Positions 1-64,000 of a DNA stretch of 64,000 nucleotides are shown here, one piece after another. Within the stretch, counting starts at the first letter, position 1; each line of letters opens with the position of its first letter. The translations under genes and the position numbers were made by a program. The notes beneath the pieces are model-generated. The model ran no database searches. It had not been told where the DNA came from and saw only the letters and a list, made by a program, of their open reading frames with translations. Origin of the DNA: Arthrobacter castelli DSM 16402 (GTDB taxonomy: Bacteria; Actinomycetota; Actinomycetes; Actinomycetales; Micrococcaceae); NCBI RefSeq assembly GCF_000430705.1, contig NZ_AUMN01000007.1:124001-188000 (forward strand), read 5' to 3'.

Positions 1-75
1 GCCAATTATGGCGGCCAGGCGGGCGCGGAATTCGTCCGCGACGCGATAACCGTCTACGCCGAGCGCAACCTGTAG
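1..75 (+). CDS. 3' end of an unidentified protein
   Basis: The first 75 bases read in frame 1 as 24 residues ending NLYAERNL-like (final residues VYAERNL) and a TAG stop at 73-75. The start and nearly all of the protein lie outside the window. The fragment is too short to place in a family. It is convergent with the GMC oxidoreductase gene, 50 bases away. The codon use is high-GC and looks coding, but that is the only support. Confidence 0.5.
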   Translation, partial: ANYGGQAGAEFVRDAITVYAERNL

Positions 76-125
76 GAGCGGCCGGTTGCGGCGGGCGGTC
101 TGGATCCGCCACCCGCCGTCCCCGG

Positions 126-1673
126 TCAGCTGCCGAGGTCTTCGCCGGTCAGCAGGACAGCAGCGCGTTCGGCGATCATAATGGTTGGCGCGTTGGTGTT
201 GCCGGTGGTCACCCGCGGCATGATCGAAGCATCGGCGACGCGCACCCCGTCGAGACCGTGGACCTTGAGCGTGCGTGGGTCGACCACCGCATCCACGTCC
301 TGGCCCATCCGGCACGTGCCGGCCTGATGGTGGTACGTCACCACCGAGTCGCGCACGTACCGCTCCAGATCCTCGTCGCTGTCCGAAACTTCCCGTCCCG
401 GGTGGATCTCTTCGGCTTCCCATACCGACAGAGCAGAGCTCCGTCCGATTTCCCGGCACTGCCGCACCGACGCGACCAGGGCGTCGACGTCGGCCCGCTC
501 GGACAGTGCGCCAAGATCGATCCGGATGGGATCGTCCGCGCCGGGACCGCTCAGGGTGATTTCGCCGCGGCTCTGCGGCCGCACCAGCCCGCCGAGCATG
601 GAGAAGCCATTCTCCGGACCGGTCATCTCCCCCGGTCCGTAACCTTGCGAATACATCGGCACCGAGAAGAAAATCGGCTGGGTGTCGGGGACCGGCAGGT
701 CCGGCCGGCTCTTGGCAAACAAATGCACCTCGGCCGGAGCCACCTCCGGCGCGGGCACGGGCGTGCTGCTGCCCGTGGCGAATATGACGGGAGAGAGCAG
801 GTGGTCCTGCAGGTTCTTCCCGACACCGGGCAGGTCGTGCACCGGCCGCACTCCGGCGGCCTCAAGCTCGCCTGCGGGCCCGATTCCGGACCGCAGCAGC
901 AGCTCAGGCGAGTTGATCGCCCCGGCACAGAGAATGGTCTCGGGGGCCATCAATGTCCTGGTTTCTCCGTCGTGCTCGAATTCGACGCCGGCGACCACCC
1001 CGCCCTCGACCACCAGCCGGCGGACATGCGCCCCCGTCAGCAGGGTGAGGTCGGGATTTAAAGCCTCTGGCTTCAGGTACGCATGCCACGTGTTGAAACG
1101 CTTGCCGTCACGAACGTTGAGCTGCATCCGCGATACACCCTCGACATCGCCGGAGTTGTAGTCCTCATTCAGCTTCACCCCGGTTTCGACGCTGCCTTCC
1201 AGCATCGCTTCCTGCACCGGATTGCGCGGATAGTCTTCGGCTACATCAAGCAGACCCGCCGCTCCCCGTGATTCGGAAGCGCCGCCGTCGTATTTCTCAA
1301 TAGCTTTGAAGACCGGCAGCACCTCATCCCACGACCAACCAGGACAGCCCAGATAGGCCCAGGTGTCGTAGTCCTGCCTGGCACCGCGGACCCAGATGGT
1401 GGCGTTCAGCGCATGCGAGCCGCCCATCACCTTGCCGCGGGGCACGTCAAGGCTCCGCCCGGAGCACCCCTGCTGTTCGGTGGTCTGGTAGTCCCAGTCC
1501 TGCGGGCTGTGCCAAAGGGCGCCGAGGTTATACAGGTGCTCGATGTTGGGGTTGGTGTCATCGTCGCCGGCCTCAAGGACAGCGACGCGCTTGCCGGCGT
1601 CGAGCAACCGGCGGCCAATAACGTTGCCCGCCGACCCGGCCCCGACCACGATGTAGTCGATATCGGTGCTCAT
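126..1673 (-). CDS. GMC-family flavin oxidoreductase (choline dehydrogenase-like)
   Basis: This is a 515-residue FAD-dependent alcohol dehydrogenase or oxidase of the glucose-methanol-choline family. The N-terminus carries the dinucleotide-binding motif VVGAGSAG. The family signature GKVMGGSHALN lies near residue 85. The C-terminus has the catalytic region HHQAGTCRMG and the closing GNTNAPT asparagine segment. I chose the ATG at 1673 because AAGGAG precedes it by ten bases. A GTG at 1703 overlaps the upstream aldehyde dehydrogenase stop (GTGA) and is the alternative start, adding ten residues. With that dehydrogenase it would take an alcohol to an acid. Choline to betaine is the obvious candidate, but the substrate is inferred. 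Confidence 0.88.
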   Translation of the reverse strand: MSTDIDYIVVGAGSAGNVIGRRLLDAGKRVAVLEAGDDDTNPNIEHLYNLGALWHSPQDWDYQTTEQQGCSGRSLDVPRGKVMGGSHALNATIWVRGARQDYDTWAYLGCPGWSWDEVLPVFKAIEKYDGGASESRGAAGLLDVAEDYPRNPVQEAMLEGSVETGVKLNEDYNSGDVEGVSRMQLNVRDGKRFNTWHAYLKPEALNPDLTLLTGAHVRRLVVEGGVVAGVEFEHDGETRTLMAPETILCAGAINSPELLLRSGIGPAGELEAAGVRPVHDLPGVGKNLQDHLLSPVIFATGSSTPVPAPEVAPAEVHLFAKSRPDLPVPDTQPIFFSVPMYSQGYGPGEMTGPENGFSMLGGLVRPQSRGEITLSGPGADDPIRIDLGALSERADVDALVASVRQCREIGRSSALSVWEAEEIHPGREVSDSDEDLERYVRDSVVTYHHQAGTCRMGQDVDAVVDPRTLKVHGLDGVRVADASIMPRVTTGNTNAPTIMIAERAAVLLTGEDLGS

Positions 1674-1699
1674 CTGGTCGACACTCCTTGCTCCACCGC

Positions 1700-3130
1700 T
1701 CACTGGCTGATCACCCGCGGGACACCGAGGGCCTTGAGGCCGGCGACACCGAACTCGAGCCCATAGCCGGACTCCTTGATGCCGCCGAAGGGGATCCGCG
1801 GATCAACTGCACCATGTTTGTTGATCCACACCGTGCCCGCCTCCACCCGGGCGGCGACTTCCCTGGCCCGGGCCGGGTCGGAGGACCAGACCGAGGCGCC
1901 CAATCCGACGTCGAGCCCGTTGGCCATCTTCACCGCCTCGTCCACATCCGAGTAGCGGATGATCGGCAACGCCGGCCCGAACTGCTCCTCGGCCACCAGC
2001 GGATTGTTGTTGTCGATATCGGCAACCAGCGTCGTCGGGTAGAAGTAACCGGTGGCGTTGCTGTCCGGGTTGCCGCCCACCAGCACGCGGGCGCCGCCTT
2101 CCCTGGCCGCCTCCACGAGCCTGGCGACGATGTCGAACTGGGCCTGGTTCTGCAGCGGGCCCAGCACATTATTCTCGTCCAGACCGTTGCCCATCGGCAT
2201 CTGCCCGGCGACTTCGACCAACGCGTCGCAGACCTGGTCGTAGAGGGAATCCGGGACGTAGAGGCGCTTCATCGCCGCACAGGTCTGGCCGGTGTTGATG
2301 AACGCGCCCCAGAACAGGTCCTGGGCAATCGCCTTTGGATCGACGTCGTCCAGCAGAATGCCGGCGTCGTTGCCACCTAGCTCCATGGTCACGCGCTTGA
2401 CCGTGTCCGCCGAGGAGCGAATGATCGCCTTTCCTGTGGCGGTCGAGCCGGTGAACATGACCTTGTCGATGGCCGGATGGGCCGAGAGTGCTTCGCCGAC
2501 CTCGCGTCCGCCGGACACGACATGCAACACGTCCTTCGGCAACACCTGGCTCAGCACGGCGCCCAGCGCCAGCACGGACAGCGGGGTGTATTCGCTCGGC
2601 TTGAGCACCACGGTGTTGCCCATGCGCAACGACGGGGCGATCTGCCAGACGGAAATCATCATCGGCCAGTTCCACGGGCCGATTGCGCCAACCACGCCGA
2701 TCGGCCGGTAGTGCACCTCGGCGTGGGTCTCGCCGTCGTCGACCACCACTTCCGGTTCCATCTCGAACGATGCCGTGGCGCGCAGCCAGGCCGAGCAGGC
2801 TCCCACCTCGAAGCGGGCGTTCGGCCCGTTCAGCGGCTTGCCCTGCTCGCGGGAGAGCAGTTCGGCGAGCGCTTCGGCGGAGGCTTCGACGGCATCTGCC
2901 GCGCGATTCAGGTACTCGCTGCGCTCGGCATGGGAAAGCGCACCCCAAGTCGGCTGTGCAGCACGGGCGGCGACGACGGCGGCATCCAGGTCGGTCGCAG
3001 TGTGCACCGGGGCATTGGCGACCTTTTCGCCAGTGGCCGGATCCTTGATCTCACGCGAATCGCCACTTGGTGCTATGGCGGAGAGCAGGTCCCGGTAGGT
3101 GCCCAATTGGTTATCAAGTTCGGTGGTCAT
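1700..3130 (-). CDS. NAD(P)-dependent aldehyde dehydrogenase
   Basis: This is a 476-residue aldehyde dehydrogenase of normal family length. PWNWPMM marks the cofactor/active-site loop, FTGSTATGK the nucleotide-binding segment, MELGGN holds the general-base glutamate and NTGQTCAA the catalytic cysteine. The ATG at 3130 is chosen because AGGAG lies six bases upstream; in-frame ATG and upstream codons from 3136 to 3244 have no spaced ribosome site. Its stop overlaps a possible start of the GMC gene, so the two are translationally coupled and probably act in sequence on an alcohol and its aldehyde. A betaine-aldehyde substrate fits the context but is not shown by the sequence. Confidence 0.9.
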   Translation of the reverse strand: MTTELDNQLGTYRDLLSAIAPSGDSREIKDPATGEKVANAPVHTATDLDAAVVAARAAQPTWGALSHAERSEYLNRAADAVEASAEALAELLSREQGKPLNGPNARFEVGACSAWLRATASFEMEPEVVVDDGETHAEVHYRPIGVVGAIGPWNWPMMISVWQIAPSLRMGNTVVLKPSEYTPLSVLALGAVLSQVLPKDVLHVVSGGREVGEALSAHPAIDKVMFTGSTATGKAIIRSSADTVKRVTMELGGNDAGILLDDVDPKAIAQDLFWGAFINTGQTCAAMKRLYVPDSLYDQVCDALVEVAGQMPMGNGLDENNVLGPLQNQAQFDIVARLVEAAREGGARVLVGGNPDSNATGYFYPTTLVADIDNNNPLVAEEQFGPALPIIRYSDVDEAVKMANGLDVGLGASVWSSDPARAREVAARVEAGTVWINKHGAVDPRIPFGGIKESGYGLEFGVAGLKALGVPRVISQ

Positions 3131-3429
3131 GTCCATCTCCTGTTCCCCCGTGCAGCGGACGCGCGGGCCGACTGTGTCACTTGCATCAACTGTGCCCCGG
3201 AACACATCGGCTTGTCTTGTCTTTCCCGGCAGCGCATTTGTCACCCAGTGCGCGTTTGTCGAAGCTCAGGCGCGGGTGCCGACGAGGTTAGGTGGGTCGT
3301 TGACCACCACGCCATAAACTATGCCCTTGCCTGAGAACTCGCCGGTTCCTAGCGGCGACTCCTTGGGTAAGGCCGCATTCTGTCCAGGAGAGCGGCGAAT
3401 CCTTGGCGAACGGCATCACGTCCGTCCGC
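3131..3429 (-). promoter_or_regulatory. Control region of the ALDH-GMC operon with AraC-type direct repeat
   Basis: These 299 bases separate the AraC-family gene from the operon it probably controls, both on the minus strand. No convincing gene is present. On the minus strand GACAAACGCGC and GACAAATGCGC lie at 3250-3260 and 3232-3242, exactly 18 bases apart with one mismatch. Tandem half-sites about two helical turns apart are typical of AraC-family operators. AGACAAGACAAG lies close by at 3211-3222. The promoter itself could not be placed with confidence. Confidence 0.5.
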
Positions 3430-4374
3430 TCACGCGGCGGCGAGCCCCTGCACCTTGCGGTACTGGGAGGGCGAAGCACCAAAAGCGCCTCGAAACGCCC
3501 GGCTGAAGTGCGCGGCGTCGACCAACCCCCACCGTGCTCCGATGGCGCTGACCGGGACGCCGGCGTGGAGCGGATCGATCAGATCCCGGCGGCACCGCTC
3601 CAGCCGACGTTCCCTAATCCACCCCCCCACGGTGTGCCCGCTGTCGGCGAAGAGCTGATGCAGGGTGCGGGTGGAGATGTAATGCGCGGCCGCTATCGCC
3701 GGAGGCGTCAGGGACGGATCGGCGAGGTTGGCATCGATGTGGTGTTGAACCCGGCGCAGCAATCGGACGTTCCCGTCTGCGGCTTGATCCGGGCGGGTGT
3801 ATATTTCATCCGCCAACAGCGTGGACAGCAGGTCGACGACGTTCATCGCCAAGCGGTTGCCGATGGGCCCGTCCAGGGTGGGCAGCATGTGGCCGATCTG
3901 GCTCACGAACGGGACGATGGCGTCGCCGAGCCGCTGCCCCTTGCCCATCCGCACCGCGGTGAGTTCGGCGACGTCCTCCGGCGACAGTCCAAGCAAGTGC
4001 TGCGGGAACATCAACACCAGCGTGCGGAAGTCCTGGTCAAAGGTCAGCGTGTAAGGGCGCTGGGTGTCGTAGATGGCCAGATCGCCCGGCCGCATCACGG
4101 TTTCGCGACCATCCTGCAATAACAGTGCGTGACCATCGACCTGCAGATTGAGCTTGTAATGCCCGGCACCGCCAGCAGCGATCAGTTCAGGGGTGCGGAC
4201 CACGGTGTGGGCGGAGGCGTCCACCTGCATCATGCCGAAGTCCTGCAGCCGACGCCCCCCGATACGCCCGCCGAACCGCCCGGCACGGACAGGTTCAGCA
4301 TTCAGCGGCACAAAGGAGTTCGAGATCAACCGGCGCCAGCCGGCAAACGAATCCGCGTCGTCAATCTGATACAT
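3430..4374 (-). CDS. AraC-family transcriptional regulator
   Basis: This is a 314-residue regulator. The N-terminal 170 residues fit the cupin-like AraC_binding_2 sensor domain (GHYKLNLQVDG, MRPGDLAIYDTQRPY). The last 100 residues hold the two helix-turn-helix motifs (ISTRTLHQLFADSGHTVGGW and the downstream VDAAHFSRAFRGAFGASPSQ). The ATG at 4374 has GGAGG five bases upstream. It lies directly upstream of the aldehyde dehydrogenase/GMC operon on the same strand and probably activates it in response to the alcohol substrate; that target is inferred from position and from the direct repeats in between. Confidence 0.88.
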   Translation of the reverse strand: MYQIDDADSFAGWRRLISNSFVPLNAEPVRAGRFGGRIGGRRLQDFGMMQVDASAHTVVRTPELIAAGGAGHYKLNLQVDGHALLLQDGRETVMRPGDLAIYDTQRPYTLTFDQDFRTLVLMFPQHLLGLSPEDVAELTAVRMGKGQRLGDAIVPFVSQIGHMLPTLDGPIGNRLAMNVVDLLSTLLADEIYTRPDQAADGNVRLLRRVQHHIDANLADPSLTPPAIAAAHYISTRTLHQLFADSGHTVGGWIRERRLERCRRDLIDPLHAGVPVSAIGARWGLVDAAHFSRAFRGAFGASPSQYRKVQGLAAA

Positions 4375-4486
4375 GGTGTCCTCCCAATGCGTTCCTAGTC
4401 CCCTCAACGCATATGGAAGCCAATGTATCCCAGTTCACGGCAAGACCCAATGGGCCCCCGCGCCTGCATCGTGGCAAGCTGGGAGT

Positions 4487-5458
4487 ATGGCAGCTTCAGA
4501 CCGCCCACCCCCACGCACCGGCCCGCGCGATCCCGGAGACGCCTGGGTGGAAGGCCCCGACGGAACACGGATGTGGGGGCGGTTCGGTTCGGCCGGGTTG
4601 GTGGCTTTCGACCCGGACCGCGGCATCCTGTTGCAACACCGGGCAGTGTGGAGCCATTTCGGCGGCACCTGGGGGATCCCGGGTGGCGCGCGGCATCAAG
4701 GTGAGGCCGCCGTCGATGCCGCATTGCGGGAGGCGCACGAGGAAGCCGGAGTTCCGGTCGATGCCCTGACACCTTTGTTCAGCAGCGTCCGGGACCTGGG
4801 TTTTTGGAGTTACACCACAGTTGCCGCACGCACCGTGCGTCCCTTCGAACCGAGCATGAACGACGCCGAGAGCCTGGACTTGGCGTGGGTTCCGCCAGCC
4901 GACGTCGAGCATCTGCCGTTGCACCCGCACTTCGCCGAAGACTGGCCGCGGCTGCGCGCCCTGTTGGAGCACCCGGCGGTGCTGATCGTCGACGCCGCCA
5001 ACGTAGTCGGTTCCCGCCCGGACGGTTGGTGGCGCGACCGTGCCGGTGCCGCCGGCCGGCTGTTGTCGAACCTGGCGGCAGCAGCCGACGACGGGTTTGC
5101 CGCCGACATGTTCGAGGTCAATGCCGGGAGCATCTGGCCGCGGACCGCCGTCGTGCTCGAAGGGGCCGCGAAAGCAGCGGCAGCCGCCGGCCGCTACACC
5201 TTGGACGGCGGCCGGTCTGCCCGAGCAGGGCCCGACACATCCCATGGCCGGAACCGCGATCCGCTGTGGATTGTCCATGCCGCCGGCTCCGGCGACGACG
5301 AGATTGTTAACCAGGCCGGGTCCTTCCTGGCCGAGGACCCGGACGCTCCAATTACCGTCGTGACTTCCGACCGTGGCCTGCGCGGAAGGGTCACCGGCCT
5401 GGGTGCCAGGGTCGTCGGCGCGGGTTCCCTGCTGGATCGCCTGCCGCCCGGGCGCTGA
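4487..5458 (+). CDS. Nudix hydrolase fused to a NYN/PIN-like nuclease domain
   Basis: The 323-residue protein begins with a Nudix domain (about residues 15-155). The Nudix box is complete, running from GGARHQGE to REAHEEAGV. The second half starts LIVDAANVVGSRPDG and ends ITVVTSDRGLRGRV. These acidic motifs resemble NYN/YacP-like PIN-fold ribonucleases, whose D-x-N and T-S-D-x-x-L motifs hold metal ligands. A nucleotide-cleaning enzyme joined to a nuclease suggests a job in RNA or nucleotide turnover, but no substrate can be read. The ATG at 4487 follows CAAGCT (4475-4480) by six bases, a leaderless arrangement. The gene is divergent from the AraC regulator. Confidence 0.82.
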   Translation: MAASDRPPPRTGPRDPGDAWVEGPDGTRMWGRFGSAGLVAFDPDRGILLQHRAVWSHFGGTWGIPGGARHQGEAAVDAALREAHEEAGVPVDALTPLFSSVRDLGFWSYTTVAARTVRPFEPSMNDAESLDLAWVPPADVEHLPLHPHFAEDWPRLRALLEHPAVLIVDAANVVGSRPDGWWRDRAGAAGRLLSNLAAAADDGFAADMFEVNAGSIWPRTAVVLEGAAKAAAAAGRYTLDGGRSARAGPDTSHGRNRDPLWIVHAAGSGDDEIVNQAGSFLAEDPDAPITVVTSDRGLRGRVTGLGARVVGAGSLLDRLPPGR

Positions 5459-5464
5459 ATTTCG

Positions 5465-6106
5465 TCAGGATGCGACGACTATCTGCCATTTCAGTTTCCG
5501 GGCTGTATTAGCTGCCATCGTCATGACGTCACTGTGATCAAGACTGCGGGAGAACTGCGGGGCGACGGGGAATGCAGTCCCTGCGCGCGAGTAAAGCACG
5601 ACCACAGCGCCTCCGGTCATGGTGGAAGGCACGAGCAGACCGTCAATGCTCGTGCCGAATTGCTCCCGGATTGCGTTCGCCCACGCCCGGCACGTTTTCT
5701 TCGGCGACTGAGGCAGGGATGCGGACGCATGGTTCCGCACAGCCCAATCACTATTGAGGATGTCGAGCAGCTCCAAGGGCCGTGAGGGCGTCCAGCCGGA
5801 GAGGGTCTTATCCGAAGTCAGGGTGATTAGACGGTCCCGCTGGAACACTTCGGCAAACACAGTCGCGTAGTCCTGTGCAGTGTATGACACCCCAACCAGC
5901 GGATGCAGCTGCGTCGGCACAGGGTGAGGATCCCATCGGAACGCCGGGAGCGGCCCGTAGCGGCGCAGATCATTCCATGCTGCAGGATGCGCTCCAGCCG
6001 TTGTATGGATACGCCACAGCGGCCCTGTATATCGAACGACCTCGGCCGGGTCCAGCGAAAGGGGGAGTGAAGGGGACCGTGGATTCTTCGGCTTCCCTGA
6101 ACTCAC
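5465..6106 (-). CDS. RES-domain toxin
   Basis: This 213-residue protein matches the RES family, whose studied members (MbcT and relatives) kill by degrading or modifying NAD+. The family's arginines appear in LWRIHTT and AFRWDP, the tyrosine in VSYTA, the glutamate in FAEVF and a late serine in LLVPSTMTGG. The GTG start overlaps the stop of the upstream antitoxin by four bases (GTGA), the usual coupled order of antitoxin first. GC content looks lower than in the flanking genes. Its end is seven bases from the convergent Nudix gene. Confidence 0.85.
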   Translation of the reverse strand: MSSGKPKNPRSPSLPLSLDPAEVVRYTGPLWRIHTTAGAHPAAWNDLRRYGPLPAFRWDPHPVPTQLHPLVGVSYTAQDYATVFAEVFQRDRLITLTSDKTLSGWTPSRPLELLDILNSDWAVRNHASASLPQSPKKTCRAWANAIREQFGTSIDGLLVPSTMTGGAVVVLYSRAGTAFPVAPQFSRSLDHSDVMTMAANTARKLKWQIVVAS

Positions 6107-6702
6107 TCGTATCCCAATTCGTCAACCAGCTGCTCGACCGCATCAACGTCCCCGCCGGATGTCAAAAACTCGACGGGTGAAAGCCCGCCCAGGGCCTCGT
6201 TGGGGGAGGTCATGAATCGCTCGATGGACTGCGGGTGGAAATAGCGGGGGAATAGCGGCAGGAGGCGGCGCAGGCCGGGAACCACGTGCCCTTCTTCGGT
6301 GAACTGCCACCGGGGGAACCGGAGGGTGCTTTCTGCGACGCCAGTGCCCGGGGAATATAGGTCGCCGCTTAGACGTGACCGCCGCACGTTCGACTCAAGC
6401 CGTCCCAGCAGCTGCGCAACCTCAGCAGTAGTCAGCGAGTTGGCCTCTATCGACTCGTCAGCAGTGATGCGCCCCTTTAGCGCCTTCATTCGTGAGGCCG
6501 TGCGGGCTTCGTCAGTCAGGCCGGTCTCGGTCAAGTCTGTGTGCCCCAGAATGAATTCGCGCTCTCCGGCGGATAGAGCTTCGGACTGGCCACCGCCAAT
6601 CTCCTGGAGGATGGCGAGGAAATCCTGGGGACTCATGGGATCCCCCCGCCGATGGAGTGCTTCATGAAGTTCCGCAACATAGTTCGAAGTTGGCGTGCTC
6701 AT
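6103..6702 (-). CDS. Xre/MbcA/ParS-like antitoxin of the RES pair
   Basis: This 199-residue protein lies immediately before the RES toxin and overlaps it by four bases. Residues about 85-125 look like a DNA-binding segment (TTAEVAQLLGRLESNVRRSR). The C-terminal region (SIERFMTSPNEALGGLSPVEFL) is the typical Xre/MbcA/ParS toxin-binding domain, which often reads 'P..aLgG.tPle.l'. The ATG at 6702 follows TATCAT by five bases, so the transcript may be leaderless; a TTG at 6708 is the alternative start. Direct repeats just upstream are a plausible autoregulatory operator. Confidence 0.82.
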   Translation of the reverse strand: MSTPTSNYVAELHEALHRRGDPMSPQDFLAILQEIGGGQSEALSAGEREFILGHTDLTETGLTDEARTASRMKALKGRITADESIEANSLTTAEVAQLLGRLESNVRRSRLSGDLYSPGTGVAESTLRFPRWQFTEEGHVVPGLRRLLPLFPRYFHPQSIERFMTSPNEALGGLSPVEFLTSGGDVDAVEQLVDELGYE

Positions 6703-6708
6703 ACTCAA

Positions 6709-6724
6709 TGATACAGCCTGATAC
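6709..6724. promoter_or_regulatory. Direct repeat at the toxin-antitoxin promoter
   Basis: TGATAC occurs at 6709-6714 and again at 6719-6724, ten bases apart and so on the same helix face, within a few bases of the antitoxin start. It overlaps the TATCAT element proposed as -10. This fits an operator for antitoxin-mediated autorepression, which is usual for such pairs; binding is inferred. Confidence 0.4.
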
Positions 6725-6822
6725 GGGGTGTCGCCATATTCAGGCCGTGGATGCTGCGTTAAGGATTATGACCGGCGGAAATTGTCGTTGGAGGCCCGCA
6801 TAGGGTCAAATAGAGACTGTAA

Positions 6823-6916
6823 CCATCCCGAGCGGCCGAGAGACCTGGATCGTTGACGCCGCAGCAACCAAGTCGTGTCTGACACGAAAAAGGTGCTACC
6901 GCCAGGACCGATGGAG
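6823..6916 (+). ncRNA. SAM-clan (S-box, SAM-I or SAM-I/IV-type) riboswitch, copy A
   Basis: The element opens with CCATCCCGAGCGGC and closes with GTGCTACCGCCAGGACCGAT followed by GGAG, so CCATC pairs with GATGG as the closing stem. Between them are GAGAGACCTGG and GACGCCGCAGCAACC, the kink-turn and core segments of S-box RNAs. The variable arm is a short hairpin CGTGTC-TGA-CACG. Two further copies in this window share both ends almost exactly while their variable arms differ yet still pair. It precedes a DmoA-like monooxygenase by 95 bases. Class assignment within the SAM clan needs a covariance search. Confidence 0.88.
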
Positions 6917-7010
6917 AAACATCAGCTTTGCGTTTTTCTCCCGCGATCACCCGCGCGGAGATATGCGGCAGGATGTGCATTCCATGGGCCGATTCGAAGG
7001 AGCCCCTGCG

Positions 7011-8414
7011 ATGACAACGAACGACAACACCGGCCGGCACATCCGTTTCAATGCCTTTGACATGAACTGCGTCGGGCATCAGTCACCGGGACTGTGGCGC
7101 CACCCTGACGACCGGTCCGCCGATTACACCGACATCCGTTACTGGGCTGAGCTGGCCAAGACCCTGGAGAAAGGGTTCTTCGACGGTATCTTCATCGCCG
7201 ACGTCCTGGGGACCTACGATGCGTTCGGCGGCAACCGTGACGCGGCGGTGCGATCCGCCTCCCAGACACCGGTCAACGATCCCGCGCTGCTTGTCTCTGC
7301 CATGGCCCTGGTCACCGAACACCTCGGCTTCGGCATCACCGCCGGCACCGCCTACGAACATCCGTACCCGTTCGCCCGCCGGCTCTCGACCCTTGACCAC
7401 ATCACCAATGGCCGGGTCGGCTGGAACGTGGTGACCGGATACCTGCCGTCGGCGGCCCAGAACCTGGGCGCGAAGGACCAGCTGGAGCATGACGAACGCT
7501 ACGATCACGCCGATGAATACCTTGAAGTCATCTACAAACTACTGGAGGGCTCCTGGGAGGACGACGCCGTCGTCCGCGACAGCGAAACCGGTGTCTTCAC
7601 CGACCCGGACAAAGTTCACGACATCGGCCACGAGGGCAAATACTTCAATGTCCCGCTGAGCCACATCAGCGAGCCCTCCCCGCAGCGCACTCCGGTGATC
7701 TACCAGGCCGGCGCCTCCCCGCGCGGCATCGAATTCGCTGCCGGAAACGCCGAGGCAATCTTCGTCGGCTCCCCCACCAAGACCCGGCTGAAAGAAACCG
7801 TGAAAAAGATCCGCGACGCCGTCGAGGCCGCCGGACGCGACCGGCATTCAGTGCGCATCTACACCCTGATGACCATCATCACGGACGAGACTTCGGAAAA
7901 GGCTGAGGCAAAGCACCAGGACTACCAGTCCTACATCAGCAACGAGGGGGCGCTGGCGCTGATGTCCGGATGGATGGGCGTTGACCTGTCCGGCCATGAG
8001 CTCGATGAGCCGATCGGCAACGTGGACTCGAACGCCATCCAGTCCGCCGTGACGAACTTCCAAAAGGTCAACGACGACGGCACGCCCTGGACGCTGCGCG
8101 ATATCGCCGAAACGGCCGGCATCGGCGGCCTCGGGCCCCGTATGGTGGGTTCCGGTATCGAAATCGCCGACCAGCTGCAGGAATGGGTGGAGGAGACCGA
8201 CGTCGACGGCTTCAATCTCGCCTACGCGATCACACCGGGCACCTTCGAGGACGTTATTGAGTTCGTGGTGCCGGAGCTGCAAAAGCGCGGCGCCTACCCC
8301 ACCGAATACGTCCAAGGCACCCTGCGGAACAAGCTGTTCAACCAGGGGGACAAGTTGCCCGAGGAGCACAAAGGTAGCCGCTACCGGATTGGCGCTGCCG
8401 CGCTGGCGGGGTAG
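7011..8414 (+). CDS. Flavin-dependent monooxygenase of the NtaA/SnaA/DszA type, DmoA-like
   Basis: This 467-residue enzyme belongs to the bacterial luciferase-like superfamily that uses reduced FMN from a partner reductase. Segments such as NAFDMNCVGHQSPG, ARRLSTLDHITNGRVGWNVV and PVIYQAGASPRG strongly resemble dimethyl-sulfide monooxygenase DmoA as I recall it, which splits dimethyl sulfide to methanethiol and formaldehyde; relatives act on sulfones and nitrilotriacetate. The ATG at 7011 has AAGGAG eight bases upstream. A SAM-clan riboswitch lies in its leader, so it is expected to be on when methionine/SAM is short, which supports an organosulfur-scavenging role. No flavin reductase gene is adjacent. 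The exact substrate is inferred. Confidence 0.85.
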   Translation: MTTNDNTGRHIRFNAFDMNCVGHQSPGLWRHPDDRSADYTDIRYWAELAKTLEKGFFDGIFIADVLGTYDAFGGNRDAAVRSASQTPVNDPALLVSAMALVTEHLGFGITAGTAYEHPYPFARRLSTLDHITNGRVGWNVVTGYLPSAAQNLGAKDQLEHDERYDHADEYLEVIYKLLEGSWEDDAVVRDSETGVFTDPDKVHDIGHEGKYFNVPLSHISEPSPQRTPVIYQAGASPRGIEFAAGNAEAIFVGSPTKTRLKETVKKIRDAVEAAGRDRHSVRIYTLMTIITDETSEKAEAKHQDYQSYISNEGALALMSGWMGVDLSGHELDEPIGNVDSNAIQSAVTNFQKVNDDGTPWTLRDIAETAGIGGLGPRMVGSGIEIADQLQEWVEETDVDGFNLAYAITPGTFEDVIEFVVPELQKRGAYPTEYVQGTLRNKLFNQGDKLPEEHKGSRYRIGAAALAG

Positions 8415-8429
8415 GGGTCGACCGGGCCA

Positions 8430-8458
8430 TTGTTGGGCCGACGCCCCCTTGCTACGGT
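8430..8458 (+). promoter_or_regulatory. Promoter of the SDR gene (leaderless)
   Basis: TTGTTG and TACGGT are separated by 17 bases, and CAAAGC then ATG follows directly, so transcription would begin at or next to the start codon. No ribosome-binding site is present, which agrees with a leaderless mRNA. Confidence 0.5.
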
Positions 8459-8464
8459 CAAAGC

Positions 8465-9496
8465 ATGCGCATCGGAATTGTGGGAGCCACCGGCAACATC
8501 GGCACGGCGCTGTTGCGGCGCCTCAAACGCGCAGCAGCAGAGTACGACGGCGGGGTGCAGCTGGTCGGGATAGCCCGGCGGTTGCCGGACGACTCGGCGG
8601 AACCGTACGACGGCGTCACCTGGGTCAGCCACGACGTCGCTTCCGGCCATCATGCGGAGCTGGTTGAGGCGCTCAAGGGGTGCGATGCCGTCGTACATCT
8701 TGCCTGGGTGCTGCAGCCGAACCGGGACGAAGCAGCGATGCGTCGGATCAATGTCGACGGCACCGCCCACGTCTTGGCCGCGGCAGCCGACGCCGGGGTA
8801 TCCCAGGTGGTGTGCGCCACCTCGCTGGGTGCCTACTCTCCCGGGCCGAAAGACAGATTGGTGGATGAGGACTGGCCGACCGGCGGCATCGGATCGTCCC
8901 ACTACAGCCGCTTCAAGGGTGAGCAGGAAACACTGCTGGATGATTTCGAGGCCGCCCATCCAGACATCACGGTCTCCAGGATCCGGCAGGCCCTGAGTTT
9001 CCAGCCCGACGCCGGCAGCCAGATCGCCCGGTATTTCATTGGGTGGCTGCCCACGCCTGCCATCCACACGTTGCGGATCCCGCTGCTGCCATTCCCCGCC
9101 GAATTCATTTTCCAAGCCGTCCATGCCGACGATCTGGCGGACGCGTACTGGCGGGTGCTGGACCGACGCTCCGCCGGAGCCTTCAACATTGCCGCAGAGC
9201 CGGTGCTGGGCCCGCACGCCGTCGCTACATTAGTCGGAGCCAGACGCTGGCTACCGATCCCAGTGCCGCTGGTGCGCGCCCTGGTTGATATCGCCTGGCG
9301 GCTTCGCCTGGTGGCGCTGGATCCGGGATGGGTGGATATGGCCCGGCAGACCCCTCCGATGGACACCACCCGGGCACGGACCGAACTGGGATGGTCCCCG
9401 ACGGTGGACAGCCTCTCGGCAGTCCGCGAACTGCTGGAGGGGATGGGCACCGGACGGGCGATTGATGCGTCGCCGAGCATGGGACCGCGATCCTGA
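8465..9496 (+). CDS. NAD-dependent epimerase/dehydratase-family protein (extended SDR)
   Basis: The 343-residue protein opens with the NAD-binding motif GATGNIG and has the YxxxK active-site pair in YSRFK, preceded by the catalytic-serine segment CATSLGAYSPG. It fits the extended short-chain dehydrogenase/epimerase fold; the substrate is unknown. Near the C-terminus DTTRARTELGWSPTVD is a common sugar-epimerase ending. The promoter reads TTGTTG (8430-8435), 17 bases, TACGGT (8453-8458), and the ATG follows six bases later, so the mRNA is probably leaderless. It is convergent with the GbsR-like gene. Confidence 0.82.
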   Translation: MRIGIVGATGNIGTALLRRLKRAAAEYDGGVQLVGIARRLPDDSAEPYDGVTWVSHDVASGHHAELVEALKGCDAVVHLAWVLQPNRDEAAMRRINVDGTAHVLAAAADAGVSQVVCATSLGAYSPGPKDRLVDEDWPTGGIGSSHYSRFKGEQETLLDDFEAAHPDITVSRIRQALSFQPDAGSQIARYFIGWLPTPAIHTLRIPLLPFPAEFIFQAVHADDLADAYWRVLDRRSAGAFNIAAEPVLGPHAVATLVGARRWLPIPVPLVRALVDIAWRLRLVALDPGWVDMARQTPPMDTTRARTELGWSPTVDSLSAVRELLEGMGTGRAIDASPSMGPRS

Positions 9497-9542
9497 GCGC
9501 TAAAGCTCCATTCCTGCACGCGCTCTCATTTCTCCCCGACCG

Positions 9543-10043
9543 TTAGTCCTCGCCTCGTGATTGACCTTCCCACCGCTCCACGTACTCCGACAGCAGTCTT
9601 TCCAACCGCTCCGCGATGAAGACGTAGTAGTCGGCCATGTCCTGCAGCCGCCGCTGCTGCACCGCCGGAAGGTCGGCCCCCTTCTGCTGGGCATCCCGGG
9701 CGAAAGTCAGGAGCTGGGTCGTTGCCTCCACCTGATGTTGCAGACACCCGATCCATGCGTCAGGCCGCCATTGAAAGACGAACTGCCGCTGGCCGGGTTC
9801 CTTGAACCGCTCCACGACGCCGTTGACCATCAGCAGCCGCGTCGTCTCCGACACCGAACCCTTACTGGCCTCGAGAGCATCCTGGAGCTGCGCCAGCGTC
9901 AGCGGTGACTCGCTGAGCATGAGCACGCCGGCGGCCCGCCCCGCCATCGGCGGCCATCCCATGGCACCGCCGATACGGACGCCGAAGTCCTCAATCAGCG
10001 CATGTTCCAGACCGTTCTCATCGGTACTGGTTGGCACAGACAC
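9543..10043 (-). CDS. GbsR/MarR-family transcriptional regulator
   Basis: This 166-residue winged-helix protein matches the GbsR group that represses choline-to-betaine genes in Bacillus. The motif MGWPPMAGRAAGVLMLSE near residue 28 and SKGSVSETTRLLMVNG are characteristic. The GTG start has AGGAG six bases upstream. It is transcribed away from a GMC oxidoreductase/aldehyde dehydrogenase/amidohydrolase operon and very probably controls that operon and itself. GbsR proteins sense choline, but the third operon gene here suggests the ligand could be a different alcohol. Confidence 0.85.
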   Translation of the reverse strand: MSVPTSTDENGLEHALIEDFGVRIGGAMGWPPMAGRAAGVLMLSESPLTLAQLQDALEASKGSVSETTRLLMVNGVVERFKEPGQRQFVFQWRPDAWIGCLQHQVEATTQLLTFARDAQQKGADLPAVQQRRLQDMADYYVFIAERLERLLSEYVERWEGQSRGED

Positions 10044-10071
10044 GGGCTACTCCTAAAAGTTCACGTTGAAT

Positions 10072-10113
10072 TGAATATTCATTCTTGACTGAACGTGTGA
10101 GGTGACGCATAGT
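10072..10113 (+). promoter_or_regulatory. Promoter and likely GbsR operator of the GMC-ALDH-M20 operon
   Basis: TTGACT (10085-10090), a 17-base spacer and CATAGT (10108-10113) form a good housekeeping promoter. The perfect palindrome TGAATATTCA at 10072-10081 abuts the -35 element. Flanking TCACGTT and AACGTG segments form an imperfect outer repeat. This sits between the regulator and the operon, so it is the likely operator. Confidence 0.55.
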
Positions 10114-10181
10114 AAACATTGTGGCCATCGCAACCGGCCCAATGCCATCAGTTACTTGAGTTTATGCAAGGGAGAAGCAAC

Positions 10182-11744
10182 ATGACGAACGAGAGCTGGG
10201 ACGTCATCGTAGTCGGAGCCGGTTCGTCTGGTTCGGCCTTTGCTGTCCGTTCCGCCGAGAAGGGTAAACGCGTCCTGTTGCTCGAAGCCGGCAGCGACTA
10301 CCGCTCCGCCGACATGCACGAGGCATGGCGGTCGCCCAACCCGGTCGTGGCGCTGATGGATCCCACAGCCGTCGATGGCATGGTGTGGACGGGCCTGGAT
10401 GCCACCCGCACTGGCAAGCAGCCGGCCGCGCCATACTGGCGCGGCCGGGGCGTGGGCGGCAGTTCGTCGGTCAACGGGCAAATCGCAATCCGCCCTCCGA
10501 TGGCCGACTTCGCAGTCTGGGCAGAGGCGGGTTGCAGCGGGTGGGCACCCGAGGACGTGCTCCCCTACTTCGCCAAGCTGGAGGACGACGAGGAGTTCGG
10601 TGACGAGTCGTATCACGGCCGGGGCGGGCCGACCCCGATCTTCCGCATGCCCCAGGACCGGTGGGGATCCGTCGACGCCGCGCTGTCGGCATCTGCCTTG
10701 GCCTCCGGTTTTCAGCGGTCACCCGATGTGAACGCTCCGGACGGCACGGGCGTTTCTCCGTATCCGATCAATTCCCGGGACGGTCGGCGGGTTTCCACCA
10801 ATGACGCATATCTTGAGGACGCCCGTGATCTTTCCAATCTCACCATCCGGGGCGACGCCTTGGTGGACAAGGTCATTTTCGAAGGCGGCCGCGCGGTCGG
10901 CGTCCGTTACCTCGTTGACGGGAAGGAAGTAGTCGAGCGCGCCGAGACCGTGGTCCTCAGCGCGGGCGTGATCCATTCACCGGCCATTCTCATGCGTTCC
11001 GGCATTGGGCCGGAGCGGCAGCTGCGCTCCCTCGGCATTGAGACACGAGCCGACCTCCCTGTCGGACAGGGCCTGCAGGACCACCCGATGGCCATGCTGT
11101 CCCTTCCGCTGGCCAAGGAAGCCGCCAACAAGACACCCCATGACCGGCACACCAACGTGTGTGTCCGCTGGACCAGCGGCCCGGAGGCACACGTCAACGA
11201 CCTGATGTTCGTCTCGATGAACCAGAGCGTGCTGGCCATGGCAACTGCCAACACCGGTGCCGAGTTCGGCGCTTACGGCGTCTGGCTCAACCAGAACTAT
11301 TCGCGCGGGGAGCTGACTCTGACCTCGGCAGACCCGGCCGCCCAGCCGGAGGTCAACTTGCGCATGCTATCGGATGAGCGGGATCTTTCCCGCTTGCGCC
11401 ATGGGGTGCGGACGTTGGTTCGGCTGGCGGGCAACGAGGCCACTGGATCGATCCTCGACGGCTCCATCGAGCGGGAAAACCAGGCGCTGTTCGCGGCGTT
11501 GGACAATGACGGCGAACTCGATGACTATTTGCTGGCCACCGCGGGGGATGCGCAACACGGCACCAGCACCTGCCGAATGGGCGCCTCCGACGACGCCGAC
11601 TCCGTGGTGGACCCGGCGTGCAGGGTTCTCGACGTCGAGGGCCTCCACGTCATCGATGCTTCCATCTTCCCGTCCGTTCCGCGGGCCAACACGAACTTGA
11701 CCGCCATCATGGCCGGCGAACTCATGGCAGACCGTCTCGCCTGA
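10182..11744 (+). CDS. GMC-family flavin oxidoreductase
   Basis: This 520-residue FAD enzyme of the glucose-methanol-choline family opens with VIVVGAGSSGSAFAVR. It has the signature GRGVGGSSSVNGQIAIR near residue 90 and the catalytic-histidine region DAQHGTSTCRMG, and ends with PRANTNLTAIMAGE. The ATG at 10182 has GGAG seven bases upstream. It heads an operon with an aldehyde dehydrogenase and an M20 amidohydrolase and is divergent from a GbsR-like regulator. It should oxidise a primary alcohol; choline is possible, but the downstream amidohydrolase suggests an amide-containing alcohol. It differs clearly from the GMC enzyme at 126-1673. Confidence 0.87.
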   Translation: MTNESWDVIVVGAGSSGSAFAVRSAEKGKRVLLLEAGSDYRSADMHEAWRSPNPVVALMDPTAVDGMVWTGLDATRTGKQPAAPYWRGRGVGGSSSVNGQIAIRPPMADFAVWAEAGCSGWAPEDVLPYFAKLEDDEEFGDESYHGRGGPTPIFRMPQDRWGSVDAALSASALASGFQRSPDVNAPDGTGVSPYPINSRDGRRVSTNDAYLEDARDLSNLTIRGDALVDKVIFEGGRAVGVRYLVDGKEVVERAETVVLSAGVIHSPAILMRSGIGPERQLRSLGIETRADLPVGQGLQDHPMAMLSLPLAKEAANKTPHDRHTNVCVRWTSGPEAHVNDLMFVSMNQSVLAMATANTGAEFGAYGVWLNQNYSRGELTLTSADPAAQPEVNLRMLSDERDLSRLRHGVRTLVRLAGNEATGSILDGSIERENQALFAALDNDGELDDYLLATAGDAQHGTSTCRMGASDDADSVVDPACRVLDVEGLHVIDASIFPSVPRANTNLTAIMAGELMADRLA

Positions 11745-11831
11745 CCCCCTGCCCTGATCCCGATTCCGGTCCCGGCCACCCGGCCCCAAAAGCGGCGCCA
11801 GCGCCCAACCCCTCATTAGGAGTGCTTACTC

Positions 11832-13313
11832 ATGAAGACCCTGCAACACCACATCGGCGGCTCCTGGACGGATTCGCGCAGCGAAACGTTCCTCGATCTC
11901 GTCAACCCTGCCACCGAAGAGACCATTGGACGGCTCCCGGCCGGATGCGCTGACGACGTCGACGACGCCGTTGGCGCGGCAGTTGCCGCCCAGACGTCCT
12001 GGAGTTCACTGTCCGTGGCCGATCGCACCGCCCGGATCGAGTCGTGGGCTGATCGAATCGCCGAGCATGCCGGCGAACTTGCCGAGCTGGAGTGCCGGGA
12101 GATGGGCAAACCGGTCGGGCTGGGACGCTCCTTCATCGAAGCCGGCACCGCAGGGCTCAAGGCCGCTGCGAGCCAGGCGCTGTCCTATCCATTCGAGAAG
12201 ACCGTCGATTTGCCCGGCGGGAGCCAAACCCGGATTATCCGCCGGCCGCTCGGGGTCGCCGCCGTCGTCATTCCCTGGAACTTCCCCGTGCCGATGGTTC
12301 TCGGTGCGCTCGGGCCTCTGCTGGCGGCGGGGAACACCGTCGTCGTCAAGCCCTCGGAGCGCACGCCGCTGGCAACCGCCCGCCTGTTCGAACTGCTCGA
12401 CCTGCCGGATGGCGTAGTGAATCTCGTCCTCGGCGACGCCCGCTCCGGTCAACCGCTGGTCGCGCACGGGCAGGTGGAGCTCGTCCACTTCACCGGATCC
12501 GTCACCACCGGTCAGCAGGTCGGGGCCGAGACGGGCCGGCTGCTCCATCGCTCCATCCTCGAACTCGGCGGCAAGGACCCGGTCATCGTCGACGCCGATG
12601 TGGACGTCGCGGCCACGGCCGGAGCCGTCGCCTTCGGTGCCTTCGTCAATACCGGGCAGATTTGCACCTCGATGGAACGGATCTATGTCCACCAGGACGT
12701 TGCGGATGAGTTCATCGACGCCCTGGCCGCGGCAGCGGAGACATACACCATGGGTAATGGTTTCGACGACGGCACCATGCTGGGGCCGCTGGTCAATGAG
12801 CAGCAGCGGCAGATCGTCCACGACCACGTCACCGACGCCCTCGCCGGCGGGGCAAGCCTCCGTACGGGTGGCCAATTGCCGGACGGTACGGGCTTCTTCT
12901 ATCCGGCCACCGTGCTCACTGACGTCGACGACTCGATGCTGGTGATGACTGAGGAGACCTTCGGCCCGGTCGCCCCGGTGAGCGTCGTTTCCTCCTTCGA
13001 CGAGGGACTCGAGCGTGCCTCGAACTCCACGTACGGGCTCGCGGCAACCGTCTACAGCAACGACCCCGAACACATTGCCGCGGCTTCCCGCATCCCGGCT
13101 GGCGTGGTCTGGGTCAACCAGTGGCAGGGCGGAGGTCCGGAAAGCATCTACGAACCGGCCCGCTCCAGCGGCATGGGTGCCACCGGGTCCACCGCCTCCT
13201 TCGACGCCGCCACTCGTCCGGTGTCCGTTCACATCGCTCCGCCGCCCGACACTCCAGCGGAGGCGCCGACGTCATCGGCCACGGAGCCGGCCACCGCGAG
13301 TTCGGCGCAGTGA
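11832..13313 (+). CDS. NAD(P)-dependent aldehyde dehydrogenase
   Basis: This is a 493-residue aldehyde dehydrogenase. IPWNFPVPM, FTGSVTTGQQ, LELGGKDP with the catalytic glutamate, and NTGQICTS with the catalytic cysteine are all present. About 25 extra C-terminal residues rich in Pro, Ala, Thr and Ser (from PPPDTPAEAP) look disordered and are not usual for the family. It would oxidise the aldehyde made by the GMC enzyme upstream. Its TGA stop overlaps the ATG of the next gene (TGATG), so the two are coupled. Confidence 0.9.
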   Translation: MKTLQHHIGGSWTDSRSETFLDLVNPATEETIGRLPAGCADDVDDAVGAAVAAQTSWSSLSVADRTARIESWADRIAEHAGELAELECREMGKPVGLGRSFIEAGTAGLKAAASQALSYPFEKTVDLPGGSQTRIIRRPLGVAAVVIPWNFPVPMVLGALGPLLAAGNTVVVKPSERTPLATARLFELLDLPDGVVNLVLGDARSGQPLVAHGQVELVHFTGSVTTGQQVGAETGRLLHRSILELGGKDPVIVDADVDVAATAGAVAFGAFVNTGQICTSMERIYVHQDVADEFIDALAAAAETYTMGNGFDDGTMLGPLVNEQQRQIVHDHVTDALAGGASLRTGGQLPDGTGFFYPATVLTDVDDSMLVMTEETFGPVAPVSVVSSFDEGLERASNSTYGLAATVYSNDPEHIAAASRIPAGVVWVNQWQGGGPESIYEPARSSGMGATGSTASFDAATRPVSVHIAPPPDTPAEAPTSSATEPATASSAQ

Positions 13314-14491
13314 TGGCGGCCAGGACAACATTGGCCCAGTCACCGGTGGCCCCGTCGACGGTGAGGTCCGACATCGAATCGCGCATCCGGAACGCCTCAA
13401 ACGACCTCGTCGACCTGTCCCATCGAATCCACGCCCACCCGGAACTGGCCTTCGAAGAGGTGCAGGCAAGCACATGGGTAGCGGAAGCACTCGGAGATGC
13501 CGGATTCGAGGTGAAGCACGGCTGCTACGGGCTGCCGACGGCGGTACGCGCCTCGATCGGTTCGGGTCCCGTGCACGTCGGCATCTGTGCCGAATATGAT
13601 GCTCTGCCCGACATCGGGCATGCGTGCGGCCACAACGTAATCGCCGCCGCCGCAGTCGGCGCGGGACTGGGGCTGGCCGAATTCGCCGATGAGCTGGGCC
13701 TGACCGTCACCGTGTTCGGCACGCCTGGCGAGGAAGGTGGCGGCGGCAAGGTGCTCATGCTCGAACGCGGCGCGTTCGACGGTCTCGACGCGGCGATGAT
13801 GGTTCACCCCGCCACGGCCGAGATGACCGCCATGCCCGGAACTGCCGTCACCCAGCTCAACGTGTCATACGCCGGAAAACCCGCCCACGCCGGCGCACAC
13901 CCTGAGCTTGGCATCAATGCCGCCGACGCGATGACCATCGCCCAGGTTGCCATCGGACTGCTGCGCCAACAGACCAGCAAGGACGACAGAGTCGCCGGCG
14001 TCGTCTCCGATGCCGGAAGCGCGGCAAACATCATCCCCGATCACAGCAGCGGCCACTGGGTCCTCCGGTCCGATACGGCTGAAGCCCTGGCCGCGTTGAA
14101 GGAACGCGTGCTCCGTTGCTTCGAAGCAGGGGCCACGGCGACCGGCTGCGAGCTCTCGGCCACGACCACCGGTCCGGACTACGCGGATCTGCGCCCCGAC
14201 GCCGGATTGCTGGAACTCTACCGCGCCAATGCCGAAACCCTCGGGCGCGTATTCCCTCCCGTCCCCTCCGATTTCGCCGGTGCGGCCACCGACATGGGCA
14301 ACGTCTCCCACGTCGTACCGACCATTCACCCCATGCTCGATCTCGGCTGCAGCCCCGCGGTGAATCACCAACCCGATTTCACGGCCGCCTGCATCACAGA
14401 AACGGCCGACCGCGCCGTCGTCGACGGCGCCATCGCGATGGCGTGGACAGCCGCTGACCTTGCGATGCGATCCGATCTCAGAAGTGTTTGA
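13313..14491 (+). CDS. M20-family amidohydrolase/aminoacylase
   Basis: This 392-residue metallohydrolase belongs to the M20 group of aminoacylases and p-aminobenzoyl-glutamate hydrolase-like enzymes. Metal-binding motifs are HACGHN and GTPGEEGGGGK; the dimerisation segment begins AGKPAHAGAHPELG. An ATG overlapping the previous stop by one base is taken as the start. It would cleave an N-acyl amide. As third gene after an alcohol oxidoreductase and an aldehyde dehydrogenase it suggests that the acid produced carries an amide bond, so the operon may degrade an N-acyl amino-alcohol. The substrate is not known. Confidence 0.85.
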   Translation: MAARTTLAQSPVAPSTVRSDIESRIRNASNDLVDLSHRIHAHPELAFEEVQASTWVAEALGDAGFEVKHGCYGLPTAVRASIGSGPVHVGICAEYDALPDIGHACGHNVIAAAAVGAGLGLAEFADELGLTVTVFGTPGEEGGGGKVLMLERGAFDGLDAAMMVHPATAEMTAMPGTAVTQLNVSYAGKPAHAGAHPELGINAADAMTIAQVAIGLLRQQTSKDDRVAGVVSDAGSAANIIPDHSSGHWVLRSDTAEALAALKERVLRCFEAGATATGCELSATTTGPDYADLRPDAGLLELYRANAETLGRVFPPVPSDFAGAATDMGNVSHVVPTIHPMLDLGCSPAVNHQPDFTAACITETADRAVVDGAIAMAWTAADLAMRSDLRSV

Positions 14492-14609
14492 CCTCGGGCG
14501 CAGGCAGGCGTTGGGCGCACGGAATAAGTTGTTCCTTCAATTGATTCCACCTATTGGAGACTCATAACCGCAGCTCCCAGGGTCGCCCCTGCCCACGAAA
14601 GGAGTTTCA

Positions 14610-15254
14610 ATGAAGATCGGAATTATCGGAGCAACAGGCAACGCCGGAAGCGCCCTTTTCGCCGAAGCGGCCAAGCGTGGCCATCAGACCACCGCTATAG
14701 CCCGTAACCCGGCCAGGGCCGCAGAGGTACTCGGTGACGATGCCGCGATCCTGGAACGTGATGCGTTTGACCTCACTGCAGAAGACCTGGCGGGGTTCGA
14801 CGTCGTCGTCAATGCCTTCGGTGCCGCGCCCGACCAGGCGCATCTGCACGTCGACCTGACGCAGTCCCTGGTTGACCAGGGACGCGGCGAACACGCTCCC
14901 CGACTCGTCTTTATCCTCGGTGCCGGCAGCCTCACCACAGGCGGGGATAACCACCTGTTCGTCGAAGACCTCCGTAACCTCCCCGGGGCCGAGGCGTGGG
15001 TCTCCATTCCCGAGAACCAGCTCAAGCAACTCGAGCAACTGCGCACCGTCACCGAGGTTGATTGGGTCGGTGTGTCACCATCTGCGCAATTCACCCCCGG
15101 CGAGGCCACCAAGCCCACGCTCGGCGGCGACGCACTCCTGTACGCGCCCGATGGCGAATCGCACACCACCACCGGCACGATGGCCGTGGCCATCCTCGAC
15201 GAGATCGAGGAGCCGGCCCACCGCCTGACCCGCTTCACCGTCAGCGACAGCTGA
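14610..15254 (+). CDS. NAD(P)H-binding oxidoreductase, YhfK/SDR-a5-like
   Basis: The 214-residue protein opens with IIGATGNAGSAL, the glycine-rich NADP-binding loop of atypical short-chain dehydrogenases, and has no YxxxK pair that I can see. FILGAGSL and the C-terminal TGTMAVAILDEIE segment are typical of the small NAD(P)H-binding proteins that act as reductases or redox sensors. AAGGAG five bases before the ATG sets the start. It stands alone with its own upstream region of 118 bases. Confidence 0.8.
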   Translation: MKIGIIGATGNAGSALFAEAAKRGHQTTAIARNPARAAEVLGDDAAILERDAFDLTAEDLAGFDVVVNAFGAAPDQAHLHVDLTQSLVDQGRGEHAPRLVFILGAGSLTTGGDNHLFVEDLRNLPGAEAWVSIPENQLKQLEQLRTVTEVDWVGVSPSAQFTPGEATKPTLGGDALLYAPDGESHTTTGTMAVAILDEIEEPAHRLTRFTVSDS

Positions 15255-15335
15255 GAACCCGCATCCAACACCTTGGGGTTAGCGGCAACCCATGCGTTCC
15301 TGTCGCTAATCCACGTGTTGATGCATGATGAACGC

Positions 15336-16001
15336 ATGACTTCGATCGAAACGCCGTTGACCTTTGCCGCCGGCGAGGAGACCGTATCCGGCATCTACGC
15401 CCGGCCCGACTCCCCGTTCGCCACGGTCGTGGTGGCGCATGGGGCAGGAGCCGGCATGGAACATCCCTTCATGTCCGGTTTTTCGCGGGCCATGAACGAC
15501 GCCGGTGCGGCCACCTTGCGCTTCAACTTCCCGTACCGGGAAGCAGGCAAGAAGTTTCCCGACCGTCCGCCCAAGGCTATCGCCACCTGGCGGGCGGCGA
15601 TGGCCGAAGCAGCGTCCCGGTCCGGCGGCGAGCCGCTGTGGGCTGCTGGCAAATCCTTTGGCGGAAGGATGGCATCGATGGCGGTGGCCGAGGGAATGGA
15701 AGCGGGCGGCCTCGTCTATCTCGGCTACCCCCTGCACCCTCCGGGCAAACCCGACAAGGTCCGCGACGAACACCTCTACGGTCTCACCCTGCCCATGCTG
15801 TTCCTGCAAGGAACCCGGGATACCTTCGCCACCACCGACAAACTCGAAGCAGTGGTGGATGCGATTGGGCAGTCGGCAGTCCTTCAGTGGATTGACGGCG
15901 GTGACCACTCCTTCAATGTTGCCGGCAACAAGCGGCCCGCAGAGGAAGTCGGCGCTTCGCTGTCCGGGCGGGTCGCCGCATTCATCCAAGCAAACAGCTG
16001 A
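15336..16001 (+). CDS. Alpha/beta-hydrolase, KANL3/Tex30-like
   Basis: The 221-residue protein has an oxyanion/early-strand motif VVAHGAGAGMEHPF, the nucleophile elbow GKSFGG with the catalytic serine, and a late LQGTRDTF aspartate and GGDHSF histidine. This fits the small dienelactone-hydrolase-like Tex30/KANL3 group of esterases; the substrate is unknown. The ATG at 15336 follows CATGAT (15324-15329) by six bases and has no ribosome site, so it is probably leaderless. An in-frame ATG at 15321 is the alternative. Confidence 0.8.
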   Translation: MTSIETPLTFAAGEETVSGIYARPDSPFATVVVAHGAGAGMEHPFMSGFSRAMNDAGAATLRFNFPYREAGKKFPDRPPKAIATWRAAMAEAASRSGGEPLWAAGKSFGGRMASMAVAEGMEAGGLVYLGYPLHPPGKPDKVRDEHLYGLTLPMLFLQGTRDTFATTDKLEAVVDAIGQSAVLQWIDGGDHSFNVAGNKRPAEEVGASLSGRVAAFIQANS

Positions 16002-16045
16002 CCTTCAACTTCACCAGTCATCCGACACAACTCCATGTCGTTCGC

Positions 16046-16564
16046 TCAGCCCAAGTCCAACTGCCCGGATGACTCCGGCGACGTCCGGAACGTCAGTCCG
16101 AGTTGTCGGAACATCGTAAAAGGACTCGCGCACGAGGCGCCAACGGCCTGGGCGGCGTTGGGCATCTTTACGCGCTTCTTGGATCGTGGATCTGAAACCT
16201 CACGCGTCACCAACAGCGCCTGGCTGGCTCGTGCTTCGGCAACGAGCCGAAGATCCGCAGACGCCTCGAATTCGGCCAAGGCGGCGTCGGTAAACTGACT
16301 TTCGGAGTCAGCCCAGGCAACACAGTCCCGAATAGCGGTCACAGTCGCTGCTGTTTCGGTTATCCAGAACGAGCTTTTCCGGCGCCGGACCCAGTCCGCA
16401 AGCCAATCGCCGCCGCCAAGTTCGTTTTTGACAGCCGGGACTGAATAGATACTCCCGGCGTCGTTCATGTGCGTCAGCCAGTCCCAAAATGACGGCGCAA
16501 TGTCATGGGCGTAATAGAAGCGATGGGCTTCGACGAGAACATTGGTATCGACAATATACTTCAC
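16046..16564 (-). CDS. DUF4411 PIN-like protein, predicted toxin
   Basis: This 172-residue protein opens with IVDTNVLVEAHRFYY, a PIN-fold first acidic motif, and has later acidic positions in ADSESQFTDAAL and REVSDP. It fits the DUF4411 family, which is commonly paired with an Xre/ImmA-type protein as a predicted toxin. Its ATG overlaps the stop of the ImmA gene by four bases. A nuclease activity is expected from the fold but is not demonstrated for most members. GC content looks lower than in the neighbours. Confidence 0.8.
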   Translation of the reverse strand: MKYIVDTNVLVEAHRFYYAHDIAPSFWDWLTHMNDAGSIYSVPAVKNELGGGDWLADWVRRRKSSFWITETAATVTAIRDCVAWADSESQFTDAALAEFEASADLRLVAEARASQALLVTREVSDPRSKKRVKMPNAAQAVGASCASPFTMFRQLGLTFRTSPESSGQLDLG

Positions 16565-17724
16565 GCGATTCCCAACTCTTCCGCGTACCGGTCAAACTGC
16601 TCCAGGTGTTTGAATCCCAGTAGCCGAATTGCATCGGGCAGCGGCGTCCCACCCTCCAGCCCATCCTGGATAATTGCCTTAGAGAGTGTCTCACCAACAC
16701 GCAGAGGTTGATTCGCATAGAATGTGCCGCCCGAACGGGCTTGATCCTCAGACGCATGAGCCAGTGCATTGACCCGTGCGAGTTCATGTTCGTATATGTC
16801 GCTAAAGCCATCAGCCGCAACCAGACCTGCAGATCTCAGCCGCAACAGGATCACGAGCGTGCTGCACCGGTATCGCTGCGCCAATTCTTCTAAGGTATCG
16901 ATGAGCTCGTGTTCGTCCGCGCTCGAGGGCAGACTGTCGATGGGCACGAGCACTTCAGCAGCCACGGAATTACACCAGCGTTCGACGGCATCGTCGGTGA
17001 GGTTCTCAGGCCCCTGATCATCGACGCCGGACTGCCCAAGCCACAGATGGGCGAATTCATGGATGAACGTGAAGATCTGACCGTTCTTGGTATCCGCCGA
17101 ATTTATAAAGATGAACGGGGCGATGACGTCCGCGAGCGAAAAACCACGGAACTCATGCGGATCCAGCATCCTGTGAGTGTTGTTGGCAACCATGGATGTG
17201 GCTACGACAAGGATACCCAGCTCTTCGGCGGCACGGATCAAGTGTTTCCGTACCTCAGACATGATCCGGAGGCGCTGGCGATCTTGCACGGAAAAGCCCA
17301 ACTGTCTACGGATTTCCGCCGCGACCTGGCGGGAATCGGCAGACACCGTTGCAGACCCCACAAACGTGCGTTCCTCTTCACCATCTCGGACGGCGAAATC
17401 GCGGTACCATGCTTGGCGGCGCTGAGACTGGTAAAGGACGTCGAGCAGGTCCTGGCTCGGCATGGCGGCGTCGTTTGAGCGTCCCGAGCGAAAGTCTGCA
17501 ATGGGAAGCCGAACGTCGGGCGCTTCGTCCATAAAGAAAACACCAAAGGGTACGTGCGTGGCGTCCGCCAATTTTTCGACTTCATTGATCGTTGGTGCGG
17601 AGATCCCTTCCAGCCATTGGAACCAGTCATCGAAATGTCCGGCAAAGTACGAATCGTCGCGGCCGGAGCGTGCTTGCGCCCAACGCAGGACATCAGGAGA
17701 TACGGGCACTGTAGCCGTCGTCAT
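16561..17724 (-). CDS. ImmA/IrrE-family metallopeptidase, partner of the DUF4411 protein
   Basis: This 387-residue protein has an N-terminal domain resembling Xre-like antitoxins (ISAPTINEVEKLADATHVPFGVFFMDE) and a central zinc-peptidase motif HEFAH in TFIHEFAHLWLG, with a downstream glutamate in NSVAAEVLVP. This is the COG2856 arrangement. GGAGG five bases before the ATG sets the start. The gene is the upstream, overlapping partner of a DUF4411 protein and probably acts as antitoxin and regulator, perhaps cleaving a partner under stress. The pair looks inserted between metabolic genes. Confidence 0.83.
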   Translation of the reverse strand: MTTATVPVSPDVLRWAQARSGRDDSYFAGHFDDWFQWLEGISAPTINEVEKLADATHVPFGVFFMDEAPDVRLPIADFRSGRSNDAAMPSQDLLDVLYQSQRRQAWYRDFAVRDGEEERTFVGSATVSADSRQVAAEIRRQLGFSVQDRQRLRIMSEVRKHLIRAAEELGILVVATSMVANNTHRMLDPHEFRGFSLADVIAPFIFINSADTKNGQIFTFIHEFAHLWLGQSGVDDQGPENLTDDAVERWCNSVAAEVLVPIDSLPSSADEHELIDTLEELAQRYRCSTLVILLRLRSAGLVAADGFSDIYEHELARVNALAHASEDQARSGGTFYANQPLRVGETLSKAIIQDGLEGGTPLPDAIRLLGFKHLEQFDRYAEELGIA

Positions 17725-17864
17725 ACTGTCCTCCGTTCTTTATTCCGAGACCTCATACTTCATTGTCATCGGCTGGTGCGCTACGCGTCTATTCCATCCT
17801 CCACCCTGTGGATCCAATCCAGTGGGAACACAACGTCATCAGCCAGCGCCAGACCACACCTGCT

Positions 17865-19358
17865 TTACCGCCCCGCATGAGCTTCCAGGAACCGGTACAC
17901 CTCGGTCTCGTCCACTCCCGGGAAGGCGCCCTGCGGCATTGCCGCCAGCAGGTGGGTGTTGGCGCGGGCCGCCGGCCAGGCTTGCCCGCCCCATTCGGCC
18001 GAGAGACTCTCCGGTGGGCGGCGGCAGCACGTCTCGTCCGGGCATTTCGACTTGGACCGCTCGGTGGTGTCCCGGCCGCGGAACCACTTCACGTCCTTGT
18101 ACGGGATGCCGATACTCAACGAGTACATCCCGGACGAGTGCCGTTCGGTCCGCGCGGTGCACCAGAATGTGCCGACCTTGGTGTCGGTGTACTGGTCGTA
18201 GGCGCGGAATTTGTCCGGCACGTCGAACACCTCCCGCGAGGTCCAGTAGCGGCAGATGGTCTGGCCCTCGATGGCTCCGGTGTGGTCGGCGGGGAAGTTG
18301 ACGCCGTCGTTCTCATAGGCCTTGTGGATGATGCCGGATTCGTGCACCTTCTGGAAGTGGCAGGTGATGCCCAGGTGCTCGGTGGCCAGGTTGGTGAACC
18401 GGTGCGCCGCGGATTCATAGGAGACGGCAAACGCATCGCGCAGGTCCTCGATGGCCAGTTCCTTGGCGTTCTTGGCCTCCTGCAGGAACGCGACGGTGTC
18501 CTTTTCGGGCATCAGCAGGGCCGCCGCGAAGTAGTTGGTGTAGACGCGCTGACGCAGGAAATCGCTGTAGTCCACCGGCGTCTCGTGTCCCAGCACGTAG
18601 TGGCCGAGCGCCTGCAGCAGCACCGAGCGAGGATCATGGTCGGCGGCCGAACTCTGCGTCAGGTAGATGATGCGGTTCTTCAAGTCCGTCACCGACCGGG
18701 TGGAGTGCGGCAAGTCCCCCACGAACCGCAGCCCGAACCCAAGATGTTCTGCGATATCGGCGGCGACATGGTGGGACAGCGGGCCGGAGACATGCCCGAC
18801 GGCGGTGAGCAGTTCCTGTGCCTGCCGCTCGATTTCGGGGTAATAGTTGTTGCGGCTGCGCATTTCGTCGCGCAGTTCGGTGTTCGCCCGGCGTGCCTCC
18901 TCGGGAGTGGCCGCCTGCTCGTCCAGACGCCGTTCCAGTTCGTTCTGCAAGCCGACCAGCGACTCGAGGACATCCATGGGAAGCCTCGAGGAAACCCGCA
19001 CGGTTGGCAGTCCCAGGGATTGGTACAGCGGTCCACGCTGGGCCCGTTCCAGCTCGATCTCCAGCGCGGCCCGGCGGCTCGGCGGCTCCGCTCCCAGCAG
19101 CTCATCGATGCCGACCCCGAAGGCGGCAGCCAGTGCCTTGATCATCCCGAGTTTCGGTTCGCGCTTGCCGTTTTCAATCAGCGACAACTGACTCGGCGCC
19201 GTAGCGACCGCCTCCCCGAGCGCATCGAGGGTCATGCCCGCCGTCTTGCGCAGATGACGCACCCGGCGGCCGAGCGAGATGACGTCGATTCCGTCGTCGG
19301 CCGCTGTTCCTATCCCGGAACGCTGCGGCCGGGGACTATTCCAGCTTGATGTATGCAT
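17865..19358 (-). CDS. ramB: RamB-type regulator of acetate metabolism (ScfR family)
   Basis: This 497-residue regulator has an N-terminal Xre helix-turn-helix ([20 protein letters not shown]), a central IrrE-like region containing [12 protein letters not shown], and a long C-terminal domain with paired cysteines ([15 protein letters not shown]). RamB represses glyoxylate-cycle genes in Corynebacterium. Its divergent position beside aceA supports the same job here. The ATG at 19358 follows a perfect TATTAT (19365-19370) by six bases, so the message is probably leaderless. A TTG at 19385 lies inside the operator and is rejected. Candidate RamB boxes overlap this promoter, suggesting autorepression. 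Confidence 0.9.
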
Positions 19359-19364
19359 TTCTTG

Positions 19365-19387
19365 ATAATACGCAAAGAATTGCAAAT
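19365..19387 (-). promoter_or_regulatory. ramB promoter overlapped by RamB-box-like repeats
   Basis: On the minus strand ATTTGCAA and TTCTTTGCG run directly into the -10 element TATTAT. Known RamB sites contain a CTTTGCAAA-like core, so the two TTTGC repeats are good candidates. Their placement over the ramB promoter and upstream of aceA would let one protein control both directions. Confidence 0.5.
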
Positions 19388-19415
19388 CTTTCCAGAGATT
19401 ACCCCTAGCCAGCCC

Positions 19416-19443
19416 TTGAAGAGTGCCGAAAAGTGGATATCAC
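19416..19443 (+). promoter_or_regulatory. Likely aceA promoter
   Basis: TTGAAG (19416-19421), a 16-base spacer and TATCAC (19438-19443) make a plausible promoter 62 bases before the aceA start. The RamB-like repeats lie about 30 bases upstream of the -35 element. Confidence 0.4.
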
Positions 19444-19505
19444 GAAGAAATTTCGTCCCAACCGGACCGGCCCACCAGCCGGTCCCGCAACACAAGGAGA
19501 GAGCA

Positions 19506-20819
19506 ATGACGGACCACCAGAGCCCCGAAGCCCGCGCAGAAGCCGTGGAACTGGAATGGCAGGCCAACCCCCGCTGGGAGAACGTCACCAGGGACTACTC
19601 GGCCGCCGACGTCGTCAAGCTCTCCGGCCGGGTACAGGAAGAGCACACGCTGGCACGCCGCGGCGCTGCGAAGCTGTGGGAACAACTCACCGAAGAAGCG
19701 GCCGCCGGCAAGTACACCAATGCGCTCGGGGCGCTCACCGGCAACCAGGCGGTGCAGCAGGTCAAGGCCGGGCTGCGGGCCATCTACCTCTCCGGCTGGC
19801 AGGTCGCCGCCGACGCGAACCTGGCGGGAGAGACCTACCCGGACCAGTCGCTGTACCCGGCCAACTCCGTGCCGCAGGTGGTCCGCCGGATCAACAACGC
19901 ACTGCTGCGGTCCGATGAGATTGAGTTCTCCGAGGGCATCCAGAGCGTCGAGGACTGGCTGGTCCCGATCGTGGCTGACGCCGAAGCCGGATTCGGCGGG
20001 CCGCTGAACGCCTTCGAGTTGATGAAGTCGATGATCGCCGCCGGCGCTTCGGGGGTGCACTGGGAGGACCAGCTCGCCTCGGAAAAGAAGTGCGGGCACC
20101 TGGGCGGCAAGGTGTTGATCCCCACCTCGCAGCACGTCCGCACGCTCAACGCCGCCCGGCTCGCTTCCGACGTCGCCGGGGCCGGGTCGGTCATTGTGGC
20201 CCGCACCGATGCCGAAGCCGCAACGCTGATCACCTCCGACGCCGACGAGCGGGACCACGAGTTCCTGATCCGCGAAGGATCAGAGCCAGTGCGCACCGCG
20301 GAGGGTTTCTACAAGGTGCGCAACGGCATCGAACCCTGCATCGCCCGGGCCAAGGCCTACGCCCCGTATTCCGACCTGATCTGGATGGAGACCGGCACGC
20401 CGGATCTCGCCGTCGCCCGCCGGTTCGCCGAGGCGGTCAAGGCCGAACATCCGGACCAGATGCTGGCCTACAACTGCTCGCCGTCGTTCAACTGGTCCAA
20501 GCACCTGGACGCGGAGACCATCGCCAAGTTCCAGCGCGAGCTCGGCGCGATGGGCTTCACCTTCCAGTTCATTACGCTGGCCGGCTTCCACGCGCTGAAC
20601 TACTCGATGTTCGACCTGGCCCACGGTTACGCACGGGACGGGATGAGCGCCTACGTGGACCTGCAGGAACGCGAATTCGCCTCCGAGGACCGCGGCTACA
20701 CCGCCACCAAGCACCAGCGCGAAGTGGGCACCGGCTACTTCGACCTGGTCTCCACCGCACTCAACCCCTCCGGCAGCACCCTCGCGCTGGCCGGCTCCAC
20801 CGAAGAATCCCAGTTCTAA
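19506..20819 (+). CDS. aceA: Isocitrate lyase
   Basis: This 437-residue enzyme cleaves isocitrate to succinate and glyoxylate in the glyoxylate shunt. The catalytic loop [13 protein letters not shown] contains the active-site cysteine. [12 protein letters not shown] and [12 protein letters not shown] are further isocitrate-lyase signatures. AAGGAG six bases before the ATG at 19506 sets the start. aceB follows 49 bases downstream, forming an aceA-aceB operon divergent from ramB. This allows growth on acetate or fatty acids and is presumably repressed by RamB on sugars. Confidence 0.97.
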
Positions 20820-20868
20820 TCCGCGCACGCTCCGCCCGAGAGCCCGCACTGTCCCGAAGGAGGACACC

Positions 20869-22500
<1,632 letters not shown>

Positions 22501-22538
22501 GGCCGGTGCGGCGGCATTCATGCCGAAACCTGCTGACT

Positions 22539-22596
22539 TAGCCCCTGAGCCGTGAGGTAGCCCCTTGCAACGGGCTATCTCACGGCTCAGGGGCTA
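22539..22596. terminator. Long inverted repeat after aceB, probable two-way terminator
   Basis: TAGCCCCTGAGCCGTGAG and its near-exact complement CTCACGGCTCAGGGGCTA form a stem that extends to about 25 pairs with one mismatch, with a small loop around CTTGCAA. It lies between the convergent aceB and Xre genes. It has no T-tract, so it may also be a repeat element rather than a classical terminator; the second half recurs at 23064. Confidence 0.6.
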
Positions 22597-22604
22597 CCTC
22601 GGCG
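22557..22604. repeat. 48-bp dispersed repeat, copy 1
   Basis: This segment matches 23064-23111 at 39 of 48 positions without gaps. Most of the nine differences are G/C swaps in the stem arms, while blocks such as CTCACGGCT and CTCGGCG are unchanged. Copy 1 overlaps the long hairpin behind aceB. Confidence 0.6.
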
Positions 22605-22625
22605 TGCCCGGCAGGGTGGGAGCCC

Positions 22626-22943
22626 CTAAATGTCGTCCTCGTAGGCCGGACCGCCTTCGCCTTCCCAGGTCTCGAGGCGGCGGACCTTCGAGGTATTGAA
22701 CTTCCGGCGGACCCCGTAGCCACCCTGATCGTCGTCGGCGATGAAGTCCACGCCGTGTTCCTCCAGGGCACGGCGCAGGCGCACCTTCTGCTCGGCGGTC
22801 AACGTCCGGTTGCCCTTCTCGAAGTCCCTGACCTGTTGCTTCTCCAACCCGGCGGCCAGTCCGATGACCTTCGCCGAGACTTGGGTCAGTGCCCGGGCCG
22901 AACGGGCGAGATCGTGGGTCAGGATCGTTGATGAGTTCGTCAT
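22626..22943 (-). CDS. Small Xre-family DNA-binding protein
   Basis: This 105-residue protein has one helix-turn-helix around residues 20-60 (SAKVIGLAAGLEKQQVRDFE) followed by TLTAEQKVRLRRALEEHGVDF, a pattern typical of single-domain Xre regulators. The acidic C-terminus ends GPAYEDDI. The ATG at 22943 has CACGAT (22950-22955) six bases upstream and no ribosome site, suggesting a leaderless message. It stands alone between two copies of a 48-bp repeat, so it may have arrived with them. No target is visible. Confidence 0.75.
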   Translation of the reverse strand: MTNSSTILTHDLARSARALTQVSAKVIGLAAGLEKQQVRDFEKGNRTLTAEQKVRLRRALEEHGVDFIADDDQGGYGVRRKFNTSKVRRLETWEGEGGPAYEDDI

Positions 22944-23063
22944 AGTCCGATCGTGCCAGAGTTCCACCGCGAGTCCAGCCGGCCGCCGTAGACGGTGGCA
23001 TCGATCGTCACCCTGGGCGGGCAGCGCCCGTTCAATCCACCGAGATAGCGGCTTGCCCGTCAC

Positions 23064-23111
23064 GTAGCCCGTTGCAACCCGCTAACTCACGGCTGACCCG
23101 CTAACTCGGCG
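23064..23111. repeat. 48-bp dispersed repeat, copy 2
   Basis: This is the second copy of the element at 22557-22604. It contains two GCTAACTC blocks and lies between the Xre gene and the DsbA-like gene. In copy 2 the arms no longer pair well, so it is a repeat without the strong hairpin. Confidence 0.6.
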
Positions 23112-23163
23112 GTCGGAGCCGCTATCCCTGCGGCCAAGGAATGTTCCTCCCGACTGCGGCGTT

Positions 23164-23880
23164 GTGCCGGTTGTGAAGGTTAAGATCTGGTCCGATATCG
23201 CCTGCCCATGGTGCTTCATCGGCAAACGCCGCTTCGAGTCCGCCCTCGTATCCTTCGAACACCGCGACGAGGTCCAGGTGCACTGGCGCAGCTACCAGCT
23301 GGACCCTTCCCTGCCGGAACACTTCGACGGAAACGAAACTGAATACCTGAGCCAAATGAAGGGAATGCCGCCGGCCCAGGTCCGGCAGATGTTCGACCAC
23401 GTGATGGAACAGGCCGCCGGCGAAGGGCTCAGCTACGATTTCGATTCACTCGTAGTGGCCAACAGCTTCACCGCCCACAGATTCCTCCACTTGGCCAAGC
23501 AGCACGGCTCAATGGATCAGGCAAAAGAGACCTTGCTGTCCGGACACTTCGAACACGGCGAAGACATCGGCAGCACCGAGTACCTCGTAAGGGTCGGCAC
23601 CGGCTTGGGCATGGCAGCAGACGAAATCCGCACCACCTTGGACAGCGAACGCTTCGCAGCGGACGTCCGCGCCGATGTCGATGAAGCCAGAGCCTTGGGC
23701 GTGACAGGGGTTCCGTTCTTCGTCCTCGACAGGAAGTACGGCATCTCCGGCGCCCAGCCGGTGGAGACCTTCACCCGCGCCCTCGAACAGGCATGGCCAG
23801 AATCGCACCCGCTGGTCATGGCCAACGACGACGGCGGCAGCGGTGACGCAGCGTGCGGGCCGGACGGCTGCGCTGTCTAA
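23164..23880 (+). CDS. DsbA-family oxidoreductase, FrnE-like
   Basis: This 238-residue protein is a cytoplasmic thioredoxin-fold DsbA/FrnE-type protein. The active site is CPWC in IWSDIACPWCFIGK, and the cis-proline loop is GVTGVPFFV. FrnE-like proteins act in disulfide handling and oxidative stress. A cysteine pair near the end (AACGPDGCAV) may be a second redox or metal site and is worth noting. A GTG at 23164 is used; a GTG at 23173 is equally possible as no clear ribosome site exists. Its stop overlaps that of the convergent LytR_C gene. Confidence 0.87.
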   Translation: MPVVKVKIWSDIACPWCFIGKRRFESALVSFEHRDEVQVHWRSYQLDPSLPEHFDGNETEYLSQMKGMPPAQVRQMFDHVMEQAAGEGLSYDFDSLVVANSFTAHRFLHLAKQHGSMDQAKETLLSGHFEHGEDIGSTEYLVRVGTGLGMAADEIRTTLDSERFAADVRADVDEARALGVTGVPFFVLDRKYGISGAQPVETFTRALEQAWPESHPLVMANDDGGSGDAACGPDGCAV

Positions 23881-24596
23881 CCGTGCTCCGCAGTCGGCTC
23901 CGCAGACTCCCCGCCGGAAGCCGTCCCGGTCCCCGTCGTCGTCGGCGATGGGCTGAGCCGCGGGCAGGACAACTGCCCGGCCGACTCGTCCACCTTCTCC
24001 GCCGGCACCAACCCGCTGAACCCACGGCCGAGGATGACGTCGATGGAATCGTCCTGGCGGTCATCGGCCACGTACTCCGTGCCCTTGATGTTCTGCTGCA
24101 GGTTGTAGGCGCCGGCCCGTCCCGCCTCGCCGGAGACAATCACAGCCGTGCCCGAGTTGTTGTTCAGGCTCCTATTGCCGATCTGGCCGACGGTGTATCC
24201 GCGCTTCCGCAATTTGTCGGCGGTGCCACTGGCCAACCCGCCTTGATTGGTGCTGTTGTAGACGCTGATGTTGACGTTTTCGTTGGCCGGGTAGCTGAAG
24301 ACCGCCGTCGGGCAGGCCACCGGCTCCGCTGCCTCGGTTTGCAGGAACGGAACCTTCAACTCGCCGCGGGCGATGGCCAGCGCCAGCAGCACCGCGGTGA
24401 TCAGGGCGGCAACGAGGACGGTCAGCACCACGCCGTGCACCAGCCGGCGCCGGTAACCGGGCAGATACTCAGCTTCACCGCCGTCGTCGAATACTTCACG
24501 CAGCTCTTCGCCGGTGACAATCTTTTGGCCGTGCAGGGTGTCCGGCTCCTTGGGCCGACGCTTAAACAGCCCCCGCTTTCGCCCCGAATTATTCAT
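23877..24596 (-). CDS. LytR C-terminal-domain membrane protein
   Basis: This 239-residue protein has a charged cytoplasmic N-terminus, one membrane helix (about residues 53-77, VVLTVLVAALITAVLLALAI), and an extracellular LytR_C domain with VNISVYNSTNQGGLA and ADKLRKRGYTVGQIGN. LytR_C domains accompany cell-wall polymer ligases and may bind the wall. It overlaps the upstream small gene by eight bases, so the two form an operon conserved in actinobacteria as I recall. Confidence 0.85.
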   Translation of the reverse strand: MNNSGRKRGLFKRRPKEPDTLHGQKIVTGEELREVFDDGGEAEYLPGYRRRLVHGVVLTVLVAALITAVLLALAIARGELKVPFLQTEAAEPVACPTAVFSYPANENVNISVYNSTNQGGLASGTADKLRKRGYTVGQIGNRSLNNNSGTAVIVSGEAGRAGAYNLQQNIKGTEYVADDRQDDSIDVILGRGFSGLVPAEKVDESAGQLSCPRLSPSPTTTGTGTASGGESAEPTAEHG

Positions 24597-24888
24597 CTAT
24601 GACCAACACCCGGGCATGCAGGATAGTCCGCTGGTGCAAAGCCGTGCGGACGGCACGATGCAGCCCATCCTCGAGATACAAGGTGTCCTTCCACTGCACC
24701 ACGTGCGGAAACAAGTCGCCGAAGAACGTCGAGTCCTCCGCCAGCAGCGCTTCCAGGTCAAGGGTCCCCTTGGTGGTCACGAGCTCGTCCAGACGCACCT
24801 GGCGGGGAGGCACCGATGCCCAGTCCTTGGGGCTCTGGTATCCATGGTCCGGGTACGGGCGTCCCTCGCCCACAGCTTTGAAGATCAC
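24589..24888 (-). CDS. Conserved actinobacterial protein, ParB-like motif
   Basis: This 99-residue protein has no assigned function that I can name. PPRQVRLDELVTTKGTLDL and LYLEDGLHRAVRTAL resemble the start of a ParB/Srx-fold domain, in which a D-G-x-H-R-x motif binds nucleotide, but the protein is much shorter than ParB. The GTG start follows TAGTCT (24895-24900) by six bases, so the operon with the LytR_C gene appears to be leaderless. Tight coupling with a wall-linked protein suggests a role near the envelope, which is inference. Confidence 0.7.
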   Translation of the reverse strand: MIFKAVGEGRPYPDHGYQSPKDWASVPPRQVRLDELVTTKGTLDLEALLAEDSTFFGDLFPHVVQWKDTLYLEDGLHRAVRTALHQRTILHARVLVIDE

Positions 24889-25020
24889 CCATCCAGACTA
24901 AAGAACGTCGGGGACAAATTGAATTTACGCCCCCCGCTCTGGGCGCGGCGGACGCTCTGGACGCGGGGGATGACCTGTCACCCCCTGCCGTGTCCGGCGC
25001 CGGCGGCGCATACTTAAAGC

Positions 25021-25941
25021 ATGGCGGATCTGCTGGCCCCGCAGCGGCGACTGCTGCGCACGACGTTCACCGGTCAGGCCGATGGTCTGCCCGGCTGGGT
25101 GCAGGCGTTGGCCGACGGGGACGACGCCGGTTACTTCAGTCCCGGTTCGGCAGCCTGGGCGGTGCATGGCTCGACGGCGAGCACCGTGGCCGGCATCCGC
25201 GCGCTGCTGATGCAGACACTTCACCCCGGGGCGATGGCCGGCGTGTATGACCATTCACGGTTCCGGCACGACCCCCTGGGCAGGCTGGCCGGCACCATCC
25301 GGTGGATTTTCACGGTCACCTACGGGAGCACCACCGCTGCCCGGGATGCTTCCGATTGGGTGCTGGACCTGCACCGGAAAGTCTCCGGCAGCTACGTCGA
25401 CGCCGGCGGGCGGCAGCGGCCCTACAGTGCCAACGATCCGGAGCTGCTCGGCTGGGTTCACCTCGCCTTCACCGATTCCTTCTTAAGGACGCATCAGGCC
25501 TGGGGCGGACGGATCCCCGGCGGCCCTGATGCCTACGTCCGTGAATGGTCGACGGCGGGCCGCCTGATGCAGGTGCCGGATCCGCCGACGTCTGAGGCGC
25601 AGTTGCGGCGGCAGTTGGACAGCCATTACGACGCCGGCACCCTCACCCACAGTCCCCAGGTCGCCGAAGCCGTCCGCTTCATCCGCGATCCGCCGCTGCA
25701 TCCGAGGCTCAAGATCGGGTACCGGATGCTCTTCGCCGGGGCGGTATCGACCATTGAACCGAAATACCGCCGCCTGCTGGGCCTGAAACCTGCGGCGCTG
25801 GGACCCGTGCCGCTTCCGGCCTCGGCCGCGGCCGGGGCGGCGCTGGCCGGAATGCGCCTGGTGCTGGGCCGCGTGGGACCGAGCGAACAAGCAGCCCGCA
25901 GACGGCTGGAACGGGTGCTGCGGCGTTCGGCTGCGGAGTAA
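25021..25941 (+). CDS. Oxygenase MpaB-family protein (DUF2236)
   Basis: This 306-residue protein belongs to the DUF2236/MpaB family, which includes the latex-clearing protein and a fungal mycophenolate oxygenase. The conserved histidines that bind haem or metal appear in LMQTLHPGAMAGVYDHSRF and DSFLRTHQAW. It may oxidise an unsaturated lipid or terpenoid; the substrate is unknown. The ATG follows CATACT (25009-25014) by six bases, with no ribosome site, so the gene is probably leaderless. It is divergent from the small ParB-like gene. Confidence 0.82.
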   Translation: MADLLAPQRRLLRTTFTGQADGLPGWVQALADGDDAGYFSPGSAAWAVHGSTASTVAGIRALLMQTLHPGAMAGVYDHSRFRHDPLGRLAGTIRWIFTVTYGSTTAARDASDWVLDLHRKVSGSYVDAGGRQRPYSANDPELLGWVHLAFTDSFLRTHQAWGGRIPGGPDAYVREWSTAGRLMQVPDPPTSEAQLRRQLDSHYDAGTLTHSPQVAEAVRFIRDPPLHPRLKIGYRMLFAGAVSTIEPKYRRLLGLKPAALGPVPLPASAAAGAALAGMRLVLGRVGPSEQAARRRLERVLRRSAAE

Positions 25942-26022
25942 AAACGCGGTCCGCAGGTACAAGGTGCCCAATATCGGGCGAAGTTACTCCTGGCCCGAAC
26001 ACCGGCAGGCTGCACACGCGAC

Positions 26023-26050
26023 AGCACCCCGATCCGAAGACCGGGGTGCT
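26023..26050. terminator. Hairpin between the MpaB gene and tRNA-Ser
   Basis: AGCACCCCG and CGGGGTGCT pair perfectly over nine bases around a ten-base loop. It lies 3' of both the MpaB gene (plus) and tRNA-Ser (minus), so it can end transcripts from both sides. No T-tract follows. Confidence 0.6.
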
Positions 26051-26096
26051 GTCTGTGCCGCGACTCATCAGAACGATATTCGAGTCAAGACAATGG

Positions 26097-26181
26097 CGGA
26101 GGATGAGGGATTCGAACCCTCGAGGGCGTTACCCCAACACGCGTTCCAGGCGTGCGCCATAGGCCGCTAGGCGAATCCTCC
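26097..26181 (-). tRNA. tRNA-Ser, anticodon GGA
   Basis: The minus strand folds as a class II tRNA. The acceptor stem GGAGGAT pairs with ATCCTCC. The anticodon loop CTGGAAC gives anticodon GGA, which reads UCC serine codons. There is a long variable arm, and the T arm contains GGTTCGAATCC. The 3' CCA is encoded at 26094-26096. Confidence 0.96.
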
Positions 26182-26361
26182 TCGTTTGAGCAGACTCCAG
26201 AATACCTGAAGCATTTCTGTGAGCCGAATCGAGGCTCCGAGCCGGCGCCGCATGGATCGGCAACTACTCCCAATACGCATTCCTCAGCCGTGGAACCGGC
26301 CACTTCAAACCGAACGACCGCCGGTTTCCGCCTGAACTTCGCCGTCAGGTAGACTATTGGC
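26182..26361. other. Intergenic region between tRNA-Ser and ffs
   Basis: This stretch of 180 bases holds the divergent promoters for tRNA-Ser and SRP RNA. TAGACT at 26350-26355 is the likely -10 element of ffs, seven bases before the RNA start. I see no gene here. Confidence 0.5.
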
Positions 26362-26451
26362 TGGCCCCTCACGTGGCGTCATCCTGTGAACTCCCCCAGG
26401 ACCGGAAGGTAGCAAGGGTAAGCGGGCTCTGGCGGGTGCGTGAGGGGTCTT
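26362..26451 (+). ncRNA. ffs: Small bacterial SRP RNA (4.5S)
   Basis: The region has the universally conserved SRP core GACCGGAAGGTAGCAAGG, including the GGAA tetraloop and the asymmetric loop that binds Ffh. It is closed by a long helix from GCCCCTCACG and CGTGAGGGGT. It lies just upstream of dnaX, a common actinobacterial position. Ends are estimated from the helix. Confidence 0.93.
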
Positions 26452-26569
26452 CTCATTCGACTCCGGCGTCTGCCGTGCGCAGCGGAAGAGATATCAACAG
26501 CTGCACACCTGCGCGGGTGCACTCCGCCGCCAGGTGCCGATAGGGTTTTACTGTGACTGGAGGAATGCC

Positions 26570-29140
26570 GTGAACTCTGCTGATATCCAAGCAGCCGATG
26601 ACGTTTCCGTGGCCAGTGGCGCCCAGTCCGCCGCCCCATCCAACGTAGCCTTGTACCGCCGCTACCGGCCGGACACGTTTGCCGACGTCATTGGCCAGGA
26701 GCATGTCACCGACCCGTTGCGCGTTGCCCTGCGCAAGAACCGGGTCCACCATGCTTACCTCTTCTCCGGGCCGCGCGGGTGCGGAAAAACGACGTCGGCG
26801 CGCATCCTGGCGCGTTGCCTGAACTGCGCCGAGGGCCCCACCGATGTGCCGTGCGGGGTGTGCGACAGTTGTGTGGAACTCTCCCGCGACGGCAGCGGCA
26901 GCCTGGACGTCATCGAGATCGACGCTGCAAGTCACGGCGGGGTCGACGACGCCCGCGACTTGCGGGAACGGGCCACCTTCGCTCCGGTGCGGGACCGCTA
27001 CAAGATCTTCGTCATCGATGAGGCGCACATGGTGACCTCGGCCGGCTTCAACGCATTGTTGAAGATCGTCGAGGAACCGCCCGAACACATCAAGTTCGTA
27101 TTCGCCACCACGGAGCCGGACAAGGTCATTGGGACCATCCGCTCGCGGACCCACCACTACCCCTTCCGGCTGGTCCCGCCGGAACCCCTGCTGGGATACC
27201 TGGAACGGTTGTGCCAGAGCGAGTCTGTTCCGGTGGCTCCCGGCGTGCTGTCCCTCGTTGTCCGCGCCGGCGGCGGGTCGGTGCGGGATTCGCTGTCCGT
27301 GCTCGACCAGTTGATGGCCGGGGCAGCCGATCAGGGTCTCGACTACGAAATGGCCGTCGCCCTGCTCGGCTACACCCACGCCTCCTTGCTCGACGACGTC
27401 GTCGACGCCATCTCGGCAGCGGACGCGGCCACTGTCTTCCGGGCGGTGGACCGGGTAATCCAGACCGGGCACGACCCGCGCCGTTTCGTGGAGGACCTGC
27501 TCGAACGCTTCCGGGACCTGATCATCGTCAATGCGATGCCGGACAGCGCCCATGCGATTTTGCGGGGCATGCCCGAGGACCAGATCTCGCGGATGCGCAA
27601 TCAGGCCAGCCATCTGGGGGCGGCCGAACTGTCCCGGGCAGCCGACATCACCAACACCGCGCTGACCGAGATGACCGGCGCCACCTCGCCGCGGCTGCAT
27701 CTGGAGCTGTTGTGCGCGCGGATCCTGCTGCCCGGCGCGGAAGAGGGCGAACGCGGCCTCGCCGCCCGGGTGGACCGGATCGAACGCCGCCTGCAATACG
27801 GAGGCACCCCGGCCGCAGCGCCTCCGGCCGAGCCCGCCGAACAGCAGAGCGCACCGGCAGACGCGCCCCAATCCAACGCGTCTGCAGCGCCTGCGGCCGA
27901 GCCCGAAGCTCCTCCAGCGCCGGCATCCGATCCAGCGGTATCCGGTCCCGCCGCGTCGAGCCCCGTATCCTCCGTGCCCGAGGCATCCGGTCCTGCCACG
28001 CCCACAGCTGCGACATCCGAACCTGCGGCCTCCGCCCAGGAGCAATCCGCCCAGGAGCAATCCGCCCCGCCTGCCCGGCCCGAAGCGCCGGCACGTCCCG
28101 CCCCGTTGGAAGAACCGGAGCAAGCGGCCGAACCACACGGCCCTGACTCCGACGACGGGACACCGCCAGCCGGATCGGGCCCGGCCTCTGACTGGGCCAA
28201 TACATCCACCGCCGCCCCGTCGGATCCCGCGCCGGAAGCTGCCGCAGCCAGCCCGGCCCGGGCGGCAGATTCAACCAACGGAGGCGCCGGAAGTGTTGAA
28301 ATGATCCGGCGGGCCTGGCCCGAGATCATGGATACCCTGTCCGGTATCCGCAAGGTTTCCTGGATGATGGTCAAGGACTATGCCGCGGTGAAATCCTTCG
28401 ACGGCACCACAGTTGAGCTGTCCTTCGATTCCCCGGGCCGCGCGGCAGGATTCAATCGCCAGGACCATTTGGACAATATGAGCCAGGCCATTAATCAGGT
28501 CCTGGGTGTGAAGTGCGCGATCCGTCCGGTTCACGACGACCCGTCAGCGGGTGAGCCAGACCCAAAAGCCTCTAGCCGGCCAACGCCGGCGGCGAGCGCA
28601 GGGGAATCCTGGGCAGCACCGCAATCGGCACCAGACCCACAAGATGACGGCGCTGCCTCTGGCGCTGACCGGAACGGCAACGGCGCTGCCCCGGCTTCTG
28701 GCTGGAGCACTAACGGCAGCGCCCCGACCTCGGACTGGGATGACGACCAGGACGAAGAAGGCCAGGCTGATTGGGGTCCGGAGCCAGTACCGGACGATAG
28801 TTGGGACGCCAGCAATATCCCGACGTCGGATACCGCCGACGATGTCTCCTGGCCGGAACCCGTTGCCACGGGCAGCCCCGGCGATAGCCCTGCACAGCCA
28901 CAGGACCAACCGCCGGAACGCCGTCTCAGCCGCTACGAGGAAATGTCGCGGAGCGCCGCAGCCCAGCCTCCGGATGAGCCGGAAGAGACCAGCCGTGGCG
29001 TAGAATTGGACACGATCGAGGACATTCCCAGCGCCGACGACGAGACCATAGAGGAGTCGGGGCTGGTCGGTCGGGCCGCCGTCGAACGCATCCTGGGTGG
29101 CAGGCTCATCGAGGAGCGCAATGTCGACGGCTCTGGCTGA
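26570..29140 (+). CDS. dnaX: DNA polymerase III subunits gamma/tau
   Basis: This 856-residue clamp-loader ATPase has Walker A GPRGCGKTTSAR, a zinc finger (CLNC, then CGVCDSC), Walker B FVIDEAHM, and an arginine-finger segment after TIRSRTHHY, all within the first 370 residues. A long Ala/Pro/Ser-rich linker follows. A tau-type domain comes next (about residues 575-665, containing SWMMVKDYAAVKSF), and then a second acidic low-complexity tail. The GTG at 26570 is chosen because GGAGG lies six bases upstream. The protein is long for the family because of the linkers. recR follows 29 bases downstream. Confidence 0.95.
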   Translation: MNSADIQAADDVSVASGAQSAAPSNVALYRRYRPDTFADVIGQEHVTDPLRVALRKNRVHHAYLFSGPRGCGKTTSARILARCLNCAEGPTDVPCGVCDSCVELSRDGSGSLDVIEIDAASHGGVDDARDLRERATFAPVRDRYKIFVIDEAHMVTSAGFNALLKIVEEPPEHIKFVFATTEPDKVIGTIRSRTHHYPFRLVPPEPLLGYLERLCQSESVPVAPGVLSLVVRAGGGSVRDSLSVLDQLMAGAADQGLDYEMAVALLGYTHASLLDDVVDAISAADAATVFRAVDRVIQTGHDPRRFVEDLLERFRDLIIVNAMPDSAHAILRGMPEDQISRMRNQASHLGAAELSRAADITNTALTEMTGATSPRLHLELLCARILLPGAEEGERGLAARVDRIERRLQYGGTPAAAPPAEPAEQQSAPADAPQSNASAAPAAEPEAPPAPASDPAVSGPAASSPVSSVPEASGPATPTAATSEPAASAQEQSAQEQSAPPARPEAPARPAPLEEPEQAAEPHGPDSDDGTPPAGSGPASDWANTSTAAPSDPAPEAAAASPARAADSTNGGAGSVEMIRRAWPEIMDTLSGIRKVSWMMVKDYAAVKSFDGTTVELSFDSPGRAAGFNRQDHLDNMSQAINQVLGVKCAIRPVHDDPSAGEPDPKASSRPTPAASAGESWAAPQSAPDPQDDGAASGADRNGNGAAPASGWSTNGSAPTSDWDDDQDEEGQADWGPEPVPDDSWDASNIPTSDTADDVSWPEPVATGSPGDSPAQPQDQPPERRLSRYEEMSRSAAAQPPDEPEETSRGVELDTIEDIPSADDETIEESGLVGRAAVERILGGRLIEERNVDGSG

Positions 29141-29169
29141 GCTGCTTCCAACTACAAGATTGAGGTCGT

Positions 29170-29769
29170 GTGTACGAAGGTGCCGTTCAAGAGCTGATTG
29201 ACGAGCTCGGACGACTGCCCGGAGTAGGGCCCAAATCGGCTCAACGCATCGCCTTCCACATTCTGGAAGCGGATCCGGAAGACATGAAGCGACTCGCCAC
29301 GTCCATCACGACGGTCAAGGAACGCGTCCAGTTTTGCGAGATCTGCGGCAATGTCACCGAAGAGGCCACCTGCAGCATTTGCCGGGACACACGGCGCGAT
29401 CCAAGCGTCATTTGCGTGGTCGAGGAATCCAAGGATGTCATTGCCGTCGAACGTACGCGATCATTCAAGGGCCGCTACCACGTGCTCGGCGGGTCGATTA
29501 ATCCCATTGCCGGAATCGGTCCTGAGCAACTCCGCATCCGGGAACTGATGACCCGGCTGTCCGATGAGCAGATCCAGGAGATCATCATCGCCACGGATCC
29601 GAATCTGGAAGGAGAGGCAACGGCAACCTATCTGGGCCGGCTGCTGCAGAGCATCGGTGTCACCGTCAGCCGGCTGGCATCGGGACTTCCCGTCGGCGGC
29701 GACTTGGAGTACGCCGATGAAGTGACCCTGGGCCGGGCGTTTGAGGGGCGGCGCAGCGTCAGCTCCTGA
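29170..29769 (+). CDS. recR: Recombination protein RecR
   Basis: This 199-residue protein is a full-length RecR. It has a helix-hairpin-helix near the N-terminus ([12 protein letters not shown]), a four-cysteine zinc finger (CEICG and CSICRD), and a Toprim domain (VICVVEES). It loads RecA with RecF and RecO at gaps. The GTG start has GAGG four bases upstream. It forms an operon with dnaX, as in many bacteria. Confidence 0.96.
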
Positions 29770-29781
29770 CCGACGACGACG

Positions 29782-29798
29782 GCGGCAGCCGCTGCCGC
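29782..29798. terminator. Short GC hairpin after recR
   Basis: GCGGCAG and CTGCCGC pair over seven bases around a three-base loop, between the convergent recR and GntR-type genes. There is no T-tract, so termination here would be weak or need Rho. Confidence 0.4.
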
Positions 29799-29848
29799 AC
29801 AGCATCAACCTGCTGCTTGCCCCTCCATCAACCCCGTGCGCGCCTACG

Positions 29849-30607
29849 CTAATGATGCGAGAGTGGCTCAAGCGCGATTGCGCTCGTCTGATGCGGCTCC
29901 CCGACTGTTTCCACGTCCAGAGCACCCGGTTCCAGCCCTGTCAGCCGGGCCACCGCCTCGTCCATCAGGGCCGCCACTGCTGCCACTCCGGTTTCAACAT
30001 CACCGGCGCGGATTGCTTCAAGAATCGTCTCGTGGGATGCGGCAACATTCCTGCGTACGACAAATCCTTCGGGGACACTGAAGCTGGCAATCCTGGTCTC
30101 GAGCACCAACGTAGACATGTAACGGCGCAAACGCTGACTGCCCGCGGCATCCACCAACGCCCAGTGAAAATCGAGATCCGAGTCGCCAATAGAATGGGGG
30201 TCGCGGCCCCGGCTGGCGTTGACCAGCTCCTCGAGCGCTGACTCGACGCCGGCGATCGCCTCCTCGTCGTCATGGTTGATCAATAGCCGGACCGCTTCGG
30301 ACTCCACGGCGGTCCGGGCAACATACAGGTCATTGACCTGTTCGCCTCTGATGGTGCTGACCCGCAAGCCACGCCCCGGCGTGGCGGTCAACAGGCCTTC
30401 CTGCACCAGGCGCTGCGCGGCTTCCCGCAGCGGGCTTCGGCTGACGCCCAGCTGCTGGGCGATCTCCTTTTCCCCGAGCTGGGTTCCAACGGCCAAGGCT
30501 CCGGAATAGATCGCATTCCGCAATTCCCGTGCGATCAAATCCACGGTTGACGCACGAGGCACCCGGAATACTGCCGGAACTCCGTTCTGCGACATGTGCT
30601 GGGCCAT
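29849..30607 (-). CDS. GntR-family regulator with FCD domain
   Basis: This 252-residue regulator has an N-terminal winged helix (GEKEIAQQLGVSRSPLREA) and an FCD ligand domain with metal-binding positions in DLDFHWALVDAAG and SHETILEAI. The ATG at 30607 has GGAGG four bases upstream; ATG 30595 is the alternative. It is divergent from an ectoine-type ABC transporter operon and probably represses it, releasing on the substrate or a breakdown product. It is not of the MocR-type EnuR class known from other ectoine clusters. Confidence 0.87.
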   Translation of the reverse strand: MAQHMSQNGVPAVFRVPRASTVDLIARELRNAIYSGALAVGTQLGEKEIAQQLGVSRSPLREAAQRLVQEGLLTATPGRGLRVSTIRGEQVNDLYVARTAVESEAVRLLINHDDEEAIAGVESALEELVNASRGRDPHSIGDSDLDFHWALVDAAGSQRLRRYMSTLVLETRIASFSVPEGFVVRRNVAASHETILEAIRAGDVETGVAAVAALMDEAVARLTGLEPGALDVETVGEPHQTSAIALEPLSHH

Positions 30608-30937
30608 GCGCCCTCCCGACACCTTGGCCGCTCCGTGGCGCGAGGCGGCTGAATGACAAATCAGCGTCAATCGTAACTAAACCGTGATCTACGGTGAAAA
30701 CCACGTCCAAACCATCAAACTTAATCGTTTTGTGCTGGCGATCACGCGGAAAAAGGTCTATATGTTGTAGTTGTAGACAATACTACATACAGTTTTCCGG
30801 ATTGTATGTGGGGGAATTATTTGCCTACCGTAGACAAAGATCCATGACCGTATTTCGGGTCGGGTCGGCTGGGGTTGCCACCTTGGGGGGCAGACTCGGT
30901 GGCTTCGTCCCTTCGCAATGACCGAAAGAGGAACATG
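30608..30937. other. Divergent control region of the GntR gene and the ehu operon
   Basis: These 330 bases carry no convincing gene. They are visibly AT-richer than the flanks and contain the TTGTAGACAA palindrome and a partial second copy. The exact -10 and -35 elements were not resolved. Confidence 0.5.
30767..30786. promoter_or_regulatory. Likely GntR/FCD operator upstream of the ABC operon
   Basis: TTGTAGACAA at 30771-30780 matches the usual FCD-type GntR operator pattern TTGT-xx-ACAA. It is framed by GTAGT and ACTAC. A further GTAGACAAAG occurs around 30830. The site lies in the 330-base AT-richer region between regulator and transporter. Confidence 0.5.
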
Positions 30938-31873
30938 ATGAAATCACGATTCAACTCCGCCGGACGCATTGGCGTCGCGGCCACGAGTGTTCTGGCGCTG
31001 GGGCTCCTCGCGGGCTGCGGCGGTGGCAGTGGCGACGATTCCGGCGGCGATGGCGGCGGTGGAGAAACCGGCGGTGGTTCTGCGAACACGCTGCAGAAGA
31101 TCAAGGATGCGGGCAGCGTCAAGGTCGCTATCGCCGGCGAGGCACCGTACTCCTTCCTGGATGACGGTGAGCTCAAGGGCGGCTCCGTTGCCATCATCAA
31201 GGAAGTATTTGGCAGCATGGGAGTGGAGAACGTCGAGGCCGAAAAGGTCGACTGGGGCGCCCAGATCCCGGGCCTGAACGCCGGACGCTTCGATGTGGTC
31301 GCTTCCGGTATGTCCATCCTTCCGGAGCGTTGCGCGAATGCCGACTTCAGCCACCCCACGATCATGTACACCACAGCGCTGATGGTCCAGGAAGGCAACC
31401 CCAAGGGATTGAGCGACCTGAAGTCAGTCAAGAAGGCCGACGACGTCAAGCTCGCCGTGCTGGCCGGTGGCATTGAGGCCGGTTACGCCGAAGATATGGG
31501 CATTTCCGGTGTCACGTCAGTTCCGGATGCGCAAACCGGCATGGACACTGTCGCCAATGGACGCGCCGATGCCTTCGCCATGACGGCCATTTCGCTGAAC
31601 TACATGGCGGATAACAACCCGAATGTGCCAATTGAGGTCACCGAAGCCTTCACCGCCGTGATTGACGGCGAGAAGCAGATCGGCTCCGGCGCAACCGTGT
31701 TCCGCGCGGGCGATGACAAACTGCGCAAGGCCTATAACGAAGCCCTCGAAAAGAACGTCCTTGCCGACAAGGAAACGTACCTGAACGTGGTCGGAGACTA
31801 CGGCTTCACCGCCGAAAACCTCCCGCCGAAGGACCTCACCACTAAGGAATTGTGTGCCGGAGAAGTAGGCTAA
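30938..31873 (+). CDS. ehuB: ABC transporter substrate-binding lipoprotein, EhuB-like
   Basis: This 311-residue lipoprotein has a lipobox in LGLLAGC with the lipidated cysteine near residue 26, a Gly/Ser/Asp linker and a family-3 solute-binding domain. IPGLNAGRFDVVASGMSILP, VQEGNPKGLSDL and DVKLAVLAGGIEAGYAE closely resemble EhuB, the ectoine/hydroxyectoine receptor of rhizobia, as I recall its sequence. The ATG at 30938 has GAGG six bases upstream; the preceding ATG is the alternative. Two permeases and an ATPase follow. Ectoine use is likely, but a related osmolyte or amino acid remains possible. Confidence 0.83.
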   Translation: MKSRFNSAGRIGVAATSVLALGLLAGCGGGSGDDSGGDGGGGETGGGSANTLQKIKDAGSVKVAIAGEAPYSFLDDGELKGGSVAIIKEVFGSMGVENVEAEKVDWGAQIPGLNAGRFDVVASGMSILPERCANADFSHPTIMYTTALMVQEGNPKGLSDLKSVKKADDVKLAVLAGGIEAGYAEDMGISGVTSVPDAQTGMDTVANGRADAFAMTAISLNYMADNNPNVPIEVTEAFTAVIDGEKQIGSGATVFRAGDDKLRKAYNEALEKNVLADKETYLNVVGDYGFTAENLPPKDLTTKELCAGEVG

Positions 31874-31883
31874 GCCCTTCCCC

Positions 31884-32612
31884 ATGACATATTTCCAAGA
31901 GCTAGCGGAGGCGCTGCCGCGCATCATGAACGGGGTCTGGGTGACCCTGGGACTGACGCTCGGCGGCGCCGCCCTGGCGATGATCATCGCCGTCACGCTG
32001 GGCCTGATGGCCCGGCAACCGAATACGCTGATACGCGGAATTGCCCGGGCCATTATCGAGTTCTTCCGCGGCACTTCCCTTGTCGTGCAACTCCTGTGGT
32101 TGTATTTCATTTTGCCGGGGCTCGGCATCAATCTGAATGTGATCTTCGTCGGGGTCATGGCACTCGGGCTGAACTATGGCGCCTACAGTGCCGAGGTGGT
32201 ACGGGGTTCTATCAACTCGGTGCAGTCCGGGCAGTGGGAAGCCTCGACGGCACTGAGCATGTCCCGCGTTCATCGGATGCGCCGGATCATCTTCCCGCAG
32301 GCCTGGGCACTGATGATCCCGTCCTTGACGAATCTGTTGATCCACATGCTTAAGGGCAGCGCCGTAGTCAGCTTCATCACGATCTATGATTTGACCTTCC
32401 GCGTCGACCAGTTGCGACTCGATACCGGTACGTGGTTCGCCTATGGGCTTGTCGGCCTCGGCTCGTATTTCATCATCGCCTACATTTTGACGCTGATCAT
32501 GAACATGCTCGAGGTGAGGGCCAAGCACCGTTTGGGCCGCGGCGAATCGTTGCGTGAGATGCTGAGCCTGAAGCCAGCCCGTCCAAGTGCGGAAACGGGG
32601 GTGCTGCCATGA
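31884..32612 (+). CDS. ehuC: ABC transporter permease, EhuC-like
   Basis: This 242-residue membrane protein belongs to the HisM/GlnP family of polar amino-acid-type permeases. Five or so hydrophobic segments are visible. The EAA loop that docks on the ATPase reads EASTALSMSRVHRMRRIIFPQA. It overlaps the next permease gene by four bases. The receptor gene lies just upstream, so this is one half of the membrane channel. Confidence 0.85.
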   Translation: MTYFQELAEALPRIMNGVWVTLGLTLGGAALAMIIAVTLGLMARQPNTLIRGIARAIIEFFRGTSLVVQLLWLYFILPGLGINLNVIFVGVMALGLNYGAYSAEVVRGSINSVQSGQWEASTALSMSRVHRMRRIIFPQAWALMIPSLTNLLIHMLKGSAVVSFITIYDLTFRVDQLRLDTGTWFAYGLVGLGSYFIIAYILTLIMNMLEVRAKHRLGRGESLREMLSLKPARPSAETGVLP

Positions 32613-33265
32613 CCGAGTTTGAATGGAATTGGGCCACGGTATGGGATGTGCTCCCCACCTTGTTGGGTGCATTCTTCCAGGTCACGCTGGTGGTCACTGT
32701 GGTCAGCACTGCCATCGCCGCAGTGCTTGGCCTGATTATTGCTATGCTGCGACGGTCGGTCCCCAAGCCGGTGGATGCTGTGATTAAATTCGCCGTGGAC
32801 TTCATCCGGATGACACCGATCGTGGTGCAGCTGTTGCTCGTCTATTACACCTTCACGAATCTGAGCGCGATGGTTTGCGGCATCATTGTCTTCGGCATTC
32901 ACTACTCCACCTACATGGCGGAGGTTTACCGTGCCGGGATTGATTCGGTACCTGCGGGACAATGGGAAGCCACAACGGCGCTCTCCATGTCCAAGGGCCG
33001 CACATGGAGGGCAGTGGTCATCCCTCAAGCTTTGCGGGCCACCGTACCGGCCTTGGGCAACTACGCAATCTCCATGTTCAAAGACACTCCTTTCCTGATC
33101 ATCATCGGTTTGGTGGAACTCGTAAACGCCGGTCGCATCTATGGTGCAAACACGTTCAACTACACCGAGCCCTTAACCCTGGTTGGCATCATTTTCCTCG
33201 CCGCCAGTTATCCCACCGCTTTGCTTGTTGGAAGATTGGAAAAGCGCCTTGCCTTCAGCTACTGA
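32609..33265 (+). CDS. ehuD: ABC transporter permease, EhuD-like
   Basis: This 218-residue permease is homologous to the one upstream and carries the EAA loop EATTALSMSKGRTWRAVVIPQA. FFRGTS-like sequence of its partner is replaced here by FIRMTPIVVQL. It starts inside the end of ehuC (ATGA overlap) and its own end overlaps the ATPase gene. Together the two permeases form a heterodimeric channel. Confidence 0.85.
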   Translation: MTEFEWNWATVWDVLPTLLGAFFQVTLVVTVVSTAIAAVLGLIIAMLRRSVPKPVDAVIKFAVDFIRMTPIVVQLLLVYYTFTNLSAMVCGIIVFGIHYSTYMAEVYRAGIDSVPAGQWEATTALSMSKGRTWRAVVIPQALRATVPALGNYAISMFKDTPFLIIIGLVELVNAGRIYGANTFNYTEPLTLVGIIFLAASYPTALLVGRLEKRLAFSY

Positions 33266-34031
33266 TAACAATCCGGCCATCCTCTTCGAGGACGTGGAGA
33301 AACGATTCGGCGACAATGTCGTCCTGAAAGACCTGAACTTCTCGGTTGCAAAGGGCGACCGAGTGACGTTGATTGGGCCCAGCGGTTCGGGTAAGACGAC
33401 GATTCTCCGTTTGGTGATGACCTTGGAGGAATTGAGCGGCGGATACATTTACATTGAGGACGACCCGTTGGCGTATGAGAAGCGTGACGGCAAGCGGGTC
33501 GCGCTAAGGGAGAAGCATCGTAACGAAATCCGCAAGCGGATCGGCATGGTGTTCCAGCAGTTCAATCTCTTCCCCAACATGACGGTGATGGAGAACATCA
33601 TCGAAGCCCCCGTGCACGTTCTGGGAATGTCCAAGGCCGATGCAAAGGCCAAGGCCCAAGGACTCCTGGATCAGGTCGGCCTGGCCGACAAGGCCAACCA
33701 GCATCCGCTGCAACTATCCGGCGGACAGCAGCAGCGCGTTGCCATCGCCCGCGCCCTGGCGATGGATCCCGACATCCTGCTGCTTGACGAGGTCACCTCG
33801 GCGTTGGACCCGGAGATCGTTGGCGAGGTCCTGGCCGTGCTGCGGCAGGTGGCGGAGACGACCGACATCACCATGCTGATCGTCACTCACGAGATGCAGT
33901 TCGCCAAGGACGTCTCCAACCGTGTGATGATGTTCGATGGCGGTCACATCGTGGAGGAAAACACTCCCGAGGAAATGTTCAGCAACCCCCAAGAGGAGCG
34001 CACTAAACAGTTCCTGCACGCCATCGTGTGA
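33249..34031 (+). CDS. ehuA: ABC transporter ATP-binding protein, EhuA-like
   Basis: This ATPase of about 260 residues energises the transporter. Walker A is GPSGSGKTT, the Q-loop reads MVFQQFNLFPNMTV, the signature is LSGGQQQRV, Walker B is ILLLDEVTSALDPE and the H-loop is IVTHEM. The TTG at 33249 is my choice of start, overlapping ehuD by 17 bases. No ATG exists in this frame near the expected beginning, so the start is uncertain. A strong hairpin follows the stop. Confidence 0.86.
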   Translation: MPSATDNNPAILFEDVEKRFGDNVVLKDLNFSVAKGDRVTLIGPSGSGKTTILRLVMTLEELSGGYIYIEDDPLAYEKRDGKRVALREKHRNEIRKRIGMVFQQFNLFPNMTVMENIIEAPVHVLGMSKADAKAKAQGLLDQVGLADKANQHPLQLSGGQQQRVAIARALAMDPDILLLDEVTSALDPEIVGEVLAVLRQVAETTDITMLIVTHEMQFAKDVSNRVMMFDGGHIVEENTPEEMFSNPQEERTKQFLHAIV

Positions 34032-34045
34032 ACGCTTGGAACGCT

Positions 34046-34080
34046 GGCGCGGCGGCGGATGCGGAACCCGCCGCCGCGCC
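34046..34080. terminator. Strong hairpin after the ehu operon
   Basis: GGCGCGGCGGCGG and CCGCCGCCGCGCC pair perfectly over 13 bases around a nine-base loop, 14 bases after the ehuA stop. It lacks a T-tract, as is common in high-GC actinobacteria. Confidence 0.7.
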
Positions 34081-34190
34081 AAGGTTAAGTACCGCAATTC
34101 CTGTGCATCCGTTGTCGCGGCTAGAATTAGTGTTCAACGCCGCGCGCGGCGCCACTGCTACCACCGTCTATCCCAGTGAGTTATGCATCT

Positions 34191-35477
34191 ATGAGTTTGA
34201 TTGTCCAGAAGTTCGGCGGCTCCTCCGTGTCCGATGCCGACGGCATTAAGCGGGTCGCGGAGCGGATCGTCGAAACCCAGCAAGCCGGCAACCAGGTAGT
34301 GGCCGTGGTATCCGCCATGGGCGACACCACCGATGAACTGCTGGATCTGGCCTCACAGGTCACGTCCGGGCCGCCGGCGAGGGAACTCGACATGCTGCTC
34401 ACTTCCGGGGAGCGGATTTCAATGTCGCTGCTGGCGATGGCCATCGACTCGATGGGGTCCACCGCCCAGTCCTTCACCGGCAGCCAGGCCGGCCTGATGA
34501 CAGACGCCATCCACGGCAAGGCCCGCCTGGTGGAAGTCGACCCGCACCGCGTGCAGCACGTCCTCGACAAAGACCACATCGCCATTGTCGCCGGCTTCCA
34601 GGGCATGAGCCGCGAGACCAACGACATCACCACCATGGGCCGAGGCGGCTCGGACACCACCGCCGTCGCACTTGCAGCCGCCCTGGAGGCTGATGTCTGC
34701 GAGATTTATACCGACGTCGACGGCATCTACACTGCCGATCCGCGGATCGTGGCCAACGCCCAGAAAATAGACGAAATCACCAGCGAGGAAATGCTGGAAA
34801 TGGCGGCCGCCGGCGCGAAGGTGCTGCACCTGCGCTCGGTGGAATATGCCCGCCGTTTCGGGCTGCCGCTGCACGTCCGCTCATCATTCAGCCGGCATGA
34901 AGGCACATGGGTTATGCCCAGCCCCGGCGACAAAATCACCATCTCAGAGGGAGTTGCCTTGGAACAGCCCATCATTTCCGGCGTAGCGCACGACCGTTCC
35001 GAAGCAAAGGTCACAATCGTCGGCGTGCCCGACATTCCGGGCAAGGCCGCGGAGATCTTCGGCGTCATCGCCGGCGCGCACACCAACATCGACATGATCG
35101 TGCAGAACGTGTCCACCAAGGGCACCGGGCGCACCGACATATCGTTCACCTTGCCCATGACCGAAGGCGCCACGGCGCTGGGCGCGCTGGAAGCTGCCCA
35201 GCCCGGCATCGGTTTCGACTCCGTTCAGTACGACGACAACGTCGGCAAGCTGTCATTGATTGGCGCAGGTATGCGTTCGCACCCCGGGGTCTCACACAGG
35301 TTCTTCGAGGCACTCTCGGCGGCGGGCATCAATATTGACCTGATCTCCACTTCCGAGATCCGCATTTCCGTTGTCACCCGCGCTGACCTGCTCGATTCAG
35401 CCGTCGCGGCCGTCCACCAGGCATTCGATCTGGACAGCGACAGTGAAGCGACCGTTTACGGCGGCACCGGACGCTAA
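34191..35477 (+). CDS. lysC: Aspartate kinase
   Basis: This 428-residue enzyme phosphorylates aspartate, opening the pathway to lysine, threonine and methionine. [11 protein letters not shown] is the kinase N-terminus, [16 protein letters not shown] the catalytic core and [15 protein letters not shown] the nucleotide/substrate region. Two ACT domains in the last 160 residues (starting [15 protein letters not shown] and [15 protein letters not shown]) bind feedback inhibitors. The ATG at 34191 gives the standard N-terminus and has no ribosome site. An internal start for a separate regulatory subunit is visible. No asd gene follows, unlike in many relatives. Confidence 0.95.
34959..35477 (+). 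CDS. Internal start for the aspartate kinase beta subunit
   Basis: A TTG at 34959, in frame with lysC, has AGAGGGAG ending five bases upstream and would give a 172-residue protein beginning [17 protein letters not shown] and covering both ACT domains. In Corynebacterium the alpha2beta2 enzyme is made this way, with a beta subunit starting at the matching position. The start codon and ribosome site are seen; use in this organism is inferred. Confidence 0.6.
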
Positions 35478-35498
35478 TTCGAAGGTACCTGACCGCAG

Positions 35499-35729
35499 TT
35501 ACCTGAGGTTGGATCCGTCGGACGGGTCCTTGGCCACCAGGTAGCTCTGGCCATTGGGCAGCCGCTCGACCGTGAATTGCGCCATGTGCTGTTCATGGTC
35601 ACGGCGCTGCGCTTCCGTCGGTTCCTTGACCGGTTCATCCAGGCTGCCGGTGGCGGCAGGGCCAAAAATGTGCCGCAGCTTGCCGGTGAAACGCATCATC
35701 CGCGCTGCGAATGCCTCGCCCCTGCTCAT
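35499..35729 (-). CDS. Small conserved hypothetical protein
   Basis: This 76-residue protein (internal segment RHIFGPAATGSLDEPVKEP) has no recognised domain. An AAGGGG ribosome site five bases before the ATG supports it as real. It is rich in charged residues and has no membrane segment or signal peptide. It is divergent from an OhrR/MarR-like regulator whose palindromic operator lies between the two, so it may be under that regulator's control. Confidence 0.6.
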   Translation of the reverse strand: MSRGEAFAARMMRFTGKLRHIFGPAATGSLDEPVKEPTEAQRRDHEQHMAQFTVERLPNGQSYLVAKDPSDGSNLR

Positions 35730-35773
35730 GGCTGCCCCTTTCAGTACCGTGTTGACGCTTCAATGGTACCCTA

Positions 35774-35797
35774 ACAATTAGTGCACTAACTAATTGT
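35774..35797. promoter_or_regulatory. MarR/OhrR-type palindromic operator
   Basis: ACAATTAGT (35774-35782) and ACTAATTGT (35789-35797) are perfect inverted repeats six bases apart. A second perfect palindrome, TTAGTGCACTAA (35778-35789), is nested inside. AATT-containing inverted repeats are typical OhrR/MarR sites. The site lies in the 100-base gap between the regulator and the divergent 76-residue protein. Confidence 0.65.
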
Positions 35798-35829
35798 GTG
35801 CACACCCCGCCCGCAACCAGAATTGCCTT

Positions 35830-36366
35830 ATGTCCTCCACCGATTCCGTCCCGGCAGCTGAGCAGGAAACAGCTCCCGCCGACGATGACCTGTTGCTCGA
35901 GCGACAGCTCTGTTTTGCCCTCAGCGCCGCCTCACGCTCGGTCATCGCTGCCTATCGTCCGGTGCTGGCCCCGATGGGCATTACCCACCCGCAGTATCTG
36001 GTGATGCTGGCGCTATGGGAACGCAGCCCGCGTTCGGTCAAGGACATCAGTGCCGCCGTCATGCTGGAAAATGCCACCATCTCCCCGCTGCTCAAACGCC
36101 TGGAAGCCGCGGAGCTGGTCACCCGGCACCGGCAGCCGGGCAACCAACGCTCCATGAACATCGAGCTGACGGACAAGGGCAAGGAACTGCGCGAGGAAGC
36201 AAGGCAGGTTCCTTCGATCATGGCTGAACGGCTGGGGCTGGAGATGGAGGACGCGGTGCGGCTGAACACGATGATGCAGCGCCTCATTGCCGCCGCCCAC
36301 CGTCCCGCAGAAGGCGACGCCGGAGCAAACGACGCCGCGGCAGACGACTCCGCAACCTCCGAGTGA
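35830..36366 (+). CDS. MarR-family regulator, OhrR-like
   Basis: This 178-residue winged-helix regulator has the OhrR-type opening LERQLCFALSAASRSVIAAY, in which the cysteine is the peroxide sensor, then GITHPQYLVMLALWE and the wing/recognition segment ENATISPLLKRLEAAELVTR. The C-terminal 20 residues are Ala/Asp-rich and appear disordered. The ATG at 35830 follows CAGAAT by six bases with no ribosome site, so it is probably leaderless. An Ohr peroxidase gene is not present nearby, so its regulon is open. The next gene overlaps its stop (TGATG). Confidence 0.85.
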   Translation: MSSTDSVPAAEQETAPADDDLLLERQLCFALSAASRSVIAAYRPVLAPMGITHPQYLVMLALWERSPRSVKDISAAVMLENATISPLLKRLEAAELVTRHRQPGNQRSMNIELTDKGKELREEARQVPSIMAERLGLEMEDAVRLNTMMQRLIAAAHRPAEGDAGANDAAADDSATSE

Positions 36367-37307
36367 TGGACCCGGCACGAACGGACCCGGCACCATCAGT
36401 GACGATCCTGTCCGAAGCACAGTGGCGCCAACGCGAAGAGGACCACCGGCGCCGGGTTGAGCCGTTCACCGAACCGTACCTGCGGCGCCGCTCGGCCGGA
36501 CAGAAGCACCCGGTGGAAGACTTCCTCTTCACGTACTACAGCCACAAACCGGGCCAGCTGCGCCGCTGGCACCCGGGGCCCGGCGTCGTGCTGACCGGCG
36601 AAGCCGCCGCCGAACGCGCATCGTGGAAGTTCCACCGCCAACTCGATGCCGGCGAAGTGGCCGGCCTGGGATTGGAGGTAGGCACGACGGCGGTGGCCCT
36701 GGATCTGCCAAAGTTCGCCGCCGAGCGGGCGTCGGCCGTCGATTTCAGTCGGATCATCCTGGGACGGACCAAGGACCGCAGCCCGCATTTCGGATGCTTC
36801 GGGTTGCATGAATGGGCAATGGTCTACCGGGTGGAGCCCGACGACGTGCGCCATGAGTATCTGCCGCTCCGGCTGGGCAGCAGCGGCACCGACCACGTGG
36901 TCGAGCAGAGCAGGATCAAGTGCTCGCACATCGACGCCTTCCGGTTTTTCACTGACGAGGCCGCACCCCGCAATGAGCTGCAACCGACCCGTCAAACCCA
37001 GCGCGACCTGGAACAGCCCGGCTGCCTGCACGCCAATATGGACCTGTACAAATGGGCGTACAAGCTGTCCCCGGCAATACCCAGCGAGCTGCTGATGGAC
37101 TGCTTCGAACTGTCGTGGCGGATCCGCCGGATGGACATGCAGGCATCCCCCTACGACCTGTCCGACTGGGGGTACGAACCGATCCGGATCGAGACCCCGG
37201 ACGGCAAGGCACAGTACGCCAAGGGCCAGCGTGAATTCGCCGCAGAGGCCCAAATCTTGCGCGCATCGTTATGCAAAGTGGTCGATGATCTGACCCTTTC
37301 TGGCTAG
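36366..37307 (+). CDS. Conserved actinobacterial protein, often named 3-methyladenine DNA glycosylase
   Basis: This 313-residue protein matches, as I recall, a family widespread in actinobacteria whose members carry the label '3-methyladenine DNA glycosylase'. I see no helix-hairpin-helix or AlkA/Tag signature, so the label is doubtful. Recognisable stretches are PVEDFLFTYYSHKPGQLRRWHPG near the start and PGCLHANMDLYKWAYKLSP. Aromatic and Arg/His residues are plentiful. The ATG overlaps the OhrR-like gene's stop, so the two are co-transcribed. Confidence 0.7.
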   Translation: MDPARTDPAPSVTILSEAQWRQREEDHRRRVEPFTEPYLRRRSAGQKHPVEDFLFTYYSHKPGQLRRWHPGPGVVLTGEAAAERASWKFHRQLDAGEVAGLGLEVGTTAVALDLPKFAAERASAVDFSRIILGRTKDRSPHFGCFGLHEWAMVYRVEPDDVRHEYLPLRLGSSGTDHVVEQSRIKCSHIDAFRFFTDEAAPRNELQPTRQTQRDLEQPGCLHANMDLYKWAYKLSPAIPSELLMDCFELSWRIRRMDMQASPYDLSDWGYEPIRIETPDGKAQYAKGQREFAAEAQILRASLCKVVDDLTLSG

Positions 37308-37339
37308 GCTCGACAGTGGGGCCGGACGGAAGGCAGCAG

Positions 37340-37921
37340 ATGAGACGGACAAGTGATGCGTTTGCCCGCTTCCTGTTGCCTGCATGCGCGTCGCTGTTGC
37401 TGTTGACCGCCTGCGCGGACTCAGGCAGCACGGAACCAGGGACCAAGAGCCCGACGGCGACACCACCCGACAGCACAGCCCCGACACCGCCTGGAACCTC
37501 TGCGTCGGCGCCGCCTGAGACCTCAGCATCGGCAACGCCGGGCAGCAGTGACAGCACCGGACCTGCACCGGACGAGGGCCATTACAACGTCGAACTGCGC
37601 ATCACGGTCACCCCGGAACCCGGAGCGGAGCCACAGAAGTACCTCCTGCAGTGCGACGGAACCACTCCGAGCGAGGCCTCCAACGTACCCAAGCCGGAGG
37701 CTGCCTGCGCCCTGGTTGAAAAGTCGGCTCGTGCGCTGTTCTTCACCAAGCCCGACCCCACGATGCAGTGCACCCAGCAGTACGGCGGCCCTCAGACAGC
37801 AACCGTCAAGGGCACCGTCAACGGACGGCCTGTGCAGGCCGAGTTTGCCCGCACGGACGGTTGCGAGATTTCCCGGTGGAACGCCATGGAACCAATTCTC
37901 GGCGCCGGTGGTGTGATGTAG
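37340..37921 (+). CDS. Lipoprotein with a subtilisin-inhibitor-like domain
   Basis: This 193-residue protein has a signal peptide with lipobox LLTAC (cysteine near residue 26) and a Thr/Pro/Ser linker of about 45 residues. The C-terminal domain with four cysteines (LLQCDG, AACALV, MQCTQQYGG, GCEISRW) fits the SSI family of Streptomyces subtilisin inhibitors, in which two disulfides hold a protease-binding loop. GGAAGG six bases upstream sets the ATG. The reactive-site loop around FFTKPDPTMQC differs from typical SSI, so inhibitor function is uncertain. It may protect the cell surface from proteases. Confidence 0.72.
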   Translation: MRRTSDAFARFLLPACASLLLLTACADSGSTEPGTKSPTATPPDSTAPTPPGTSASAPPETSASATPGSSDSTGPAPDEGHYNVELRITVTPEPGAEPQKYLLQCDGTTPSEASNVPKPEAACALVEKSARALFFTKPDPTMQCTQQYGGPQTATVKGTVNGRPVQAEFARTDGCEISRWNAMEPILGAGGVM

Positions 37922-38046
37922 CCATACCCGCCGCTCTCCCGCTGTCACGATTCAGCCCCGGCTCCGCGTGGCCGGTAGACTGGTGGCGCACCAGGGGCTC
38001 GGCATGCGCCGGCCCCGATGACATTTACCCCGCAGGAGTGAGGCAT

Positions 38047-38307
38047 ATGCCCCGAATCGTTGTCGACGTCATGCCCAAGCCTGAGATCCTGGATCCCCAG
38101 GGCAAGGCGATCGCCGGGGCATTGCCCCGGATAGGTCTCAACGGCTTCAGCGAAGTGCGGCAAGGCAAACGATTTGAGCTTGCGGTCGACGGCGACATCA
38201 CCGACGAGGTGCTGGAGCAGGCCCGAACGGCCGCCACCACCCTGCTGTCCAACCCGGTGATTGAGGACGTCACCCGCGTGGAGGTCATCGACGATGGCTC
38301 CGCTTGA
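38047..38307 (+). CDS. purS: Phosphoribosylformylglycinamidine synthase subunit PurS
   Basis: This 86-residue protein is the small bridging subunit of the split FGAM synthase. [17 protein letters not shown] and the conserved [16 protein letters not shown] region are diagnostic. The ATG at 38047 has GAGG/GGAG sites just upstream. It overlaps purQ by 14 bases, forming the purSQL operon. Confidence 0.95.
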
Positions 38308-39052
38308 GGGCGATGCCGCCGGTGCGCGCATCGGCGTTGTCACGTTCCCCGGCACCTTGGACGACCGCGATGCCGCCCGCGCCGTCCGCCTCGCGGGAGC
38401 CACGCCGGTCAACCTGTGGCACGGTGACGGCTCGCTCCAGGATGTCGATGCCGTGGTGCTGCCGGGCGGCTTCTCCTACGGCGACTACCTGCGCGCCGGT
38501 GCCATCTCCCGTTTCGCCCCATTGATGGGCAAGGTCACCGCGGCGGCCGAGGCTCCCGGCTCGCCGCTGCCGGTGCTGGGCATCTGCAACGGATTCCAGG
38601 TGCTCACCGAGGCGCACCTGCTTCCCGGCTCCATGGTCAAGAACGAGAACCTGCATTTCATGTGCCGGGACCAGAAACTCACCGTGGAGAATGCCTCGAC
38701 GTCATGGACAAACCAGTTCACGGCAGGGGAGCAGATTGTGATTCCGCTGAAGAACCAGGACGGGCAGTTCATCGCCGACGAGCACACTCTGGACCAGTTG
38801 GAGGGCGACGGCCGCGTAGTGTTCCGCTACGCGGAGTCAAACCCCAACGGATCCCGCCGGTCCATCGCGGGCATCTCCAACGCGGCGGGCAACGTCGTCG
38901 GCCTCATGCCCCACCCCGAACATGCCGTTGAGCCCGGCTTCGGACCTGACTCATCCGGCGCTGACCGCCGCTTCGGCGACACCCCGCTGGCCTCGGGCAC
39001 CGACGGCCTGTCGCTGTTCACCTCCGTCCTTAATACACTGCTGGTTGCGTAA
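38294..39052 (+). CDS. purQ: Phosphoribosylformylglycinamidine synthase subunit PurQ
   Basis: This 252-residue glutaminase subunit supplies ammonia to PurL. The class I amidotransferase triad is visible as LGICNGFQ (cysteine) and [10 protein letters not shown] (histidine and glutamate). [15 protein letters not shown] is the N-terminal signature. About 15 residues between the triad and the C-terminus ([16 protein letters not shown]) are a loop often seen in actinobacteria. It starts inside purS and is followed by purL seven bases on. Confidence 0.96.
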
Positions 39053-39059
39053 GGGAAGC

Positions 39060-41444
39060 ATGACTGAAGAGTTCAACCTGGACACCGTCGAGCACGCGTC
39101 GCGCACTCCTGATTCGGAGCTGCCGTGGGCCGATCTGGGGCTGAGGGAAAACGAGTTCGAGGACATCCAGACGATCCTTGGCCGCCGCCCCACCGCTGCC
39201 GAGCTGGCGATGTACTCGGTGATGTGGTCCGAGCACTGCTCCTACAAGTCCTCAAAGGTCCATCTGCGCCAGTTCGGGGACAAGGTCTCCGAGGCGATGA
39301 AGCAGCACCTGCTGGTCGGCATCGGCGAGAATGCCGGTGTCGTCGACATTGGCGAAGGCTGGTCGGTGACCTTCAAGATCGAGTCGCACAACTCCCCCTC
39401 CATGGTCGAGCCGTTCCAAGGTGCGGCAACCGGCGTCGGCGGCATTGTCCGTGACATCATTTCGATGGGTGCCCGCCCGGTCGCGGTGATGGATGCGCTG
39501 CGCTTCGGCGGCATCGACCATCCGGACAGCCAGCGGCTGGTGCACGGGATCGTCTCCGGCATCGGCAGCTACGGCAACTCGCTCGGGCTGCCCAATGTCG
39601 GCGGCGAAGTGGTCTTCGATCCGGCCTACCAGGGTAATCCGCTGGTCAATGCGCTGGCCGTGGGCGTAATGCGCCATGAGGACATCCGGCTGGCCAACGC
39701 CTCGGGCGTGGGCAACAAGGTGGTGCTCTTCGGCGCCCGGACCGGCGGCGACGGCATCGGCGGCGCCTCGGTGCTGGCATCCGAGTCCTTCGACTCTTCG
39801 AAACCCTCCAAGCGCCCGGCCGTCCAGGTCGGCGACCCGTTTGCCGAGAAGGTGCTGATCGAGTGCTGCCTGGAGTTGTTCGCCGCCTCCGTGGTGGAAG
39901 GCATCCAGGACCTCGGGGCCGCAGGCATCTCCTGCGCCACCTCCGAGCTGGCATCCAACGGCGACGGCGGCATGCATGTGGAGCTGACCAACGTGCTGCT
40001 GCGCGATCCCACCCTGACCCCGGGCGAGATCCTGATGTCCGAGTCCCAGGAACGCATGATGGCGGTGGTGACCCCGGAAAACGCGGCGGCCTTCGAAGCC
40101 ATCATGGACAAGTGGAACGTCGAATACTCCTGGCTCGGCGAGGTCACCGACACCGAACGGCTGGTCATCGAATGGGACGGCGAGGAGATCGTCAACGTCG
40201 ACCCGAAGACCGTCGCCCACGAAGGGCCGGTATACGACCGCCCCTATCACCGCCCCGACTGGCTGGACGAGCTGCAGAAGTCTTCCTTCCGCGCGAGCAA
40301 GCAGCACCAGGAGCGCCCCCAGTCCGGACCCGAACTCGCGGCCGCGGTGCTGGAGCTGATGTCTTCGCCCAATATGTGCTCCAAGGACTGGGTGACCAAT
40401 CAGTACGACCGCTACGTGCAGGGCAACACCGCGTTGGCGATGCCTGATGACGCCGGCGTCATCCGCGTCGACGAAGAGAGCGGCCTCGGCATCGCGGTGT
40501 CCACCGATGCCAACGGCCGCTACAGCTACCTGAATCCCTACGACGGCGCCCGGCTGGCGCTGGCCGAGGCCTACCGGAACGTAGCCACCTCCGGAGCGAA
40601 GCCGATGGCCGTGACCGACTGCCTGAACTTCGGCTCCCCCGAGGACCCGGAAATCATGTGGCAGTTCGCCGAATCCATCCGCGGGCTGGCGGACGCGTGC
40701 CAGGAACTCGGCGTCCCGGTCACCGGCGGCAACGTTTCCCTCTACAACCAGACCTCCGGTGTGGCTATCCCCCCGACTCCCGTGGTGGGCGTGCTGGGAT
40801 TGTTCGACGACGTCGGTCGCCGCACCCCCTCGGGATGGCGCGACGACGGGCAGGCCCTTTACCTGCTCGGCACCACCGCCGACGAGCTGGACGGCTCCGA
40901 ATGGGCCAACCTGCGCGGACACCTGGGCGGCCAGCCACCCGCCGTCGACCTGTCCATCGAAAAGCAGCTGGGCGAGATCCTGATTAATGCTTCGAGGGAC
41001 GGGATGATCGACGCCGCACACGACGTCTCCGAAGGTGGACTGGCAGCGACCTTGTCCGAGATGGCGCTGAGGTTTGGCGTCGGCGCCCGGGTCGGGATCG
41101 ATGAACTCTGCGAGCGCGACGGCATCGACGCGTTCACCGCCCTGTTCAGCGAGACCCAGGGCCGCGCCGTCGTCTCGGTGGCCCGCACGGAGGAAGTGCG
41201 GTTCACCGACATGTGCACGGCCCGCGGTTTCGCCCACCTGCGCATCGGCGTCGTCGACAACCCTCCGGGATCTCCACGCGGCGCGGAGCGCCTTGGTCGA
41301 TCACCGGTGGTCGACCAAGCGAGCGCCAGCGAGCGCGCGGAGACCCAGCCGGAACCCGCCCTGGACGTGCAGGGGCACTTCACGTTGCCGCTGGCCTCAC
41401 TGCGGGAGGCCCATGAGGGGACGCTGCCCGCCTACTTCGGCTAG
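39060..41444 (+). CDS. purL: Phosphoribosylformylglycinamidine synthase subunit PurL, with REP-derived insert
   Basis: This 794-residue enzyme makes FGAM from FGAR in purine synthesis. [22 protein letters not shown] and [14 protein letters not shown] are the expected motifs of the two AIRS-type halves. Near the C-terminus, between GVVDN and [11 protein letters not shown], about 30 residues rich in Arg, Ser, Ala and Glu have no place in the family. They are encoded by a palindromic REP-like element inserted in frame. The enzyme is presumably still active since the gene is essential for purine prototrophy, but that is inference. Confidence 0.95.
41267..41346. repeat. REP-like palindromic element inside purL
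   Basis: The outer arms GGGATCTCCACGCG and CGCGCGGAGACCC are imperfect complements. The centre carries TTGGTCGA and CACCGGTGGTCGACCAAGCG. The stretch CACCGGTGGTCGA followed by AAGCGAG and ending GAGACCC recurs at the 3' end of metY. Such elements are usually intergenic; this one is translated. Confidence 0.75.
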
Positions 41445-41452
41445 CGTCGACG

Positions 41453-42202
41453 CTACGCGTCCCGCTTCCGGTCGGTGATGGCCCATCTCAGCTCCATCAG
41501 CTCTTCGGTCACCTGCGGGTCTTCGGGGTCGTTGGCTTCGAGCTCTTCCTGGATCTGAAGGGCGTCCTCGTACCGTCCGATGGTGCGCAGCGACCGTGCC
41601 ACTGTCCACTGCGTGACGTGCCGCTGCGCGTCGGTGCCGCACTCGTCGGCCGAGATCTTGGCCAGCCGGAAGTGGTGCAGCGCGCCCCAATGGTCGCCGG
41701 CTTCGTCGAAGTGCCACCCCAGGAAGTTGTGCAGCGTGATCGCCCATTGCGCCGTCCGCGGGTCTTCGGCCTGCTCGGCCATTTCCAGCGCCTTCAGGGT
41801 CCACGCCTCGGTATGCCCGGTGTCGGCGACAGCCAACATGTAGAGGGAATCCACCCCCAGGAACAGCAACCCGTGCTCGGCGGCCTGATTCGCGGCGCGT
41901 TCGAGCACCGAGATCGCCAGCGCCTTGTGCCCGGTCGAGGTCAGGATGCGGCCACGTTCCAGCAGCACCCGCGCCCACACCGCCGGATGCTGGCTGGCAT
42001 GGGACTCGGAAACTTCGGCCAGCGCCTCCTTGGCTTCCTCGAACCTCTCCTGCAGCGCCATCGCTCGGGCGACCTGCGTGGCCAGCTCGGCCTGCTCGAC
42101 GTCGTCGTACTGCCCGCCGAGCAGCGCCTGCCGCAACCGCTCCTCAGAGTCCGCCGGGTCGGAGAAGTCCCACAGAATGTCCAGCAGCTCGGGAGTCAGC
42201 AT
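41453..42202 (-). CDS. TPR-like repeat protein
   Basis: This 249-residue protein is almost all helical tetratricopeptide-like repeats; examples are ALQERFEEAKEALAEVSES, HKALAISVLERAANQAAEHG and GDHWGALHHFRLAKISADE. No enzyme motif is present, so it is presumably a protein-binding scaffold. The ATG at 42202 has GGAGG three bases upstream. It overlaps the YjbR-like gene by seven bases and ends head-on with purL eight bases away. Confidence 0.75.
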   Translation of the reverse strand: MLTPELLDILWDFSDPADSEERLRQALLGGQYDDVEQAELATQVARAMALQERFEEAKEALAEVSESHASQHPAVWARVLLERGRILTSTGHKALAISVLERAANQAAEHGLLFLGVDSLYMLAVADTGHTEAWTLKALEMAEQAEDPRTAQWAITLHNFLGWHFDEAGDHWGALHHFRLAKISADECGTDAQRHVTQWTVARSLRTIGRYEDALQIQEELEANDPEDPQVTEELMELRWAITDRKRDA

Positions 42203-42591
42203 GATCCTCCGGCCGCCAGTCCGCTCCACTTGAGCGCTTCACGGTCTTTGCGCGGAAGGGACTCCACCACGAGGTCGTACGAGTCTTCAATCATGTCCCG
42301 GATCATATCTGCCGGCAGGGCACCGTCGCAGCGCACGCCATTCCAGTGCGTCTTGTTCATGTGATACGCGCCGGTGATTTCGGTGTGTGCGGCGCGCAAC
42401 TGTTCGGCCAGCGCCGGCTCGCACTTGAGGCTGACGCTCAACTCTGCGGAGTCCAGATCGGCCAGCGCGAACATCTTGGCCTTTCCCCCGGGGCCGCGCA
42501 CCTTGAACACCGACGCCTCGGGCCCAAACGGGAAATCTTCGAATGTGCCCGGCAGAGCCAGGCATGCGCTTTTCAGTTCTGCTGCCTGCAT
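42196..42591 (-). CDS. MmcQ/YjbR-family DNA-binding-like protein
   Basis: This 131-residue protein fits the MmcQ/YjbR family (CyaY-like fold). PGTFEDFPFGPEASVFKV, KMFALADLD and HMNKTHWNGV are the family's conserved segments. Function is unknown; some relatives may bind DNA. It is followed by the overlapping TPR gene, so the pair probably shares a transcript. Confidence 0.85.
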   Translation of the reverse strand: MQAAELKSACLALPGTFEDFPFGPEASVFKVRGPGGKAKMFALADLDSAELSVSLKCEPALAEQLRAAHTEITGAYHMNKTHWNGVRCDGALPADMIRDMIEDSYDLVVESLPRKDREALKWSGLAAGGSC

Positions 42592-42672
42592 GTTCTACAG
42601 CATAGTGGCGAGAGCCTGCCCCGCCGGCCGTTTCACCGGCGGGCTCGCCCACGACAGCCGACGGCGACCGGC

Positions 42673-43089
42673 TCACAGTCCCAGCCGCGGCGCCTCGATT
42701 GCCGGACAGGTGTCCATCACGACGTCGAGCCCGGCTGCTGCTGCCCGCGCCGCAGCGTCCTCATCGATCACCCCGAGTTGCAGCCACACAGCCTTCGCCC
42801 CCGCTTCGATCGCCTGGTCCACCACCGCGCCGACACGCTGCGAATTGACGAAACAGTCCACCACGTCGATCTGCCCGTCAATGTCGGCCAGTTTCCGGCA
42901 GCCGGTGGCACCGTGCACGCCTTCGCCCTTGAGATTGACCGGGATAATCTCCATCCCCAGCCGCTGCTGGATGAACTGCCCGACCCCATACGCCGGGCGG
43001 GCGGTATTGGTGGAGAGCCCGACGACGGCCCACCGGCCCTGGGTGGTCAGCAGCCGTTTGACGGTGTCCGGGTCGTTTACATGGGCCAT
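42673..43089 (-). CDS. CoA-binding-domain protein, YccU-like
   Basis: This 138-residue protein is a single CoA_binding_2 Rossmann domain. WAVVGLSTNTARPAYGVGQF is the nucleotide-binding start, followed by IIPVNLKGEGVHG, VWLQLGVIDE and DVVMDTCPAIEA. Such proteins bind CoA or nucleotide but lack a known reaction. AAAGG six bases before the ATG sets the start. A paralog of the same fold lies beside metY at 51260-51760. Confidence 0.85.
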   Translation of the reverse strand: MAHVNDPDTVKRLLTTQGRWAVVGLSTNTARPAYGVGQFIQQRLGMEIIPVNLKGEGVHGATGCRKLADIDGQIDVVDCFVNSQRVGAVVDQAIEAGAKAVWLQLGVIDEDAAARAAAAGLDVVMDTCPAIEAPRLGL

Positions 43090-43256
43090 GTGGCGCCTTT
43101 CTGTGCTGCCGACACCGGCTCCGCTGCCGGCATCGCGTCGATATGTTACAAACCGGATTTGTCGGCCTGTCGCTGCATCCAGTTTAGTTGGTGGCAGTAT
43201 CCTGTCGTCAGTGACGGGCGAGACCCAACCGATGCTGAGACCAATCAGGGAGCACC

Positions 43257-44171
43257 ATGTCCAACAAGGTCGCACCACACTTCCATCCTGCCCTGCCCGT
43301 CTCATTCAACGCGCTACACCGCAGCTCCGGGACCGGCGCTGACCGGCAGGCGATACTGCGGGACATCAATCTGGATGTCAACGCCGGTGAGTTCGTCGCC
43401 ATCGTCGGACCTGCCGGGTGCGGCAAATCGACGCTGCTGCGGGCCACGGGAGGCCTGGACACCAGCGGCGGCGGAACCATCACCATCGGCGACACCCCGG
43501 TGGCCGCAGTGGACAATCGGTGCGCCGTGACTTCCGGACCGAGCCAGCTGTCCACCGAACACACCATCCAGGCCAACGTGGCGATGGGCCTGCCGATCGG
43601 TACCAGCGCCAAGCATGGCAAGGCCAAGGTCGCCGAATTGTTGAACCTGCTGGGCCTGGAGCAGTTCGCCAAGCTCTGGCCGAGCGACCTGCCCGCCGGA
43701 CTGGCCGAGCGCGTCGCACTGGCGAAGGCGCTGGCCCGCAACCCCGGCGTGCTGCTGCTCGACGAACCGTTCAGCACCCTCGATGCCAGGACCCGCGCAA
43801 AGACGCAGGAACTGCTGCTCGATATCCACCGGGTGGCTCGCACCACGGTGCTGATGGTCACCGACGCCGTCGACGAAGCCCTGCAGCTGGCCGACCGGAT
43901 CATTGTCCTCGGCTCCTCGAAGACCAACACCGACGATGGTGAGGCCGTCACCGACGACGCCGACGTCGTCCAGGGCCGGATCCTGAAACACGACACGCAG
44001 GACAGCGGCAGCGGCACGTCCAAGGACGGCGGCGGACCGAGCATCGGCTCCAGCATCGTCCAGGTGCTCGATGCTCTCCCCCTGCGCCCCCGCGATATCA
44101 ACTCCACCTCGCTGGCGCGCGTGCGCGATTCCCTGCTGGCCGCCGTCGGCGTCGGCAACAAATCCAAGTAG
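43257..44171 (+). CDS. Divergent ABC transporter ATPase-like protein
   Basis: This 304-residue protein follows the SsuB/TauB pattern. Walker A (GPAGCGKST) and Walker B (VLLLDEPFSTLDA) are intact. The signature motif is degenerate, reading LPAGLAERV where LSGGQxQRV is expected, and the H-loop histidine is missing (VTDAVDEAL instead of VTHDVDEAL). A Q-loop glutamine is in GPSQLSTEH but in an unusual setting. The 80-residue Asp/Ser/Gly-rich C-terminus is extra. No permease or receptor is adjacent. It may be a regulator or a poorly active ATPase. GGGAG four bases before the ATG sets the start. Confidence 0.78.
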   Translation: MSNKVAPHFHPALPVSFNALHRSSGTGADRQAILRDINLDVNAGEFVAIVGPAGCGKSTLLRATGGLDTSGGGTITIGDTPVAAVDNRCAVTSGPSQLSTEHTIQANVAMGLPIGTSAKHGKAKVAELLNLLGLEQFAKLWPSDLPAGLAERVALAKALARNPGVLLLDEPFSTLDARTRAKTQELLLDIHRVARTTVLMVTDAVDEALQLADRIIVLGSSKTNTDDGEAVTDDADVVQGRILKHDTQDSGSGTSKDGGGPSIGSSIVQVLDALPLRPRDINSTSLARVRDSLLAAVGVGNKSK

Positions 44172-44321
44172 CCTCGACAAACCCAGGAAAGGTACCGCCG
44201 GCGCCGGGCGTATAGCTTATGACCCACTACGCCGGTAGCATCCCCGCAAGGCAGTTTCAGGCGAATCTCCACTGGTAGGAGGCGGCGGCGTCAACATTGC
44301 CTCAGGCTTGCCCTGCGAGCA
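44172..44321. other. Intergenic region between two convergent genes
   Basis: These 150 bases lie between the ABC-like gene and the beta-propeller gene. I see no gene and no clear hairpin terminator. Confidence 0.5.
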
Positions 44322-45614
44322 TCACTCCGGTCGCAGCGCGGCGAAACCGTCCGCGGTGCGCATGTACAGAGTGCCGTGGGAAATCACCGGATGCTGCATC
44401 CAAGAGCGTGGATCGACCGGATGGCTCCAGACCTTGTGTCCATCGCTGGTGCGATACGCATAGAGATGGGATTCGGAGCCGCCTTCGCTGACTCTGAGGT
44501 AGACGAGCCCGCCGGCGACCACCGGATCACCCATGTCGGCCCCCTCGGGTAGCCTCGTCCGCCATGACAACCGACCGGAATCCTGCTCCCAGGAACGCAG
44601 GGCCGACACGTTCAGATCATCGTTGGTTTCGGCCAGGTAGATGTGTGAGTCATTGACTGCTGCCGTGGCTTCGCTTGCGAACCACGGTGTCTCCTTTTCC
44701 CAGAAGATATTGCCGGTGGTCGTATCGATCGACATAGCCCGATGGTGGATGACCCCAATGTCCTCCATGGCCAGCACGTGGCCGGTAAAGGGTAGGGTTG
44801 TCCGCGGCTGGAGCGGGCGGTCGATGTGCCCCTGGTTCAGCCCCGTCTGCAGCGATACGGCCACTGTCTCGTGCTTCGGCGACCACTTGTTCCACGGGCG
44901 CAAGTAGATTCTGCCAGATGGATCGACCATCGGGGACTTGGGCGCAATTTCGGCGTCGTCGCGGGTCCACGCCAGCGAGCCATCCGATCGAAAAACTTCC
45001 ACGCGGTGCGGGCCGCCGCCACGTGCAGAGCCGGATACCGCGACCCGACCGTTAGCGGCGAGCAGCTGATCAAAGTGGATATCACGGGCGCTATTCGACC
45101 ATTGACGGTCCCCGTCGGCCTCGATGGCGTACAGGGTGGAGGTTTCGCCGAGGCTGCCGGTGGATAAATAGACCATGCCCTGCGAGAAGGCGATATCCGT
45201 CGGCGTTGAGTCCAGCCGGATCTTCCACAGCACGTCGCCGTCGTCGGTGTCATAGGCGGCGACGCCGCTCTCGTGCAGCTGGTAGACGCGACCTCCCGCG
45301 ACGATCGGTTCACCGACAGGCTTCAGAGGGGTGGTGACGTGATATGCGGGGGAGAGTTGATCAACCGTGTCGACCGTGATGTGGAACTCGGCTCGGTTCC
45401 AGAACCGGTTGTCCGGTCCGCCTCCGTTGGACGTCCAGTCTCCGAATCCGGCCAATTCCTTGCGATGGTGGGTTCGGTCCCCGTCGGCTTTGCTGTGGTC
45501 CGCCGCCGTTGCCGGCGCGGCGGCAGTCAGTGTCGCGGCGGTCGCCAGCAGCGACCCGGCCATAGCGATGGCACGGGCAAGTCGTGGGGTTCGGCGGTGT
45601 TGAGGTGTCGGCAT
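44322..45614 (-). CDS. Secreted PQQ-like beta-propeller repeat protein
   Basis: This 430-residue protein has a Sec or Tat-style signal peptide (positively charged start, hydrophobic AMAGSLLATAATLTAAAP and an AxA cleavage site near residue 38). At least five propeller blades follow; each holds a strand like GGRVYQLHESGVAAYDTDDG or NGRVAVSGSARGGG ending in 'A.D..dG...W'. The fold resembles PQQ-dependent dehydrogenases and BamB, but the catalytic PQQ ligands are not evident. Its role may be in binding or envelope assembly. AAGGAGG nine bases before the ATG sets the start. Confidence 0.8.
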   Translation of the reverse strand: MPTPQHRRTPRLARAIAMAGSLLATAATLTAAAPATAADHSKADGDRTHHRKELAGFGDWTSNGGGPDNRFWNRAEFHITVDTVDQLSPAYHVTTPLKPVGEPIVAGGRVYQLHESGVAAYDTDDGDVLWKIRLDSTPTDIAFSQGMVYLSTGSLGETSTLYAIEADGDRQWSNSARDIHFDQLLAANGRVAVSGSARGGGPHRVEVFRSDGSLAWTRDDAEIAPKSPMVDPSGRIYLRPWNKWSPKHETVAVSLQTGLNQGHIDRPLQPRTTLPFTGHVLAMEDIGVIHHRAMSIDTTTGNIFWEKETPWFASEATAAVNDSHIYLAETNDDLNVSALRSWEQDSGRLSWRTRLPEGADMGDPVVAGGLVYLRVSEGGSESHLYAYRTSDGHKVWSHPVDPRSWMQHPVISHGTLYMRTADGFAALRPE

Positions 45615-45686
45615 GGCTGTTCGCCTCCTTGCCCCTACCCTACGAAACGCACGCCAAATGGGGAACAGTGCTGCCGCCGGGCCCCC

Positions 45687-47339
45687 TCAGGCAGGTGAAC
45701 GGGGTGCAGGCACTGAACTGAGTTGAAGCCGCGGCCAATCCTCCGTGTCCCGCAGTAGCTGGCGATCGTGGGAGGCCAGCACCACACAAGCTTCGGTGGC
45801 ACCGAAGGCGTCGGTCAGCTCGTCCACGAGAGCAATCGAGAGGTGGTTTGTCGGCTCGTCGAGCAGCAAGACGTGCGGTCGGGAGGCGAGCACCATAGCA
45901 AGGTCCAGACGGCGCTGTTGTCCCATGGACAATTCCCGGGCCGGCTTGTCGAGATCCGCCGCCGACAGCAGTCCCAACTGTGACAGGGGTATCGCTTCGT
46001 CCTCCTTCAACGTTCCAGAGCTGACCAGTCTGCCCATGTGGCTTCCAAACACGTCCTCCGGCCCTCCCCGCGCAAAGCCGACCGATTCCTGGGGCAGCAG
46101 TCCCACGCGGGCGTTGCGGGCTTGCCGCACGGTGCCGTTCGTAGGTTCGAGCCGACCGGACAGCACGGAGAGCAACGTTGTCTTGCCCGAACCGTTCGGC
46201 CCGGTCACCACCAGCCGCGAACCTGACGCCAGGCCGACGTCGACGGCGTCATGCAGCCTGTCCGCGACCCGTACGCCGTCTGCGGTGACCAAGGCGACGC
46301 CTGGATGGGCAGGCAGTTCCGGCATCCGGAACCGCAGCGGCGGCACCGGAGCCGTGATGGCGTGCTGCTGCAACTCGTCACGGCGGCGGTTCACCGAACG
46401 AACAATGCCCGGAGCCCTGCTCTGCCGTTGGTGCTTGCCCGTGCCCTTATCCGGACGCCACCCGGAGCTGAGCCGGTTCCGGGCTTCGGCCAGATCATGG
46501 GTAAGCCGAGCATGATCCGACTGTTGCCGTTCGTACTCCGATTCCCAACGTTGCAGTTCGGCCTCGCGCCCCTGGCGGTAGCCGTCGAATCCGTCTCCGT
46601 ACACCCGCGGCAGCCCGTCGCGGCTCTGGTCAAGGTCGAGTATTGTCGTCACGACGTCGGACAGCAGGGCCCGATCATGGCTGACGACGACGACACCTCC
46701 GGCATGTTCGCGGAGTTTTGCCGTCAGGAAGTCGAGTCCTGCCGCATCCAAGTGATTGGTCGGTTCGTCCAGCAGCAGGAAGTCGACTTCCGCGCCGAGC
46801 AGGCATGCCAGACGCACCCGGTACCGCTGGCCGACCGACAGTTCGGCCAGCAACCGGCTCCGGTCCGCCACCGCATCCAGACGGTCCAGCGCGAGATCGA
46901 TGCGGCGGTCGGCGTCCCAGGCGTCGAGCGCCTCGGCCGCTTCCAGCGCGGCAGTGTATTCGTGCTCGGCACCCGGACTGCCCTCGGCCAGGGCAGCCGC
47001 ACCTTCGTCGAGTGCAGCCAGTGCCGCACGTGCGTCGGCAATCTGTTCATCGATGAATTGGCCAATCGTCCTGTTGCCGTGCGATGCCATCTCCTGGTCA
47101 GCCACGCCGACAGTGCCAATCCGCTGCACCCGGCCCTCATCGGGTGTCAATGTGCCCGCAAGGACCTGTATCAGTGTCGATTTTCCCCGGCCGTTCTCCC
47201 CGACCACGCCCCACCGGGAACCGGGCGATACGGTCATTTCAACCTGTGAGAGGACGCGTCGGCCACCGCGGTTAACGCAGAGGCCGGATGTCATCAGTTG
47301 CGCCCGCGCACGAGCGGGCAGTATAAGAGTGCTCTTCAT
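45687..47339 (-). CDS. ABC-F family ribosome-associated ATPase, probable antibiotic-resistance type
   Basis: This 550-residue soluble protein has two ABC modules and no membrane segment. Walker A motifs are GENGRGKST and GPNGSGKTT, the signatures are LSVGQRYRV and LSMGQQRRL, and both Walker B motifs end LLLDEPTNHL. An arginine- and glutamate-rich linker of about 90 residues joins the modules, as in ARE-type ABC-F proteins that push antibiotics off the ribosome (TlrC, SrmB and VmlR types). GAGG four bases before the ATG sets the start. A leader of about 160 bases carries two tiny ORFs and two hairpins, which points to antibiotic-induced control. The drug class cannot be read from the sequence. 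Confidence 0.88.
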   Translation of the reverse strand: MKSTLILPARARAQLMTSGLCVNRGGRRVLSQVEMTVSPGSRWGVVGENGRGKSTLIQVLAGTLTPDEGRVQRIGTVGVADQEMASHGNRTIGQFIDEQIADARAALAALDEGAAALAEGSPGAEHEYTAALEAAEALDAWDADRRIDLALDRLDAVADRSRLLAELSVGQRYRVRLACLLGAEVDFLLLDEPTNHLDAAGLDFLTAKLREHAGGVVVVSHDRALLSDVVTTILDLDQSRDGLPRVYGDGFDGYRQGREAELQRWESEYERQQSDHARLTHDLAEARNRLSSGWRPDKGTGKHQRQSRAPGIVRSVNRRRDELQQHAITAPVPPLRFRMPELPAHPGVALVTADGVRVADRLHDAVDVGLASGSRLVVTGPNGSGKTTLLSVLSGRLEPTNGTVRQARNARVGLLPQESVGFARGGPEDVFGSHMGRLVSSGTLKEDEAIPLSQLGLLSAADLDKPARELSMGQQRRLDLAMVLASRPHVLLLDEPTNHLSIALVDELTDAFGATEACVVLASHDRQLLRDTEDWPRLQLSSVPAPRSPA

Positions 47340-47356
47340 TTTTCCTCTAACTCCAG

Positions 47357-47388
47357 ACACACGCGTCCCCTCGCCAGGGGAGGTGTGT
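47357..47388 (-). promoter_or_regulatory. Second leader hairpin before the ABC-F gene
   Basis: ACACAC pairs with GTGTGT and, inside, CCCCT pairs with AGGGG. The hairpin lies 18 bases before the ABC-F start codon, and its 3' arm ends close to the GAGG ribosome site. It may influence access to that site depending on whether ORF 2 is being translated. Confidence 0.4.
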
Positions 47389-47392
47389 TAAA

Positions 47393-47422
47393 TCAACGGA
47401 CACGCGGCCGTGCACCGGCCAT
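47393..47422 (-). CDS. Leader peptide ORF 2 of the ABC-F gene
   Basis: An ATG at 47422 opens a 9-codon ORF (M-A-G-A-R-P-R-V-R, then TGA), rich in arginine with an R-P-R run. It begins just after the terminator's T-tract and ends five bases before a second hairpin. It has no obvious ribosome site. Arginine/proline-rich tails are common in stalling peptides, which makes it a candidate sensor, but the evidence is positional. Confidence 0.35.
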   Translation of the reverse strand: MAGARPRVR

Positions 47423-47424
47423 GT

Positions 47425-47458
47425 CAAAACGCCCGCAAGCTCAGTGGCTGAGGCGGGC
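47425..47458 (-). terminator. Intrinsic terminator/attenuator in the ABC-F leader
   Basis: On the minus strand GCCCGC then CTCAG, a CCA loop, CTGAG, CTT and GCGGGC form a nested stem, directly followed by GTTTTG. This is one of the few hairpins in the window with a T-tract. It lies between leader ORF 1 and ORF 2, the right place for transcription attenuation. Confidence 0.6.
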
Positions 47459-47472
47459 CGTCCGGAGTCCGA

Positions 47473-47496
47473 TTAGAGGTAAAGAAGAGTTTGCAC
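47473..47496 (-). CDS. Leader peptide ORF 1 of the ABC-F gene
   Basis: A GTG at 47496 opens a 7-codon ORF (M-Q-T-L-L-Y-L, then TAA). TAGGAT at 47503-47508 lies six bases before the GTG, the same leaderless geometry seen for other genes here, so the first codon would be the transcript's 5' end. It stops 15 bases before an intrinsic terminator. Such short leaders are sites where drug-bound ribosomes stall; translation is inferred. Confidence 0.45.
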   Translation of the reverse strand: MQTLLYL

Positions 47497-47579
47497 CCGA
47501 CTATCCTATCAACTTGATTTCATATTATGACTCCCCGGCTTGAAACCGACGGGCTGTATCGCGTTTAGTTGGAAGTTGC

Positions 47580-47700
47580 CCATCCCGAGCGGCTAAGAGA
47601 CCTGGATCGACGACGCCGCAGCAACCCCTTGATCTTCGACACGTGTCGCCCCGGCGACAGAGACAGCATCAGGACAGTGCTACCGCCAGGACCGATGGAG
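47580..47700 (+). ncRNA. SAM-clan riboswitch, copy B
   Basis: This copy has the same opening CCATCCCGAGCGGC and the same close GTGCTACCGCCAGGACCGAT-GGAG as copy A. The core GACGCCGCAGCAACC is identical. Its variable arm is longer, with an outer CTTGAT/ATCAGG stem and an inner TGTCGCC/GGCGACA stem. The last bases of the P1 stem run into GGAG, six bases before the ATG of the acs-like gene, so ligand-stabilised P1 would hide the ribosome site. This suggests translational control. Confidence 0.9.
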
Positions 47701-47706
47701 ATTGAT

Positions 47707-49737
47707 ATGACTCTCGACCTCGCCTCCGGCCGACACCCTTCGACAGGTGGAGGCTCCCGTGACGCGTCCGCTTCCGAAACCGCACGCATTGCATTCTGGG
47801 AAGAAGCAGCCAACAAACTCGACTGGGCCGCGCCCTGGCACACCGCCCACACCTTCGAACCGGCCGCACCGCTGAGCGGTCTCGACTACGACGACGCGCT
47901 GGCCGCCGAAGGCGACGACCTGGCTCTCAGCGTGCCCGCGATTGAGTGGTTCGCCGGCGGCACACTCAACGTTGCCTATAACTGCGTGGACCGCCACGTG
48001 GAGGCCGGCCGCGGCAACAAGGTGGCACTGCATTTCGAAGGCGAACCCGGAGACCGCCGCACCGTCACCTACGCCCAGCTGCAGAAGGAAGTTTCCAAGG
48101 CGGCCAACGCGCTGACGAAACTCGGCGTGGGCAAGGGCGACCGCGTGGTCATCTACCTGCCCGTGCTGGTCGAAACCATCGTCGTCACGCTCGCCTGCGC
48201 CCGGATCGGCGCCATACACTCCCTGGTGTTCGGCGGCTTCTCTGCCGAGGCGCTGCGGTTCCGCGTCGAGGACACCGGGGCTAAACTGCTCGTCACCACC
48301 GACGGCCAGTTCCGCCGCGGCAAGGCTGTTGCGGTCAAGGAGAACGCTGACGCCGCCGTCGCCGGAGACAACAACATCGAGCACGTGCTGGTCATCCGCC
48401 GCACCTCCAAAAGCGGATCCCGCAGCTCGGGCAAGGGCAAACGCTCCAACCAGGAACTGTCCGTCCCGTGGACCCGCGGCCGCGATGTCTGGTGGCACGA
48501 CGTCGTCGACCCTGCCTCCGAGCACCACGTGCCTAAGGCCTTCGACGCCGAGACGCCTCTGTTCATCATGTACACTTCCGGAACCACCGGCAGGCCGAAG
48601 GGCTTGGTGCACACCTCCGGCGGCTACCTCACCCAGGCGGCCTACAGCCACGAACTGTTGTTCAGCCACCCGGATCCGGAGCGGCGCAGTGCCGACGTGC
48701 ACTGGTGCACCGCGGACCTCGCCTGGGTCACCGCCCACACCTACGAGATCTACGGGCCGCTGGCCAACGGCGTCACGCAGGTGATTTTCGAGGGTACGCC
48801 TGACACTCCGCACGCCGGCCGGCATCTGGAGATCATCGAACGCTACGGCGTCACCAGCTACTACACCGCGCCAACTCTGGTCCGGTCGCTGATGGGCTGG
48901 TTCCCGGACGGCGTGCCGGAGCACTACAACCTCTCGTCGCTGCGTGTGCTCGGCACCGTCGGCGAGGCGATCAACCCGGCTGCGTGGCACTGGTTCCGGG
49001 ACCAGTTCGGCCATGGCGAGCTGCCCGTCGTCGACACCTGGTGGCAGTCCGAAACCGGCGCCACCATCCTCTCCCCGCGCCCCACGGATTCCGGGTTCAA
49101 ACCGGGATGCGCCAGCCGGGCGCTGCCCGGCGTCAGCACTAGAATCGTCGACGACGACGGCGCCGAGGTGGCTGCCAACGAGCAGGGCTTCATCGTCGTG
49201 GACAAGACCGGGCCGGCGATGGCCCGCACCGTCTGGGACGCCCCGCAGCGGTACCTGGATTCGTACTGGCGCAAGTACGCCCTGCGGGGCTGGTTCCTGG
49301 CCGGAGATGGCGCGAAGTATGACGACGACGGCGATACCTGGATCCTGGGCCGCACCGACGACGTGATCAACGTGTCCGGGCACCGACTGTCCACGATCGA
49401 GATCGAGTCCGCCCTGGTGTCCCACCCGTCCGTGGTCGAGGCCGGCGTCGCCCCGATTGCCGACCCGAAGACCGGCCACGCCATCGCCGCGTTCGTGGTG
49501 TTGAGCGACGGTCTGGCCTCCGGTGATGAACTCCGGCGCCACGTGGCCAGGGAGATCGGGCCGATCGCGAAGCCGGCCGCCGTCGTCGTCGTTCCCGACA
49601 TCCCCAAGACCAGATCCGGCAAGATCATGCGCCGGCTGCTCACCCAGCTGTACGAAGGCACCGAGCTCGGCGACACCACGTCCCTGCAAAACGAACCCTG
49701 CATCGGCGACATCCAACAAGTACTAGCCGAACGGTAG
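47707..49737 (+). CDS. Acetyl-CoA synthetase-like acyl-CoA ligase, SAM-riboswitch controlled
   Basis: This 676-residue AMP-forming ligase has the adenylation motif YTSGTTGRPKG, WCTADLAWVTAHTYEIYGPL and VDTWWQSETGA as in acetyl-CoA synthetase, and the C-terminal PKTRSGKIMRRLL, whose lysine is the usual acetylation site. The ATG at 47707 has GGAG six bases upstream, inside the riboswitch's closing stem. A house-keeping acs is not normally under SAM control. Next to metY, the best idea is that it turns the acetate released by O-acetylhomoserine sulfhydrylation back into acetyl-CoA. Propionate or a methylthio-acid could be the real substrate. Confidence 0.88.
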   Translation: MTLDLASGRHPSTGGGSRDASASETARIAFWEEAANKLDWAAPWHTAHTFEPAAPLSGLDYDDALAAEGDDLALSVPAIEWFAGGTLNVAYNCVDRHVEAGRGNKVALHFEGEPGDRRTVTYAQLQKEVSKAANALTKLGVGKGDRVVIYLPVLVETIVVTLACARIGAIHSLVFGGFSAEALRFRVEDTGAKLLVTTDGQFRRGKAVAVKENADAAVAGDNNIEHVLVIRRTSKSGSRSSGKGKRSNQELSVPWTRGRDVWWHDVVDPASEHHVPKAFDAETPLFIMYTSGTTGRPKGLVHTSGGYLTQAAYSHELLFSHPDPERRSADVHWCTADLAWVTAHTYEIYGPLANGVTQVIFEGTPDTPHAGRHLEIIERYGVTSYYTAPTLVRSLMGWFPDGVPEHYNLSSLRVLGTVGEAINPAAWHWFRDQFGHGELPVVDTWWQSETGATILSPRPTDSGFKPGCASRALPGVSTRIVDDDGAEVAANEQGFIVVDKTGPAMARTVWDAPQRYLDSYWRKYALRGWFLAGDGAKYDDDGDTWILGRTDDVINVSGHRLSTIEIESALVSHPSVVEAGVAPIADPKTGHAIAAFVVLSDGLASGDELRRHVAREIGPIAKPAAVVVVPDIPKTRSGKIMRRLLTQLYEGTELGDTTSLQNEPCIGDIQQVLAER

Positions 49738-49803
49738 CTCGCGCGCAACCGGGCGCAACATTGTTTGGAATCACCGGCGCCGGCCTGCCAGACTGAAACT
49801 TGA

Positions 49804-49894
49804 CCATCCCGAGCGGCTGAGAGATCTGGCTCCGCGACGCCGCAGCAACCCGGTCCGCAAGGACATCCGGGTGCTACCGCCAGGACCGATGGAG
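49804..49894 (+). ncRNA. SAM-clan riboswitch, copy C
   Basis: This copy has the same ends as copies A and B. The variable arm is the shortest, GGTCC-GCAA-GGAC. It stands 14 bases before the metY start. The closing stem ends GATGG, followed by AGTAGGAG, the ribosome site. metY is a classical target of methionine-responsive riboswitches, which supports the call. Confidence 0.92.
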
Positions 49895-49907
49895 TAGGAG
49901 CCTCCCC

Positions 49908-51263
49908 ATGACCGAACCTTCCTTCGGATTCCGCACCCGCGCCCTGCACGCCGGCGGCACCCCGGATGCCACCCATGGTTCCCGGGCCGTGCCGATCTAC
50001 CAGTCGACGTCGTTCGTCTTCAAGGACACCAACGACGCCGCCAACCTGTTCGCGCTGCAGAAGTACGGCAACATCTATTCCCGCATCGGCAACCCCACTG
50101 TGGCGGCGTTCGAGGAGCGCATCGCCTCGCTGGAAGGCGGCATCGGGGCGGTGGCGACGGCGTCGGGCATGAGCTCCGAGTTCATCACCTTTGCCGCATT
50201 GGCCGGCGTCGGGGACCACATTGTGGCGGCCTCAGCCCTCTATGGCGGCACGGTGACCCAGCTCGACGTAACGCTGCGCCGCTTCGGGATCGAGACCAGC
50301 TTTGTCCCGGGCACCGACCCGGCCGACTACGCCGCCGCGGTCCAGGAGAACACCAAGGCGGTCTACGCCGAGGTCATCGCCAACCCCTCGGGCGAGGTCG
50401 CGGACATCGCCGGGTTGGCCAAGGTGGCGCACGACGCCGGGGTCCCGCTGATCATCGACGCCACGTTGTCGACGCCTTACCTGGTGCGGCCGATCGAGCA
50501 CGGCGCCGACATCGTCATCCACTCCGCCACCAAGTTCATTGGCGGGCACGGCACCACGTTGGGCGGCGTCGTCGTCGAATCCGGCCGCTTCAACTGGGGC
50601 AACGGCAACTTCCCGTCGATGACCGAGCCGGTTGCCTCGTACGGCAACGTCAGCTGGTGGGACAACTTCGGCGAATACGGTTTCCTTACCAAGCTGCGCT
50701 CCGAGCAGCTGCGTGACATCGGACCCTCGCTCTCCGCCCAGGCCGCGTTCCAGTTGCTGCAGGGTGTGGAGACGCTGCCGCAGCGGATGGACGAGCACCT
50801 GAAGAACGCTCAGGCAGTTGCGGAATGGCTCGACGCTGACGACCGGATCGAGTATGTCAGCTACGCCGGCCTGCCCTCGCATGTGCACTTCGAGCGGGCG
50901 CAGCAGTACCTGCCCAAGGGACCGGGTTCCGTCTTCAGCTTCGGTATTAAGGGCGGGCGCGACGCCGGACAAAAGTTCATCGAATCGCTGCAACTGGCCA
51001 GCCACCTGGCCAATGTCGGCGACGCCCGGACGCTGGTGATCCACCCCGGGTCCACCACGCACCAGCAGCTGAACGCGGAACAACTCGAGGCCGCCGGAAT
51101 TCCGGAGGACCTGGTGCGGATTTCGGTGGGTCTGGAGGACCTGGAGGACATCCTCTGGGACCTCGACCAGGCACTGACCGCCGCCGTCCCCACCGGTGGT
51201 CGAGTAAGCGAGGAACGAGCGCACCGAGACCCGCATCGAGACTTTGAAGGAGCCAATCAGTGA
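49908..51263 (+). CDS. metY: O-acetylhomoserine sulfhydrylase
   Basis: This 451-residue PLP enzyme makes homocysteine from O-acetylhomoserine and sulfide, and can make methionine directly with methanethiol, releasing acetate. SRIGNPTVAAFEERIASLEGG and SATKFIGGHGTTLGG with the PLP lysine are diagnostic. AGGAG seven bases before the ATG sets the start. A SAM-clan riboswitch is just upstream. The last 20 or so residues (from VPTGGRVSEERAHRD) are foreign to the family and come from a REP-like element. The stop overlaps the next gene (GTGA). Confidence 0.95.
   Translation: MTEPSFGFRTRALHAGGTPDATHGSRAVPIYQSTSFVFKDTNDAANLFALQKYGNIYSRIGNPTVAAFEERIASLEGGIGAVATASGMSSEFITFAALAGVGDHIVAASALYGGTVTQLDVTLRRFGIETSFVPGTDPADYAAAVQENTKAVYAEVIANPSGEVADIAGLAKVAHDAGVPLIIDATLSTPYLVRPIEHGADIVIHSATKFIGGHGTTLGGVVVESGRFNWGNGNFPSMTEPVASYGNVSWWDNFGEYGFLTKLRSEQLRDIGPSLSAQAAFQLLQGVETLPQRMDEHLKNAQAVAEWLDADDRIEYVSYAGLPSHVHFERAQQYLPKGPGSVFSFGIKGGRDAGQKFIESLQLASHLANVGDARTLVIHPGSTTHQQLNAEQLEAAGIPEDLVRISVGLEDLEDILWDLDQALTAAVPTGGRVSEERAHRDPHRDFEGANQ
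51191..51232. repeat. REP-like half-element at the 3' end of metY
   Basis: This begins CACCGGTGGTCGAGTAAGCG and ends CACCGAGACCC, matching the right arm and centre of the element in purL. It is read in frame as the C-terminal tail of MetY. It may be a decayed copy of a once complete palindrome. Confidence 0.65.
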
Positions 51264-51760
51264 GCACCGAAACTCCGGCAACCCCGTGGGTGGCCCCGTC
51301 GGCCCCGGACCGCTTGCGAATCCTGCGCAACACCGGCTCCATCGCCATCGTCGGCGCCTCCAACAAGCCCTCGCGGGCCTCGTACTTCGTGGCGACCTAC
51401 CTGCAGTCCTCGTCGCCCTACCGGCTCTATTTCGTCAATCCCGTGGTCGACGAGATCCTCGGACAAAGGACGTATCCGTCGCTGGCGGACCTGCCGGAAA
51501 CACCGGACCTGGTGGACGTGTTCCGCAAGCATGACGACCTGCCGGCCGTGCTGGAGGAAACCCTCGACGTCGGCGCGAAAACGCTGTGGCTGCAGCTCGG
51601 ATCGTGGCATGAAGAGGTTGCCCGCAAGGCGGAGGCCTCCGGTCTCAACGTGGTGATGGATCGCTGCGTGAAGATTGAGCACGCACGGTTCCACGGCGGC
51701 CTGAACCTCGCTGGTTTCAATACCGGGGTGATTTCTTCCAAGCGGCAGGTCACGGCCTAA
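51260..51760 (+). CDS. CoA-binding-domain protein coupled to metY
   Basis: This 166-residue protein is a YccU-like CoA_binding_2 Rossmann domain (IAIVGASNKPSRASYFVATY, LYFVNPVVDEILGQ, LWLQLGSWHEE, NVVMDRCVKIEH). The GTG overlaps metY's stop and GGAG lies seven bases upstream, so the two are translated together under riboswitch copy C. It may sense CoA esters or help the acetyl-CoA/O-acetylhomoserine cycle. That link is from position only. Confidence 0.85.
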   Translation: MSTETPATPWVAPSAPDRLRILRNTGSIAIVGASNKPSRASYFVATYLQSSSPYRLYFVNPVVDEILGQRTYPSLADLPETPDLVDVFRKHDDLPAVLEETLDVGAKTLWLQLGSWHEEVARKAEASGLNVVMDRCVKIEHARFHGGLNLAGFNTGVISSKRQVTA

Positions 51761-51792
51761 CGGGGAAATACGCCCGAGCCCGGTTTCGGCCG

Positions 51793-52218
51793 CTACTCTG
51801 TCCGGGCCCGCCTGTCTCCGCGCGCCCCGCGCACCGGAACATGCAATTGGTCCCGCGCCTCCCAGACCAACAATCCCGACCCGGCGATGATCGCCGCATT
51901 CAGCGGCACATAGTCCGGATGTCCATTGGCGAAATTGGTGAAAGCGGCACCGATCATGATGATGATCAGCAGGATTCCGCCGAACGGCCGGGTGCGCGGG
52001 ATGAGCAAGGCGATGGATCCGATGATTTCGCCAATCCCGGTTAAGTAGATGGTCCACGTTGGCCAGCCGAATTCTTCAAACGGTTCCAGGGCTGCAGGTA
52101 CCCCCAGGAATTTCTGCACTGCTGCCCGGATGACGACGGCGGCGACCAGCGCGGCCAGTAACGCCCACAGCACGGTAATCGCAATCTGCATGCCGCGGCT
52201 CCGCTCTGCAGTCCGCAT
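51793..52218 (-). CDS. DoxX-family membrane protein
   Basis: This 141-residue protein has four hydrophobic segments (starting ITVLWALLAALVAAVVI, YLTGIGEIIGSIALLI, GGILLIIIMIGAAFT and LNAAIIAGSGLLVW). DoxX-family proteins are small quinone-linked or stress-related membrane proteins. The ATG at 52218 has AGGAGG seven bases upstream. A charged Arg/Asp-rich tail ends it. Confidence 0.78.
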   Translation of the reverse strand: MRTAERSRGMQIAITVLWALLAALVAAVVIRAAVQKFLGVPAALEPFEEFGWPTWTIYLTGIGEIIGSIALLIPRTRPFGGILLIIIMIGAAFTNFANGHPDYVPLNAAIIAGSGLLVWEARDQLHVPVRGARGDRRARTE

Positions 52219-52335
52219 GACGAGCCCTCCTCGTCTTCGTTGACGAAACACCCCAAAGGTTGATCTTTCCATCATCCCACCGGCAGGGCGCACCGTCCGT
52301 TATTGATACACAAGCGTTATCCACTCGGTACCCAT

Positions 52336-60984: not shown

Positions 60985-63978
60985 ATGGGACCATTGACCA
61001 CCACTGGCGGCACCCTGGCTGAACTTGAGGCTGCGGGCTTGCATGTCGATACCAGCACGCGTCGCCTGTCGGAGTACTCCTACGACGCTTCGAACTACCG
61101 GATCCAACCTGTCGGCGTCGTCTTTCCGCGCCATGCCGACGACGTCGTCGCCACCGTACGCTACTGCCACCGCAATGGCATCGCATTGATTTCCCGCGGC
61201 GGCGGCACGTCGATGGCGGGTAATGGCATCGGTCCCGGCGTGGTGATGGATATGTCGCGGTACATGAATACAGTCACTGCCATCGACGAGGAAAACCTCA
61301 CGGCCGACGCCGAACCGGGCATCGTGCTGACCACGTTCCAGCGGGTGGTCCAGGAGGCCACCGGCGGGGCCCTGACCTTCGCCCCGGATCCGTCCAGCAA
61401 GAGCCGCGCCACCCTCGGCGGGGCCATCGGCAACGACGCCTGCGGGAACCACTCGGTCCGTTACGGTCGCACCACCGACCATGTGATCAGCCTGGATCTG
61501 GTCACTGCCGACGGGCTGCGGCTGACCGCGACCCGCACCGGGCTGGAAGCCACCGATCCGCAGGACACCGAGGCGTCCGGCCGGGCAGAGAGCATCACAG
61601 CCGAACTCAAGCGGCTCGCGGCGGACAACCTCGCCGAATTCCGGCTCCAGCTCGACCAGATTCCGCGCCAGGTCTCCGGTTACCACCTGGCGCACCTGCT
61701 GCCCGAGAACCACTGCGATGTGGCCCGGGCGCTGGTGGGCAGTGAGGGGACCTGCGCCGTCGTCGTCTCCGCCACCGTCAAGCTGGTCACCACCCCCACG
61801 GCGCCGCTGCTGGTCAGCCTGGGCTACAAGGACGTGGTGGATGCGGCCGCCGACGTGATGACGATTCTCGAGTTCAAGCCGTCGGCGATCGAGGGGATCG
61901 ACGAGAAGATCGTCAAGACCCTGCGCGCGCGCCGGGGAAAAGACGCCGTGCAGGGCCTGCCGGACGGCCAGGCCTGGCTGTACGTGGGGCTCGACGGCGA
62001 GGACGCCGACGCGGTGGCGGCCGAAGCGGACGAGCTGCTGGACCGGCTGCGGCAGAACGGCCGGCTGGTCGAAGGGCGCCCGGTTCCGGATGCGGCAGAA
62101 CGCGCCTCGCTGTGGCGGGTCCGCGAGGAGGGCGCGGGGCTGGCCACCCGGCTGTACTCCGGCGGCGAATCGTGGGGCGGCTGGGAAGATGCCGCCGTCG
62201 CCCCCGAGCACTTGGCCGATTATCTGGCCGACCTGCTCGCCCTGCTCGACGAGTACAACCTCAACGGAGTGCTCTACGGCCACTTCGGAGCCGGCTGCAT
62301 GCATGTGCGGATCACCTTCGACCAGCGCACCGACCACGGCAGGAAGGTGATGGCCAGCTTCCTGCGCGCGGCGGCACAGACGGTGGTCCGGCACGGCGGT
62401 TCGCTCTCCGGTGAGCATGGCGACGGCCGGGCCAGGTCCGAGCTGCTGCCGATCATGTACTCGCCGCAGATCCTGTCAGCCTTCGCCAGGTTCAAGCAGA
62501 TCTGGGATCCGGCCAACCGGCTCAATCCGGGCTCGCTGGTGGACCCGGACAGCATGATGGACAACCTCTGGATGGAAGGCGTCCCCGACCGCCAGTGGCG
62601 GACCAGCTTCGATCTGACGCCCGTGCAGCCCTCGGGCGACGGGCAGAAGCGCGTCGACCCGTTCGTCGACTCGATCCAGCGATGCGTGGGGGTGGGCAAG
62701 TGCCGCTCGGATACCAGCGGCGTGATGTGCCCCAGCTACCGTGCCACCCGCGACGAGAAGGATTCCACCCGCGGCCGCGCCCGGGTGCTGCAGGATATGG
62801 TCCGCGGGGCGAAAACCGTTGAGGAAGGCTGGCGGTCCGACGACGCGCGCGAGGTGCTTGACCTGTGCCTGTCCTGCAAAGCCTGCGCCACGGACTGCCC
62901 GGTAGGCGTGGATATGGCCACCTACAAGTCGGAGTTCTACGACCACTACTACGCCGGCCGTCGTCGTCCCCTCTCCCACTATTCGCTGGGCTGGCTGCCC
63001 CGCTGGCTGAAACTCACCACCAGGATGGCACCGCTGGTGAACCTGCTGCTGGCCACCCCGCTGCGTCATCTCGCGGTCCGGCTGGGAGGGGTCACACCCC
63101 ACCGAGTGCTGCCCAGATTCACGACGGCGGCAGCACTGCGGCGGGCGCTGGGGGCCGGTAGCGGGAAGGACGCCGACGCCGGCTCCAAGACCTCCGACGT
63201 CGTGTTGTTCATCGATACCTTCACCCGCGGCTTCCGCCCCGAAGTCGCCGGGTCAGCCCAACGCGTGCTGAACGATGCCGACAAGACGGTGCAGTGCAAT
63301 GCCGAATCGTGCTGCGCCCTGACGTGGATCTCCACCGGGCAGCTCGGCACGGCCAAAAAGATCCTGAACAAGACAGCCGGCACCCTCGACGACGGCACCG
63401 ACCGGCCGATCGTCGTCGTCGAACCCAGTTGCGCCGCCGCGCTCAAGGAAGACCTGCCCAAGCTGGTCCCCACCGACGCCGCACACCGCGTCGCAGACAG
63501 AGTCACCAGCTTTGCCTCGGCGGTGACGGAACTGGCCGCCGGAGGCTGGACGCCGCAATGGCGCGATGGCCAGGCTCCGGAGGCCGTCACGGTGCAGACC
63601 CACTGCCACGAGTACTCCGTGTTCGGCGAATCCACCCAGCGGGCAGCGCTGAAGGCGGCAGGGGTCACAGAGGTCCGGGAGGCGACCGGATGCTGCGGAG
63701 TTGCCGGCAACTTCGGTTTCGAGGCCGAGCATTATGACGTGAGCATGCAGGTCGCAGAACAGGCGCTGATACCGGCGCTGCAGGCCACCGACGACTCCGT
63801 GCCGGTGCTCACCGACGGGTTCAGTTGCCTGATGCAGGTCAACCAGCTGGAACCGGACCGCACCTCGCTCCATCTGGCCCAGCTGCTCGACGGCGGCACG
63901 GGCAGCGACGGCAGCACCGACGTCAGCACCCCCGCCGACAGCAGCACCAACCAACAACAACCGGGAGGATCACCATGA
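60985..63978 (+). CDS. FAD-linked and [4Fe-4S] oxidoreductase, D-lactate/glycolate dehydrogenase-like
   Basis: This 997-residue fusion has an FAD_binding_4 domain (RGGGTSMAGNGIG, ATLGGAIGNDACGNHS) in the first 250 residues and an FAD-oxidase C domain that includes VLYGHFGAGCMHVRIT. A ferredoxin-like domain comes next (GVGKCRSDTSGVMCPS and CLSCKACATDCPVG), followed by a CCG-type cysteine-rich domain (ESCCALTW, THCHEYSVFG, GCCGVAGNFG). It is the two-part GlcD/GlcF or Dld-II type that passes electrons from a 2-hydroxy acid to the membrane. The start at 60985 lacks a strong ribosome site. Its stop overlaps the next gene. Confidence 0.88.
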   Translation: MGPLTTTGGTLAELEAAGLHVDTSTRRLSEYSYDASNYRIQPVGVVFPRHADDVVATVRYCHRNGIALISRGGGTSMAGNGIGPGVVMDMSRYMNTVTAIDEENLTADAEPGIVLTTFQRVVQEATGGALTFAPDPSSKSRATLGGAIGNDACGNHSVRYGRTTDHVISLDLVTADGLRLTATRTGLEATDPQDTEASGRAESITAELKRLAADNLAEFRLQLDQIPRQVSGYHLAHLLPENHCDVARALVGSEGTCAVVVSATVKLVTTPTAPLLVSLGYKDVVDAAADVMTILEFKPSAIEGIDEKIVKTLRARRGKDAVQGLPDGQAWLYVGLDGEDADAVAAEADELLDRLRQNGRLVEGRPVPDAAERASLWRVREEGAGLATRLYSGGESWGGWEDAAVAPEHLADYLADLLALLDEYNLNGVLYGHFGAGCMHVRITFDQRTDHGRKVMASFLRAAAQTVVRHGGSLSGEHGDGRARSELLPIMYSPQILSAFARFKQIWDPANRLNPGSLVDPDSMMDNLWMEGVPDRQWRTSFDLTPVQPSGDGQKRVDPFVDSIQRCVGVGKCRSDTSGVMCPSYRATRDEKDSTRGRARVLQDMVRGAKTVEEGWRSDDAREVLDLCLSCKACATDCPVGVDMATYKSEFYDHYYAGRRRPLSHYSLGWLPRWLKLTTRMAPLVNLLLATPLRHLAVRLGGVTPHRVLPRFTTAAALRRALGAGSGKDADAGSKTSDVVLFIDTFTRGFRPEVAGSAQRVLNDADKTVQCNAESCCALTWISTGQLGTAKKILNKTAGTLDDGTDRPIVVVEPSCAAALKEDLPKLVPTDAAHRVADRVTSFASAVTELAAGGWTPQWRDGQAPEAVTVQTHCHEYSVFGESTQRAALKAAGVTEVREATGCCGVAGNFGFEAEHYDVSMQVAEQALIPALQATDDSVPVLTDGFSCLMQVNQLEPDRTSLHLAQLLDGGTGSDGSTDVSTPADSSTNQQQPGGSP

Positions 63979-64000
63979 CCGACGTAAAAGACCTGATAGC
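63975..64000 (+). CDS. 5' end of the next gene (partial)
   Basis: An ATG overlapping the previous stop (ATGA) with GGAGG six bases upstream opens an ORF starting MTDVKDL that runs off the window. Only eight codons are seen, so it cannot be named. It is co-transcribed with the FAD/Fe-S oxidoreductase. Confidence 0.6.

Follow-up and report, generated by a model that had tools for sequence, protein, structure and literature searches.

A conserved, putatively leaderless upstream open reading frame with a predicted anti-Shine–Dalgarno pairing in the leaders of actinobacterial ABC-F genes

Inducible ribosome protection by ABC-F proteins is a main route of resistance to macrolides, lincosamides, and pleuromutilins. 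To our knowledge, the control of such genes in actinobacteria is known from just a few Streptomyces genes. A 64,000-nt stretch of the genome of Arthrobacter castelli DSM 16402 (contig NZ_AUMN01000007.1, positions 124,001–188,000; hereafter, the window) contains an ABC-F gene preceded by a leader with a very short upstream open reading frame (uORF) next to a promoter-like element, and the question raised by this locus is whether and how the uORF controls the gene. Coordinates are those of the window, and the gene and its leader are on the minus strand.

The gene (45687–47339) encodes a protein of 550 amino acid residues. Its start was assigned to ATG 47339 on protein homology, replacing GTG 47360. 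The best NCBIfam match was the TlrC/CarA/OleB/SrmB family of producer ABC-F proteins (NF000171) with 333.6 bits, which does not reach the curated cut-off of 800 bits for membership, and the second was the ribosomal protection-like ABC-F family with 310 bits, below the cut-off of 380. These profile scores place the protein among the antibiotic-resistance ABC-F proteins, with the TlrC/CarA/OleB/SrmB model as its closest match though well under the cut-off of that model. A close homolog (E ≤ 1e-125) was found in just 41 of 398 genomes of the window's family and was absent from a genome of the same genus; the gene is therefore accessory. The closest relatives found had about 63–72% protein identity, with none nearer. 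For comparison, 122 ABC-F homologs with 45–72% identity were gathered by protein similarity alone, and their upstream regions were then inspected.

The initial annotation had described TAGGAT, six bases, and a 7-codon ORF starting with GTG, and all of these were present. TAGGAT (47508–47503) is part of an extended −10 element, TGA-TAGGAT (47503–47511, with TG at 47511–47510), and the ORF (47473–47496) reads GTGCAAACTCTTCTTTACCTCTAA, that is, GTG CAA ACT CTT CTT TAC CTC TAA, encoding MQTLLYL*. Its GTG lies 157 nt upstream of the ABC-F ATG. From the spacing to the −10 element, transcription is inferred to start at GTG 47496 itself. A scan of the window leader for sigma-70 −35/−10 promoters gave nothing at threshold, and an extended −10 element without a −35 box fits better than such a promoter. 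No Rfam family matched the leader (47340–47508) at gathering score.

This arrangement was conserved among the homologs. The signature TANNNT, 6 or 7 nt, ATG or GTG, and 6–9 codons was found in 95 of the 122 leaders vs 0.35% of dinucleotide-shuffled leaders (0.6% for shuffles of the window leader alone), and with 6–18 codons it was found in 113 leaders vs 1.0% of shuffles. A slightly wider rule recovered 116; the six leaders that it missed were read by eye, and five of them carried the same uORF at a different spacing or distance, so that a uORF was present at this place in 121 of 122 leaders. In 98 non-redundant leaders, the spacing from the −10 element to the start codon was 6, 7, and 8 nt in 53, 43, and 2 leaders, respectively, and TGn directly preceded the −10 element in 43, compared with a mean of 5.7 at other offsets. 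In the 98 leaders at the rule's spacing, the uORFs started only with ATG (52) or GTG (46), and the Shine–Dalgarno (SD) strength was −3.1 kcal/mol before the uORF vs −7.6 kcal/mol before the ABC-F gene, indicating that the uORF has no SD. A −10 element 6–7 nt before ATG or GTG without an SD is the layout of a leaderless uORF. It was found in Micrococcaceae, Microbacteriaceae, Nocardia, Rhodococcus, Actinomadura, Nonomuraea, and Streptomyces as well as on plasmids. From these sequence comparisons, a conserved, putatively leaderless uORF is seen to precede nearly all examined relatives of this ABC-F gene across Actinomycetota. The initial annotation had regarded a leaderless sensor as unusual, and this now appears less exotic: mycobacteria translate any mRNA starting with AUG or GUG, and their leaderless mRNAs start at these codons and not at UUG or CUG (PMC4633059), and leaderless poly-cysteine attenuators have been cited for these bacteria (ref. 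47 of PMC13236596).

The commonest uORF peptides were MHLYFL*, MQYLFFL*, MQYLYFL*, MHLPLYL*, and MPRLFFL*, and the window peptide MQTLLYL* is a divergent member of this family, the consensus of which is MHLYFL*/MQYLFFL*. The genome-wide chance expectation was assessed with the shuffled leaders and with a search for the MHLYFL* DNA pattern. Across 395 whole genomes from the class, this pattern had three matches; each of them came just after a −10 box and lay upstream of an ABC-F gene belonging to this family. MHLYFL was kept with synonymous variation (CAT/CAC, TTG/CTG/CTC/TTA, TAC/TAT, TTC/TTT, and CTG/CTC). Constraint at the peptide level was moderate, with a pN/pS of 0.60 calculated from pairs that are not independent. 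The uORF class followed the ABC-F phylogeny with 2 changes vs 15.9 in shuffles, a pattern suggesting that each type of peptide suits a particular class of drugs.

Folding of the window leader placed the 3′ end of the uORF opposite the ribosome-binding site of the ABC-F gene. In both the minimum-energy and the centroid folds, 47488–47474, comprising the last codons of the uORF up to the second base of its stop codon (TCTTCTTT-CCTCTA), paired with 47349–47333, and this helix, designated P0, sequestered the predicted SD of the ABC-F gene, TAGAGG (47344–47349), whose six bases had an unpaired probability of ≤ 0.01 in the free fold. P0 was extended by pairing of 47468–47460 (ACTCCGGAC) with 47358–47350 (GTCTGGAGT), just upstream of the SD, and related complementarity (CCGGACGG/CCGTCCGG) was visible in the Actinomadura leaders. 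Three hairpins were enclosed: P1 (47431–47458; GCCCGC-CTCAG/CTGAG-GCGGGC), followed by GTTTTGAC; P2 (47399–47425; GACAT-GGCCG/CGGCC-GTGTC); and P3 (47359–47388; ACAC...TCCCCT/AGGGGA...GTGT), directly 5′ of the SD. The fold energy of the leader was 5.6 standard deviations below that of shuffles (z = −5.64). The nested GC stem with a T-tract that had been noted earlier corresponds to P1; the hairpin itself stands, and its tract is just G followed by TTTT (47429–47426). A homologous hairpin occurs in relatives, usually without a T-tract. The hairpin noted close to the ABC-F ribosome site corresponds to P3 and ends 9 nt before the SD. A 9-codon second ORF (MAGARPRVR*, 47422–47393) had also been proposed; it is present in the sequence and was rejected as a real ORF, being probably meaningless because it has no SD, lies inside P2, and lacks a start codon in the aligned relatives.

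The P0 pairing was recovered comparatively. RNAalifold closed the nearest leaders by pairing the uORF 3′ end with the ABC-F SD, and an independent Nocardia alignment again gave this helix, enclosing three hairpins that included P2 and, as the equivalent of P3, a hairpin GGCACACC...GGTGTGCC kept before the SD; P0 was predicted independently in two alignments (A2 and A3). Under permutation and shuffle tests, which ignore shared ancestry, the duplex of each uORF end with its own partner was stronger than that with swapped partners (−10.65 vs −8.94 kcal/mol; 0 of 2000 permutations were as good), 72% of positions paired in the fixed register vs 39–56% in slid registers, and, in 14 leaders, the P0 helix contained 11 double-change cells vs 4.2 in shuffles (0/500), with a covariation score of 0.205 vs 0.123 (0/500). 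In the window, the change of the stop codon from TGA to TAA is matched by a compensatory C-to-U change beside the SD. In the large MHLYFL*/GAAGG clade, P0 is shorter and contains a G-A mismatch, and another stem (UGACGGC:GCCGUCA), which includes the stop codon and is followed by UUU in some members, may therefore matter more there.

When the ribosome was modeled as a simple mask on the uORF, the cost of opening the SD of the window decreased from 17.0 to 6.0 kcal/mol. The mean cost over 81 leaders of this type decreased from 12.4 to 6.7 kcal/mol, and control masks of the same length placed elsewhere had no effect (12.7 kcal/mol); when the mask is long, some bases of the SD remain able to pair within an extended P3. 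By computation, then, the position of a ribosome on the uORF alters the controlling structure, and an SD that is sequestered at rest is freed by that ribosome.

The conserved and covarying element of these leaders is the pairing between the uORF 3′ end and the ABC-F SD, and this points to translation attenuation. The leader thus probably acts by translation attenuation, with a leaderless uORF at its core: a ribosome that stalls on reaching the end of this uORF would mask the anti-SD contained in it. The model is as follows. Transcription would begin at the GTG of the 7-codon ORF, and the ribosome would initiate directly on the 5′ terminus of the transcript. Without the drug, the uORF would be translated and the ribosome released fast, and the uORF 3′ end (UCUUCUUU-CCUCUA, which runs into the stop codon) would pair with the ribosome-binding site of the ABC-F gene, located some 130 nt further downstream. 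This pairing would close the predicted three-hairpin junction (P1–P3) and hide the SD, as fold and covariation indicate. With a ribosome-targeting drug, the ribosome would stall close to the stop codon or to the sense codon preceding it and cover the anti-SD, and the freed SD would allow production of the protective factor. Additional termination of transcription at P1 may contribute in some species. Four steps have computational support: the uORF, its placement as a leaderless ORF, its pairing as an anti-SD, and the relief of this pairing once a ribosome occupies the uORF. The transcription start at GTG, drug-dependent stalling, and induction are inferred. A conserved leaderless sensor of this kind would explain how many such genes stay silent until the drug arrives.

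The annotation that prompted this analysis had proposed ribosome-mediated attenuation in which an antibiotic stalls the leading ribosome and prevents a terminator from forming. The comparative data strongly support ribosome-mediated attenuation through a leaderless first ORF, and relief of a terminator is not the best-supported mechanism. According to this proposal, P1 or the stem overlapping the uORF stop codon would be an intrinsic terminator blocked by the stalled ribosome, as is known for msrD, lmrC, and vmlR (PMC10314930, PMC8546547, PMC9226507). TTTT follows P1 in the window, the leader from Corynebacterium flavescens (L048) has a clear hairpin and T-run right after the uORF, and another (L003) has a good terminator, CCGACCA...TGGTCGGATTTTTT, directly after it. 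However, terminator-like sites between the uORF and the gene were found in 18 of the 98 leaders vs 11% of shuffles and were thus hardly enriched, so that no intrinsic terminator is conserved family-wide; P1 of the window, with just four T residues, was not reported by the terminator scan, and its relatives mostly lack a T-run. We regard transcription attenuation as unlikely. Partial termination at P1 combined with SD sequestration by P0, as in cplR of Clostridioides difficile and vmlR of Bacillus subtilis (PMC10201436, PMC9226507), is possible, if still on the unlikely side: P1 and P0 coexist in the window fold, but the terminator is equally weak here, and such a combination is a superset of the translation attenuator rather than a separate mechanism.

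Two further readings concern the uORF itself. If any slowing on the uORF, by amino-acid shortage or by any inhibitor, exposed the SD, the leader would be a general sensor of translation stress and the peptide would go unread. The anti-SD role constrains the 3′ nucleotides of the uORF and could alone yield the ...(Y/F)FL* ending, pN/pS is just 0.60, and the WblC/WhiB7 uORFs, as cited in PMC12421871, respond broadly. Nevertheless, MHLYFL is kept through synonymous codon variation, also where the pairing is weak, and each ABC-F clade has its own class of peptide; both points make this reading quite doubtful. That the leader has no regulatory role, with a mini-ORF arising by chance (on its own, it has just 7 codons) and the structure as a by-product of high G+C content, is hardly credible, being contradicted by the conservation, placement, and specificity of the uORF, by the covariation, and by the fold z-score.

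The translation attenuator that we favor shares parts with several known systems. The uORF of msr(D), which encodes MsrDL, is leadered. This Streptococcus gene is likewise an ABC-F gene under a 6-codon hydrophobic uORF, and the ribosome translating MsrDL (MYLIFM*) is arrested with erythromycin at the stop codon, which is held in the A site (PMC10314930). MHLYFL* resembles MYLIFM* in its length and in the arrangement of its hydrophobic residues, and the window peptide is a heptapeptide. From this resemblance, a macrolide-type inducer is plausible, and arrest at the last codon of the MHLYFL*/MQYLFFL*/MQTLLYL* peptides by a macrolide-like drug is a tentative suggestion that we hold with less than even confidence. 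The control of msr(D) relies on a Rho-independent terminator, whereas the uORF here is leaderless and its conserved partner is the SD. The CplR and VmlR leaders also combine an ABC-F uORF with SD sequestration, plus transcription attenuation (PMC10201436, PMC9226507). However, their uORFs have 3 codons and are found in Firmicutes, that of VmlR has an SD, and the SD of the gene is hidden by a local hairpin, whereas in the present leaders the partner of the SD is the 3′ end of the uORF itself, at a distance of 130 nt. Among actinobacteria, LmrC, TiaA, and Are5sc of Streptomyces are ABC-F proteins whose genes are under ribosome-mediated attenuation (PMC8546547, PMC12421871). The uORFs of tiaA and are5sc were described with ribosome-binding sites, the peptides being MLV, MRS, and MVGDDDISG, and lmrC acts via a terminator and an unusual uORF2; none has an MHLYFL-type peptide, and none was described as leaderless. 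In cat, the SD is sequestered until the drug stalls a ribosome on the leader ORF and the SD is thereby released. The same holds for ermC, as summarized in PMC10219788. Both differ from the present leaders in having leadered uORFs, other genes, and local hairpins in place of a long-range helix closing around three hairpins. A leaderless short ORF that senses at the mRNA 5′ end for downstream genes is known from the mycobacterial poly-cysteine attenuators (Canestrari 2020, as cited in PMC13236596; predicted in PMC4633059), which, as presented there, sense cysteine through Cys codons, with no antibiotic or ABC-F gene.

ABC-F attenuation in Streptomyces (lmrC, tiaA, and are5sc) and leaderless poly-cysteine attenuators are already known. 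In the literature searched, no report of a leaderless uORF for an ABC-F or antibiotic-resistance gene was found, and a search for the MHLYFL peptide gave no match. The class may have been missed so far because uORF4u looks for an SD before the uORF and because, according to its authors, no uORF could be predicted for actinobacterial Ard1, which lacked close homologs. Whether these leaders form a phylum-wide sensor class in Actinomycetota, with leaderless 6–9-codon ORFs at mRNA position +1, MsrDL-like arrest at the stop codon, and the anti-SD in the same nucleotides, is a broader proposal against which we lean only slightly. If it holds, a single short stretch would combine the roles of start signal, drug sensor, arrest site, and lock. 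Because each protein clade has its own class of peptide, it becomes testable which drug each ABC-F protein answers to. The same applies to the question of whether ribosomes initiating without an SD can act as sensors in the presence of the drug.

Other peptide groups were found among the relatives. A sister ABC-F clade carries Arg/Lys-rich uORF peptides such as MYRGIASMKLRSAR*, compared with the short aromatic/hydrophobic peptides of the window's clade, and these are reminiscent of the +X+ macrolide-arrest motif (PMC10314930). In 17 loci of this clade, the leaderless uORFs were longer, with endings such as SMKLRSAR*, PSRRLRPVL*, and KPWTRR*, and the stop codon was followed by CGGCGGC, with GCCGTC and CCGGGCGG/TGCCCGG downstream. 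The anti-SD mechanism was rejected for this clade because a mask on the uORF hardly shifted SD opening (from 12.0 to 10.8 kcal/mol); from its sequence, the leader looks like an ermC-style four-segment attenuator. Leaderless uORFs of 3–4 codons (MDN*, MLS*, MNL*, MRL*, MRS*, and MDLS*) also seem to occur, as read from the leaders, right after the −10 box in a different ABC-F group with 37–41% identity (6 of 22 loci vs 0.45% in shuffles).

Some relatives are plasmid-borne, some are followed by an MFS transporter gene, and some lie near cmx or erm(46). Six plasmid pairs of ABC-F and MFS transporter genes, from Microbacterium, Gordonia, Janibacter, Glutamicibacter, and Micrococcus, carry uORFs of these families, and one of them adjoins cmx. 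At two loci of Prescottella equi, the ABC-F gene is near erm(46). The leader and uORF (MNYLFFVYWG*) of L048 from C. flavescens are almost identical to those of L123, found in a genome (G255) that belongs to the window's family and has two copies of the ABC-F gene; this likeness probably reflects recent horizontal transfer, attenuator included.

Elsewhere in the window, SAM riboswitches were found at gathering score at 49801–49895 (+) and 6820–6917 (+), the former preceding an O-acetylhomoserine-type sulfhydrylase-like ORF at 49908. A bacterial small SRP RNA (26360–26455, +) adjoins a tRNA on the other strand (26097–26181, −).
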